From Candidatus Aminicenantota bacterium (GTDB taxonomy: Bacteria > Acidobacteriota > Aminicenantia > S016-38): 38,268 bases of DNA. The stretch is from assembly GCA_026991555.1 (NCBI GenBank), contig JALXBI010000106.1, positions 1 to 38,268 of the forward strand. The letters run 5' to 3'. The notes beneath the pieces were generated by a model that saw only the letters and a list, made by a program, of their open reading frames with translations, had not been told where the DNA came from and ran no database searches. The translations under genes were made by a program, and so were the position numbers. Of the stretch, positions 1 to 38,268 are shown piece after piece (position 1 is the first letter of the stretch; each line of letters begins with the position of its first letter).

Positions 1-49
1 GCTTCGCTTCCAATAAAGTTCTTAAAGAATTTTTGAAAAGGAGGAGAAA

Positions 50-1474
50 ATGAGGGAATTTAAAATTCTTCTTGGAGGAAATTGGGAGGAAGGTCAGGAA
101 AGGAGAACCCTTCGCTATCCCTACGACGACAGGGAAATAGCGGAAGTTCACATAGCCGGGGTTTCCCAGGCAGAGAAGGCCCTGGACATGGCTGAGGCTT
201 CCTTTGAGGTCATGAGGAGGCTCAGCTCCGAGGAGAGATTCAACATACTGGCCAAGGTCTCTTCTAAATTAAAGGAACTTGAGCAGGAAATGGCAAGGGA
301 GATAACCCTCTCCTGCGGAAAACCCATAAAGGACGCCATAACCGAGGTGAAAAGGGCTCAGTTTACCTTTCTGACCGCTGCGGAGGAGGCCAAGAGAATT
401 GGCGGGGAGATATATCCCTTAGACATGAGGAAGGGAGCAGAGGAAAGGTGGGCCATAGTAAGGAGATTTCCCATCGGGATTATCTTCGGCATATCCCCCT
501 TTAACTTCCCCCTTAACTTAGTGGCCCACAAACTGGCCCCGGCCATAGCCTCGGGAAACTCCATAATAATAAGGCCTGCAACCCAGACTGCAACGGTGGC
601 CCTGAGACTCGGCCAGCTCCTTTACGAGGCAGGACTTCCTGAAGGGGCCCTTTCCGTCCTTCCCTCCACCTACGAGGCTGCGGACCGGATAATCGGGGAC
701 CCCAGGGTAAAACTCCTTACCTTTACAGGAAGCGCCCAGGTGGGATGGGACCTGAAGAAAAAGGCACCCAAGAAAAAAGTTGTCCTGGAACTGGGAGGAA
801 ACGCCGCCTCCATAGTGGAGCCCGATGTTCCCTTAGAATGGTCAGTGGAGAGGAATATGTTGGGCGCCTACAATTATTCGGGCCAGGTTTGCATTTCCGT
901 CCAGAGAATTTATGTCCACCAGTCCATTTACAGGGAATTCCTTGACAGGTTCGTGGAGAGGGTTAAGGCCCTGAAAATTGGAGACCCCCTGGACCCTGAG
1001 GTCAGAGTAGGTCCCCTGATAAACGATGCGGCGGTGGAAAAAACCCTTTCCTGGGTGGAAGAGGCTAAGAAGATGGGGGGCAAGGTCCTTATAGGCGGCG
1101 AAAGGAAGGGGAGGATAATAACCCCCATGGTGATCGTGGATGTTCCCCACGAGGCCAAAGTGGTGTCCGAAGAGGCCTTTGCTCCTCTGGTTGTGATTAT
1201 GCCCTATGAGAAATTTGAAGATGCTGTGGAGAAGGTAAACGACTCCAAATACGGCCTCCAGGCCGGGGTCTTCACCAAGGATGTTCTTAAAATCCGCTAT
1301 GCCTACGAGAACATAGAAGTTGGTGGAGTAGTTGTAAACGATGCTCCCTCCTTCAGGGTGGACCACATGATATACGGAGGGGTGAAGGAGTCCGGGTTCG
1401 GCAGGGAAGGCCTCCGCTACGCCATAGAGGAGATGACCGAGCCCAGGCTCTTGGTGCTCAACACCAAGTTCTGA
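50..1474 (+). CDS. NAD(P)-dependent aldehyde dehydrogenase
   Basis: A full-length (474 aa) aldehyde dehydrogenase superfamily protein that would oxidise an aldehyde to the acid with NAD(P)+ in the cytoplasm. The catalytic Cys is in GQVCISVQR (Cys281) and the general-base Glu in VLELGGN (Glu247). The nucleotide-binding segment has FNFPLNLVAHKLAPA and FTGSAQVG. A strong ribosome site (AAGGAGGAG) sits 4-5 bases before the ATG. It resembles the lactaldehyde / non-phosphorylating glyceraldehyde-3-phosphate dehydrogenase side of the family, but the substrate cannot be read from sequence. It is followed by a repeat-rich gap with no obvious terminator, so it is probably the last gene of a unit entering from the left. 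The family is certain; the substrate is not. Confidence 0.93.
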   Translation: MREFKILLGGNWEEGQERRTLRYPYDDREIAEVHIAGVSQAEKALDMAEASFEVMRRLSSEERFNILAKVSSKLKELEQEMAREITLSCGKPIKDAITEVKRAQFTFLTAAEEAKRIGGEIYPLDMRKGAEERWAIVRRFPIGIIFGISPFNFPLNLVAHKLAPAIASGNSIIIRPATQTATVALRLGQLLYEAGLPEGALSVLPSTYEAADRIIGDPRVKLLTFTGSAQVGWDLKKKAPKKKVVLELGGNAASIVEPDVPLEWSVERNMLGAYNYSGQVCISVQRIYVHQSIYREFLDRFVERVKALKIGDPLDPEVRVGPLINDAAVEKTLSWVEEAKKMGGKVLIGGERKGRIITPMVIVDVPHEAKVVSEEAFAPLVVIMPYEKFEDAVEKVNDSKYGLQAGVFTKDVLKIRYAYENIEVGGVVVNDAPSFRVDHMIYGGVKESGFGREGLRYAIEEMTEPRLLVLNTKF

Positions 1475-1766
1475 AACTCAGGATAGAAGCAGACAGTAAA
1501 CCGCTGATGAGGGGTCCCGCAAAAGGAAAATACTGAAGTTTCTCTTCCATAGTCACTATTTAGTCAAAAATTTTGGCCTTCTAAAAAATGGGGACAGGTC
1601 CAATTTTGGGTCCCTTCCGAATTCCTCTCCGAAAAACGGGACAGGTCTGATTTTTTACCTCAAAAAGGGACAGACCCTGTTTCCTGCGGTCAAAAAGGGG
1701 CACCACTTTAGGGGAGTTTCTATTCTGGAACAAGTATGGCCTTTTCTGATATTATTTTTTGTGAAC
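1475..1766. other. repeat-bearing intergenic region
   Basis: This stretch of about 290 bases has no convincing gene. It contains three copies of a GGGACAGRYC-type repeat core (1590-1601, 1638-1649, 1667-1679), each near A- or T-runs. At its right end a TGATATTAT string (1747-1755) resembles an extended -10 box just before the next start codon. No clear intrinsic terminator for the aldehyde dehydrogenase is visible. Confidence 0.6.
1590..1679. repeat. cluster of three GGGACAGACC-type repeats
   Basis: The cores are GGGGACAGGTCC at 1590-1601, GGGACAGGTCTG at 1638-1649 and GGGACAGACCCTG at 1667-1679. The same core recurs as a variant at 2215-2226, twice in opposite orientation at 3357-3408 and twice at 8553-8612. 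Short G-rich repeats of this kind are commonly scattered through genomes next to REP-associated or IS200-like elements; no such transposase is visible here. Confidence 0.75.
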
Positions 1767-2174
1767 ATGAGAAAATTGATTATTCTAATTCTTTTTCTGG
1801 GGGTTGCTATGGCAAAAATCACCATTGAGGATTCCCATTATTCCACCGTAGCCTACATTGAGGATGACGGAGAGGTGACGGATTCCCACTATTCCACCAT
1901 GGGATACATCAGAGAAGGAAGGGTGGAGGATTCCCATTATCAGACCCTGGGCTATATCAGGGAGGATAGTATAGAAAATTCCCATTACTCCACCATAGCA
2001 TACCTGAAGGACGGGGAAATACTGGATTCCCATTATTCCCTGCTCTACATAATAAGGGAAGACGGAACAATAGAGGACTCCCACTACCAGACTGTAGGCT
2101 ACGCCAGGGGTTATACCCCGGAGGATTTCCCGAAAATCGCTGCCTTTCTTCTCTTCTTCCGCCCCCTGCGCTGA
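1767..2174 (+). CDS. secreted six-fold 'SHY' repeat protein, function unknown
   Basis: An exported protein of about 135 aa. It begins with a signal peptide (MRKLIILILFLGVAMA) and then has six tandem units of 16-17 residues starting with DSHYSTVAYI, DSHYSTMGYI, DSHYQTLGYI, NSHYSTIAYL, DSHYSLLYII and DSHYQTVGYA, each followed by an acidic/Gly turn. Units start near bases 1830, 1881, 1929, 1977, 2025 and 2076. Alternating small/aromatic/hydrophobic residues and regular turns suggest a beta-solenoid or closed beta-repeat domain (inference). The ATG at 1767 is chosen over the GTG at 1761 because it starts the signal peptide cleanly; there is no Shine-Dalgarno, but a TGATATTAT -10-like box lies just upstream, compatible with a leaderless mRNA. 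No family was recognised with certainty. Confidence 0.75.
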   Translation: MRKLIILILFLGVAMAKITIEDSHYSTVAYIEDDGEVTDSHYSTMGYIREGRVEDSHYQTLGYIREDSIENSHYSTIAYLKDGEILDSHYSLLYIIREDGTIEDSHYQTVGYARGYTPEDFPKIAAFLLFFRPLR

Positions 2175-2210
2175 AACATAGCCTGAAACTCAGAATATAA
2201 TTAATCCCCA

Positions 2211-2230
2211 AAAAGGGGACTGACCCTTTT
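2211..2230 (+). terminator. possible hairpin terminator overlapping a variant repeat
   Basis: AAAAGGG-GACTGA-CCCTTTT forms a 7-bp inverted repeat 36 bases after the repeat-protein stop codon, ending in a T-run. It overlaps a variant of the dispersed repeat (GGGGACTGACCC, 2215-2226). It could end transcription of the repeat-protein gene or simply be a repeat copy. Confidence 0.35.
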
Positions 2231-2357
2231 CGGAAAAAATGGGTTTTGGCTAATTGTCGTAAACACAATTTTGCCTCCAGGATGTAAACTCCTCGTTATC
2301 CCTACCGAACTCAAAAGGAAAGAGCCTTTGGGAAGACGCATTTCCCTTCAAGGCTAA

Positions 2358-2957
2358 TCAACGGCAATGGCTCAGGCATAATCCTATCTTCGCTCCAAAG
2401 AAATTGGTCGCAAAAGCCTCTGTGCTAAAATCACTTAAGATAAAACGGGCTAAAATTTCAAAACTCACTCTATGATGTCCTCCCATCTCCATCCCCAACC
2501 CAATGCCTGCCTGGGGTCCTATGCCAAACCTTTCTTCCTTCTCCCGTCCCCATGGATAATCGTATGTGGCATAAAAATTCACAAAAGCAAGGCCAAGGTA
2601 ACCTCTCCCATAGAACCTAAGCCCCTTTGTTCTAAAATATCTCTTTCGGGAATATGTGAGAAAATACTCGTTTATGTCCTCATCGTAACCCCACTCAAGA
2701 TTCTCCCATTCCAGCCTCTTAATTTTAAAAGGCCTCGCTTCAATCTCCAGGCTCCAGGATTCCTTTTCTGAAATCTTCTTTTCAAAACCCAGCGAAAACA
2801 AAGGCCTGGGGGATGTGTCGGAAACGCAAATGGAGTAATCCCTCCTACAACTTACCTCCAGAGCTGAACCCACCGAACCCACAAGGAATGCCCCCTTAGG
2901 CAGGCCAGTGGCTGATAAAAGCATTGGCCCTAAAAAAAGGAAAATTATCTTTCTCAT
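2358..2957 (-). CDS. predicted outer-membrane beta-barrel protein
   Basis: A 199-aa protein with a signal peptide (MRKIIFLFLGPMLLSATG) followed by alternating amphipathic strands rich in Tyr, Phe and Gly, such as LRFYGRGYLGLAFVNFYA and FGIGPQAGIGLGMEM. This pattern fits a small barrel of about eight strands. A GGAGGAG ribosome site precedes the ATG. Two Cys (CRRDYSIC) near residue 40 could form a short disulfide loop after export, and the protein ends LCLSHCR rather than with the usual terminal Phe. It is the second gene of a minus-strand pair with the Cys-containing peptide gene at 3088-3279. Barrel assignment is from sequence pattern only; no named family was recognised. Confidence 0.7.
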   Translation of the reverse strand: MRKIIFLFLGPMLLSATGLPKGAFLVGSVGSALEVSCRRDYSICVSDTSPRPLFSLGFEKKISEKESWSLEIEARPFKIKRLEWENLEWGYDEDINEYFLTYSRKRYFRTKGLRFYGRGYLGLAFVNFYATYDYPWGREKEERFGIGPQAGIGLGMEMGGHHRVSFEILARFILSDFSTEAFATNFFGAKIGLCLSHCR

Positions 2958-3039
2958 TTCTCCTCCTTAATGTAGGCTAACCATCCTGGCATCTTCATAG
3001 TACCAGAAGTTACCTCAAAGGAGACGAAAAATACAGCAT

Positions 3040-3058
3040 GCCTGGGAACATTCCAGGC
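3040..3058 (-). terminator. hairpin between two minus-strand genes
   Basis: GCCTGG-GAACATT-CCAGGC is a perfect 6-bp stem with a 7-base loop, 30 bases past the stop of the 3088-3279 gene. On the minus strand a GTATTTTTCG stretch follows about ten bases later. It could be a weak or attenuating terminator between the two genes. Confidence 0.35.
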
Positions 3059-3087
3059 AATTCTTAAGTTCTGTTTTATGAGGGACT

Positions 3088-3279
3088 TTAAAATCTTTCC
3101 CTCGCTCTTACCCTAACTCTTTGAGCCAAAAACGAACACAGGTCATCGGCCTGATAGCCGGCGTTCCTACAGGCCTGACACGCCTGGGAATTGCAAGGAG
3201 CCGTGGCTGAAAGCGAACCAAGGAAAGAAAGGGATAAAATCCCGTAGAGAGCCAGCGCCAAAACCTCTCTCTTTCCCAT
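3088..3279 (-). CDS. small secreted cysteine-containing peptide
   Basis: A 63-aa ORF with a strong ribosome site (GAGGAGGGG) before its ATG and a signal-peptide-like start (Lys-Arg followed by LALALYGILSLSFLGSLSATA). The predicted mature part is about 38 residues and begins with a Cys cluster, CNSQACQACRNAGYQADDLC, followed by a basic tail (RVRVRARERF). Four Cys in a CX4CX2CX9C arrangement could make two disulfides or bind a metal after export. A promoter-like pair lies upstream at 3301-3328. No family was recognised. A competing frame at 3108-3320 lacks these features and is taken as a shadow. Confidence 0.6.
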   Translation of the reverse strand: MGKREVLALALYGILSLSFLGSLSATAPCNSQACQACRNAGYQADDLCSFLAQRVRVRARERF

Positions 3280-3300
3280 TTTCCCCTCCTCTTCAAAGAG

Positions 3301-3328
3301 GAAATATCAAAAAAAAGCACACTGTCAA
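3301..3328 (-). promoter_or_regulatory. candidate promoter for the minus-strand peptide/barrel pair
   Basis: On the minus strand TTGACA (plus 3323-3328) is followed 16 bases later by TATTTC (plus 3301-3306), just ahead of the ribosome site of the 3279 start. The -35 is perfect and the -10 weak. Confidence 0.45.
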
Positions 3329-3356
3329 GGGTTCCATTCTAAGGGGAGATTTTTCC

Positions 3357-3408
3357 AATTTTTAGGGTCTGTCCCTTTTTTCAATTTTTAGGGTCTGTCC
3401 CTTTTTTC
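3357..3408. repeat. tandem pair of 26-bp repeats
   Basis: Two perfect 26-bp copies (3357-3382, 3383-3408) of a unit containing AGGGTCTGTCCC between T-runs. The core is the reverse complement of the GGGACAGACCC cores at 1.6 kb. They lie in the divergent gap between the Cys-peptide gene and the 3490 barrel gene. Confidence 0.85.
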
Positions 3409-3489
3409 AGGATTCTTCTCCGGGAAAATTCGGTGATAGAATTTTCCTGTGCCCCTGGCTGCCTGGACTGCTATTTCAAGGAGGAGAAA

Positions 3490-4341
3490 ATGGGCTTAAC
3501 CTCAGGAGAAAAAGAGGATTACCTCATTGAAATTTTTATTTCCAGGAAAATTCGCCTTATATCCGCTCTGACACTTGCTTTAGCCCTCGTCAGTTTTTCC
3601 AAGGCAGCAGAGGCCAGAGTCCCAGCGAACGTTCCCCCTCCAATAAAGATCGCAGAGAAAGGCTCTTCCTCCTTCCTCAGCAGGGTCCTTTCCCACATAG
3701 TAATCTCAGGCGGAAGCTACTCCACCTTCAAGACCTTCGTCAACGAGTGGGTCCAGTACACAGGGACAAACCCGGAAAGGGAGTTTCAGAACACAGAGCC
3801 TTGGCACAACTCCTACCAGGGATGGTTCGCTGAGGCCGGACTGAGAATAGGTCCCATATCCATCAAGGTAGGGCAGAGCAGAGCACAGTTTACCCCAGAG
3901 ATACAGCGCTTCTTCCTCGAAAACCCCACAAGGCCGGGCTACGACGTAAAGATCACCCTTCCCACAGTGGACATGCTCTGGAAGGCCGCCTACCTCAAGG
4001 TGGAGTTTCAGCTGTTCAGAGAAAAAACCCTGGTACCTTTCATAGCCGCAACCTTCCCAATAAGTCAGAGCATGAAAACCCTGGACTACAACTCAAGCCC
4101 CCTAGTGGAAAGAGAACTCCCCCTAAACCCTAAGTTCCAGGACTTTGACATAGAAAACTTCAACAACATGGAAATCCCCGTAAAGCTCAGCTATACAGTA
4201 GAGGGGGGATTTGGGCTTCGCCTCTGGAAGAGGTTTAGAGCACGGGTATGGGTAAGATACGCCCCCTACGAGTGGGATATTTTCTACTACCACTACCGAC
4301 ACGACCCTATAAGCGTGGGGGCAGGTGCTGGAATATACTAG
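3490..4341 (+). CDS. exported beta-barrel-like protein, function unknown
   Basis: About 283 aa when started at the ATG at 3490, which has a strong AAGGAGGAG site five bases upstream; an in-frame upstream ATG at 3433 has no ribosome site. A signal segment (RLISALTLALALVSFSKAAEA) follows a charged N-terminus of about 20 residues. The mature protein has regular amphipathic strands (WFAEAGLRIGPISIKVGQS, VKLSYTVEGGFGLRLWKRF, ARVWVRYAPYEWDIFYYHY) and ends GAGAGIY, typical of an outer-membrane barrel ending in an aromatic residue. It is 13 bases ahead of the large secreted gene at 4355, so the two are probably co-transcribed and may form an exported pair. No family was recognised. Confidence 0.68.
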   Translation: MGLTSGEKEDYLIEIFISRKIRLISALTLALALVSFSKAAEARVPANVPPPIKIAEKGSSSFLSRVLSHIVISGGSYSTFKTFVNEWVQYTGTNPEREFQNTEPWHNSYQGWFAEAGLRIGPISIKVGQSRAQFTPEIQRFFLENPTRPGYDVKITLPTVDMLWKAAYLKVEFQLFREKTLVPFIAATFPISQSMKTLDYNSSPLVERELPLNPKFQDFDIENFNNMEIPVKLSYTVEGGFGLRLWKRFRARVWVRYAPYEWDIFYYHYRHDPISVGAGAGIY

Positions 4342-4354
4342 AGGGAGGTGAGCT

Positions 4355-6109
4355 TTGAGGAAAACAGCCGCATTCCTTATAGGGGCATGGCTTGTCCTTG
4401 CGGCAGGTCTTCCCCCTGAGGTGAAGAAAGCCTCCAGGGAGGGGTTTCTCCACACCGCAGGGGCAGAGAAGGGATGGGAAAGCCCCCAGAGGGTACCCCT
4501 TGCCTACGTCAGGGAGGGGCTTCGCCTTGCCTACGGAAGAGGAGTAAAAACCATCTGGGCCATATCTGACCCTGAGGGACGCCTTACAGCCTACGGGGTT
4601 GACCTTGAGGCACCGCCTTACGAGAAAAACACCTTCCACGGCATACCGCCTGTAAGGTCCGTCATACTGTCCGCATCCCTTGAGGAGCCTGCCTTCACAG
4701 CCGCCTTCTCTGTCCCCATAGAGTCGCTCTTCTCCTGCCCACAGCCCGAACAGCTGGTCCTTGTAAGAAAGTTCGCCCTGGTGAGCCGCTGTGGGGACAG
4801 CTGGCGCCTGGGAAGGGAAAAGCTCACCGCCTCCTGGGTAAAGCGCTTCGCCTACCGCTCCCCCCTGAAGGCAAAGCCTGGACCCGTAAAGATAAGCAGA
4901 ACTTGGGATGCCCTCCTGAGGGCAGAAGCCTCCTCCAGCGGAGTGATAGTCATGCCTGAGTTCGATGCCGTATGGCCGATAGACCACAACGAAACCTGGG
5001 GGATAAAGGGGATAACTCCATCAGAAAATCACAACTGTGGAGCATATAAGTACTACAACTTCACCGGTTCTGTTATTGTGCTCGGCGGGGTTATGGCCTC
5101 TGCGGCAAGGCTTATCTGGAAGGGAGAAAAGTACACCTTCAAGCCAGCTGTGGTGCAGTACGAAGAAAGAGGCTCTCCTGCTCCTAAAGAGATAAATTAC
5201 TGGGAACCCACGCACACCTTCTACTGCGTGCACTGGGTCCCTGCAGGGGTTATGACCGACTATCCTGAGATGACCTGCGAGAAGGAGTCCAAGGTTAATC
5301 CTCTGTGGTGGGGCGGATACCTTACCCCCATCGCCAGGAAGACCATAATTCCCTACGACTACTGGAAGTTTGCAGAAAGGAACGCAGAGGTTTATAAGAG
5401 CAGCAGAAGGTACACCACCACCTGGGCAAGCATTTTCGTTCCTCTCTTCAACAGCTACGGAAGGTTCGTCTATGAAAACAGCGTCCGCCCACCCTTCGTA
5501 AGGGATATAGGAAGAGAAGCAGCCCGCCCCCTCTGGTACAGGTACTTCAAGGAGAGGCTCCTTAAAAGAGCTCTTTTTGTAGAAGCAGCCTACGAGGGAG
5601 TTACTCCCGCAGGTTATCCAGGTTTTGTTGCTCCTGGCCCGCTTCCTGCTGGATGGGACGATGCTAAGTCCCTAATAGCGGTTTTTGCTCCTGAAGGTGC
5701 CTGGATGATCGGGGGGCCTTCAGGAGGCTACATAGTTCCCCCGGGCTACACATGGATAGCCCCTGAGCTTCTCGGTACAGATCCCCCTGGCTGGGTTTAT
5801 CCTCCCTCTGAGTTCGTGAACTCTCCCCCTGCTGTCTCTTTCCCCACCAGGGTAATAGTGAGGGAAGGGGAAGAGTTTACCCTCAAGGCAGATACCCACT
5901 GGGACAGGGAAGGGGAAAAGATAACCTGGGAGGTTGAGGACTCCCCTTTTACCGTGGTGGAAAAGAAGGACTGGTCCCTTACCCTGGTTGCGGACCTTCC
6001 TGAGAACCACTACGTTGTCTGGATAAAGTACACCGATGGGCACAGAGCAGTGCACCACCCCGTGGTGGTGTACGTTGCTCCAACTTATAAATTCGGAGAG
6101 GGAAAATGA
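4355..6109 (+). CDS. large secreted protein with C-terminal Ig/cadherin-like domain
   Basis: A 584-aa exported protein started at TTG 4355, six bases after GGGAGGTGAG. The signal peptide is MRKTAAFLIGAWLVLAAG. The body (about 25-480) is rich in Trp, Tyr and Pro with scattered Cys and matches no family I recognise. From about residue 488 the segment beginning NSPPAVSFPTRVIV and containing VREGEEFTLKA and WEVEDSPF has the look of an Ig-like or cadherin-like beta-sandwich (inference). It is coupled to the 3490 barrel gene and followed after 45 bases by a truncated gene with a similar TTG start and signal segment (6155), so this was probably at least a three-gene secretion cluster. Possible roles include a surface-layer or adhesion protein; none can be shown. 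Confidence 0.7.
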   Translation: MRKTAAFLIGAWLVLAAGLPPEVKKASREGFLHTAGAEKGWESPQRVPLAYVREGLRLAYGRGVKTIWAISDPEGRLTAYGVDLEAPPYEKNTFHGIPPVRSVILSASLEEPAFTAAFSVPIESLFSCPQPEQLVLVRKFALVSRCGDSWRLGREKLTASWVKRFAYRSPLKAKPGPVKISRTWDALLRAEASSSGVIVMPEFDAVWPIDHNETWGIKGITPSENHNCGAYKYYNFTGSVIVLGGVMASAARLIWKGEKYTFKPAVVQYEERGSPAPKEINYWEPTHTFYCVHWVPAGVMTDYPEMTCEKESKVNPLWWGGYLTPIARKTIIPYDYWKFAERNAEVYKSSRRYTTTWASIFVPLFNSYGRFVYENSVRPPFVRDIGREAARPLWYRYFKERLLKRALFVEAAYEGVTPAGYPGFVAPGPLPAGWDDAKSLIAVFAPEGAWMIGGPSGGYIVPPGYTWIAPELLGTDPPGWVYPPSEFVNSPPAVSFPTRVIVREGEEFTLKADTHWDREGEKITWEVEDSPFTVVEKKDWSLTLVADLPENHYVVWIKYTDGHRAVHHPVVVYVAPTYKFGEGK

Positions 6110-6154
6110 CCTCCTGCGCTGCATGTCCCCAAATACAAAAAAGGAGGTGCGAAC

Positions 6155-6223
6155 TTGAGGAAGCTTAAGGCACTCGCCCTTGCGGCCGCTGCCCTTGCGG
6201 CAGGGCTTGTCCTTTCTGGTTAG
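6155..6223 (+). pseudogene. lipoprotein gene truncated at its lipobox
   Basis: A TTG start at 6155 has a near-perfect ribosome site (AAGGAGGTG) and encodes only MRKLKALALAAAAL then AAGLVLSG before TAG. This is a complete bacterial lipoprotein signal, and the stop falls exactly where the lipobox Cys of LSG-C would be. The next bases (AGGTCCATTTGAAAAACCCC) are reminiscent of the GGTCCAT part of the 30-bp repeats at 8553. The simplest reading is a rearrangement that fused the signal-peptide region of a third secreted gene to unrelated sequence. It could alternatively be a very short peptide gene. Confidence 0.6.
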
Positions 6224-6229
6224 GTCCAT

Positions 6230-6258
6230 TTGAAAAACCCCTTTTCTTCTGGGATAAT
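6230..6258 (+). promoter_or_regulatory. candidate promoter for the 6277 ORF
   Basis: TTGAAA (6230-6235), 17-base spacer, GATAAT (6253-6258). The predicted start of transcription is just before GGGAAGGAG, the ribosome site of the ATG at 6277. Confidence 0.5.
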
Positions 6259-6276
6259 ATTCGGTGGGAAGGAGAC

Positions 6277-6507
6277 ATGAAATTAAAAGAAAGAAATTCG
6301 GAAATTTTCTGGCTTGCTTTTAAGGGCCTTTCCAGGGATGAGCAGAGGAAGGTAATTGAGCGGCTTTTAGCAGACAGGGATTTTATGGAGGAATTAAAGG
6401 CCATAGCGCTTATAGAACTTCGCAGAGAGGAGCCTTCAAGACCAATTGAGTTCACAGAGGGAAAGCCTACAGAAAGAAATAAAAATAACGCCTCGTTTCC
6501 GTATTAA
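6277..6507 (+). pseudogene. 5' part of an interrupted small antitoxin-like gene
   Basis: The ORF codes for 76 aa and has a GGAAGGAG ribosome site. Residues 1-54 (MKLKERNSEIFWLAFKGLS ... LIELRREEPS) look like a small helical protein whose ELRREEPSR-EEYLRE type ending resembles short antitoxin-like proteins of thermophiles (inference). After base 6440 it diverges into a tail (PIEFTEGKPTERNKNNASFPY) unlike the other copy. Bases 6345-6440 are identical to 8617-8712, and the copy at 8617 continues into the expected TVEEYLREVV ending. Joining 6277-6440 to 8713-8767 gives an intact 72-aa protein in one frame, so this is best read as the 5' portion of a gene split by the intervening segment. It may still be expressed. 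Confidence 0.65.
6345..6440 (+). repeat. 96-bp direct repeat, left copy
   Basis: Bases 6345-6440 are identical to 8617-8712, 2272 bp away in the same orientation. They lie in the same reading frame of the split antitoxin-like ORF. Flanking bases differ on both sides. Confidence 0.95.
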
Positions 6508-6599
6508 CAAAGGAATTCCCTCGCTGTAGGTATAAAAAGGTCGGGTATATGATGACAACTTTATCCAAAAACGGTATCTTTTAGGGGGCCACGTTTATG

Positions 6600-6628
6600 T
6601 TGATTTTTTTCACGCCGTGAAATAAAAT
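6600..6628 (+). promoter_or_regulatory. candidate promoter of the ATPase gene
   Basis: TTGATT (6600-6605), 17-base spacer, TAAAAT (6623-6628). The ATG is at 6639, so the transcript would be leaderless or nearly so; no ribosome site is visible. The spacer and the start codon are each covered by a palindrome. Confidence 0.5.
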
Positions 6629-6644
6629 CTTTCATGAGATGAAA
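6608..6644 (+). promoter_or_regulatory. pair of palindromic operators over promoter and start codon
   Basis: TTTCAC-GCC-GTGAAA (6608-6622) and TTTCAT-GAG-ATGAAA (6630-6644) share the pattern TTTCAY-N3-RTGAAA. Their centres are 22 bp apart, two helical turns, so two dimers would bind the same face. The first fills the -35/-10 spacer and the second covers the ATG at 6639. Confidence 0.55.
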
Positions 6645-7859
6645 AAAATTGACTACAAACCAAGGTGGCTTGCCCTTGCCTTGAGGCAGGCTCTTGCTTT
6701 GATGGAGGAAGGTGCCGTATCCGTAATAACCCTCACAGGACCGCGCCAGAGCGGAAAAACAACTTTGGTAAGAAACGAGCCTCCCTTCAGCAGATGGCAC
6801 TATATAAACCTTGATAACCTGGAGACCTTAGCAGTTGCCCACAGGGAGCCGGATGCTCTTTTCACTAAGGAAAAGAATGTGGTTATAGATGAAATCCAGA
6901 GGGCTCCTAAGCTTCTTCTTAAGGTAAAAGAGCTTGCAGACATGGAGGGCTACCGCTTTCTTCTTACGGGATCTGCGAATCTTCTGCTTTTAAGGAAGGT
7001 GAGCGAAAGCCTGGCAGGAAGAACAGCTATCTTCTATCTTGCCCCGTTTTCCTCCAGGGAGTGGGCAGGGAAAGGGCCGGGCCTTCTCTTGAAGGTGGTA
7101 AAGGGCGAAGAGCCTTCTGAGGGGGAAACAGAGGAATTTTATCCCTTAGAAAGAAGGCTGACAGAGGGTTCCATGCCCCCTGCTCTTCTCCTGAGCAGCG
7201 GACACCGCCTTTGGTGGGAAGGGTATGTAAGGACATACTTGGAGAGGGATTTGAGGGACATTTCCTCCATATCCAACCTTTGGGATTTTCACAGGCTCCT
7301 TGAGTTTTTAGCCTTTATGAGCGGCGGACTTCTGGAGGAGGCTTCCCTTGCAAGAAGGGTAGGCATAAGCCCAGCTACAGTTCACAGGTGGATAAACCTG
7401 TTGGAGGCTTCTTTTATACTGCATAAACTGCCTCCCTTTTTAAAGAGCAGAAAGGCGAGGCTTTGGAAAAGGCCCAAGGTTTACCTTGTGGACCCGGCCT
7501 TGAGCTTTCACCTTATGGGAACAGCTCCTAAAAAGCTCAGCCAAGAGGAATGGGGAAGGCTCTTTGAAAACTTCGTGTTCCTTCAGCTTCACGCTCTGTG
7601 CTCCTCCTTTGGAGGGAGGCTTTTTTACTGGAGGATAGCAGAGATACCTGAGAAGGAAGTTGATTTTATCTGGGAATACGAGGGAGAAATAATCCCCATT
7701 GAGGCAAAGTACAAGGAAAAGCTGAGTCCTGCTGATGCCGAGGGAATTCTCCGCTTCTGCAGGGAGCAGCCCTGCCGTGTGGGAATCATAGTTTACAGGG
7801 GGAAAAGGATATACGAGGTTCTAAAGAACATCTGGGCTGTGCCTGTGTGGGAAATTTGA
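6639..7859 (+). CDS. DUF4143-type AAA ATPase (COG1373 family)
   Basis: A 406-aa ATPase of the AAA_14/DUF4143 family. The Walker A motif is GPRQSGKT (34-41), Walker B is VVIDEIQ (81-87) and sensor-1 is FLLTGSANLLLL. A winged-helix-like piece, LARRVGISPATVHRWINLLE, lies in the middle, and the C-terminal part (VDFIWEYEGEIIPIEAKY) has the E-V-D-F ... E-A-K signature of a PD-(D/E)XK-like nuclease fold. These ATPases are widespread in accessory DNA; their cellular role is poorly defined. Its promoter carries two palindromes. It lies inside the segment bracketed by the 96-bp repeats and converges on hicA. Family assignment is firm; function is not. Confidence 0.9.
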   Translation: MKKIDYKPRWLALALRQALALMEEGAVSVITLTGPRQSGKTTLVRNEPPFSRWHYINLDNLETLAVAHREPDALFTKEKNVVIDEIQRAPKLLLKVKELADMEGYRFLLTGSANLLLLRKVSESLAGRTAIFYLAPFSSREWAGKGPGLLLKVVKGEEPSEGETEEFYPLERRLTEGSMPPALLLSSGHRLWWEGYVRTYLERDLRDISSISNLWDFHRLLEFLAFMSGGLLEEASLARRVGISPATVHRWINLLEASFILHKLPPFLKSRKARLWKRPKVYLVDPALSFHLMGTAPKKLSQEEWGRLFENFVFLQLHALCSSFGGRLFYWRIAEIPEKEVDFIWEYEGEIIPIEAKYKEKLSPADAEGILRFCREQPCRVGIIVYRGKRIYEVLKNIWAVPVWEI

Positions 7860-7890
7860 ACCTTCCTCAAATTGTAAATCCGACAATGCT

Positions 7891-8097
7891 TCACAGTTCC
7901 TCTTCGCTAATCCCCGCTATTTTCAAGAAATATTTGAGAAGCCCTCTTTTAAGAGGTTTGTTTCCGTGAACTGGAACGGAGATTTTTATACTGGTGCCCT
8001 TCTTGCCATAAATGTGATGGCTTCCTTTTATTCTCTCAAGCTCCCATCCCTTTTTTCTCAATATTTTCCCGAATTCTTTACCGGAAATCTGCTTCAT
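7891..8097 (-). CDS. hicA: HicA-family mRNA interferase toxin
   Basis: A 68-aa protein of the HicA/YcfA family, a small dsRNA-binding-like fold that cleaves mRNA when free of its antitoxin. The family features are present: ISGKEFGKILRKKGWELERIKGSHHIY with the catalytic His in GSHH, then KISVPVHGNKPLKRGLLKYFLK. Full length for the family. Its ATG overlaps the TGA of hicB by four bases (8094-8097), so translation is coupled and the antitoxin gene comes first, an arrangement found in many HicBA loci. No truncation is seen, so the toxin is probably functional. Confidence 0.93.
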   Translation of the reverse strand: MKQISGKEFGKILRKKGWELERIKGSHHIYGKKGTSIKISVPVHGNKPLKRGLLKYFLKIAGISEEEL

Positions 8098-8303
8098 ACA
8101 GCTATTTCTATTATTTTGGCTTCTTTAGGGAGAACTTTATCCTGAGACTCTGCCCTGGCTTCCAGGTATCCTTCTATCGCTTCATAGAGATTCTTCAAGA
8201 GGTCTTCAAAGGTTTCACCCTGAGTGGCACACCCCGGAAGAGCAGGGACTTCTGCCCAATACCCTCCTTCTTCCGCTTTGTGCACTATTACTTTTATTTT
8301 CAT
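8094..8303 (-). CDS. hicB: HicB-family antitoxin
   Basis: A 69-aa HicB antitoxin: KIKVIVHKAEEGGYWAEVPALPGC and then TQGETFEDLLKNLYEAIEGYLEA, the partial RNase-H-like fold that binds and neutralises HicA. It is the short form without a C-terminal DNA-binding domain, so autoregulation through its own HTH or ribbon-helix-helix is not evident. AAGGAGGG lies just before the ATG. The operon is preceded by a TGTTATAAT extended -10 element. The pair lies inside the repeat-bracketed segment and could help keep it in the genome (inference). Confidence 0.93.
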   Translation of the reverse strand: MKIKVIVHKAEEGGYWAEVPALPGCATQGETFEDLLKNLYEAIEGYLEARAESQDKVLPKEAKIIEIAV

Positions 8304-8320
8304 TTTTGCCCTCCTTATAA

Positions 8321-8335
8321 ATTATAACATGTCAA
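8321..8335 (-). promoter_or_regulatory. candidate extended -10 promoter of hicBA
   Basis: On the minus strand TGTTATAAT (plus 8321-8329) matches an extended -10 element, with TTGACA (plus 8330-8335) directly adjoining but too close to pair with it. The predicted transcription start falls at the hicB ribosome site, so the leader would be very short. Confidence 0.4.
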
Positions 8336-8616
8336 TTCTTATTAGAGCATTTTGGGGATTCTTCTCGGGGAGTTTTTTATAATCTGATTCAGTTTTTACC
8401 CTGTTCTTTCCTTTGCGGAGGATTGGGAAGGATCCTCTTCCCCATTGAAAGAAAGTTAAACTTCTCACATTTTTGTGGATTTCCCTGTGGTCGAATTTCC
8501 AGGTTTCTTCTTGTTTTCTCCTTTCCCTGCACTGGGATTGTGCAGTTTAACGGGGTCCATAAAAAGGGTCTGTCCCCAATTTGGGTCCATAAAAAGGGTC
8601 TGTCCCCAATTTGGCT
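8336..8616. other. non-coding stretch with hairpins and repeats
   Basis: No convincing gene lies between hicB and the right copy of the 96-bp repeat. It contains the inverted repeats GGGAAG-GATCCT-CTTCCC (8425-8442) and CTGCAC-TGGGATT-GTGCAG (8527-8545), then two tandem 30-bp repeats ending four bases before the 96-bp copy. An ORF reading through from 8423 is judged an artefact of the repeats. Confidence 0.6.
8553..8612 (+). repeat. tandem pair of 30-bp repeats
   Basis: Two perfect 30-bp copies (8553-8582, 8583-8612). Each unit starts GGGTCCATAAAAAGGG and ends TCTGTCCCCAATTT, and contains the GGGTCTGTCCC core of the dispersed repeat family. They abut the right 96-bp copy, marking a likely rearrangement joint. 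Confidence 0.9.
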
Positions 8617-8712
8617 GAGGAAGGTAATTGAGCGGCTTTTAGCAGACAGGGATTTTATGGAGGAATTAAAGGCCATAGCGCTTATAGAACTTCGCAGAGA
8701 GGAGCCTTCAAG
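8617..8712 (+). repeat. 96-bp direct repeat, right copy
   Basis: Identical over all 96 bases to 6345-6440, same orientation. The left boundary lies four bases after the tandem 30-bp repeats. Confidence 0.95.
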
Positions 8713-8767
8713 GACGGTTGAGGAGTATCTAAGGGAAGTTGTTTCTGATATTAACACTGCTTGTTGA
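8617..8767 (+). pseudogene. 3' part of the interrupted small antitoxin-like gene
   Basis: This fragment encodes RKVIERLLADRDFMEEL, continues as in the left copy, and then has the ending SRTVEEYLREVVSDINTAC before TGA. It lacks a start codon of its own; the 5' part is at 6277-6440. The frame matches the left copy exactly. The -35 box of the next operon (8764-8769) overlaps its stop codon. Confidence 0.65.
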
Positions 8768-8792
8768 CAATTTCAAATTTAGTACCTAAGAT
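8764..8792 (+). promoter_or_regulatory. strong promoter of the YidD operon
   Basis: TTGACA (8764-8769), 17-base spacer, TAAGAT (8787-8792). The -35 overlaps the stop codon of the preceding ORF fragment. A 10-bp direct repeat TTCAAATTTA occurs in the spacer (8772-8781) and again 33 bp downstream (8805-8814), a possible operator pair spaced by about three helical turns. Confidence 0.65.
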
Positions 8793-8830
8793 ATTCAATA
8801 GAACTTCAAATTTATGAGTAGGAGGTTTCG

Positions 8831-9241
8831 ATGAGAAAGGCTTTAGTTCTTTTGTTAGCCTTGTCTCTTATTGGATTGCCTGCTATGGCTCAGTCCCAAA
8901 CCACCTACATGTCAAGCAAAGACTACACTGAGGGCAGACTGGATGGGGAGGCTGACGCTACAGGAAACCAGATATGGTTGTTGGGAGGATGTTTGCTCGG
9001 TGTGGTGGGGGTTCTTTTGGCCTATGTGATTGAGCCAGAAGTTCCTTCCGGAAGGCTTATAGGGAAGAGCCCAGCCTATATTCAGGGGTATACCGAAGGA
9101 TACAAGTCTGCTACTAAAAGGAAAAATGCTATGTATGCCCTTTACGGAATGTTAGCTTGGTTGGTGTTCTTGATAGTGTATTATGTAGCAGTAATAGCAG
9201 CAGTATCCTCTGCCACATATTTAGCCCCCTCCGGCTATTGA
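8831..9241 (+). CDS. exported/membrane protein, first gene of the YidD operon
   Basis: A 136-aa protein with a signal peptide (LVLLLALSLIGLPAMA), then a hydrophilic DYTEGRLDGEADA motif, a membrane span (IWLLGGCLLGVVGVLLAYVI), a second polar motif (SPAYIQGYTEGYKSATKRK) and a C-terminal span (ALYGMLAWLVFLIVYYVAV). The two YTEG-type motifs may be internal repeats. A good AGGAGG site precedes the ATG and a strong promoter lies at 8764-8792. It overlaps the next gene in a TTGA stop/start. No named family was recognised; position suggests a partner of YidD and the downstream envelope proteins. Confidence 0.78.
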   Translation: MRKALVLLLALSLIGLPAMAQSQTTYMSSKDYTEGRLDGEADATGNQIWLLGGCLLGVVGVLLAYVIEPEVPSGRLIGKSPAYIQGYTEGYKSATKRKNAMYALYGMLAWLVFLIVYYVAVIAAVSSATYLAPSGY

Positions 9242-9867
9242 AGGTTCTGTTTCTTATATTAGCTTTTTTTCCTTTTGTTCGCTTCCAAGTGGATTTTTTA
9301 AAAGTAAGGGGAGGGGAACGAATCGGGGGTACAGTGTATTTCTCCCCTCCACGGCTCATCATAGAGGTAAAAAGTCCGGTTCATCAAATAGTAAAATTCA
9401 GCGAAAAAAGATTATTGTTATATTATCCTGAAAGAAATCAGGCCTTTGAAATAATTTCTGCCACTGTTAATGCTCCTCCTTTCTGGGAGCTTTTTCTTCT
9501 TCCTTCCCAGAAAGGCTATTTTTTGGGAAAGGGATTCCGCCTTTCAGAAGACAAAGGAAGTTTTCGTAAATATTTACCTCCTCCTTCGATAAAATCAGTG
9601 GATTATTTGCGAGTTTTTTACGATAAGAAAAATCGACCTTTTAAAATTCTCTCATACAAGGGGAAGAAGCTCGTGAGAACGGTCGTTTATCAAGATTTTA
9701 AGGAATACTGGGGTTTTCCTTTTCCCAGCAAAATTTTTATATCTTTCTCTAAGGGCAAGGAGGAAGTATACTTTTCTCATTTTGTTTTTAACGGTAAATT
9801 TCCCCAATGGGTTGAAAATTTCAGTCTCCCAAAGGGGGTAAGGATAAAAAGGGAGGTTCTCCGTTGA
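9238..9867 (+). CDS. exported LolA-like protein
   Basis: A 209-aa protein read from TTG 9238, which overlaps the upstream stop as TTGA and gives a clean signal segment (MKVLFLILAFFPFVRFQ); a longer in-frame reading from 9157 would overlap the upstream gene heavily. The rest is almost all beta strand: GERIGGTVYFSPPRLIIEV, VKFSEKRLLLYYPERNQAFEI, FYDKKNRPFKILSYKGK, WGFPFPSKIFISFSKGKE. This order of strands, with a 'line the lipid' apolar cup, resembles the LolA/LolB lipoprotein-carrier fold (inference; sequence similarity is weak). It sits directly before yidD with coupled translation, suggesting a periplasmic role in lipoprotein or membrane-protein handling. Confidence 0.65.
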   Translation: MKVLFLILAFFPFVRFQVDFLKVRGGERIGGTVYFSPPRLIIEVKSPVHQIVKFSEKRLLLYYPERNQAFEIISATVNAPPFWELFLLPSQKGYFLGKGFRLSEDKGSFRKYLPPPSIKSVDYLRVFYDKKNRPFKILSYKGKKLVRTVVYQDFKEYWGFPFPSKIFISFSKGKEEVYFSHFVFNGKFPQWVENFSLPKGVRIKREVLR

Positions 9868-10238
9868 AATGGGCGTTTTTTTTGTTGCTTCCATTAATGA
9901 CCTGGGCTTCAGAAGCACAATGGTTATTAAATCGCTGGAAAAGCGGTCCTCCGCATTCTACCTTAATCTACCAAGGGGAATTAAAGATAGGCTTCTTGTT
10001 TTTGATGAGATTCTACAAAGGTTTTATTTCCCCAAATGATAGCCATACATGTAATTTTACATTGTCCTGTTCTGCCTTTTCTCTCAGGGCTGTGGAAAAG
10101 TTTGGGTTGCTTAAGGGATTACTCCTTACTTCAGATAGGCTTCAAAGGTGTATTTACTGGGCAAGGGAATACTATCCTTTGGATTTTAAAACAGGGTTGG
10201 CTATAGATTATCCTCTTTCTTGGTATAATTTAAGATGA
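9864..10238 (+). CDS. yidD: YidD-domain membrane protein insertion factor with N-terminal extension
   Basis: A 124-aa protein. The YidD core is at about 44-108: FLMRFYKGFISP, then CNFTLSCSAFSLRAVEKFG and a third Cys in DRLQRC (Cys63, 69, 96), the family's conserved Cys pattern. Canonical YidD is a short amphipathic peripheral protein of about 70-85 aa that helps YidC-dependent membrane insertion; here a signal-like N-terminus (MKWAFFLLLPLMTWA) and about 25 extra residues precede it, which would place it outside the inner membrane if cleaved (inference). Start is TTG 9864, overlapping the upstream TGA; its own stop overlaps the ATG of the next gene. There is no yidC, rnpA or rpmH next door, unlike the classical context. 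Confidence 0.85.
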   Translation: MKWAFFLLLPLMTWASEAQWLLNRWKSGPPHSTLIYQGELKIGFLFLMRFYKGFISPNDSHTCNFTLSCSAFSLRAVEKFGLLKGLLLTSDRLQRCIYWAREYYPLDFKTGLAIDYPLSWYNLR

Positions 10239-11020
10239 AAAAGCTTATAGTAATTATGCTCCTTGTTTTCCCGAGCCTTGGGCTTAATATGTTTTCACCT
10301 AAGAATATTTTAAATTTTGCCGACTTTCTTTACGAACAAAAGGATTATTTGAGAGCCAGTGGAGAATATTTAAGGTATTTGTATGGTGGTGGGAAAAAGA
10401 GAAAATATGCGTGGAAAATGGCTATCTGGTCTCTGTACAAAGCAAATGAGGCACAAAAGGCTTGGCAATTGAGCCAAAGGGCTCTTCAAGAGTTTCCCCA
10501 TGATTGCGAAATTGGTGCGATGGCAGTACTTATGGGAGCTTTAAGCGGAGAGGGAAAACCTGAACCTTCCCAATGTGGCTTGATCCAGCAGGCTAATGCT
10601 TTTTTTTGGGTTCGCCAGGGAAGATGGCTTGAAGCAGAAAAGGAATTGAAAACCTCTTCCCCCTTTTCCTTTTTTTTGAAAAAAGAAATAGAGAAAAGGA
10701 AAAAATTGGGCTGGAAATCCCCCTGGAAAGCGGCTTTTCTCTCTGCAATTTTGCCTGGAAGCGGTAAAATTTATGCTGGGAGATGGAAGGAAGGTGTTTA
10801 TTCTCTGTTTCTGGTGGGAGTAAGTGGATGGCAGGCCTGGAGAAAGTTTCGCCAAGGTAAGAAAGGGTGGGGATACTTTTATGCCGGAATGAGTCTTTTC
10901 TTTTATGTTGGTAATATATACGGTTCTGCTGTGGCAGCTAAAATTTACAACCGTGTATGGGATATGCAGATAAATAGGGAAATAATCATAGCTTTTCCCA
11001 TGGTTTTCGGTATAAGATGA
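10235..11020 (+). CDS. TPR-like protein with C-terminal PG-YAG membrane domain, copy A
   Basis: A 261-aa protein. It starts with a signal segment (MKKLIVIMLLVFPSLG) and then helical TPR-like repeats (ADFLYEQKDYLRASGEYLRYL ... AYAWKM-type pairs, residues about 25-150). From about 165 comes a hydrophobic domain: AAFLSAILPGSGKIYAGRWKEG, two or three membrane segments, and YVGNIYGSAVAAKIYNR. The LPGxGxxYAG-W/K-G motif is shared with the next gene, showing common ancestry. The two ORFs overlap as ATGA, as does the junction with yidD. I recognise this PG-YAG domain as a family often found near yidD in Gram-negative genomes but have no assigned function for it. Confidence 0.78.
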   Translation: MKKLIVIMLLVFPSLGLNMFSPKNILNFADFLYEQKDYLRASGEYLRYLYGGGKKRKYAWKMAIWSLYKANEAQKAWQLSQRALQEFPHDCEIGAMAVLMGALSGEGKPEPSQCGLIQQANAFFWVRQGRWLEAEKELKTSSPFSFFLKKEIEKRKKLGWKSPWKAAFLSAILPGSGKIYAGRWKEGVYSLFLVGVSGWQAWRKFRQGKKGWGYFYAGMSLFFYVGNIYGSAVAAKIYNRVWDMQINREIIIAFPMVFGIR

Positions 11021-11802
11021 ACGCTCTTTTTTTCATAATGCTTTCTCTTTCTATAAGCAATTGGGGTGATTTTTATTATCAAAACAAATATTGCTTTCAA
11101 GCCATAACTGAATACAAGAGAATCCTTTATTTTTACCCTCACCATACTCGCAGAGGGGAAATGCTTTATAGAATAGGTAAATGCCTCAGGGAAGAGGGAA
11201 AACCTCGTCAAGCGCTCCAATACTTTAAGCTTTCTATGGCAGAGGGTTATCCTAAGGCCTTTCTTTCCTGCGGCGTAACTCTTTTAGGATTGGGCGAATG
11301 GGGGGCAGCGGAGAGCCTTCTTTCTTATTCTACTAATATACCAGAAATACGAAGTGATGCCAGGTTTTTCCACGCTATAAGTTTGATCTTATTAGGAAAA
11401 TACCAGAGGGCGAAGCAAGAATTAAAAGGTGTTTTAGGAAAAGATGGGATAGAGGTTTATGCACGGCTTGAAAAACTTTTACATTGGCCTTCACCTGAAA
11501 AGGCCAAGATACTCTCTTCCCTAATTCCAGGTTTGGGACAGGCCTATGCTGGAAGCGGGAAGGATGCTCTTGGGGGAGCTATTACCGGGTTTCTTCCATT
11601 AGCTCTTTTAGTAATGCACTGGACGGAAGGGGACTATATTACCATTATAATCCAGGATTTCCCGATTTTTTTCAGGTATTATAGAGGTGGAATGATAAGA
11701 GCGGCCCAATTAGTTCAGGAAAGAAGGGAAAAGTTCTCACTAAAAACTGCTGTCCTGGCTCTGGAAAAATGGAAAAGTAAGCACTCTACTCCAGAAAAAT
11801 GA
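11017..11802 (+). CDS. TPR-like protein with C-terminal PG-YAG membrane domain, copy B
   Basis: A 261-aa paralogue of the preceding gene, of the same length. A short hydrophobic start (ALFFIMLSLSIS) is followed by TPR-like helices (YYQNKYCFQAITEYKRILYF, LYRIGKCLREEGKPRQALQYF) to about residue 150. The C-terminal domain has LSSLIPGLGQAYAGSGKDAL and hydrophobic stretches to RYYRGGMIRAAQLVQERREK. It is the last gene of the operon; a gap of about 140 bases follows with no clear hairpin terminator. It probably forms a complex or acts in sequence with copy A in the envelope (inference). Confidence 0.78.
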   Translation: MNALFFIMLSLSISNWGDFYYQNKYCFQAITEYKRILYFYPHHTRRGEMLYRIGKCLREEGKPRQALQYFKLSMAEGYPKAFLSCGVTLLGLGEWGAAESLLSYSTNIPEIRSDARFFHAISLILLGKYQRAKQELKGVLGKDGIEVYARLEKLLHWPSPEKAKILSSLIPGLGQAYAGSGKDALGGAITGFLPLALLVMHWTEGDYITIIIQDFPIFFRYYRGGMIRAAQLVQERREKFSLKTAVLALEKWKSKHSTPEK

Positions 11803-11885
11803 AGCCTAACTCTCGAACAAAGGGCGCTGGACTCTGGTAAAAGGCGTTACTTCCTGTTTTTTTAATTTAAAAGGGTAGCGGAGGT

Positions 11886-11913
11886 TTGAGGAGCAGGGGG
11901 TCTGTGTTAAAAT
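11886..11913 (+). promoter_or_regulatory. candidate promoter of ftcD
   Basis: TTGAGG (11886-11891), 16-base spacer, TAAAAT (11908-11913) preceded by TGT, giving an extended -10. It lies about 30 bases before the ftcD start and upstream of its AAAGGAGGGG ribosome site. Confidence 0.5.
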
Positions 11914-11943
11914 ACCCTTTCAAAAAGGTAAAGGAGGGGTTCC

Positions 11944-13623
11944 ATGGAGAAAATAGTGGAATGCGTGCCCAACTTCAGCGAGGGCAGAAACCAGGAGGTA
12001 ATAAACAAAATAGCAGAGGCTATAAAGAGCGTGGAGGGAGTGGTCCTTCTGGATGTGGACCCCGGTCAGGCCACCAACCGCACGGTTTACACCTTCGTGG
12101 GGGAGCCTGAGGCGGTAAAGGAGGCTGCCTTCAGGGCCATAAAAACCGCAGCGGAACTCATAGATATGAGGCAGCACAGCGGGGAGCACCCCAGGATAGG
12201 GGCAGCGGATGTGGTGCCCTTTGTTCCGGTCTCCGGGGTAACCATGGAGGACTGCGTCCGCTTAGCCGAGGAACTGGGAAAGAGGGTTGGGGAGGAACTG
12301 GGAATCCCTGTTTACCTTTACGAATACGCGGCAAAAAGCGAGGAGAGGAGGAGCCTGGCTAATATAAGGGAGGGGGAATACGAGGCCCTTCCCAAGAAAC
12401 TTTCCGACCCGAAATGGAAGCCTGATTTCGGTCCTGCGGAATTCAATGAGAGGGTGGCAAAGACCGGAGCCACGGTAATAGGGGCCAGGGAATTCCTCAT
12501 CGCCTACAATGTGAATCTGAACACTAAGGATAAAAAACTGGCCCACGAGATAGCCCTTAACATAAGGGAAAAGGGAAGATACAAGAGGGATGCCAACGGG
12601 AAGATTGTGAGGGACGAGAACGGGAACAAAGTCAGGGTTCCCGGGAAATTGAAGGCAGTAAGGGCCATAGGGTGGTATATTGATGAATACGGCCAGGCCC
12701 AGGTTTCCATAAACCTGGTTAATTACAAGGTCACCCCGCTTCACAGGGTATTTGAGGCCTGCGAGGAGGAGGCCCAGAAATTAGGGCTCAGGGTAACCGG
12801 CTCTGAAATCGTGGGCCTTGTCCCCAAGGAGGCCATCCTTCAGGCAGGAAGGCATTTTCTCAAAAAACAGGGCCGCTCCACCGCAGTTTCTGAGGAGGAA
12901 CTCATTCACATAGCTGACCTTTCCTTGGGGCTTTCCCAGCTTTACCCCTTCAAGCCCGAGGAGAAAATAATTGAACTTCGCTTAGAGAAGGACAAGGAAA
13001 GGCTCTGGAAAATGAGGGTAAGGGACTTTCTGAACGAACTGGCTTCCCAGTCCCCGGCTCCCGGTGGTGGTTCTGTGGCAGCCCTGAGCGGAGCCCTTTC
13101 TGCTGCCCTGGGCAGCATGGTCTCCAACCTCACCTTCCTCAAGAAGGGATTTGAGGATGTAAGGGAGGAGATGGAGAAAATGGGGGTGGAGGCACAGAGG
13201 CTCAAGGATGAGTTCCTTTCCCTTATGGACCGGGATACCGAGGCCTTCAACAAGATGATGGCTGCCATGAAGATTTCCAGGAAGGACCCCGAAAGGGAAA
13301 AGAAGATGGAGGAGGCCTCCAAGGAGGCAACGGAAGTTCCCTTAGACACCCTGAGGACTTCGGAGAAACTCTTAGACATAGCTTCCTTAGCCATAGAGAA
13401 GGGAAATCCCAATTCAATATCTGACTCCGCCGGAGTTGCTGTAATGGCCTTAGCTGCGGCCCAGGAGGCCTATCTCAATGTTCTTATAAACCTCCCCTCC
13501 ATAAAGGATGAGGAATTCAAGGGTAAGGTCAAAAAGGAGGCAGAGGAAATTCTAAGCCGGATAGAGGAGAGGGCCTCGGAGATGTTCCGCAGGGTGAAGG
13601 AAAAACTGGAGGGGGAAATTTAA
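11944..13623 (+). CDS. ftcD: glutamate formimidoyltransferase / formimidoyl-THF cyclodeaminase
   Basis: A 559-aa bifunctional enzyme. The N-terminal transferase (about 1-300) moves the formimino group from formiminoglutamate to tetrahydrofolate; MEKIVECVPNFSEGRN and HSGEHPRIGAADVVPFVP with the catalytic His are typical. A C-terminal cyclodeaminase (from about residue 355, RVRDFLNELASQSPAPGGGS) releases ammonia to give 5,10-methenyl-THF. A charged insert near 209-238 (RDANGKIVRDENGNKVR) also occurs in bacterial relatives. No other histidine-degradation gene is visible in the window, so it may serve one-carbon supply as well. A strong AAGGAGGGG site precedes the ATG. It leads the plus-strand run through 17459, though tsaD may have its own promoter. 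Confidence 0.95.
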   Translation: MEKIVECVPNFSEGRNQEVINKIAEAIKSVEGVVLLDVDPGQATNRTVYTFVGEPEAVKEAAFRAIKTAAELIDMRQHSGEHPRIGAADVVPFVPVSGVTMEDCVRLAEELGKRVGEELGIPVYLYEYAAKSEERRSLANIREGEYEALPKKLSDPKWKPDFGPAEFNERVAKTGATVIGAREFLIAYNVNLNTKDKKLAHEIALNIREKGRYKRDANGKIVRDENGNKVRVPGKLKAVRAIGWYIDEYGQAQVSINLVNYKVTPLHRVFEACEEEAQKLGLRVTGSEIVGLVPKEAILQAGRHFLKKQGRSTAVSEEELIHIADLSLGLSQLYPFKPEEKIIELRLEKDKERLWKMRVRDFLNELASQSPAPGGGSVAALSGALSAALGSMVSNLTFLKKGFEDVREEMEKMGVEAQRLKDEFLSLMDRDTEAFNKMMAAMKISRKDPEREKKMEEASKEATEVPLDTLRTSEKLLDIASLAIEKGNPNSISDSAGVAVMALAAAQEAYLNVLINLPSIKDEEFKGKVKKEAEEILSRIEERASEMFRRVKEKLEGEI

Positions 13624-13634
13624 CCCTTTTCCTG

Positions 13635-13643
13635 TGTTATACT
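13635..13643 (+). promoter_or_regulatory. extended -10 element before tsaD
   Basis: TGTTATACT (13635-13643) is an extended -10 match ending seven bases before the ATG at 13651. With no ribosome site nearby, this suggests a leaderless tsaD transcript. Confidence 0.4.
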
Positions 13644-13650
13644 CATCTTG

Positions 13651-14661
13651 ATGCTTCTTGCCATTGAAACATCCTGCGACGAGACCGCTGCTGCTGTGGT
13701 TCACCAGGGGAGAATTCTTTCCTCTGTGGTGAGGTCCCAGGTGGACCTTTTTAAAGAATTCGGTGGGATAGTTCCCGAAATTTCCTCCAGGAGGCATTTA
13801 GAGTTAATCCAGGTGATAGTGGAGGAGACCCTTTCGAGGGCGGGAAAGGGGATTGAAGATATGGAAGCAGTGGCGGCCACAAAAAAACCAGGGCTTATAG
13901 GCTCCCTCTTAGTGGGATATTCCTACGCCAAGGCCCTTGCCTACGGGCTGGGGGTTTCTTTGGTGGGGGTGGACCACCTCCATGCCCATGTTTACTCGGC
14001 TGAAATAGGGAGGAAGTTCAGGTTTCCCCTCTTAGGGGTTGTGGTCTCCGGGGGGCACACTGCTGCCTACATGGTGGAGGGCCTTTCCTTCAGGGTGGTG
14101 GCAAGGACCAGGGACGATGCTGCAGGGGAAGCCTTAGACAAGGTGGCAAAGAAGCTGGGATTGGGCTATCCCGGAGGACCTGTTATAGAGAGGATGGCTA
14201 AGGGAGGAGACCCTTATGCCTACGATTTTCCGGTGGTGAGGCTTAAGGACGGAAGCCTGGACTTCAGCTACAGCGGTCTAAAGTCCCAGGCCATAAGGAT
14301 AATAGAAAGGGAGGAAGTTAAGGGGGAAAAACTCAGGGATTTCCTCGCCTCCTTTCAGAGGGCAGTAATGGACCAGATAATAGACCGGCTGGATGCCTTA
14401 GTGGAGAGGTATAAACCCGCCTCCCTCGCGGTAACTGGTGGGGTGTCAATTAACTCTCACCTCAGGGAAAGGGTTGAAAAATTCTCCGCTCAAAAAGGCC
14501 TTGCACTTTATCTTCCGGAGAAACGCTTCTGCGGTGACAATGCGGCTATGATAGGGTATTTAGGAGAGAAGCTTTTAGAGGCAGGCTACAGGGAGGACCT
14601 TTTCTCCACTCCCTTTCCCAGAACCGAGGCTTCCAAAGGGGTAAAGCAGTTCGCTAAATGA
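13651..14661 (+). CDS. tsaD: tRNA threonylcarbamoyladenosine transferase TsaD
   Basis: A 336-aa Kae1/TsaD protein that transfers the threonylcarbamoyl group to A37 of ANN-reading tRNAs with TsaB and TsaE. It has AIETSCDETAAAV at the start, the metal-binding HLHAH, VSGGHTA, SYSGLKSQA and the C-terminal GGVSINSHLRERV and FCGDNAAMI, all conserved in the ASKHA-type fold. The ATG at 13651 is chosen over the TTG directly before it. Its stop overlaps the miaB ATG as ATGA, so two tRNA-A37 modification genes are translated together. Full length. Confidence 0.95.
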   Translation: MLLAIETSCDETAAAVVHQGRILSSVVRSQVDLFKEFGGIVPEISSRRHLELIQVIVEETLSRAGKGIEDMEAVAATKKPGLIGSLLVGYSYAKALAYGLGVSLVGVDHLHAHVYSAEIGRKFRFPLLGVVVSGGHTAAYMVEGLSFRVVARTRDDAAGEALDKVAKKLGLGYPGGPVIERMAKGGDPYAYDFPVVRLKDGSLDFSYSGLKSQAIRIIEREEVKGEKLRDFLASFQRAVMDQIIDRLDALVERYKPASLAVTGGVSINSHLRERVEKFSAQKGLALYLPEKRFCGDNAAMIGYLGEKLLEAGYREDLFSTPFPRTEASKGVKQFAK

Positions 14662-15956
14662 GAACCTTCAGGATTCATACCTTCGGATGTCAGATGAACG
14701 AGCACGACTCCGAGAAAATAGCATACCTCCTCATGGAAAAAGGCCTCGTTCCTGCAGAGGACGGTATACCTGACCTTTTCATAGTAAATTCCTGCGCCGT
14801 TCGGGACAAGGCGGTTCAGAAGCTTTACACCCTCCTTGGCCGGACGAAAAAATGGGCAGCTAAGGGAACTGTGGTCGGGGTGGTGGGATGTGTGGCTCAG
14901 GTGGAGAGGGAAAAGCTCCTTCGCCATTTTCCCCACCTTTCCTTCGTCATAGGACCCGGCTCCTATCCCTCCTTGGATGAACTTTTAGACCGCATCTTAG
15001 AAGGTGAGAAGGTGGTGGCTGCCCGCTGGGAGGGTAAGTGGTGGGAGACCGGAGGAGCCCTCAGGCAGAGGCCCGCGGTTGCCTATATAAACATTATGGA
15101 GGGCTGCGATAAGTTCTGCACCTATTGCATAGTTCCCTTTACAAGGGGAAGGGAGAGATACAGGCCCCTTCCCTGGATAATAGATGAGGTTCGCAGGGCC
15201 GTAGACCAGGGATATATGGAAATCCAGCTCTTAGGCCAGAATGTGGATTCCTGGAGGTGGGAAAAATACAGGTTCTGGCATCTTCTTGACCGGGTAAGGA
15301 AAATTCCAGGCCTCAAATGGGTAAGGTTCATAACCTCCCATCCCAAGGACTTCGTCCCTGAAATGGTCTCCATCATGGCCGAAGGAGAGCCCATAACTCC
15401 CTATGTTCACCTCCCCCTCCAGGCAGGCTCAAACAGGATTCTAAATCTCATGAGGAGGGGCTATTCTAAGGAGGAGTTTCTGGAGAAGGTGGAGATGATA
15501 AGGGAAAAGGTGAAGCTTTCTTCCATAGGCACGGACATCATTGTGGGCTTTCCCTACGAAGAGGAGGAGGACTTTCGCCAAACCTTGGAGGTGGTAAAAA
15601 GGGTGGAATTTGACAACATGTATTCCTTCCATTACAGTCCCAGGCCCCTTTCCTACGCCGGCAGGAATTTCCCGGACAATGTTCCTAAGGAGGTGAAAAG
15701 GCGAAGGCTCATGGAACTTCAGAAGCTCCAGGCTGAGATTCAACTGGAAAACAACCGCCGATTTGTGGGGAAGGTTATAGAAGTTCTCGCCACAGGAAGG
15801 AGCGCCAAGGACCCCGAGGCCTACATGGGAAGGGATATTACCTACAGGGTGGTAAATTTTTCCTGCAAGAGAAACCCCATAGGGGAGGTGCTTCAAATAG
15901 AGATAAAGGAGGCAGGTCCCCATAGCTTGAAGGGGGAGGTTAAGAATGAGGATTAA
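14658..15956 (+). CDS. miaB: tRNA-2-methylthio-N6-dimethylallyladenosine synthase MiaB
   Basis: A 432-aa radical SAM methylthiotransferase acting on i6A37 of tRNA. The N-terminal UPF0004 domain carries the three Cys of the second cluster (TFGCQMNEHDSEK, Cys11; NSCAVRDKA; VGCVAQ). The radical SAM CX3CX2C is GCDKFCTYC (Cys150, 154, 157). A TRAM-type C-terminal domain follows (about 365-432). QLLGQNVDSW and GTDIIVGFPYEEEEDF favour MiaB over RimO or MtaB. Length and domain order are normal. It overlaps tsaD by four bases and the next gene by eleven. Confidence 0.94.
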   Translation: MRTFRIHTFGCQMNEHDSEKIAYLLMEKGLVPAEDGIPDLFIVNSCAVRDKAVQKLYTLLGRTKKWAAKGTVVGVVGCVAQVEREKLLRHFPHLSFVIGPGSYPSLDELLDRILEGEKVVAARWEGKWWETGGALRQRPAVAYINIMEGCDKFCTYCIVPFTRGRERYRPLPWIIDEVRRAVDQGYMEIQLLGQNVDSWRWEKYRFWHLLDRVRKIPGLKWVRFITSHPKDFVPEMVSIMAEGEPITPYVHLPLQAGSNRILNLMRRGYSKEEFLEKVEMIREKVKLSSIGTDIIVGFPYEEEEDFRQTLEVVKRVEFDNMYSFHYSPRPLSYAGRNFPDNVPKEVKRRRLMELQKLQAEIQLENNRRFVGKVIEVLATGRSAKDPEAYMGRDITYRVVNFSCKRNPIGEVLQIEIKEAGPHSLKGEVKNED

Positions 15957-16506
15957 TTTTCAGAGCCTGCTGGTAGTTCTCTGGTTCCTTTTCTTGATTT
16001 CTTTGGCCATATATGACCTTGTAAAGCTAAGGTCCGATGCCCTTCAGGCCAGCGCAAGGCAGGGATTTATAAACTTCTCTATGTTTCTCATGGCTTCCAT
16101 TTTGGGGATTATTTGGGCCAATACGAAAACCTCCTCCGGGGCAGGGATGAAATTCATGGGGGTTTTGGGGCTGATTTATTGGGGAATTTTAATAGCCATA
16201 TGGGTTTATTTTGATGTCCTTTCAGGACAAGGCACACTTCGCTTTATAACCTACATGGTAGCCCTTGCCCTTGAAATGATCCAGCTGGGAAGCGATGTGA
16301 AGAGGTCTGCCCTGGCTCTTCTCTGGGGAGGTTGGGGCGCCATCTTTATCTATGGCTTTGGATTTTTAGCTTCCCTTCTGATTGTTAAAATTTTTCCCCA
16401 CTTCAGTTCGGAGATCCCCCAGCAACTGAGAGAAAACCTTTACTTTTATCTTTCATTTACCGTAGGATATGCCCTTTGGGGGATTTGGATTGCCTTAAAG
16501 CTTTAG
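15946..16506 (+). CDS. six-span membrane protein, function unknown
   Basis: A 186-aa integral membrane protein with about six hydrophobic segments (LVVLWFLFLISLAIYDLV, FINFSMFLMASILGIIW, FMGVLGLIYWGILIAIWVYF, ITYMVALALEMIQL, GGWGAIFIYGFGFLASLLIV, FYLSFTVGYALWGIWIAL) and almost no soluble part. It overlaps miaB by eleven bases and precedes the DUF4416 gene by nine, so it is co-transcribed. No family was recognised. Confidence 0.8.
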   Translation: MRINFQSLLVVLWFLFLISLAIYDLVKLRSDALQASARQGFINFSMFLMASILGIIWANTKTSSGAGMKFMGVLGLIYWGILIAIWVYFDVLSGQGTLRFITYMVALALEMIQLGSDVKRSALALLWGGWGAIFIYGFGFLASLLIVKIFPHFSSEIPQQLRENLYFYLSFTVGYALWGIWIALKL

Positions 16507-16515
16507 GAGGGGAAA

Positions 16516-17031
16516 TTGAGCCATCCGGGCAGGTTTGAATGGGCGACACCGCTTGTTTCGGTAATATTTTCAAAAAGGGATTTTCTCATCCCTCTGGAGC
16601 TGGAGTTAAAGAGGAAATGGGGAGGGATAATTTTAGTTTCCGAAGATTTTCCCTTCAATGTGGATTACTATAAAAAAGAGATGGGAATCCCCCTCTTCAG
16701 GAGATTTTATGTATTGGAGGGACTTTATCCTCCTGAAATCCTTGTTTCCCTCAAACTCTGGGCCTACTCCTTTGAAATCTATACTGCTAAGGAGAGGAAA
16801 AGGGGATTAAACCTGGACCCGGGTTTGCTCTTTACCCCGTCGCTTATCATCGCCACCTTCAAGCCCTATTCCCACAGGATCCCTCTGAAGAAGGGGGTAT
16901 ATGCCCACCTGGAAATGCTTTTCTCCAAAGGAAAGCCGAAGCCCCTTCCCTGGACATATCCGGATTTTGCTTCGGGAACATATTCCGATTTTCTGGAGGA
17001 GGCGTGGAGGAGACACAGAGCCAGGATTTAA
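16516..17031 (+). CDS. DUF4416 family protein
   Basis: A 171-aa cytoplasmic protein that fits the DUF4416 family: KLLVSVI-type start (PLVSVIFSKRDFLIP), DFPFNVDYYKKEMGIPLFRRF, LNLDPGLLFTPSLIIATFKPYSHRIPL written in two parts as LNLDPGLLFTPS and LIIATFKPYSHRIPL, and a GKPKPLPWTYPDFASGTYSDF ending. This family is common in thermophilic and anaerobic bacteria and has no established function. The TTG at 16516 follows AGGAGGGG by six bases. It overlaps the next gene by 28 bases. Confidence 0.85.
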   Translation: MSHPGRFEWATPLVSVIFSKRDFLIPLELELKRKWGGIILVSEDFPFNVDYYKKEMGIPLFRRFYVLEGLYPPEILVSLKLWAYSFEIYTAKERKRGLNLDPGLLFTPSLIIATFKPYSHRIPLKKGVYAHLEMLFSKGKPKPLPWTYPDFASGTYSDFLEEAWRRHRARI

Positions 17032-17459
17032 AACTCATCCTTTGTGAAGGAAAGCCTCTGATGAAGGGTCCCAAAAGGGGATGGGCAAGGAAATACGAAA
17101 AGCCCCTGAAAACAGTTTCCATGCTGAAGAAAAGACTATGGGAGACGGAAATCTCCCTTTTCTCCCCATCGCAGACCCTTTATTATCCTCCTCATCTGAG
17201 CCAGGAAGAGGTGAGGGGAATATTAAAAAGAATGAGGAAAAAGAGACTGCTCTGGCTTCTTGGTTTTTCCCTCCTTCTTCCCATTACCATACCCCTTACA
17301 CCAATACCCGGCCCGAACCTGCCCTATTATTACGCTTTAGGAAGGATAATCCTTCACTTCCGTTCCCAGAGAACCCTTGGAAAACTCCTGAAAAACGGGA
17401 AATATTTTCCCCTTTCCCATGAAGAGCACAGGAAATTAAAGGATGCTCTTTGTCCTTAG
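17004..17459 (+). CDS. small membrane protein resembling mitochondrial K+/H+ exchange-related proteins
   Basis: A 151-aa protein starting at GTG 17004, about four bases after CTGGAGGA. The N-terminal half is polar and basic. From about residue 83 comes one hydrophobic hairpin: LLWLLGFSLLLPITIPLTPI, then PGPNLPYYYALGRIILHFRS. The P-T-P-I-P-G-P-N ... YY-LGR pattern recalls the Mit_KHE1 (K+/H+ exchange-related) family, which I regard as a tentative match. Its TAG overlaps the stop of the minus-strand antiporter gene (17456-17459), so two ion-transport-like genes converge here without a terminator gap. Confidence 0.6.
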   Translation: MEETQSQDLKLILCEGKPLMKGPKRGWARKYEKPLKTVSMLKKRLWETEISLFSPSQTLYYPPHLSQEEVRGILKRMRKKRLLWLLGFSLLLPITIPLTPIPGPNLPYYYALGRIILHFRSQRTLGKLLKNGKYFPLSHEEHRKLKDALCP

Positions 17460-19249
17460 TTTACCTTTTTCCCCACCAGTAAAAGGAAGGCCGTCAGGGC
17501 TCCGGCTTCCAGCAATACCGTGGCCAAGTAGGGCAGGGAAAAGGCATAGGGAAGAACGCCGAAAAGCAGGGAAAATACGGCCACCACAAGGGCATAGGGA
17601 ATCTGGGTTTTCACATGGTCCACATGGTCGCAGGAGCTGGCCATGGAACTCATTATGGTGGTGTCGGAAATTGGGGAGCAGTGGTCTCCGAAAACTGCCC
17701 CGCTTAAAACCGAAGCTACCACCCCAAGGAGGACCCTGTGGAAGTGAGGAGTTCCCTTGGCTAAAGCATAGGCTAAGGGAATCACTAAGGGATAAACTAT
17801 GCTCATGGTTCCCCAGGAAGTTCCTGTGGAAAAGGAAATAAGGGCGGAGACCAGAAATACCGCAGCGGGAAGGAGCCTTGGGTCAAATTTTCCGGAAAGG
17901 GCAGAGGCTAAATAATCCCCTGTTCTCAAATCCATCAGGGTTTCAGAAAGGGCCCAGGCCAAGGAGAGTATGACCACCGCCGTTAGCATGGCCTTCATTC
18001 CCTCTATTCCGGCCTTTACCGCTTCCCGGAGTTTTAGAAGTCTTTGAGAAAGAGCCAAGGCTATGGCCACTAAGAAACCTGAGAAAGAACCCCACAGCAG
18101 GGAATTGAAGGAGTTTCCGCTGGAGAATATGAGCCCAATCTTCTTTATAAACGGACCGGGGGGAAGTGCTCCCGCTGCCTTCACCCCAGTAAAATATATC
18201 CCTGCAAAGGTCACTGCGATGACGAAGAGCACGGGAACTAAGCCATTTATCCACCTCTTCTTGATGTGGGCCGGGGGAAGAAGGGGGGCTATTTCAAAAT
18301 CCGCTAAGGGAATGGCCCCATCCCTCAAAACCTTGCCCTGCTTTGCCCTGAGCTCTGCTTTGAACATGGGGCCGAATTCCCTTCCGGTTATTATTATGAG
18401 GAAGCCGAAGAATAGGGCAAAAATAACATAGAACCTTATGGGAAGGGTTTGAAGAAAGACCATGTAGGGGTCGAGGGTTAGTCCCACATGGCGGAAACCC
18501 TCCCCGATGAGGGAGACTTCAAATCCTATCCATGTGGAGATAAGGGCAACAGAGGCAACTGGAGCAGCCGTAGAATCCACTATATAAGCCAATTTCTCCC
18601 TGGATACCTTCCACCGGTCAGCCAGAGGCCTCATGGTGTTTCCCACTATGAGGGTGTTGGTGTAGTCGTCAAAGAATATGAAAATTCCCAGAAGCCATGT
18701 ATAGAGCTGGGTTGTTTTTGGGGAGCGAACCTTCCTTGAAAGGGCCTGCACTATTCCCTCTATTCCCCCGCTTTTGCTCATAACCCCCACCATGGCTCCC
18801 AGAAGCAGGGTAAAGAGGACGATGGAAATCTTATCTGAGGAGAGAAGTGCCCTTACGAGATAGGTGTCTAAGGAACGGAGGAAGGCTGTCAGCGGATTGA
18901 GGAGGTTAAGCAGCATGGCTGATGTGAAAATTCCCAGAAAAAGACTTGTAAATACATCCTTGGTGACTAAGGCAAGGAGAATGGCTATGAGGGGAGGAAG
19001 GAGGGTGAATATTCCGGGGAGGGAAAGGAGTTTTCCTGAAAAAATTTTTTTCCCGTCCCTCAGAACCTCAAGGCGGTGAAAACCGGAGGCAAGGGGCTTT
19101 TGCCCCTCCCTCCCGTCTATTTTTACAATATCCCCTTTTTTGAGGCCGGTTATTTTGACTTCCCTCCCTGTTATGCAGAAACGGGAAAGGGAAATCTCCG
19201 CAGACGCTGCAGGCAGGGCTAAAAGGAGGAATAGGAGAAATTTCTTCAA
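17456..19249 (-). CDS. NhaC-type Na+/H+ antiporter with extracytoplasmic N-terminal domain
   Basis: A 597-aa NhaC-family transporter. The membrane domain (about 80-590) has the family motifs: [55 protein letters not shown] and [16 protein letters not shown]. Before it lies a signal peptide ([16 protein letters not shown]) and a small beta-rich domain ([35 protein letters not shown]), longer than the usual 450-550 aa family length. It would exchange Na+ for H+, or a related amine/acid exchange. The first bases overlap kbl by four, so it is the last gene of the seven-gene minus-strand run. Confidence 0.9.
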
Positions 19250-20421
19250 ATGACTCCCAGGGCCTTACCTACCTTTTCAAACTTCTCTAAGGCAAAGTCC
19301 AGGTCTTCCTTTGAATGGGCTGCTGAGAGCATTACCCTTATCCTTGCCTTTCCTTTTGGAACCGTGGGATAACCGATGGCCTGGGCGAAGATTCCCTCCT
19401 CAAAGAGCCTCCGGGAGAATTCCTGGGCCAATTTTGCCTCTCCCAGCATAACCGGGGTTATGGGGGTCTGGCTCTTTCCGGTGTCAAAGCCTAAGTCCTT
19501 CATTTTGCTCTTGAAATACTTGGCGTTGTCCCAGAGTTTTTTGACCAAGGAATCGTCGTTTTCAAGGATGTCCACCGCTGCTATAACTGCAGCAACATCA
19601 GCCGGGGTTGTGGCAGAGGAGAACAGGAAGGGCCTTGCCTTCTGTTTTAGGAATTCCACAAGCTCCTTGCTTCCTGCCACGAAGCCTCCCACCACACCGA
19701 AGGCCTTGCTCAGGGTTCCCACTTCAATGTGAACCTTACCGTGAAGGCCGAAATGGTCGCTTATTCCCCTTCCATGACTTCCCAGGACCCCTTCTCCGTG
19801 GGCATCGTCTATCATGAGAAGGGCATCGTGTTTCTCTGCCAGTTCCACCAGCTCGGGAAGAGGAGCTATGTCCCCGTCCATGGAGAAGACGCCATCGGAG
19901 ACGATAAGTTTCCTCCTTCCGTCGTGGGTTTTCAGCTGTTCCTCTAAGTGGTTCATGTCAAGGTGTTTGTAAATGACCCTTTTGGCCTTGGTCAGCCTTA
20001 TTCCGTCTATTATGCTGGCGTGGTTTAGCTCGTCGGAAAATACCACATCCTCCGCAGAGGAAAGAATGGCCGGGATCACTGCCAGATTGGTTATAAAACC
20101 ACCCTGGAAGGAAAGGGCAGCCTCCTCCTTCTTAAACCTCGCCAGTTTCTCCTCCAGGATGTTGTGAAGGTGCATGGTTCCCGCAATGCTCCTTACTGCT
20201 GCGGGTCCCACACCGTAAATCTCGATGGCCTCAATGGCTTTCTTCTTAAGTTCCGGGTGGTTGGCGAAGCCCAAGTAATTGTTGGAGCACATGTTCAGCA
20301 CCTTCTTCCCGTCCACCTCGGTCCAGGCATCCTGGGCAGAGCCTATGACCCTTATGGTATTGTAAAGACCGGCTTCCTTTAATTCCTCAATTTCCTGGGT
20401 TAAAAAATCCAGTTTTCCCAT
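19246..20421 (-). CDS. kbl: glycine C-acetyltransferase (2-amino-3-ketobutyrate CoA ligase)
   Basis: A 391-aa PLP enzyme of the alpha-oxoamine synthase family that interconverts 2-amino-3-oxobutyrate plus CoA with glycine plus acetyl-CoA, in threonine breakdown. The PLP Lys is K239 in [15 protein letters not shown] (205-211) holds the cofactor-binding Asp; [15 protein letters not shown] is the family's start motif. KBL is favoured over BioF or HemA by the N-terminus ([22 protein letters not shown]). Threonine dehydrogenase is not in the window. AAGGAGGAG lies before the ATG; nine bases separate it from the NERD gene. Confidence 0.93.
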
Positions 20422-20430
20422 GTCTCCTCC

Positions 20431-21549
20431 TTATTTATTGCGAGAAATTTTTTCCTCCACAAGTTTAAGCCTTTGTTTTACGGCTCCATCGCCCTTTTTA
20501 GCCAGCTCTTTGATAACTTTCAGGGCATCTTCCCATCTTTCAAGTCCCGCGTAAATGTTGAAAAGGAGTTTCTTCTTCTCTTCGTCCGGAACTAATCCCT
20601 CATCCGGGATGGAAAGGGCCAGATTGAGAGCCTTTTCCAGGTTCTCCCTGCCCCCCAGTTTAAAATAGGCTAAGGCCAGGAGAAAGTCAAGGTATTCCTT
20701 AAACTCCTCCGCCTCCTCCTTGAAGCTGTGGGTGTAAAGGAATTTCACCAACTCCTGAAACTGTCCGGTTCTGTAATAGGCATAGGCCAGGTTGGTTATT
20801 ATGAAGCTTTTTTCCAAGGGGGAAACCGTCTCCGAATAAAGGAGCCTCTCCCAGGTGGCAATGGCCTCCATGGTATATCCCCGGATGAAGTTCAAAATTG
20901 CGTCGTTGTTCTGCTCAGAAATCTCACGGTTTTCCTTGGGATGAAGGCATATAAAAATTTTATTGTTGGCGAAGCAATCCCAGGACCAGAGGTTGGGGTC
21001 CGAGGGTTCCAGTCTGGCCCCCCAGTAAGAAAGAAAATTCTTCTTCAGTTTTGCTGCCAGATCCCTTCCCACCTTGCCGAAATTACCCTCCACCAGTAAT
21101 TTCCTCAGGGCTTCGTCGCTCTTGTATTGAAACAGGATGAAATTTTTCTGCCTTTTAGTAACATTAAACTCGGAACCCTGGGCCATGTTCAATATCAGGC
21201 ACTTGCTCTGAAATTTAAGTCCGAATTTGTCGTATATGAATTTGTTCACGGCTTTTCTTTCCCTCTGGGCCTGATAAAAGGGGTCGTATTCGCTTTTTTC
21301 CCTGTTTCCGTAAATAATCTTCCATTTCCCGAAGGGGTTTTCTACTATAACGCCAAGCCAGTATTTGATTTCTATTACCAGAAACTTGTCCGGACCGAAG
21401 AGGAGATAATCCACCTCCACATTGTTTATTTCAGGAGTGGTTACCAGAACATAATCATCGGGAAGATATTTTTTTGCGAATCTGGCGAAATTTACTTCAC
21501 CTTTGTTTTCCGGGGTCTTTTTTCCTCTAAATGTTAGGATTTTTGCCAT
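20431..21549 (-). CDS. NERD-domain and TPR protein
   Basis: A 372-aa protein. The N-terminal part (about 15-125) is a NERD (nuclease-related) domain: VEVDYLLFGPDKFLVIEIKYW holds the D-X-n-E-I-K residues of a PD-(D/E)XK-like core. The middle is unassigned, and the C-terminal part (about 235-365) has TPR-like helices (AIATWERLLYSETVSPLEKS, NLAYAYYRTGQFQELVKFLY, WEDALKVIKELAKKGDG). NERD proteins are presumed DNA-processing enzymes with unknown targets. Its start overlaps the small membrane gene by 23 bases. Cytoplasmic by absence of a signal. Confidence 0.82.
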   Translation of the reverse strand: MAKILTFRGKKTPENKGEVNFARFAKKYLPDDYVLVTTPEINNVEVDYLLFGPDKFLVIEIKYWLGVIVENPFGKWKIIYGNREKSEYDPFYQAQRERKAVNKFIYDKFGLKFQSKCLILNMAQGSEFNVTKRQKNFILFQYKSDEALRKLLVEGNFGKVGRDLAAKLKKNFLSYWGARLEPSDPNLWSWDCFANNKIFICLHPKENREISEQNNDAILNFIRGYTMEAIATWERLLYSETVSPLEKSFIITNLAYAYYRTGQFQELVKFLYTHSFKEEAEEFKEYLDFLLALAYFKLGGRENLEKALNLALSIPDEGLVPDEEKKKLLFNIYAGLERWEDALKVIKELAKKGDGAVKQRLKLVEEKISRNK

Positions 21550-21733
21550 TTTTCCTCTTCTTCTGATGGTTTTTCAAATATACGTCCCTGGGGGTGGGAA
21601 CATTGACGGACAAATAGGGAAATTCCCTTTTGCGCCTCGCCCTTAAAAGCAGATAAAAAACTATCCCTGCAATCCCCAGGGCCAGAAGCACCAGAAAAAC
21701 GATTTTTGTAATCATACTAAGAGAATAACTCAT
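21527..21733 (-). CDS. small single-span membrane protein
   Basis: A 68-aa protein with a single membrane span (IVFLVLLALGIAGIVFYLLL) followed by a basic tail (RARRKREFPYLSVNV ... NHQKKRKNGKN). GAGGAAAACG before the ATG at 21733 acts as its ribosome site. It overlaps the NERD gene and lies eight bases after birA. No family was recognised; being sandwiched between tightly coupled genes supports it being real. Confidence 0.65.
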   Translation of the reverse strand: MSYSLSMITKIVFLVLLALGIAGIVFYLLLRARRKREFPYLSVNVPTPRDVYLKNHQKKRKNGKNPNI

Positions 21734-21741
21734 CGTTTTCC

Positions 21742-22245
21742 TCAGGTCAATGGAAAATGTTTTGAGATGTAGTTGAGCAGTGCGGGAAGAGTCGAGAGAG
21801 GGTGGAGTTTTTTCCCGGTTTCCAGGAATACCGAAGTTGCAGTTTTCCTGAGATAATAGGGAAAATCCTCCTGCTGGTGGTTAAGGTTTATGCCAATTCC
21901 TGCAGCAATCCTTTCCCGCCTTCTCTCTACGAGAATTCCGCAAATTTTCCTTCCATTTATCAGAATGTCGTTGGGCTCCTTTATCCGTGGCCTCAGGCCG
22001 AATTCCCTCTCAAGCCACTCCTTTACTCCCTGGGCGAAGATGAGGGGAAGGGAAGTTGGCGGAGTTTTTTCCGGGAGCCGGGCTGAAATGGTAAAGTAAA
22101 GTCCAAGTTCGGGAGGGGAAAACCATGGTCTTCCCTCTCTTCCTACCCCCCCGCTCTGGGAGCCGCAGACGAATACTGCTTCTTCTTCCCTTTCCTTGGC
22201 CCATCTCTGGGTGGAACGACAGTTGTGAAGGTAGTAAATTTTCAT
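21742..22245 (-). CDS. birA: minimal biotin-protein ligase (catalytic domain only)
   Basis: A 167-aa biotin-[acetyl-CoA carboxylase] ligase. It has the biotinyl-AMP motif [14 protein letters not shown] (31-44), [15 protein letters not shown] with Lys100 in the position of the catalytic Lys, and AGIGINLN. The N-terminal DNA-binding domain and the small C-terminal SH3-like domain of E. coli BirA are missing, so it should ligate biotin but not repress transcription directly. The family's KWPND is KEPND here. Its ATG overlaps the valS stop by four bases. Confidence 0.88.
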
Positions 22246-24830
22246 AGGCTCCTGTAGTATTCCTCCAGCTTTGCTTTCTTTTCCTCCGCCTGCTTCAGGG
22301 CCTGCTCGGTTTTTATCACCACTTCCTTAGGAGCCTTTTCCCTGAAGCCGGGCATGAAAATTCTTTTGGTGAGTTTTTCTATTTCCTTCTCCAGTTTCTT
22401 GAGTTCCTTTTTCACCCTTTCTTTCTCTGCCCTGAGGTCCACTTCCTTTCCCGGGAGGACGAAAACCTCCCCTCCCTTTACAACCCCTTTAAATCCCTTT
22501 CCGAAGGAGCTTCCCAGAAGGACCTCCTCAGCACCCACTAAGGAAGAGAGCACTATTTTGTTTTCCTTCAGGAAGTCATTCTCCACGCTCACGGACACCC
22601 TTATCTTATCCTTGGGATTTATCCTGTTTTCTGACCTTATTCTTCTAATTTCCGAGACCACTTCCATGAAGAAGGAAACATCATCCATAACCTCGGGAAA
22701 ACTCCACTGGTCCCCCCGGGGATAGGGGGCCACGGCTATGCTTTCCCCTTCGTGGGGGAGCCTCTGCCATATTTCTTCGGTGATAAAGGGCATGAAGGGG
22801 TGAAGGAGGCGGAGGATGGTTTCTAAGGAATTTATAAGCACTGCCATGGTGTTCTCCCGCTCCTCCCTCATCTGGAGTTTGGAAATTTCTATGTACCAGT
22901 CGCAGAACTCGTGCCATACGAAGTGATAAAGTCTTTCGGCGGCCTCGTAAAATTTGTATTCCTCTAAGGATTGGTTGGTTTCCTTAGCCACCTCTGATAC
23001 CCTGTGGAGGATCCAGCGATCAAAGGGAGAAAGTTTTGCCGGGTTTATTTCTGTGGGCTCTCCCTGATAGTTCATTACCACAAATCTTGAGGCATTCCAT
23101 ATCTTGTTGGCAAAGGCCTTGTATCCGGCAAGCCTTCCCTCGGAGAAGGCCACATCCATCCCCGGCACAGTCTGAACCGCCAAGGTAAACCTGAGGGCAT
23201 CGGCTCCGTATTTGTCTATCATCACTAAGGGGTCCACCACATTACCCGCCATCTTGCTCATCTTTTTTCCGTGCTCGTCCCTGATAAGTCCGTTGATGAA
23301 AACCTCGTAGAAGGGAACATCTCCCCGGAAGTGGAGGCCCATCATCATCATCCTGGCAACCCAGAAGAAGATGATGTCAAATCCCGTTATGAGAAGGTCC
23401 GTGGGATAATATCTTTTAAGGTCCGGGGTTTCCTCGGGCCATCCCAAGGTGGAAAGGGGCCAGAGGGCCGAACTGAACCAGGTATCAAGCACATCCTCGT
23501 CCTGATAAATGTTGCTGCTTCCGCATTTTTCGCAAACCGCTGGTTCCTCCTCAGAGACGGTAATGTGTCCGCAATCCCTGCAGTGCCAGGCAGGAATCCT
23601 GTGACCCCACCATATCTGCCTTGATATGCACCAGTCCCTTATGTTGTGCATCCAGTGGAAATAGAGCTTGCTCCAGTTTTCCGGGACAAAACGGGTCCTT
23701 CCCTCTTCCACTGCTTTTATTGCCGGCGATGCCAAGGGCTTTGTTTTGACGAACCATTGCCAGGAGGGATAGGGTTCTATAACTGTGCCGCAACGATAAC
23801 AGTGTCCCACATTGTGAACATAGTCTTCCACCTTTACCAGAAGCCCCAATTCCTTGAGTTTCTCCACCACCTTTTCCCGGGCCTCGTATCGGTCAAGGCC
23901 CCTGAATTCTTCCCCGGCCTCCTCGGTCATCTTTCCAAGATCGTCAATCACTATTACCATGGGAAGTCCGTGCCTTTTTCCTATTTCAAAGTCCACGGGG
24001 TCGTGGGCCGGGGTTACCTTAACCGCCCCGGTTCCGAACTCGGGGTCCACCTCCCCGTCCTCTATTACCGGAATTTCCCTTCCCACAATGGGGAGTATTA
24101 GGGTTTTTCCAACAGCATTTTTATACCTGCTGTCGCCGGGATTTACCGCCACTGCAGTATCTCCCAGCATGGTCTCGGGCCTTGTGGTGGCAACCACCAG
24201 TCCATCTTCTGGGTTGTCCTTGAAGGGATATTTTATGTAGTAGAGTTTACCTTGCTCCTCCCTGTATTCCACCTCTAAGTCCGAAAGGGCAGTGTGACAG
24301 CGGGGGCACCAGTTTACCATGTAATAATCCCTGTAAATGAGACCTTCCCTGTAAAGCTGGACGAAGGCATGGCGGACTGCCCGGGAAAGTTCCTCGGAGA
24401 GGGTGAACTTGTAACGGGACCAATCCACGGAGCAGCCCAATTTTTCCAGCTGATAATTTATGGTTTTCGAGGACTCTTCAACCCATTCCCATACCCTTTT
24501 CAGGAATTCCTCCCTTCCCAGTTCCTCCTTGGTTTTTCCCTCTTCTTTTAGCTTTCTCTCCACCACCACCTGGGTGGCAATTCCCGCATGGTCAGTTCCA
24601 GGAAGCCACAGGGTATCGTAGCCCTGCATCCTTTTCCAGCGGGCGATTATGTCGTATAGGGTGAAGACTAAGGCATGCCCCATGTGGAGGACCCCGGTAA
24701 CATTGGGAGGGGGAATAACCATGGAGAATTTAGGCTTCGTGGAATTTACATCCGCTTCAAAGAATCCCTTTTCCTTCCAGAAACGAGCCCATTTCTCTTC
24801 AAAGTCCTTTGGGTTGAAGGATTTTTCCAT
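22242..24830 (-). CDS. valS: valyl-tRNA synthetase
   Basis: An 862-aa class I tRNA synthetase, near full length. [15 protein letters not shown] (HMGH, 49-52) is the HIGH motif and [13 protein letters not shown] the KMSKS motif. The editing domain has [17 protein letters not shown], and [21 protein letters not shown] and the zinc-type CRDCGH ... CEKCGS are present. A C-terminal coiled coil (about 795-862) ends the protein, as in bacterial ValRS. GGAGGAATTTT precedes the ATG. It is the second gene of the run from the promoter at 25852-25880; no T-box leader is seen because the receiver-like gene lies upstream. Confidence 0.97.
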
Positions 24831-24852
24831 AAAATTCCTCCGAAGGGTGGAT

Positions 24853-25833
24853 TTAGCTTTCTTCCAGTTTCCTGATGAGTTTCTGAATTTCTTCCCGGAG
24901 AATTTTCTCCGCCAGTGGGGGAATAACCTCCCAGGCGATTTTTTCTATTATCTCAGGGGGAATTTCCTTCGCCGATGTTTCCCCGGCTCTCATTTCCTCA
25001 CCACTGGCCTCCTCGGGAGGGATTTTTTGCTCCTCGGTTTCAGTCTCCCGGGAGATGATTTCCTGGGGTTGAGGAGATTGGGGAACGATAATATCTTCTG
25101 GCTCTGCAGAGGGAGTTTCCTCCATGATTTCCTGGGCTGGTTTTTCCTCCGCTTTTTCCATTACAATATCCTCTCCGGCATTTTCAACAGGGGAAGCCAC
25201 CTCCTCAATAAAATCCTCGTGGAGAAATTCTGGTTTCTTTTCTTCCTCTTCACCGGCTTTTTCCTCAAATATGACATCCCTGCCCTGGATGTTCTCTTCA
25301 AAAATTTCCTCCTCTTCCTCTTCTTCGGGAAAGAGATCCTCATCGGAAAAGGCCTCCTCTGAGGTATGGCTTTCCCATGTTGTGGCCTGAAGTTCCTCCT
25401 CGCTGAGCTCTTCCTCCTCAGGCAGGCGTGTTTCCTCTTCCGGGAATCCTTCATCGGACTCAGGTTGGGTTGATGTCTCCTTGAGGGATTTTTCCACGGC
25501 AGCTATGTATTCCTTTATTTTACTGCTGGGAACCGGTTTCATTATTATTTTTATGTTTTCCGTCTCCTTAAGCTGTGTGGTCTCAAAGGGGCTTTTTAAC
25601 ACCAGGATTTTAAGGAAGGGATATTTTGAGGAAATTTCCTGGGTTAATCTTTCCAGGTCTGAAGTTATATTGGAAGAAATAACCACTACCTGAGGCTTTT
25701 CCCTTTCCACAACCTCCTTGAGGTTGGCCTCGTTTTCCACAAAGATTAAGGGATGGTTTTGAGCTTCTAAGGAAAGGGCAAAAACCTTCTTGGTAATAGG
25801 ACTGGTATCTCCTAAAATAATCTTCACACTCAT
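24853..25833 (-). CDS. degenerate-receiver protein with long acidic linker
   Basis: A 326-aa protein read from ATG 25833, five bases after AAGGAGG; an upstream reading from 25983 runs through the promoter and is rejected. Residues 1-118 fold like a response-regulator receiver ([16 protein letters not shown] with Asp9, [19 protein letters not shown] with Lys99), but the phospho-acceptor Asp is replaced by Ser53. Residues 120-285 are a very acidic, low-complexity linker (about a third Glu). A C-terminal amphipathic helix [20 protein letters not shown] ... LIRKLEES resembles the end helix of FrzS/ActD-like receiver proteins. It leads the seven-gene minus-strand run; probably a protein-interaction scaffold (inference). 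Confidence 0.82.
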
Positions 25834-25851
25834 CATTGCCTCCTTCCTAAA

Positions 25852-25880
25852 ATGATATGAACTTTGATTAAAGTTGTCAA
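25852..25880 (-). promoter_or_regulatory. strong promoter for the valS operon
   Basis: On the minus strand TTGACA (plus 25875-25880), 17-base spacer, TATCAT (plus 25852-25857), about 19 bases before the ATG at 25833. No promoter of comparable quality is seen in the genes that follow down to 17456. Confidence 0.7.
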
Positions 25881-25903
25881 ATAGAGGATATATGTAATAA
25901 AAT
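25874..25903 (+). promoter_or_regulatory. candidate divergent promoter for the 25910 gene
   Basis: TTGTCA (25874-25879), 18-base spacer, TAAAAT (25898-25903). It overlaps the minus-strand -35. The ATG is at 25910, right at the predicted start of transcription, so the message would be leaderless. Confidence 0.4.
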
Positions 25904-25909
25904 TTCTTC

Positions 25910-26860
25910 ATGAGAAAACTGGTTTTAAGTCTTATGGTGATTTCCTTCGCTGTTGGAGGAAACTGGAAGTTAAATCTGAGCATCGGAGGATTTTCCGGAA
26001 ATTACGGGGATTATAATTCCTTCGTTTCCTACGAGAAGTCCTGGCTCAAATTCAACAACGAAACCTGGGCGGATTTTCAAAAGGAGCTGGGTTTTATAAC
26101 CAATTACTCTTCACAGAAGGGCTCCCTGAAGGAGCTCAGTCTTTCCCTTCCTGTTTCTTTAAGGATTTCCCGAAGGATTAAGAGTTTCGATTTCTTCATT
26201 GAGGGATTCCTCCTTAAGGGCTCTGCGGTGAGCAAGACCTCCTATGGTTACAATTTTCAATTCTCCGATGGAAGCTCCAGTTCCCTGACATACCAATACT
26301 CTCCCTTTGCCCTGAAGGCTTCCTTCTTCGGTCTGGGCCTGGGAGCCAACAAAAGGGTTTTTACCCGTTCATGGTTGAAGCTTAACGTTGAGGCAGGCCT
26401 GGGTTTTTCCTATGTCCTTTTCAATTACGACAACGACCTTACAGGTAAAATGGAGCTTTCCGGTTACTGGATTGAGATAAAAAATCATTTGAAGATGGAC
26501 GGGAAGGGTCCGGGCTTTTACGCATATGCTGGGGTGGAAGTTCCTTTCTTAAGCAGGGGGAAATTTTCCCTTTCCTTGAAGGGAGGTTATTTTTACTCCA
26601 AGGTATTTTCGGTCAAGGGCGATTCTTCACTGAATGCTTCCATTGAAGATTCCACGGGATACAATCACGAAGAAAGCGAGACCTGGTCGGGCCAGTGGTT
26701 TATGAAGGAAATAGACCTTGAGACCTGGTGGGGGAGCGTGAAATACCGGTTTCCCTCCAATTATCAGGGTGATTTGGGAGGATTTATAAAGGACGCAGGC
26801 AAATTCTCCCCGACTATTCACGGTCCTTACCTATCCCTTAGCATAGGATACAGATTCTGA
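25910..26860 (+). CDS. predicted outer-membrane beta-barrel protein
   Basis: A 316-aa protein with a signal peptide (MRKLVLSLMVISFAVGG), then amphipathic strands with short turns: WKLNLSIGGFSGNYGDY, SSSLTYQYSPFALKASFFGL, LNVEAGLGFSYVLFNYDN, GKFSLSLKGGYFYSKVF. The end, HGPYLSLSIGYRF, is the classical barrel ending with a terminal Phe recognised by the BAM complex. No named family was recognised. It is two bases ahead of the Memo-AMMECR1 gene, so they share a transcript. No ribosome site is visible. Confidence 0.75.
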   Translation: MRKLVLSLMVISFAVGGNWKLNLSIGGFSGNYGDYNSFVSYEKSWLKFNNETWADFQKELGFITNYSSQKGSLKELSLSLPVSLRISRRIKSFDFFIEGFLLKGSAVSKTSYGYNFQFSDGSSSSLTYQYSPFALKASFFGLGLGANKRVFTRSWLKLNVEAGLGFSYVLFNYDNDLTGKMELSGYWIEIKNHLKMDGKGPGFYAYAGVEVPFLSRGKFSLSLKGGYFYSKVFSVKGDSSLNASIEDSTGYNHEESETWSGQWFMKEIDLETWWGSVKYRFPSNYQGDLGGFIKDAGKFSPTIHGPYLSLSIGYRF

Positions 26861-26862
26861 AA

Positions 26863-28299
26863 ATGAGGAGATGGATCTTTCTCCTCCTCTTTTCTCTGAT
26901 TCTGTGGGCCTCGGTTAGGCCCCCGTATGTGGCAGGGGCCTTTTATCCTGACTCAAGGAAGGTCCTTTCTAAAATGATAGACGATTTCCTCTCCCGGGCT
27001 AAGCCCCCTTCCCTTAAGGGGAAACTCCTGGGAGTTCAGGTTCCCCATGCCGGTTATGTTTACTCCGGAAGGGTAGCTGCCTACGGGTTCAAACTCCTTC
27101 AGGGGAAAAAATACGACCTGGTAATACTCCTGGGTCCTTCCCATTATTATCCCTTCAGAGGAGGAGCAGTTTCTCCGGCGGATTACTGGGAAACTCCCTT
27201 AGGAAGGGTTCCCGTGGACAGGGATTTTGCCAAAAAACTGGTTTCGGAAAAAATGGGTTTCTTCTTCTCCGAAGCCTATCATCGCAGGGAGCACAGCCTT
27301 GAGGTGGAACTTCCCTTCCTCCAGAGGGTTTTAAAGCCCGGGTTTAAAATAGTTCCCATAGTCATAGGTCCCTATTATCCCCAGAGCCTCCTCCCCTCGG
27401 CAGACAGGTTTGCCCGGCTCCTCAGGGGTAAAAACTTCATAATTGTTATTTCCTCTGACCTTTCCCATTATCACACCTTAGAGGAGTGCAATTCCAGGGA
27501 CAGGAGAACCATAAAGGCCATGCTTTCCCTGAAGCCAGCCTCCTTCCTCTGGGGTGCCTTGAATGGGGAATACGAGGCCTGTGGAGCTTCGGCCATAGCC
27601 TTAGGGGAGGAAATTCTTTTGAGGTTGGGTGCGGACAGGGCCCTTTTGCTTAAACACGGGACTTCCGCGGATGCAGGGGCCGGAACCCAGAAAGTAGTGG
27701 GTTATTCAGCAGTGGCCTTTTTAAAAACCGGGAAGGGAAAGGAGAGGAAAGGCGAGTTTACCCTTAACAAAAAGGAAAGGGAATATCTTTTGAGGATTGC
27801 CCGCCAGGCTATAAAGACGGCCCTGGAGGGTAAAGAATACACTCCCCCTCCGCCTCCCTCTGAGAGGCTAAAGGAACCCAGGGGGGTGTTCGTTACCCTT
27901 AAAATAAAAGGTAAGCTCAGGGGATGTATAGGATACATACTGCCTGTAAAACCCCTTTACTTGGCCACGGTGGAGATGGCCAGGGCTGCTGCCTTCAGGG
28001 ATCCCAGGTTTAAACCACTTACCAAGGAGGAGTTTCCGAAAATAGAGATAGAAATTTCCGTTCTTACCCCTCCCCGTCCCACAACTCCGTCTAAGGTGGT
28101 GGTGGGAAGGGATGGTCTCATAGTGAATTATATGGGAGCCCAGGGGGTTCTTCTTCCCCAGGTTCCTGTGGAGGAGGGTTGGGACAGGCTGACCTTCCTT
28201 TCAGCGGTTTGCCTCAAAGCAGGGGTGGAGAGGGATTGCTGGAGGAAGGGGGCCAAGCTTTATTCCTTCCAGGCCATAGTTTTCAAGGAGGAGAAATGA
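26863..28299 (+). CDS. secreted Memo-AMMECR1 fusion (AmmeMemoRadiSam proteins B and A)
   Basis: A 478-aa fusion. Residues about 20-290 are a Memo-family domain related to LigB-type dioxygenases: PYVAGAFYPDSRKVL, VPHAGYVYSGRVAAYG, LLGPSHYYPFRGGAV, SSDLSHYH and YEACGASAIALGE supply the putative metal-site His/Cys residues. Residues about 300-478 are an AMMECR1 domain with GVFVTLKIKGKLRGCIGYI and AAFRDPRFKPLTKEEF. The first 16 residues (MRRWIFLLLFSLILWA) are a signal-like segment, unusual for these proteins. The radical SAM partner of the three-part AmmeMemoRadiSam set is not in the window. The biochemical role is not established. It overlaps the lpd gene as ATGA. Confidence 0.88.
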   Translation: MRRWIFLLLFSLILWASVRPPYVAGAFYPDSRKVLSKMIDDFLSRAKPPSLKGKLLGVQVPHAGYVYSGRVAAYGFKLLQGKKYDLVILLGPSHYYPFRGGAVSPADYWETPLGRVPVDRDFAKKLVSEKMGFFFSEAYHRREHSLEVELPFLQRVLKPGFKIVPIVIGPYYPQSLLPSADRFARLLRGKNFIIVISSDLSHYHTLEECNSRDRRTIKAMLSLKPASFLWGALNGEYEACGASAIALGEEILLRLGADRALLLKHGTSADAGAGTQKVVGYSAVAFLKTGKGKERKGEFTLNKKEREYLLRIARQAIKTALEGKEYTPPPPPSERLKEPRGVFVTLKIKGKLRGCIGYILPVKPLYLATVEMARAAAFRDPRFKPLTKEEFPKIEIEISVLTPPRPTTPSKVVVGRDGLIVNYMGAQGVLLPQVPVEEGWDRLTFLSAVCLKAGVERDCWRKGAKLYSFQAIVFKEEK

Positions 28300-29654
28300 G
28301 GGTTGACCTTGTGGTTCTTGGAGGTGGGCCAGGAGGTTACTCGGCAGCCCTGAGGGCTTCTCAATTAGGAATGAAGGTGGCCCTTGTGGAGAGAAAAAGG
28401 GTGGGTGGGGTTTGCCTTAATGAGGGATGCATACCCACCAAGGCCCTTTTACATTCAGCCCACGCAGCCCGGCTCTTGAGGGAGGGGAAAAAATTAGGAA
28501 TAGAAGTTGAAGGCGAGGCAAGGATTAACTGGGAGAGGGTCCAGGAGCATGTGAAGGGGGCCGTGGAGAAACTGGTGGGAGGGGTGGAGTATCTTCTGCA
28601 GAAATCCGGTGTGGAGGTTATAACCGGGGAAGGAAAACTGAGGGGGGATGGGAAAATTGAGGTGGCAGGGGAAGTTATAGATTCCCGATGGGTGATTCTT
28701 GCCACAGGAAGCAGACCTGCAGAGCTTAAAACCCTCCCCTTCGGGGGCAGGGTTCTTACCTCCTCCCAGCTCATGTTTGCGGAAAAGCCTCCCCAGAGTC
28801 TTATTGTTATAGGAGCCGGGGCCATAGGTCTTGAACTGGCCACCGCCTTTTCATCCTTTGGCGCAGAGGTTAAAGTGGTGGAAGCCTTAGCCACCCCCTT
28901 AGGAGGAATGGACAGGGACATGGCTGCCCTTCTTATAAGGGCCCTGAAGGAGAAGGGCATTCAAATATTTACCTCGTCCTTTGTGGAGGAGGGAGAGCAG
29001 GGGAAAGAGGGGATAAGGCTCTGGCTCAGGGACGGAAGGGAACTGGAAGGGGAGTTGGCCCTGGTGGCTGTGGGAAGGAAGCCTAATTCGGAAATTTTCC
29101 AGGGACTTCTGGAGCTGGACGAGAGGGGATTTGTTCGCACCTTTGGTGATTTTCGGACTTCCATGGAAGGGGTTTTTGCTATAGGGGACCTGGCAGGCCC
29201 TCCCCTCCTTGCCCACAAGGCCCATCATCAGGGGGTAGCTCTGGTTGAAAAACTGGGAGGGCTTTCTACCGGCCAATTGGGTCCCATTCCCATGGCGGTA
29301 TTTACGGAGCCGGAATTTGCTTTGGTGGGACTCTCTGAGGAACAGGCTAAGAAGTCAGGAATAAAATATAAAAAGGCGAAATTTCCCATGGGGGCCAACG
29401 GAAGGGCCGTTGGTATAGGCCAGGAAACCGGGGCAGTTAAAATTCTCGCCGACGAGGATGGAAGACTCCTTGGGGTTCAGATTCTCGGGCCCGGGGCCTC
29501 GGAAATTATTGCAGAAGCCTCATTGGCTATGAGGGAAGGACTGAAGGCCCGCCAGCTTGCAGAAGCCGTTCATGTGCATCCCACGGTGAGCGAAGCCCTT
29601 ATGGAAGCAGCCATGGCCCTGGAAAAGAAAGCCATACACATAATAAACCGGTGA
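28296..29654 (+). CDS. lpdA: dihydrolipoamide dehydrogenase-type flavoprotein
   Basis: A 452-aa class I pyridine nucleotide-disulfide oxidoreductase. It starts at ATG 28296 (AAGGAGGAGA upstream; ATGA overlap with the previous stop) with the FAD site VVLGGGPGGYSAALRA. The redox pair is GGVCLNEGCIPTK (Cys40, Cys45), the NAD site is IVIGAGAIGLELATAF, and HVHPTVSEALMEA supplies the His-Glu pair near the C-terminus. This matches E3 of the pyruvate dehydrogenase or glycine cleavage complexes. No E1/E2 or gcv gene is adjacent, so the parent complex is unknown. Normal length. Confidence 0.93.
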   Translation: MRVDLVVLGGGPGGYSAALRASQLGMKVALVERKRVGGVCLNEGCIPTKALLHSAHAARLLREGKKLGIEVEGEARINWERVQEHVKGAVEKLVGGVEYLLQKSGVEVITGEGKLRGDGKIEVAGEVIDSRWVILATGSRPAELKTLPFGGRVLTSSQLMFAEKPPQSLIVIGAGAIGLELATAFSSFGAEVKVVEALATPLGGMDRDMAALLIRALKEKGIQIFTSSFVEEGEQGKEGIRLWLRDGRELEGELALVAVGRKPNSEIFQGLLELDERGFVRTFGDFRTSMEGVFAIGDLAGPPLLAHKAHHQGVALVEKLGGLSTGQLGPIPMAVFTEPEFALVGLSEEQAKKSGIKYKKAKFPMGANGRAVGIGQETGAVKILADEDGRLLGVQILGPGASEIIAEASLAMREGLKARQLAEAVHVHPTVSEALMEAAMALEKKAIHIINR

Positions 29655-29884
29655 TTGAAAGCAGCTTTCCCCTTCCTGCGAAAATCAAAGCCCTTCCCCT
29701 CAAAAGGGATGTGGTTATTTCCGACCGATGCCAGGATATTGAAAAACATTCCCACTGGATAAAAATACTGGTTTTAACCGAAAGGGGTCTCCTTGAGGCC
29801 GGAAAATGCAGGGCTGATTTTTACGCCAGGGGCATGGAGGATGTTTACCTGTGGTTAAGATTGCTCTCGTTATATCGGCCATAG
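29651..29884 (+). CDS. small ORF between lpdA and thiD, function unknown
   Basis: A 77-aa ORF starting at GTG 29651 and overlapping the lpdA stop as GTGA. It runs through the ribosome site of thiD and overlaps it by 34 bases. The sequence (PLPAKIKALPLKRDVVISD, DIEKHSHWIKILVLTERG, MEDVYLWLRLLSLYRP) looks protein-like, but I recognise no family. It could be a genuine small coupled gene or a leftover spacer; the tight overlap on both sides favours translation. Confidence 0.45.
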   Translation: MIESSFPLPAKIKALPLKRDVVISDRCQDIEKHSHWIKILVLTERGLLEAGKCRADFYARGMEDVYLWLRLLSLYRP

Positions 29885-30588
29885 ACCCGCTGAACGGGGC
29901 CGGCTTCACCCTGGACCTCAGGGTTGTAGAGGATGCTGGCATTAAGGCTGTGGGCGTTCCCACAGGACTTCTTCCCCAGAGCCCCGAGGGAGTTGAGGAG
30001 GCCTTTTTCTTCCCATCTTCCTGGCTTGAGCAGGCCCTTTCGTCCCTGCTCGGCCTGGAAATCTCCGGGCTGAAGGCCAGTATCCTGGGCAATTTTCCCG
30101 AGCATATATTAAGGGAAGTGTTGGGGAAGGTAAAGGGACCCAGAATCCTGGACCCTATCCTGCGGGCCGGAGGAAAAAGGGTAGAGAAGGGGGAGAGACT
30201 GAGGAAAATCATTCCCCTTTTTAATATCATTACTCCGAATATACCCGAGGCCCGGGAGATTCTTGAAGAAGAACTTCCTCCCCAGGGACTTTGCGAAAAA
30301 CTTGCTGAGGAGTTTAAAGTGACGGTTCTCCTCAAGGGGGGACACTCGCCGGAAAAAACCGATTACCTCTGCTACCAGGAGAAAACCTTTATTTTTCCTC
30401 CCCCTGAAATTTTCCCCTATGAGGTTCACGGAACAGGATGTCTCCTTTCTTCGGCCCTTCTTGCTTTTCTTCTCAGGGGCCTGAGGCCACAGGAGGCGGT
30501 AACGGAGGCCAGGGCCTATCTTTACCGCCATTACCGGAGGGCGGTTTCCTTGGGAAAGGGTAAGAAAATTTTCCTGAAAAATACTTGA
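29851..30588 (+). CDS. thiD: hydroxymethylpyrimidine/phosphomethylpyrimidine kinase-like protein
   Basis: A 245-aa ribokinase-fold kinase of the ThiD family that phosphorylates HMP and HMP-P for thiamine synthesis. GTG 29851 follows GGAGGA by about nine bases. Motifs: VISAIDPLNGAGFTLDLRVVEDAG (substrate site, split as VISAIDPLNGAG and LDLRVVEDAG), ILDPILRAGG, ITPNIPEAREIL, LLKGGH and the catalytic HGTGCLLSSALLAFL. The family's usual 'SDSSGGAG' start is altered to AIDPLNGAGF, so activity on HMP is likely but not certain. thiC, the step that makes HMP-P, lies 4.4 kb downstream on the other strand. Confidence 0.87.
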   Translation: MVKIALVISAIDPLNGAGFTLDLRVVEDAGIKAVGVPTGLLPQSPEGVEEAFFFPSSWLEQALSSLLGLEISGLKASILGNFPEHILREVLGKVKGPRILDPILRAGGKRVEKGERLRKIIPLFNIITPNIPEAREILEEELPPQGLCEKLAEEFKVTVLLKGGHSPEKTDYLCYQEKTFIFPPPEIFPYEVHGTGCLLSSALLAFLLRGLRPQEAVTEARAYLYRHYRRAVSLGKGKKIFLKNT

Positions 30589-30613
30589 CAAAACTTCACT
30601 AAGGTTATATAAT
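30585..30613 (+). promoter_or_regulatory. consensus promoter of hsp20
   Basis: TTGACA (30585-30590), 17-base spacer, TATAAT (30608-30613), a perfect match to the vegetative sigma consensus. The -35 overlaps the thiD stop codon (30586-30588). No CIRCE-type palindrome is seen. Confidence 0.85.
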
Positions 30614-30648
30614 ATAAATGGACTAAAAATCAGAGAAGGAGGTGAGCC

Positions 30649-31086
30649 ATGGCGATTTTAAAATGGGATCCTTTCAAGGAACTTGAGGCACTTCAGGAAA
30701 GGATAGACAAACTCTTTGAGGAAAGCATGAGGGGGAGGGAACTTGCTCCTGCTGCCTGGACCCCTGCAGTGGATATTTACGAAACCGACGACGCGATAAT
30801 CCTTGAGGCGGAACTCCCCGGCATGAACGAGAAGGACATTGAGGTAAAAATAGAGGATAATGTCCTGACCATCCGGGGAGAGAGGAAGTTTGAAGAAGAA
30901 AGGAAGGAGGAAAATTATTACAGGATGGAGAGGTTCTACGGGACCTTCCAGCGCTCCTTCACCCTTCCTCCCAATGTGGATACCGAAAAGGTCAAGGCTG
31001 AATACAAGAAGGGAATCCTGAAAGTGACCCTTCCCAAGAAAGAGCAGGCCAAGCCCAAACAGATCAAGATAGAGGTAAAGGAGTAA
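30649..31086 (+). CDS. hsp20: Hsp20/alpha-crystallin small heat-shock protein
   Basis: A 145-aa small heat-shock protein that holds unfolding proteins without ATP. The alpha-crystallin domain spans about 40-135: AVDIYETDDAIILEAELPGM, IRGERKFEEERKEENYYRME, FTLPPNVDTEKVKAEYKKG and GILKVTLPK. A C-terminal I-X-I motif (QIKIEV) for oligomer assembly is present. GAAGGAGGTGAGCC gives a strong ribosome site. It has its own perfect promoter and a strong terminator, so it is a single-gene unit. Confidence 0.95.
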   Translation: MAILKWDPFKELEALQERIDKLFEESMRGRELAPAAWTPAVDIYETDDAIILEAELPGMNEKDIEVKIEDNVLTIRGERKFEEERKEENYYRMERFYGTFQRSFTLPPNVDTEKVKAEYKKGILKVTLPKKEQAKPKQIKIEVKE

Positions 31087-31098
31087 AAACTTCCCACC

Positions 31099-31128
31099 GG
31101 GGGGCTGAAGCCCCCCTTTATTTTTTTA
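31099..31128 (+). terminator. intrinsic terminator of hsp20
   Basis: GGGGGGC-TGAA-GCCCCCC (31099-31116) makes a 7-bp GC stem with a four-base loop, followed by TTTATTTTTTTA. It lies between hsp20 and the convergent mfd, whose stop codon is in the T-run. Confidence 0.93.
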
Positions 31129-34100
31129 TCGCTCGCTCCAGAGCCCGGAGTTTTTTCTCTACTTCAAAAGGAGAAGGAGCCACTGGTATAATCAGGCCTT
31201 CTGGGGTGAATTTCCCCCTTTCTTCCTGGAGAAATCTGTATAGTTTTTCCACAGCAGGGGGCTCGCTAAATTTGATGAAGAGCTCCTTTCCCCTCCTTTC
31301 AAGAAGGGAGATTCCCATTTCCGCACAAAGGGCGGAAATTCTTCCCACCGAAAATACCCCCTCTGCCTCAGAGGGAATGCTTCCGTATTTGTCCTGAATT
31401 TCCCGGCGTATTCTGATGATCTGCTCCTCATCCTGGGCCGAGGTTATTTCCCTGTAATAATTAACCCTTTCTAACGGGTCAGGCATATACCAGGAAGGAA
31501 ACCTTACGCTGAGGCCTAAGTTGATTTCTGCCCTGGGCTTTCTCCCGGATAGCTTAGCAATTTCCTCCTCTAAGAGTTTCAGGTAATAATCAAAGCCCAG
31601 CTCCGCGATGTGGCCGTGCTGGGCTGTTCCGAAAAGGGTTCCCCCTCCTCTTATGTTAAGGTCCGCCATGGAAAGGGCGAAGCCAGAGCCAAGGCTGGCG
31701 TGCTCCCTTATGGCCCTTAGCCTTTCTGCGGCCTTTCCCTTGAGATTTTTCTCGTTTACGAAGAAATAAGCATAGGCTTTCCTGCTGGAGCGACCCACCC
31801 TTCCCCTTAACTGATGGAGCTGAGCCAGTCCTAAGTTCTCAGCCCTCAGGACTATCAGGGTGTTTACATTGGGAATGTCTATGCCGTTTTCAATGATGGT
31901 TGTTGTAAGCAGTATGGGGTATTCCCCTTCCATGAATTCTATTATCCCTTTTTCCACGGCTGATGGTCTCATCCTACCGTGCAGAACCAGAATGGGAAGG
32001 TGGGGGTATCTCTGGCGGAGAAATTCCTCCCAGAAGGGAAGCTCCTCAATTCTGTTCATGACTATGTAAACCTGTCCTTCCCTTTCCAGCTCGTGGTCTA
32101 TTGCCTGGAAAAAGACCTCCTTCCTGAAGGGAAGAACGAAGGTTTCCACGCTTTGCCTCCCCCGGGGAGGGGTCTGAATCAGGGAGAGGTCCCAGACCGA
32201 GAAAAGGGCCAGGCTGAGGGTCCTGGGAATTGGTGTGGCGGTGAGGGTCAGGGAGTGGACATCCTTCTTCATTTCCCTTAATTTTTCCTTGTGCTTTACC
32301 CCGAATCTCTGCTCCTCGTCTATTATTAAAAGGCCCAGTCTCTTAAAACCCACATCCTCTCCTAAGAGCCTGTGGGTTCCTATGACTATGTCTATTTTTC
32401 CTGAGGAAAGTTCCTCTATGACCCTTTTCTCCTCAGCCTTGGTTACCATCCTGGACAGCATGGCTATTTCCACGGGATATCTCCTGAACCTTTCCCTGAA
32501 GGTTCTGTAGTGTTGCAGGGCCAGCACAGTGGTGGGGGCAAGAAGAGCTACCTGTTTGCCGTTAAGCACTGCCATAAAGGCTGCCCTCATGGCTATCTCT
32601 GTTTTTCCGAACCCTACATCCCCTACTATTAGCCTGTCCATGGGTGCCTCCCCCATGAGGTCCTCCTTAACTTCCTGCCAGGCCTTAGACTGGTCAGGGG
32701 TTTCCTCATAGGGGAAATCGGAGATGAAATCATCAAGCATTGGGTCTTCCCTGAAGGAGAATCCGCTTCTGGATTTTCTCTCGGCGTAAAGCCTTACCAT
32801 GGATTCCACCAGTTCCTGTATTTTCCTCCTTACCCTTGCTTTCAATTTTCCCCACCTGGGGGAGGAAAGCCTGTCCAGTTTGACCTCCATCCCCTCGGGG
32901 AGGTTGTAGGGATGGAGTTTAAAGGAGGCCTCCACAGGAATGTAAAGTTTTTCTCCGCCTGCATATTCCACTTCCAGGAAATCCCCCTCCAGCTCGCCTT
33001 CGTATGAAACCAGACCACGGAAAATACCTATACCGTAATCCTCGTGAACCACCGGAGCCCCGGCCTCAAGGTTGAAAATGGCTTTTCTAATCCTCCGGAT
33101 TTTCTCCGCTGGTCTTTCCCTGTGTCCTGGAACATTTTCCTCTCCCAGAACCAGGAGATTTCTCAGGTGAAATCCCCTGCGGAGTTTGACCTGAGATTTT
33201 TCGCCGTAGGAGGGCCCGGGAAAATCGGTGGCCATAAGGATTTTCTTCCCTGCCCTCCTTTCGGCTTCCAGCCATTTCCTCCAGGCCTCCACGCTTCCCT
33301 TAGCCCTGGGAAGGAGGGCAAAATCCTCCACATCCCCTTCCTCGCTGCAGAATTCTAAGGCAGGAGATTGGGGAAGGGGAATCAGGGTTTCAGGGTCAGG
33401 ATAGGGAAGGGAGGAATTTTGAGCCCTTTCCTTCTCCTCCTGCAGATACTCAATTATCTGGCCTCTGGCGTAAATTCCAATTTCAAATCCTGAAAAAACC
33501 TCAGGGTATCTTTTCGAATATGCAGAGAGCAGGGCTGGGATTTCTCCGGCTTCCACCGAAAACCCATCCCCAAGCCTTTCCTTCACTTCCTCGGAAGTGA
33601 CTTCCCTGTAGGGACCCACCACAGCCTCCTTTAGCTCCTGGACGGAAAGCTGGGAGGAGGGTTCAAAACTCCTTATGGAAATTATCTCTTGCCCGGAAAA
33701 TTCTATCCTTATGGGAAGGGTTTCCCAGCCCGAGTAAAAGTCAATAATCCCGCCCCTTACGCTGTATTCCCCAATTTCCTTTGCGAAATCCACCTGGCGA
33801 TACTCTAAATTCTCCAAGTGCTCAATGAGGAGCTCCTGGTCCATCTCCTCGCCTTTATGAAGAATAACGGTTTTCAGAAAGACCTGTTTGGGCTCAGGAA
33901 GGTAAAAAAGGGAGGCTGCAGGGGCTACCACCAGTTCCTCCAGACCCTGGTGAAGTCTCCACATTAACTTCATCTTTGCTGCCACGGCCCTTTTAGAGCT
34001 GGGAAGCGGGGAGAAGTATTCCTCCTTGGGGGGAGGAATGAAGGAAGCCCTTTTTCCCGCAAAGAGGGCATATTCCCCTTCAAAGGGAAAATCGTTGGGC

Positions 34101-34198
34101 ACGATTAGCAGGAGTTTTCCCTTAAAGGCCCCCCCGTAAATTAGTGCCAGTTGGGGTGAGCAATTGGCCAGGTGCCTTAGGTTCAAAGGGGGTAGCAT
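31118..34198 (-). CDS. mfd: transcription-repair coupling factor Mfd
   Basis: A 1026-aa protein that removes stalled RNA polymerase and recruits UvrA. Order: UvrB-like N-terminal part (YSVRGGIIDFYSGW), RNA-polymerase-binding CarD-like domain (PVVHEDYGIGIFRGLVSYEG, about 370-440), SF2 helicase with Walker A VGDVGFGKTE near residue 525, DEEQRFGVKHKE, TATPIPRTL, LRGRVGRSSRKAYAYFF, then a TRCF C-terminal domain. It is shorter than the E. coli protein (about 1150 aa), mostly in the N-terminal part. The ATG directly follows the stop of the MBL gene. It converges with hsp20. Confidence 0.96.
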   Translation of the reverse strand: MLPPLNLRHLANCSPQLALIYGGAFKGKLLLIVPNDFPFEGEYALFAGKRASFIPPPKEEYFSPLPSSKRAVAAKMKLMWRLHQGLEELVVAPAASLFYLPEPKQVFLKTVILHKGEEMDQELLIEHLENLEYRQVDFAKEIGEYSVRGGIIDFYSGWETLPIRIEFSGQEIISIRSFEPSSQLSVQELKEAVVGPYREVTSEEVKERLGDGFSVEAGEIPALLSAYSKRYPEVFSGFEIGIYARGQIIEYLQEEKERAQNSSLPYPDPETLIPLPQSPALEFCSEEGDVEDFALLPRAKGSVEAWRKWLEAERRAGKKILMATDFPGPSYGEKSQVKLRRGFHLRNLLVLGEENVPGHRERPAEKIRRIRKAIFNLEAGAPVVHEDYGIGIFRGLVSYEGELEGDFLEVEYAGGEKLYIPVEASFKLHPYNLPEGMEVKLDRLSSPRWGKLKARVRRKIQELVESMVRLYAERKSRSGFSFREDPMLDDFISDFPYEETPDQSKAWQEVKEDLMGEAPMDRLIVGDVGFGKTEIAMRAAFMAVLNGKQVALLAPTTVLALQHYRTFRERFRRYPVEIAMLSRMVTKAEEKRVIEELSSGKIDIVIGTHRLLGEDVGFKRLGLLIIDEEQRFGVKHKEKLREMKKDVHSLTLTATPIPRTLSLALFSVWDLSLIQTPPRGRQSVETFVLPFRKEVFFQAIDHELEREGQVYIVMNRIEELPFWEEFLRQRYPHLPILVLHGRMRPSAVEKGIIEFMEGEYPILLTTTIIENGIDIPNVNTLIVLRAENLGLAQLHQLRGRVGRSSRKAYAYFFVNEKNLKGKAAERLRAIREHASLGSGFALSMADLNIRGGGTLFGTAQHGHIAELGFDYYLKLLEEEIAKLSGRKPRAEINLGLSVRFPSWYMPDPLERVNYYREITSAQDEEQIIRIRREIQDKYGSIPSEAEGVFSVGRISALCAEMGISLLERRGKELFIKFSEPPAVEKLYRFLQEERGKFTPEGLIIPVAPSPFEVEKKLRALERAIKK

Positions 34199-34996
34199 TT
34201 AAACTTCCAGTTCCAGCCCCTCCTTAGCCGCAAGGGCTTGCGGGAAAATCTCCTGGGCCCTTTTCTCCTGCTGATCCACTACTTCGTCCCTGTGGAAGGG
34301 GTCAAAGTGGAAAAGGAGGAGTTTCCCTGCTCCGCTATCCCTGGCGACCTCGGCAGCCATGATTTCAGTGCTGTGTCCGTATCCCCTTTTTTCCTCGTAT
34401 TCTTCAGGGGTGTATTGGGCATCGTGAACGAGGAGGTCCACTCCCTTGAAGAACTCCACTACTTTTTCCCTATCGTCCCCCAATTCGTAATCTGTGGCTA
34501 TTCCCACGCTCTTTCCCTGATATTCTATTCTGTAGAGTATTATCCCGTCCAAGGGGTGGTTCTTGGAATAAAGGGTGCGAATTCTGAAATCCCCTTCAGT
34601 GAGCTCTTCCTTTAAAGCGAGAATCTGGGTTTCCAGCATTTTTCGCGATACCTTAAAGGGAAGAAGCCTGGGATTTGAAAGCAGGTCCAGGGCATCGTTC
34701 ATGGAAAATTTCCCGAAGTCAGGCCCGTACATTTTCCTGCGATAACCCTCGGTGTAGAGGAGGAAGGCAAAGGGAAGGCCCAGAATATGATCTAAGTGAT
34801 AATGGGTGAAAAGGAATACCACATTTTCCCTGAAATTTTCCCGCTCTTCCAGGTTAGTAATACCCGTTCCCGCATCAATGATGAGGGAGGTATCCCCGGA
34901 ATTTATCAATATTGCAGTGGTATTTCCTCCGTATTTTCGGAAGTTCTTTCCGCTTACCGGACAGCTACCCCTTACTCCTAAAAACCTTATCCTCAT
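34199..34996 (-). CDS. MBL-fold metallo-hydrolase
   Basis: A 265-aa metallo-beta-lactamase-fold enzyme. The metal site is FTHYHLDHILG (HXHXDH); later metal-site residues lie in ATDYELGDD, VHDAQYTPEEY and GHSTEIMAAEVA. The start [16 protein letters not shown] and SLIIDAGTGITNLEE match a family of cytoplasmic MBL hydrolases related to RNase Z-like and phosphodiesterase-like proteins; substrate unknown. Its ATG shares one base with the thiC stop (TGATG) and its stop abuts mfd, so the three genes form one minus-strand operon. Confidence 0.88.
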   Translation of the reverse strand: MRIRFLGVRGSCPVSGKNFRKYGGNTTAILINSGDTSLIIDAGTGITNLEERENFRENVVFLFTHYHLDHILGLPFAFLLYTEGYRRKMYGPDFGKFSMNDALDLLSNPRLLPFKVSRKMLETQILALKEELTEGDFRIRTLYSKNHPLDGIILYRIEYQGKSVGIATDYELGDDREKVVEFFKGVDLLVHDAQYTPEEYEEKRGYGHSTEIMAAEVARDSGAGKLLLFHFDPFHRDEVVDQQEKRAQEIFPQALAAKEGLELEV

Positions 34997-36303
34997 CAGA
35001 GCTGAGCAGTGTATTTGTCCCTTTTAATTCCCAGATAAAGGTCCACGATCTTAAGGGCGCAGTAGTCCCCGCACATGGAACAGGCATCGGTTTTGGTGTT
35101 TCTCTTTGACCTGATTAGGTCAAATTTCTCCTGATCAATAGCCAGCCTCCTCTGGGCGTCCCAGTCCAGTGCCCTCCTTGCCTTTGACATTTCCAGATCC
35201 CATTCCCAGGCCCCTTTTACTCCCTTGCACAGGTCAGCAGCATGGGCGGCTATCCTGGCTGCTATTACCCCCTCCTTTACTGCTTCCTTATCAGGTAATC
35301 CCAGATGCTCTGCAGGGGTTACATAACAGAGGAAATCAGCCCCTGCAGCTGCCGCTATGGCTCCACCTATGGCGGAGGTTATGTGGTCATATCCAGGGGC
35401 AATGTCGGTCACTAAAGGCCCCAGAACATAAAAGGGGGCCCCGTAGCAAAGCCTTTTCTGAAGTTTAATGTTCATTTCTATCTGGTCCATGGGAACATGT
35501 CCAGGACCCTCCACCATGGCCTGAACTCCAGCTTCCCGTGCTCTTTTTACCAATTCCCCGAGAACCATGAGCTCGTTTAGCTGGGCAGCGTCGGTGGCAT
35601 CGGCAATGGCCCCTGGCCGCAAACCGTCGCCTAAGCTCAGGGTCATGTCATATTTCTTTGCAATCTCAAGCAACCTATCAAATTCAGTGTAAAGGGGGTT
35701 TTCCTTTTCGTTGTGGAGCATCCACCCGGCAAGGAAAGCTCCTCCCCTGGAGACTATGTCCATTACCCGTTCCTTTCTGCGAATTTTCTCTAAGCCGGAC
35801 AGGGTCAGGCCTGCGTGGACGGTTATGAAGTCCACCCCATCCTTTCCGTGCATCTCAATGACCTCAAAGAGGTCGTCGGGATGCATTTCCACGATGGAGC
35901 CTCTTCTGGATATCCCCACGATGGCAGCCTGATATATGGGGACGGTTCCTACTGGCCTCCAGGAGGCCTCGATTATTTTTTTGCGATTCCGATTGAGATT
36001 CCCACCGGTGGAAAGGTCCATCACAGTATCCGCACCAGCCTCTAAGGCTATTTTCAGTTTCTCCAGTTCGGACTCTAAACGGGGAAAGTCCATGGATGTT
36101 CCTATGTTGGCATTAACTTTGGTTCTCAGGCCTTTTCCTATTCCTATGGGTTTTAAATTTTTATGGTTCGGGTTGGCCGGGATTACTACAGTCCCTTCAG
36201 CCACTCTCTCCGCCAGGGTCTCTGCATCTATTCCCTCTTCCTCAGCTATTTTCTTCATTTCAGGGGTGATTTCCCCTTTTCTGGCTCTTTCCATTTGGGT
36301 CAT
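34996..36303 (-). CDS. thiC: phosphomethylpyrimidine synthase ThiC
   Basis: A 435-aa radical SAM enzyme that rearranges 5-aminoimidazole ribotide to HMP-P in thiamine synthesis. It is the short form without the N-terminal extension of E. coli ThiC. Motifs: [28 protein letters not shown]-type [41 protein letters not shown] and the C-terminal cluster [11 protein letters not shown] (Cys408, 411, 415). TGGAGGTGAAAA is its ribosome site. Only 71 bases separate it from the divergent peptidase gene, with no TPP riboswitch visible, so its control is by another means, possibly the palindrome at 36341-36359. Confidence 0.95.
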
Positions 36304-36337
36304 TTGTTTTCACCTCCAGAAAAGAATTATAATATAG

Positions 36338-36367
36338 TTGACAATAACGGATTTATTGTGGTAAAAA
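36338..36367 (+). promoter_or_regulatory. candidate promoter and palindrome between thiC and the peptidase gene
   Basis: TTGACA (36338-36343), 18-base spacer, TAAAAA (36362-36367), then ATG at 36375. Inside it, ACAATAA-CGGAT-TTATTGT (36341-36359) is a perfect 7-bp inverted repeat that could be an operator. On the minus strand a TATAAT (plus 36327-36332) could be the thiC -10. Confidence 0.4.
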
Positions 36368-36374
36368 GGAAAAT

Positions 36375-37286
36375 ATGAAGGACTATTTAAGTATATGGAT
36401 TATCCCGAAAGAGAATGAGTCCCCCAGGATTTATTCCATTGAACGGAAGAAACTGAAGAAAATTCTTATTGGAGCGGGCATAGGACTTATAGTGGGAATT
36501 TTCATGTTTGCCGATTACATAAGCCTCAACCTCAAAAGGGAGAGGTTGAAAAGACTTGAAGCGGAAAATCAGAAATTAAAGAACACAGTTCTAAGGCTTC
36601 AGAAGGATGCTGAAGAGCTACACTCCAAACTTGCTCTCTTTAAAGATTATGCGAAGAAGTTGAATACCATTGCCGGCCTCGAAGCCCCTTACGCTTTAAG
36701 GGAAGTGGGAGGCTTAGGAGGAGGCCTGGACATAGGTACCGTGACGAAGCCCCTTCAACCCAAGCCGTCCCCGGATAAGGTAGTGGTGAAAATGAAAGAG
36801 CTGAAAAAAATGGCCCAGGATCTGGATGTTAACTTTGAGATACTTTACAAATTCTTCAAGGAACAGCAGGAGCTTCTTTCCTCCACTCCCTCCATCTGGC
36901 CTACCCGAGGCTACCTCACCTCCGGTTTTGGCTACAGAAGGGACCCATTTACCGGCAGAAGGATGTTTCATAAGGGAATAGACATTTCGGCTCCCATCGG
37001 GCAGAAGGTCTATGCTACCGCCAGGGGAATAGTTATCAGAACGGGTTATCAGAGGAGGGGTCTTGGAAGATGGGTGGAGATAGACCACGGTTTCGGTTTT
37101 ACCACTTTCTATGGACACCTCTCCAGAATTCTGGTCAGACCGGGTCAGAGGGTTAAGAGGGGAGATGTGATCGGTTTAGTGGGTTCCACCGGAAGGAGCA
37201 CGGGCCCTCACCTTCATTACGAGGTTCATGTTTACGGAAAGGCGGTTAATCCTCTCCTTTACATACTTGAAAACCTCGGCATTTGA
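36375..37286 (+). CDS. M23/LytM-type murein endopeptidase-like protein
   Basis: A 303-aa envelope protein. One membrane span (ILIGAGIGLIVGIFMFADYI) near residue 30-50 anchors it, followed by a coiled coil (LKRLEAENQKLKNTVLRLQK) to about 100 and a C-terminal LytM/M23 domain (about 180-300). Metal-site motifs are intact: GFGYRRDPFTGRRMFHKGID (HXXXD) and GPHLHYEVHVYGKAVNPLLY (HXH). It should cut or sense peptidoglycan cross-links in the periplasm; with intact zinc ligands an active enzyme is likely. Its stop directly abuts the stop of the convergent sulfatase gene. Confidence 0.92.
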   Translation: MKDYLSIWIIPKENESPRIYSIERKKLKKILIGAGIGLIVGIFMFADYISLNLKRERLKRLEAENQKLKNTVLRLQKDAEELHSKLALFKDYAKKLNTIAGLEAPYALREVGGLGGGLDIGTVTKPLQPKPSPDKVVVKMKELKKMAQDLDVNFEILYKFFKEQQELLSSTPSIWPTRGYLTSGFGYRRDPFTGRRMFHKGIDISAPIGQKVYATARGIVIRTGYQRRGLGRWVEIDHGFGFTTFYGHLSRILVRPGQRVKRGDVIGLVGSTGRSTGPHLHYEVHVYGKAVNPLLYILENLGI

Positions 37287-38268
37287 TTATTTTATATAAC
37301 CTAAGGACCTGAGGTTTTCCAGTTCCTTTGGAGATAGTTTTTTCCTGAGGTTTATTTTCTTCTCCACTAAGGATAGATTTTGGTACTTGAGAAGCCATTG
37401 GAGAAATTTTCCCCTCAGATAAAGGGACAGGGCTTTGTTTTTCTCGTATATATTAATCCTTGGGTTCTCTTTCAGGTCGTATAATTCCTCCTGGAAATTT
37501 TCCATGTTTATTATGTAATAGAAATTTCTCCACCGAATCCCGTAGGTTCCTGGATTCAGAAAATTCCTGGTGACCGTAAATTCGTCTCCCTGTTTTCTCT
37601 GGGCATAGGCTTCAAGAAGGGGCTTCCCGTCCAGGGGAAGTTTCACCCCGAAAAGGGATGCTATGGTGGGAAAAATGTCCGTTACCTGAACCAGAGCCTC
37701 AACCCTTCCCTTTAGATTCATGTAGGACGGAAATTTAACCACTAAGGGAATATGGGTCATTTCCTCGTATACTATGGGACCGTGACCGAAGGCGCCGTGT
37801 TCGTAAAGGGCTTCCCCGTGATCGGATAGAAAAACAATCATGGATTCATCGTAAATTCCCATTTTCCTCATTCTTTCCCAGATTTTTCCCAGGACGCTGT
37901 CTATGTAAGCTATGGTGGAGTCATAATCGTCCACCACATCCTGAACATCTTCAGGGGTGAATTCCTTCATTTTTCTGAGCCTGAGGATTACTGGATTTTT
38001 CCTGGGCCTTTTCTTGAACATGTTACGAAAGGGGGGTGGGGGGATTATGGGAAAATGGGGTTCCATAAAGTGCAGGTAAGCGAACCTGGGTGGGGAATTG
38101 CGGGATACCCACTTCAGAAAATCCTCTGGCATTTTCCTCTCGCTTCCCGATTCCCACTTAGCATAGTAGCCGAAAAAATCGTCTATTCCCTGGGAAAATC
38201 CGAAGCTCGGGGAGACATTGGCAGAAGCCGTGAATATGGCGGTTCTGTATCCTTTTTGTTTCAGGAAT
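37287..38268 (-). CDS. sulfatase/phosphoethanolamine-transferase-like hydrolase, 3' part
   Basis: The gene runs off the right edge. An ATG at 38132 is internal: reading continues upstream to 38268 with typical sulfatase sequence (FLKQKGYRTAIFTASANVSP, FSQGIDDFFGYYAKW). About 326 residues are visible. HFMEPHFPIIPP and VFLSDHGEALYEHGAFGHGP carry metal-site residues of the alkaline-phosphatase/sulfatase superfamily. ELENLRSLGYIK is a common C-terminal ending of such proteins. The catalytic Cys/Ser or Thr lies beyond the window, so substrate and maturation type cannot be told. Confidence 0.9.
   Translation of the reverse strand, partial: FLKQKGYRTAIFTASANVSPSFGFSQGIDDFFGYYAKWESGSERKMPEDFLKWVSRNSPPRFAYLHFMEPHFPIIPPPPFRNMFKKRPRKNPVILRLRKMKEFTPEDVQDVVDDYDSTIAYIDSVLGKIWERMRKMGIYDESMIVFLSDHGEALYEHGAFGHGPIVYEEMTHIPLVVKFPSYMNLKGRVEALVQVTDIFPTIASLFGVKLPLDGKPLLEAYAQRKQGDEFTVTRNFLNPGTYGIRWRNFYYIINMENFQEELYDLKENPRINIYEKNKALSLYLRGKFLQWLLKYQNLSLVEKKINLRKKLSPKELENLRSLGYIK

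Follow-up and report, generated by a model that had tools for sequence, protein, structure and literature searches.

A beta-flower protein from a Candidatus Aminicenantes bacterium whose hairpin tips seem to change as one ring

Overview

The 38,268-nucleotide stretch of DNA analysed here (the window) carries a gene for an exported member of the PF21785 beta-flower family, from a Candidatus Aminicenantes bacterium. The beta-flowers are a known family of bacterial barrels that is functionally uncharacterised, and what is new here is the coordinated change of six tips: to judge from aligned relatives, the residues at the ends of the six hairpins seem to change in concert during evolution, as a single ring, and we think it reasonably probable that they constitute one functional ring. 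The coordinated tips thereby indicate a possible location of the active surface. The whole explanation that we offer, a six-hairpin PF21785 ring whose six tips would form one multivalent contact surface for an envelope ligand, has in our estimation an even chance of being right.

The gene and its repeated motif

As read from the open reading frame, positions 1767-2174 on the forward strand encode 135 amino acids and a stop, starting with the ATG at 1767; a GTG at 1761 provides an alternative in-frame start. A short hydrophobic leader is followed by six units of 16-17 residues, each with the core D/N-S-H-Y, and then by a hydrophobic C-terminal stretch. Read by eye, the hydrophobic N-terminal stretch with AMA/K at its end fits a signal peptide (residues 1-16, positions 1767-1814, +), with cleavage probably falling after AMA. 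A first-pass annotation of this DNA had proposed that the protein is exported, and this reading is consistent with that proposal; an N-terminus of like kind is present in relatives, and the AlphaFold2 model described below has a low-confidence helix at residues 7-10, within the putative signal peptide.

The SHY motifs start at residues 23, 40, 56, 72, 88 and 105, that is at intervals of 17, 16, 16, 16 and 17. When residues 17-135 were shuffled 100,000 times, 93,998 of the shuffled sequences contained no SHY, 5,875 contained one, 124 two and 3 three, which was the maximum, so that none reached six. It is clear that the six motifs are not a chance product of the protein's composition, and both the reading frame with its six S-H-Y units and the regular Asp/Gly turns described in the annotation are confirmed. 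A DNA repeat search recovered six copies of a 41-nt unit with only 61-78% identity to the reference copy, and the motif has therefore been kept far better in the protein than in the DNA.

Family membership and distribution

The protein had been described as without a known family, which is incorrect: residues 19-131 match Pfam PF21785 (Bflower_2) at 94.5 bits, where the cut-off is 38 (E 4.6e-27). The name of the beta-flower fold dates from 2023 and was given on the basis of predicted models, and the accessible text of the paper describes the family, puts it in the Tubby clan CL0395, reports basic residues and Phe at the loop tips and calls [DNEQ]XXG at the hairpin tip semiconserved (Durairaj et al., 2023; PMC10584680). 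Literature searches by Pfam accessions and family names returned, as far as the accessible texts go, only this paper as concerning the family, and in the accessible portions of the beta-flower literature no experimentally assigned function and no solved structure were found.

Within the class to which the window belongs PF21785 is rare, and over the phylum its occurrence is scattered. With the window's own genome counted, matches were obtained in 4 of 60 relatives, 2 of them over the cut-off, and in 30 of the phylum's 396 genomes, 23 of them over the cut-off and most within one family; in the class, 7 of 142 genomes match the profile of alignment A4. Other matches in the Aminicenantia, L117 and L118, come from assemblies that are 70-76% complete and could be contaminants. 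A contig scan with the window protein alone as query gave 48 candidate stretches, none of them confirmed; the contig search with alignment A3 found 221 relatives among 237 candidate stretches, mostly in Bacteroidota, for example Chryseobacterium, and 80 of these relatives were kept as loci, with L033 excluded from the alignments as a false family match. The weak Pfam names other than Bflower that appeared on members of A4 were taken as repeat-driven chance.

Searches beyond Pfam added little. The window protein had no match over the cut-off in NCBIfam, the window had none in Rfam, and PADLOC gave no defence match. Sequence comparison with solved structures yielded no relative (best E 0.2, a 1,4-beta-N-acetylmuramidase), and viral relatives were absent by sequence, with BFVD structure matches all above E 0.001; phages gave a single chance-level match (E 6), and plasmids, with the window protein as query, one weak match (E 3) carrying a beta-flower annotation. 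Horizontal gain from Bacteroidota was considered as a possible origin: the pair of Aminicenantes proteins (the window protein and its congener L035, described below) initially grouped with L036-L038 and L104, which are SHY/AHY/SHH proteins, and this grouping was lost on masking the tips, in a test in which, for two units of L038, the mask was misplaced.

Two arrangements encountered among the relatives are recorded here as side observations. On Piscirickettsia plasmids, 35 records contain beta-flower-like stretches with about 32-34% identity to L036, and among the 24 matches listed (H4-H27) the genes are mostly annotated as serine/threonine-protein kinase, to which a beta-flower domain may be fused on these plasmids. 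In a Bacteroidetes MAG, L043 and its upstream neighbour are tandem beta-flower paralogues with the tips SSY and SSH, 7 bases apart.

Predicted structure

It is very probable that the window protein adopts the beta-flower fold. AlphaFold2 with the 36 sequences of alignment A4 returned a model with a mean pLDDT of 91.3 and a pTM of 0.82; a single-sequence run reached a mean pLDDT of 50.4 only, and the confident model therefore rests on the alignment. Disorder, which the annotation had named as an outcome that would count against its repeat protein, is absent at the first of these values, with the alignment. The model comprises twelve strands in six hairpins over residues 18-114 (positions 1818-2108, +; block pLDDT 95-98 from residue 21 on), the predicted strands being 18-22, 27-31, 36-39, 44-49, 52-55, 60-64, 68-71, 76-81, 84-86, 92-96, 101-104 and 109-114. 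These are followed by a predicted hydrophobic C-terminal helix at residues 118-134 (positions 2118-2168, +), in which the hydrophobic A..FF stretch is conserved among aligned relatives. The helix is proposed to plug the barrel, a role that comes from the accessible account of the family (Durairaj et al., 2023; PMC10584680).

Each SHY is placed by the model in a loop inside a hairpin, which is to say at a hairpin tip. Tip 1 (residues 23-25, positions 1833-1841) lies between strands 18-22 and 27-31, and tips 2 to 6 follow at residues 40-42 (1884-1892), 56-58 (1932-1940), 72-74 (1980-1988), 88-90 (2028-2036) and 105-107 (2079-2087), all on the forward strand. Because the loops of such hairpins in a meander barrel share a rim, the six tips would lie together on one rim, and the order of the strands would place the Asp/Gly turns on the opposite rim. 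A solenoid or ring with His and Tyr on one face, able perhaps to bind metal, a ligand or a partner surface, had been suggested for the repeat; the ring, with its single His/Tyr face, agrees with the prediction, whereas the solenoid, and with it a curlin-like fibre, is rejected on the strength of the predicted twelve short strands with a helix.

Coordinated change of the tip residues

Tip statistics were taken over 79 proteins, namely the window protein and 78 loci (L066 and L098, which are incomplete, were left out), and 77 of the 79 gave six units. At the last tip residue, the Y of SHY in the window protein, pairs of units within a protein were identical at a frequency of 0.883, against 0.44 for the same unit compared between proteins. 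At most other positions this pattern is reversed or level, as it is for the residue two before the last tip residue (0.496 within, 0.615 between), the residue after T (0.276 and 0.61) and the first residue of the unit (0.478 and 0.823). The S/H position beside the last tip residue leans the same way as the tip itself (0.912 within, 0.773 between), and so does the E/Q position (0.967 and 0.887). Among the 462 units the last tip residue is H 260 times, R 162 times, Y 36 times and G 4 times; it is uniform in 56 of the 77 proteins and exclusively H, Y or R in 73, and the Y of the window's SHY is H or R in most relatives.

For the trees and for a reduced set, 26 further rows, nearly all of them Chryseobacterium, were removed by hand; 4 long-branch rows were also removed from the tip-masked tree and the reduced set, and 4 rows with five units by pattern from the reduced set (n=59). 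Uniform tips were present in 46 of these 59 proteins, whereas in 2000 shuffles the mean was 1.7 and no shuffle exceeded 7. On the tip-masked tree, which has few columns, is weakly resolved and includes uniform rings of shared ancestry, the six units taken separately require 13, 13, 11, 14, 13 and 12 changes, 76 in all, and a six-letter state needs 20; control positions on the same tree have ratios mostly of 1.0 to 2.2, with the E/Q position, a second one that changes in concert, as the exception at 3.3 (20 to 6). The uniform rings could be partly inherited from a uniform ancestor. Recent gene conversion, which was also considered as the cause of uniform tips, is unlikely because the tip is encoded by several codons in 50 of 55 uniform rings and because the adjacent positions remain unit-specific.

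Proposed function and alternatives

To our knowledge no ligand, structure or phenotype has been described for the family. One plausible explanation of the coordinated tips is that six beta-hairpins close, as predicted, into a shallow 12-stranded ring round the hydrophobic C-terminal helix, and that the six identical S-H-Y tips then work as a single multivalent contact surface, through which the protein would attach, in the periplasm or at the cell surface, to a repeated and for the most part anionic surface, for example glycan or the headgroups of lipids. Affinity or ligand would be set by the residue at the tip, which is His-Tyr here and His, Arg or Tyr elsewhere. H, R and Y are all able to hydrogen-bond phosphate or sugar, and they suit membrane surfaces; this shared ability would explain the exchange of the three at the tip. 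A lipid-side analogy is offered by the basic and Phe residues of beta-flower loop tips and by the placement in the Tubby clan (Durairaj et al., 2023; PMC10584680). That the rim meets an envelope ligand of this kind, lipid headgroups or glycan, is nonetheless a tentative suggestion, to which we give somewhat less than an even chance. Equally tentative is the proposal that the rim is tuned as a ring, with the six petals switching their tip together, lineage by lineage, to all-His, all-Arg, all-Tyr or, as here, all-His-Tyr. If this proposal is true, the beta-flower would act as a symmetric multivalent receptor with a ligand readable from one residue, and the rim would be a directly testable binding surface for a whole family that is without an assigned function. 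The gene neighbourhoods lend no support to any pathway, since no conserved operon was found: the neighbours of the 80 loci form clusters of at most 15 members.

The tips might instead bind one another. A uniform six-fold rim suits symmetric self-contact, and as an oligomer or scaffold interface the tip rims of two or many rings would pack together into a periplasmic or surface assembly; against this, no sign was found of self-assembly by 1zxu or by Tubby domains, and we regard such an interface as unlikely. The binding of metal or haem, in which the six rim His, with Tyr, would hold zinc, copper, iron or haem, is in our judgement decidedly unlikely, and this estimate covers jointly a ligand held by one ring alone and one held between stacked rings. 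His is present in six of six tips of both Aminicenantes proteins, and H-H or H-Y tips are found in L036, L037, L038 and L104, but at the corresponding tip residue 162 of the 462 units have Arg, all-Arg rings, which are unfit for a conserved metal site, make up 15 of 77, and in the model neighbouring tips belong to different petals, perhaps too far apart. The replacement of His by Arg and Tyr argues against a general metal role throughout the family, and the idea is weaker for the family since metal chemistry is not common to H, R and Y.

Selection and genomic context

The beta-flower gene is under purifying selection and is a real gene. A homologue was found in one of three other genomes of the genus (locus L035 of G003, a Candidatus Aminicenantes bacterium), and over 135 codons the two genes differ by a dN of 0.25 and a dS of 1.49, giving a dN/dS of about 0.16 that is approximate because dS is near saturation. 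All 18 SHY residues are retained in L035, with 5 of their codons changed synonymously, and the conservation of the His positions that the annotation had listed for checking is thus observed. A gene remnant or non-functional reading frame, carried along with the repeats, would fit the isolated position, the lack of a ribosome site and the patchy spread of the gene (2 of 4 genomes of the genus, none of three others of its family), but with this dN/dS and all 18 residues retained it is very improbable.

The surroundings are as the annotation had described them. The sequence 5' of the ATG is TTTTTTGTGAAC, which holds no ribosome site; GGAGG-type sites do precede the genes that start at 50 and 2957 (-). 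Between 1475 and 2357 there is no other plausible gene, and GGGACAGACC-type repeats are present on both flanks. The gene stands alone, with an aldehyde dehydrogenase gene (so we take it to be from its sequence) before it and an unrelated reverse-strand ORF on the other side, and AGGGTCTGTCCC-type repeats flank it on both sides. A DNA repeat search places three REP-like copies upstream within 1585-1678 (1585-1607, 1632-1654 and 1662-1678), and a further one downstream at 2205-2236 has a 13-pair stem followed by T-rich sequence on the reverse strand; more REP-like repeats lie in the window at 3350-3401 and 8553-8614.

Across the genus, repeat numbers track Y1_Tnp transposases. The GGGTCTGTCCC repeat has 109 exact copies in the window's genome (G000), many of them near contig ends; its exact 11-mer occurs there in 57 + 52 copies, against 3 for the reversed control, and in congeners in 34 + 17 copies (G001), 11 + 8 (G003), 1 + 1 (G002) and 0 (G004), while Y1_Tnp transposases number 5 in G000, 3 in G001 and 1 in G003, with none in G002 or G004. 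A RAYT is defined, in the accessible text, as a transposase ORF flanked by two inverted repeats (PMC2817692). One element in G000, away from the beta-flower gene, has a Y1_Tnp ORF at about 34326-35096 (-) of contig C98, between inverted repeats at 34004 (-) and 35116 (+).

In the two congeners the beta-flower gene occupies different loci (window 1767-2174, L035 247-666), with repeats beside both. The G003 gene adjoins what are presumably, from their sequence, a phosphodiesterase-like gene and polA, together with a repeat and a cut transposase-like ORF; this RAYT-like ORF matches, with 61% identity across 38 residues, a Y1_Tnp protein encoded in G000, and has no Pfam match of its own. In G002 and G003 no beta-flower was found within 1.5 kb after the aldehyde dehydrogenase gene, and the phosphodiesterase locus of G000 holds repeats and a transposase-like start, with no beta-flower in the short stretch examined. 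The simplest reading, drawn from two genomes, is movement or rearrangement at repeats.

Other features of the window may be noted in passing. An exported protein encoded at 2358-2957 (-) has no Pfam match; it has two tandem paralogues (46% identity) at 24664-26494 of contig C44 in G000, whereas six related genomes have none. A small exported Cys-rich peptide of 63 aa, preceded by a strong ribosome site and without a Pfam match, is encoded at 3088-3279 (-), and a HicA/HicB toxin-antitoxin pair lies at 7891-8303 (-). The ORFs at 6277-6507 and 8423-8767, which have no Pfam match, have an identical stretch of about 25 residues (LADRDFMEELKAIALIELRREEPSR) in common, which looks like a gene fragment duplicated along with repeats.

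Comparison with known systems

With the RAYT/REP system the window's genome shares GGGTCTGTCCC repeats and Y1_Tnp transposases; the window repeat is not a GTAG-tagged palindrome, unlike many in the accessible part of the reference list (PMC2817692). Among solved structures, alignment against the PDB ranked 1zxu (At5g01750) first, with a Z of 7.8 that lies within the range flagged as possibly a common arrangement (rmsd 4.4, 105 aligned; next rows 5.6 and 4.1), and Foldseek against the PDB returned nothing at E <= 0.001. The accessible text of the beta-flower paper itself shows 1zxu as a scramblase-like structure of the Tubby clan (Durairaj et al., 2023; PMC10584680). The window protein has, as predicted, a barrel with a helix in common with this Tubby C-terminal, or phospholipid scramblase-like, fold, but the two are only 10% identical over the aligned part, the 1zxu chain has 162 residues against 135, and the window protein is exported and bacterial.

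The comparison is closest within the beta-flowers. The unit of PF21784 (Bflower, 4-fold) is related, but the window protein scores 20.1 bits there, below the cut-off of 25. With PF21785 it shares the same units and the predicted hydrophobic C-terminal helix, and 36 of 36 members of alignment A4 match this family. It differs from the published [DNEQ]XXG in its S-H-Y tips, with D/N in six of six and G in none of six, Y standing in its place; the G is missing in most relatives as well. PF21785 is by name, though not as a rule of inclusion, a "5-fold beta-flower protein", whereas the window model has twelve strands, that is six hairpins. A Prevotella protein annotated as "5-fold beta-flower" also has six units, so that the label covers six-unit proteins, for which these cases suggest that it is misleading.

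Follow-up and report, generated by a model that had tools for sequence, protein, structure and literature searches.

Introduction

Integrative elements of the e14/icd type are lodged at the 3' end of tRNA or protein genes. The locus described here, in a 38,268-nucleotide stretch of DNA from a Candidatus Aminicenantota bacterium (GCA_026991555.1 JALXBI010000106.1:1-38268, the whole of it being called the window), and the loci compared with it recall such elements, with an ORF retained on one side, a displaced tail on the other and accretion at a single gene, but the inserted segment has neither an integrase nor a common core site, and the repeats are variable and diverged. The segment also differs from a transposon or an insertion sequence (IS) by the lack of terminal inverted repeats and of a transposase, as well as by a duplication of 96 bp instead of a short one.

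In E. coli conjugation, partial duplications of the target were found in 56 of 60 recombinants, with a length of 109-950 bp in the 14 that were sequenced, and were explained by a circularised molecule entering through single crossover, with fewer cases of homology-facilitated illegitimate recombination (HFIR) (PMC3240628); a similar route has been proposed for orphan immunity genes in the immunity-gene arrays of V. cholerae (PMC5361080). The window shares with these insertions a target partially duplicated by inserted DNA, orphan gene parts and no need for an integrase, its 96-bp duplication flanking DNA that is absent from the rest of the genome. It differs from them in that the event is natural, follows an inferred route, has counterparts at the tails of many unrelated genes, and involves a cargo of DUF4143 ATPase and toxin-antitoxin (TA) genes. 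REP sequences and RAYT transposases (PMC2817692) provide a further comparison, since the segment contains tandem REP-like units and REP/RAYT repeats enclose some of the related ATPases, a RAYT being present at the locus L118, but the window is devoid of RAYT and its 96-bp repeat stems from a gene and not from a REP. Regarding the cargo, the ATPase resembles the PADLOC defence candidate PDC-S01, namely a single gene in which an AAA ATPase is fused to a nuclease-like DUF4143 domain. PDC-S01 is reported to rank as the fourth commonest defence system across prokaryotes, and most such candidates are without experimental validation (PMC12988326); no account of how it moves was found in the searched literature.

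The 96-bp direct repeat and gene X

On the forward strand of the window, positions 6345-6440 and 8617-8712 form a direct repeat of exactly 96 bp with a spacing of 2272 and 0 mismatches, as reported in the initial annotation; the exact match extends no further, with weaker similarity continuing past the core (129 nt at 89%). The 96-mer is confined to these two sites in the whole genome (1.9 Mb, 125 contigs), which excludes a chance origin, and the same search disclosed no second copy of the gene concerned, here gene X. The identity ends 55 nt before the stop codon, the tail of the left copy being different, and little microhomology is present at the junctions. No inverted repeat pair was found at the ends of the segment and an Rfam search returned 0 matches; an IS end that seemed by eye to resemble the left end of the insert was unsupported by blastn. 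On the right, the copy starts 4 bp past two tandem 30-bp repeats, and a weak TTGAG match continues beyond the border. Near this border, the REP unit (at 8594) matches gene X (at 6322) at 10 of 12 positions in the same register, a match equalled or bettered at about 0.1% of random positions in what is a post hoc test.

The left copy belongs to an ORF of 76 codons (6277-6507, forward strand), with a start, an SD-like sequence and promoter-like hexamers upstream at 6230-6258, which consists of the 5' part of the gene, the 96-bp copy and an altered 3' tail (6441-6507) and stays open over the junction. The right copy has no start codon and leads into the other 3' tail (8713-8767, forward strand; EYLREVVSDINTAC and stop). 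The description of the left copy as bearing the 5' end of the gene with an odd tail, and of the right copy as startless, is retained. This right-hand tail is probably the displaced native end, since it is continuous with the downstream gene p8831 (8831-9241, forward strand, 136 aa), whose neighbourhood is conserved at the family level in G006, a genome of another genus: there, a homologue with 70% identity on contig C42 is followed by homologues of p9157 and YidD. At the position matching the site of the window, G006 has a different gene. A C-terminal comparison of both tails with the only homologue of gene X favoured neither of them. It had also been argued that joining 6277-6440 to 8713-8767 gives exactly 73 codons; this carries no independent weight, since a length divisible by three follows automatically whenever a tail is read in frame as far as its first stop.

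The joined 72-aa product received no Pfam, NCBIfam or PADLOC assignment, and its one match in the class is marginal (E 0.0015, 35% over 44 residues) and lies within a longer frame. One clear relative of gene X occurs in the phylum, in G490 (30% identity, E 6e-7), where it shares part of its sequence with an overlapping ORF that resembles HigB-2 toxins (E 9e-5). Gene X may thus be an orphan antitoxin-like gene, which is offered as a lead only; no RelE/HigB-type toxin was found adjoining it in the window. The intact 72-aa gene, whose existence the initial annotation implied, was found neither in 60 relatives nor in 142 genomes of the class and 396 of the phylum, and searches of GTDB contigs, plasmids and IMG/VR did not disclose it either, which bears neither way because gene X itself is absent elsewhere. 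Likewise, no empty site was found: same-genus genomes share FTCD-TsaD-MiaB and diverge upstream.

Contents of the inserted segment

The DNA between the two copies (6441-8616, 2176 bp) was not found elsewhere in the genome, REP units aside. On the forward strand, it encodes an ATPase (6639-7859) with matches to the Pfam domains AAA_14 (1.6e-25) and DUF4143 (2.6e-33) and, over residues 8-404, to the PADLOC profile PDC-S01 (1.1e-93), which makes it a candidate defence gene; in addition, its EVDF...IEAK motif is similar to a PD-(D/E)XK signature. On the opposite strand lie genes for a HicA-type toxin (7891-8097; HicA_toxin, 3e-17) and a HicB-like antitoxin (8094-8303; HicB_lk_antitox, 1.6e-9), adjacent and overlapping as in HicBA systems, to which these Pfam matches assign them as a predicted toxin-antitoxin pair; the difference from described systems is that the pair sits within an inserted segment. 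The family matches in the segment are limited to these three ORFs, in agreement with the annotated content of a DUF4143 ATPase and a toxin-antitoxin pair. As also annotated, ORF and Pfam searches of the DNA between the copies disclosed neither a transposase nor an integrase, nor was any RAYT ORF found in the segment in spite of its REP-like units.

These units, two tandem 30-bp repeats on the forward strand (8553-8612) with the core GGGTCTGTCCC, had been counted as part of the inserted unit, to which they are not peculiar: the core is present in 109 copies across the genome, vs. 3 for a reversed control pattern, and represents a genome-wide REP-like family. In the window, its sites include 1667-1677 and 3350-3401 besides 8553-8612. 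Its members are often arranged in tandem and placed at contig ends, where they point inward, and adjoin recurring gene ends, the latter perhaps parts of multi-copy elements.

Other repeated sequences are present in the window. Positions 1761-2174 hold a 137-aa ORF of 16-aa repeats (DSHYSTxxYI) in six units of 48-51 bp. At 3433-6109 lies a two-gene cassette (302 aa and 584 aa), with a divergent paralogue pair on contig C69 and in sister species; the comparison also took in G001:C183. The first 168-270 bp of this cassette are 92-96% identical to copies at C69:2520-2789 and C120:2440-2606, and on C120 the leader meets a stop and is then followed by a glycosyltransferase-like frame, a distribution suggestive of a mobile or converted 5' leader.

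Regarding the initial view of ATPase and hicBA as one unit, the pairing is unique to the window: among 142 class genomes, relatives of HicA (E <= 1e-6) and of the ATPase (E <= 1e-20) share a contig nowhere else, and no further site was found in the genome itself. The distribution of the ATPase is patchy (64 of the 142 class genomes), and within the genus relatives of the ATPase and of HicBA are lacking, save for an ATPase of 28% identity in G002. No relatives of the ATPase were found in IMG/VR, and distant ones occur in six phage records. From their relatives never sharing a contig in the class and from the patchiness of the ATPase, the association of ATPase and hicBA reads as a local combination and not as a conserved unit.

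Duplicated gene tails around DUF4143 ATPases

Direct-repeat brackets, defined as direct repeats at most 1.5 kb away on both sides of a gene, enclose 25 of the 120 DUF4143 ATPases of the class vs. 13 of 255 other ORFs (Fisher p 6.5e-6), none of 120 random windows and none of 91 windows along the contig described here. Many of the ATPase brackets consist of REP, RAYT or transposase debris. For instance, the ATPase relatives of L115, L116 and L118 lie between direct repeats of 150-340 bp of REP/RAYT origin, and at L118 a RAYT-like gene and a nucleotidyltransferase/HepT-like pair are enclosed as well. At eight bracketed loci including the window, however, the repeats are duplicated parts of genes, mostly 3' tails, and the genes are unrelated: mgsA/rarA (L106; 210 nt, 89%), the methylmalonyl-CoA mutase gene (L179; 127 nt, 94%, three copies), ftsZ (L207; 71 nt, 92%), a DUF1028 gene (L216; 130 nt, 78%), a PDDEXK_1 gene (L223; 126 nt, 88%), a GIY-YIG-like gene (L236; three copies) and queH (L244; 42 nt, 90%). 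HicBA pairs with a duplicated gene tail show the same layout at L169 and L172. This pattern was met during the search and not predicted beforehand, and most of the loci are draft metagenome assemblies. The tail copies are 36 to 210 nt long and often just 74-94% identical, and their identity reaches to about 25 nt or less from the stop, vs. 55 nt short of it in the window. No common end sequence or core site was apparent on inspection of 12 junction pairs, and cargoes made of a lone ATPase are compact (1.3-1.5 kb).

At L179 and L236, the three copies of the tail enclose two cargoes in succession, which gives the appearance of two insertions at one gene; the cargoes are a lipoprotein-like gene and the ATPase at L179, and a SocA-like HTH gene and the ATPase at L236 (GIY-YIG-like and SocA-like being labels assigned by eye). 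Mismatches between copies fall mostly on third codon positions (15 of 28 at L216, 8 of 13 at L223, 4 of 4 at L244, 3 of 4 at L179 and 8 of 16 at L106), a bias which indicates that the two copies were both still coding while they diverged and came together only later, as expected if one of them derived from the gene of another host.

In an automated test, tail copies outnumbered start copies 7:1 around the ATPases, the single start copy being a REP sequence; the count of seven includes L115, also a REP sequence, L207 and the window having been added by hand. Support for this tail bias is fairly good. That the ATPase plays a special part in it is unproven, because the excess of C-terminal fragments over other genes of the same loci (7 of 120 ATPases vs. 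5 of 205 other genes) is not significant (p 0.11). The five non-ATPase cases belong to three loci, each of which also has an ATPase; at ATPase-free loci, brackets were absent around all 64 ORFs.

Sphingomonad plasmids

Sixteen complete plasmids with a DUF4143 gene provided a test outside metagenome drafts. A duplicated gene tail is present at one of the 16 loci, in Sphingomonas sp. NBWT7 (L283), where the ATPase is preceded or followed by a tyrosine-integrase gene and has, on its other side, a damaged second copy of the tail of that gene (83% amino-acid identity over 41 residues). The same arrangement is found on a Sphingobium plasmid (L298), and five related plasmids carry the integrase gene with no ATPase beside it. 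Between L283 and L298, the intact tail is 96% identical vs. 87% for the detached copy, a faster decay as expected for a relic. Across L283 and L293-L298, tyrosine-integrase genes have varied accessory neighbours, namely DUF4143 ATPase, TIR, VapC and GNAT genes, and are possibly a hotspot.

Origin of the arrangement

The reading preferred here, with a probability of about 0.5, is that gene X served as the anchor for a recombination event by which accessory DNA comprising ATPase, HicBA and REP units was inserted. The event would be one case of a process that recurs, with DUF4143 ATPases and toxin-antitoxin genes entering at gene tails and duplicating the tail, sometimes repeatedly at one gene. 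In the incoming DNA, part of an X orthologue would have stood beside the cargo; pairing would have been homologous within this part and the other end joined non-homologously or, alternatively, a circularised molecule would have entered by single crossover. Anchored in a gene tail, either route should yield the order seen, from left to right an intact X ORF with the incoming tail, the cargo and the displaced X tail. No donor with a relative of gene X beside the cargo was found in the class, the phylum or the wider searches. Of the initial proposal of a unit inserted with duplication of its target, the insertion gains from the same architecture at unrelated genes and from plasmids with cargo-free comparators; the unit does not.

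The in-register likeness between gene X and the REP unit next to the right junction is left unexplained by anchored recombination and counts in favour of an accident of repair or replication, a one-off in which X underwent a staggered break or a switch of template, unrelated DNA was filled in and copying resumed 96 bp upstream. Such a slip requires no donor copy of X and agrees with the slight microhomology, but it explains neither why tails rather than starts are duplicated at other loci nor the third-codon-position differences between copies, and is regarded as unlikely. The targeting of tails, the recurrent compact cargoes with lone ATPases of 1.3-1.5 kb and the successive insertions at L179 and L236 would be accommodated by a helper-dependent cassette, inserted at gene tails with restoration of the target ORF, in the manner of tRNA- or icd-type integrative elements, either by a site-specific recombinase supplied in trans or through the action of the ATPase-nuclease; against it stand the lack of an integrase in the segment, of a common end sequence among cases, and of constancy in copy length (36-210 nt) and identity (often just 74-94%), so that it is rather improbable. 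The bolder form of the idea, in which genes for DUF4143 (PDC-S01) ATPase-nucleases, like small TA modules, move as genuine cassettes into the tails of arbitrary genes with the ATPase-nuclease promoting insertion, is regarded as improbable.

A short and perfect repeat in a draft of 125 contigs, many of which end in REP-like sequence, also raises the suspicion that two metagenome loci were misjoined at a common 96-bp sequence; contig-end overlaps did not reveal the k of the assembler. Such an artefact has a slim chance only, as the window contains no N, its right side is in family-level synteny, and similar layouts with diverged copies, one of them in complete plasmids, cannot stem from identical repeats. 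Finally, the TTGAG match past the right border might hint at two ancestral X paralogues homogenised by gene conversion, which is most improbable given that the right copy lacks a start and lies 4 bp beyond a pair of REP units, that the genome contains X only once and that no X was found in relatives.

Conclusions

With recombination anchored in gene X as the preferred reading, the interest of the window lies less in the single excisable unit of the initial annotation than in its belonging to a pattern that recurs. Duplicated gene tails would be direct marks of insertion, date the events by identical vs. decayed copies, and reveal the target genes and often the donor, making the question of mobility testable in complete genomes. 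If recombination is merely passive, they would still be a readable scar of single-gene acquisition; if the mobile-cassette reading is true, it would explain the integrase-free spread of a very common single-gene defence candidate.

Follow-up and report, generated by a model that had tools for sequence, protein, structure and literature searches.

Five genes encoded together on the forward strand of a contig from a Candidatus Aminicenantota bacterium (JALXBI010000106.1) form a conserved set that includes YidD2, an extra and diverged paralogue of YidD with an export-type N-terminus. The genes are co-directional, occupy positions 8831-11802 of the window (the whole 38,268-nucleotide stretch that was analysed), and encode, in order, a small exported protein designated g1, a LolA-like protein, YidD2, and two TPR-type proteins, TPR1 and TPR2. 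All five products have export-type N-termini that are conserved among their orthologues, although signal peptides were judged on hydrophobicity alone, without a trained predictor. YidD occurs widely in bacteria and is a small helper of membrane protein insertion that normally acts inside the cell; to our knowledge there is no agreed mechanism for it. The E. coli protein has been reported to assist YidC in inner membrane protein insertion (Yu et al. 2011, cited in PMC3573977). A YidD domain that apparently crosses the membrane and is joined to TPR scaffolds would mean that its activity does not require the cytoplasm, the ribosome, or contact with YidC from the inside, and the exported family offers a separable system for learning what the YidD domain does. 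No account of this gene set was found in the literature searched, which covered YidD, LolA, DUF5683, and Poribacteria contexts with most subscription journals outside the search; the parts belong to known superfamilies, and the gene set, the exported YidD, and the YidD-TPR fusion are undescribed in that literature.

The original prediction, made from sequence alone, held that the five genes are coupled, with a four-base TTGA or ATGA overlap at every junction, and the reading frames and junction sequences bore this out (TTGA at 9238 and 9864, ATGA at 10235 and 11017). Its further inference, a fixed stoichiometry of the products, does not follow from the overlaps, since at another locus (L034) about 140 bases separate g1 from LolA. 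The claim of one strong promoter was upheld only in part. A candidate sigma-70-type site on the forward strand (TTGACA-N17-TAAGAT, positions 8764-8792) is the top-scoring match of the region at 10/12, but the number of promoter-like sites in the region, 7, is at the level expected by chance from shuffled sequence (6.4 +/- 2.3), so that a single strong promoter here is plausible and remains unproven. The identities proposed for the products fared better. The first gene does encode an exported membrane protein, with a signal and a membrane hairpin; the LolA-like exported protein has a predicted LolA fold, though no curated profile was met; the N-terminal signal extension of the YidD is conserved, is of the export type, and does not come from a stray reading frame; this YidD does lie away from its usual rnpA/yidC neighbours, a site occupied by the canonical copy; and the two TPR plus PG-YAG proteins are paralogous and exported, each combining a TPR region with a PGxGxxYAG domain at the C-terminus.

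YidD2 (9864-10238, forward strand) is 124 aa long with a TTG start and contains a YidD domain at residues 44-101 that lies above the curated cut-offs of both PF01809 (2e-16, 60 bits, cut-off 27) and TIGR00278 (58.4, cut-off 40). Three Cys residues and the amphipathic stretch RFYxxFIS are retained. Ordinary YidD is short and lacks a signal peptide, whereas YidD2 has an export-type N-terminus and a linker, a divergent C-terminus, and the motifs CNFTLSCSxF and DRLQRC, the family showing CNFxxSCSxF in place of CRFxPTCSxY and DRLxRC in place of KRLxRC. In further contrast to ordinary YidD, its gene lies outside the rnpA-yidC cluster and adjoins or is fused to TPR1. Because the window's genome also has an ordinary rnpA-yidD-yidC locus (G000:C64, L036 7498-9581), YidD2 is an additional paralogue, and a canonical YidD likewise coexisted with YidD2 in 9/9 module genomes checked. 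All 39 exported YidDs tested had a hydrophobic segment near the N-terminus and a total of 53-99 residues before the first conserved Cys. We rejected the possibility that a wrongly assigned TTG start had created a false extension, a like N-terminus being found in 39 orthologues, many of them with ATG starts. The AlphaFold2 model of YidD2 was poor (pLDDT 69.6) and too weak for use, and sequence searches of solved structures with exported and canonical YidD queries found no relatives.

The linkage of these families in other genomes, which the original prediction had offered as a check, was confirmed: TPR1 was adjacent or fused in 56 of 59 exported-YidD loci read, and a LolA-like gene lay upstream in 39/39 of the loci discussed next. 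The order g1(n)-LolA-YidD-TPR1-(TPR2) is shared by Aminicenantes, Latescibacterota, Poribacteria, and a fourth phylum, and is maintained between sequences that are mostly 20-45% identical. All 39 loci that came from LolA-like profile searches or from the initial scans for YidD had the order LolA-YidD2-TPR1 with 0-4 copies of g1 upstream, but this sample is biased towards LolA, and nine of the 40 loci that the LolA-like profile selected had no YidD2 within the stretch read and were excluded from the 59. A fairer test is provided by 20 loci selected solely for an exported YidD, in which TPR1 was adjacent in 17 and formed one polypeptide with YidD2 in eight; Pfam confirmed the YidD domain in two of the fusions. 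None of these 20 had LolA or g1 alongside, and we therefore regard YidD2-TPR1-TPR2 as the core and LolA and g1 as an addition to it. Both forms, with and without LolA and g1, occur within a single genome in two cases (G639 and G641). A physical partnership is most strongly supported by the eight YidD2-TPR1 fusions.

The protein encoded by gene 2 (9238-9867, forward strand; 209 aa, TTG start, no lipobox Cys) has a LolA fold, as predicted by an AlphaFold2 model with a pLDDT of 89.2. In a Foldseek comparison with the PDB, the top matches to this model were all LolA proteins of several species (best E 3.6e-9), and 68 hits fell below 0.001. A stearic-acid-bound LolA (8t5t) was also hit in this comparison. 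At the sequence level the protein had no Pfam match and reached no curated family, with nothing at 0.01 and a value of only 0.2 against TIGR00547 (11.1 bits, cut-off 112), while a sequence search of solved structures with it as the query found nothing. Sixteen of 31 homologues matched TIGR00547 at E values up to 0.01 (best 3.3e-6). The protein thus resembles LolA (PF03548, TIGR00547) in its fold by structure comparison, its export, and its lack of a lipobox, and differs in not reaching the curated model, in its linkage to YidD2 and g1, and in that its cargo is not known.

TPR1 (10235-11020) and TPR2 (11017-11802), both on the forward strand and 261 aa long, are paralogues in which a TPR region is followed by a C-terminal membrane domain, with the motifs PGxGxxYAGR...GNIYGSxxAAxxYN in TPR1 and PGLGQAYAG...RYYRGG in TPR2. 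TPR_12 was matched in TPR2 at 3e-6. The PG.G..YAG portions of the two proteins gave sub-threshold matches to DUF5683 (PF18935) of 21.1 and 18.2 bits (cut-off 26.7). Sub-threshold matches to TM2 and the PGxGxxYxG motif are further features shared with DUF5683/TM2-like membrane proteins, from which TPR1 and TPR2 differ in having a signal peptide and a TPR region ahead of the membrane domain, in forming a paralogous pair, and in a second conserved motif, GNIYGxxxAAxxYN or RFYxGxxxNA.

When one genome per species was scanned with a short variant motif, the gene set was found in Aminicenantes, Latescibacterota, Poribacteria, and one unplaced metagenome-assembled genome, whose phylum, represented by 147 genomes, we take to be possibly WOR-3 (unverified). 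With the LolA-like profile at 1e-6, matches were found in 61/85 genomes of the Poribacteria phylum, 47/147 of the unplaced genome's phylum, and only 2/64 of the Latescibacterota phylum. The module joins four protein families whose role is unknown and which most genomes of the Poribacteria phylum contain. Within the phylum of the window 36/396 genomes matched at 0.001, and a full-length strong match in this draw was confined to the window's genome and one other (G011); a member of the same family as the window's genome (G006) also carries the module.

Several observations bear on how the module came to be distributed. Its GC content is 40.8%, compared with 49.5% in the remainder of the window, its GC3 is 0.34-0.47 against 0.55-0.65 in four other window genes, and it is absent from three genomes of the same genus. 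A tree built from LolA, YidD2, and TPR1 separates the window and G006 from G011, the other Aminicenantes copy, which falls within the 147-genome phylum with moderate support. The tree suggests that the whole set was acquired at least twice and, together with the low GC and patchy presence, that it spread as a unit. A single mobile passenger was rejected as an explanation, since order and fusions are retained across very diverged copies. The alternative raised at the outset, that the YidD gene is simply a mobile passenger, was not borne out, though the whole unit seems to move horizontally.

The first gene, g1 (8831-9241, forward strand), encodes an exported protein of 136 aa in which an N-terminal signal is followed by two hydrophobic segments (residues 48-66 and 107-125) flanking a conserved loop, LxGKSPxYxxxYTxxYxxxxK. 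Pfam yielded no convincing family, and we defined a profile by the hairpin itself (LxGKSPEYVxxYTDxYK between two hydrophobic segments). Homologues occur both in tandem, with up to four copies upstream of the machinery, and scattered, with up to 19 matches per Poribacteria genome, many away from the operon. In exported proteins the domain was also found C-terminal to CsgG (above cut-off, three loci) or PEGA (one locus). One g1 match, in a 778 aa frame (G551), was rejected because that frame is an overlapping artefact. The hairpin domain occurs mainly in genomes with a LolA-like gene, at 1-19 matches each. For the Poribacteria phylum, 61 genomes had both g1 and the LolA-like gene, 0 LolA only, 4 g1 only, and 20 neither; for the 147-genome phylum the corresponding counts were 37, 10, 10, and 90 (Fisher values 8e-16 and 1e-16, shared ancestry ignored). 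The domain was absent from all seven module-less genomes searched in the window's class.

A dedicated envelope assembly or protein handling module, as originally proposed, is still the best reading of these data, with the function inferred and not shown by any experiment. In the model we favour, to which we give no better than an equal chance, a periplasmic YidD-TPR core and the LolA-like carrier insert or sort g1-type proteins. TPR1 and TPR2 would be inner-membrane proteins whose TPRs lie in the periplasm, and would hold YidD2 at the outer (periplasmic) face of that membrane. Once hydrophobic hairpin proteins of the g1 type have been exported by Sec, the YidD2-TPR complex may help them to insert, to fold, or to leave the inner membrane, and the LolA-like protein would ferry either the whole protein or its hydrophobic part through the periplasm. 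The role of g1 as a client rests on linkage and co-occurrence. Handling g1 cannot be the only task of the core, because in many genomes YidD2-TPR has neither LolA nor g1 beside it; where only the core is present, it may serve other clients.

The rival that survives best, and which we regard as a possibility, is that g1 is a subunit of the machine and not its client, forming an inner-membrane complex with TPR1, TPR2, and a periplasmic YidD2 while the LolA-fold protein moves lipid or another small hydrophobic cargo. Often one g1 lies directly upstream in the same operon, and LolA folds can also hold lipids, as in the stearic-acid-bound structure. The many dispersed matches per genome and the CsgG and PEGA passenger fusions, however, are better explained if g1 is a client, or a tag for sorting or anchoring, and a fixed subunit is therefore the weaker reading but not excluded. 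Less likely is a diverged branch of lipoprotein sorting, in which the LolA-like protein would deliver special lipoproteins and YidD2 and the TPR proteins would be inner-membrane loading or outer-membrane receiving partners. The LolA fold and the sub-threshold TIGR00547 matches favour it, as does one g1 fusion (L210) that begins with a lipoprotein-like N-terminus, but most g1 proteins lack an obvious lipobox by eye and the window's LolA-like protein reaches no curated LolA model. We doubt still more strongly that YidD2 is not fully exported, its N-terminus being an uncleaved anchor and its YidD domain assisting YidC from the cytoplasm as usual. Cleavage sites did not come from a trained predictor, and the E. 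coli protein is reported to assist YidC (PMC3573977), but TPR1 is fused behind the same N-terminus, and the LolA-fold and other exported partners point outward. A mobile operon whose envelope genes are only loosely related and are held together by transfer alone, without joint function, would account for the GC (0.408 against 0.495), the lower GC3, the absence from three same-genus genomes, and the incomplete grouping of the Aminicenantes forms, but can be all but dismissed: selection for joint action is required to explain the conserved order at mostly 20-45% identity, the eight YidD2-TPR1 fusions, and the occurrence of the module in most genomes of one phylum.

The favoured model of a YidD-TPR core with a LolA-like carrier also admits a bolder version, which we put forward tentatively. 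The g1 hairpin may be a C-terminal sorting or anchoring domain on many exported proteins, with the exported YidD-TPR complex and the LolA-fold shuttle inserting or relocating the tagged proteins from the periplasmic side. By analogy only, g1 would resemble PEP-CTERM/exosortase-type systems in being a repeated C-terminal membrane domain that is dispersed and co-occurs with one dedicated gene set. It differs in being a two-segment hairpin and not a single helix with a basic tail, and no dedicated protease or transpeptidase is found among the conserved module genes.

Two further features of individual g1 proteins were observed. A CsgG-like region could be seen by eye ahead of the g1 domain in one locus (L241), and a Gly-Ser-Cys-rich tail follows g1 in several members of the 147-genome phylum.

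YidD and TPR1, the exported tetratricopeptide-type protein with a C-terminal PGxGxxYxG membrane domain, were joined in a single exported polypeptide at eight loci of other genomes (L218-L224 and L232). YidD reading frames longer than 300 AA were found in about 18 genomes, eight of which were read in sequence. At three further loci (L228, L235, and L236), an exported YidD without a TPR neighbour represented an exception to the linkage.

The small exported g1 proteins of L173 and L175-L178 carried Gly/Ser/Cys-rich C-terminal tails, such as CGSSDGCGGSD, the meaning of which remains unknown. At L054, a g1 gene was split between two frames (4085-4453 and 4200-4436), so that it is a pseudogene unless the break comes from an error in the sequencing.

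In two Aminicenantes genomes (L033:1271-1753 and L034:1562-2650), the module was flanked by predicted exported proteins that, judged by eye, resembled outer-membrane beta-barrels. On its near upstream side in the window lay a DUF4143 AAA ATPase (6639-7859, + strand; Pfam) and a HicAB-like toxin-antitoxin pair (7891-8303, - strand), the latter identified only by eye; both are kinds of gene usual beside mobile DNA. Two tandem copies of a unit of ~30 bases, GGGTCCATAAAAAGGGTCTGTCCCCAATTT, were located at about 8554-8614, upstream of the candidate promoter.
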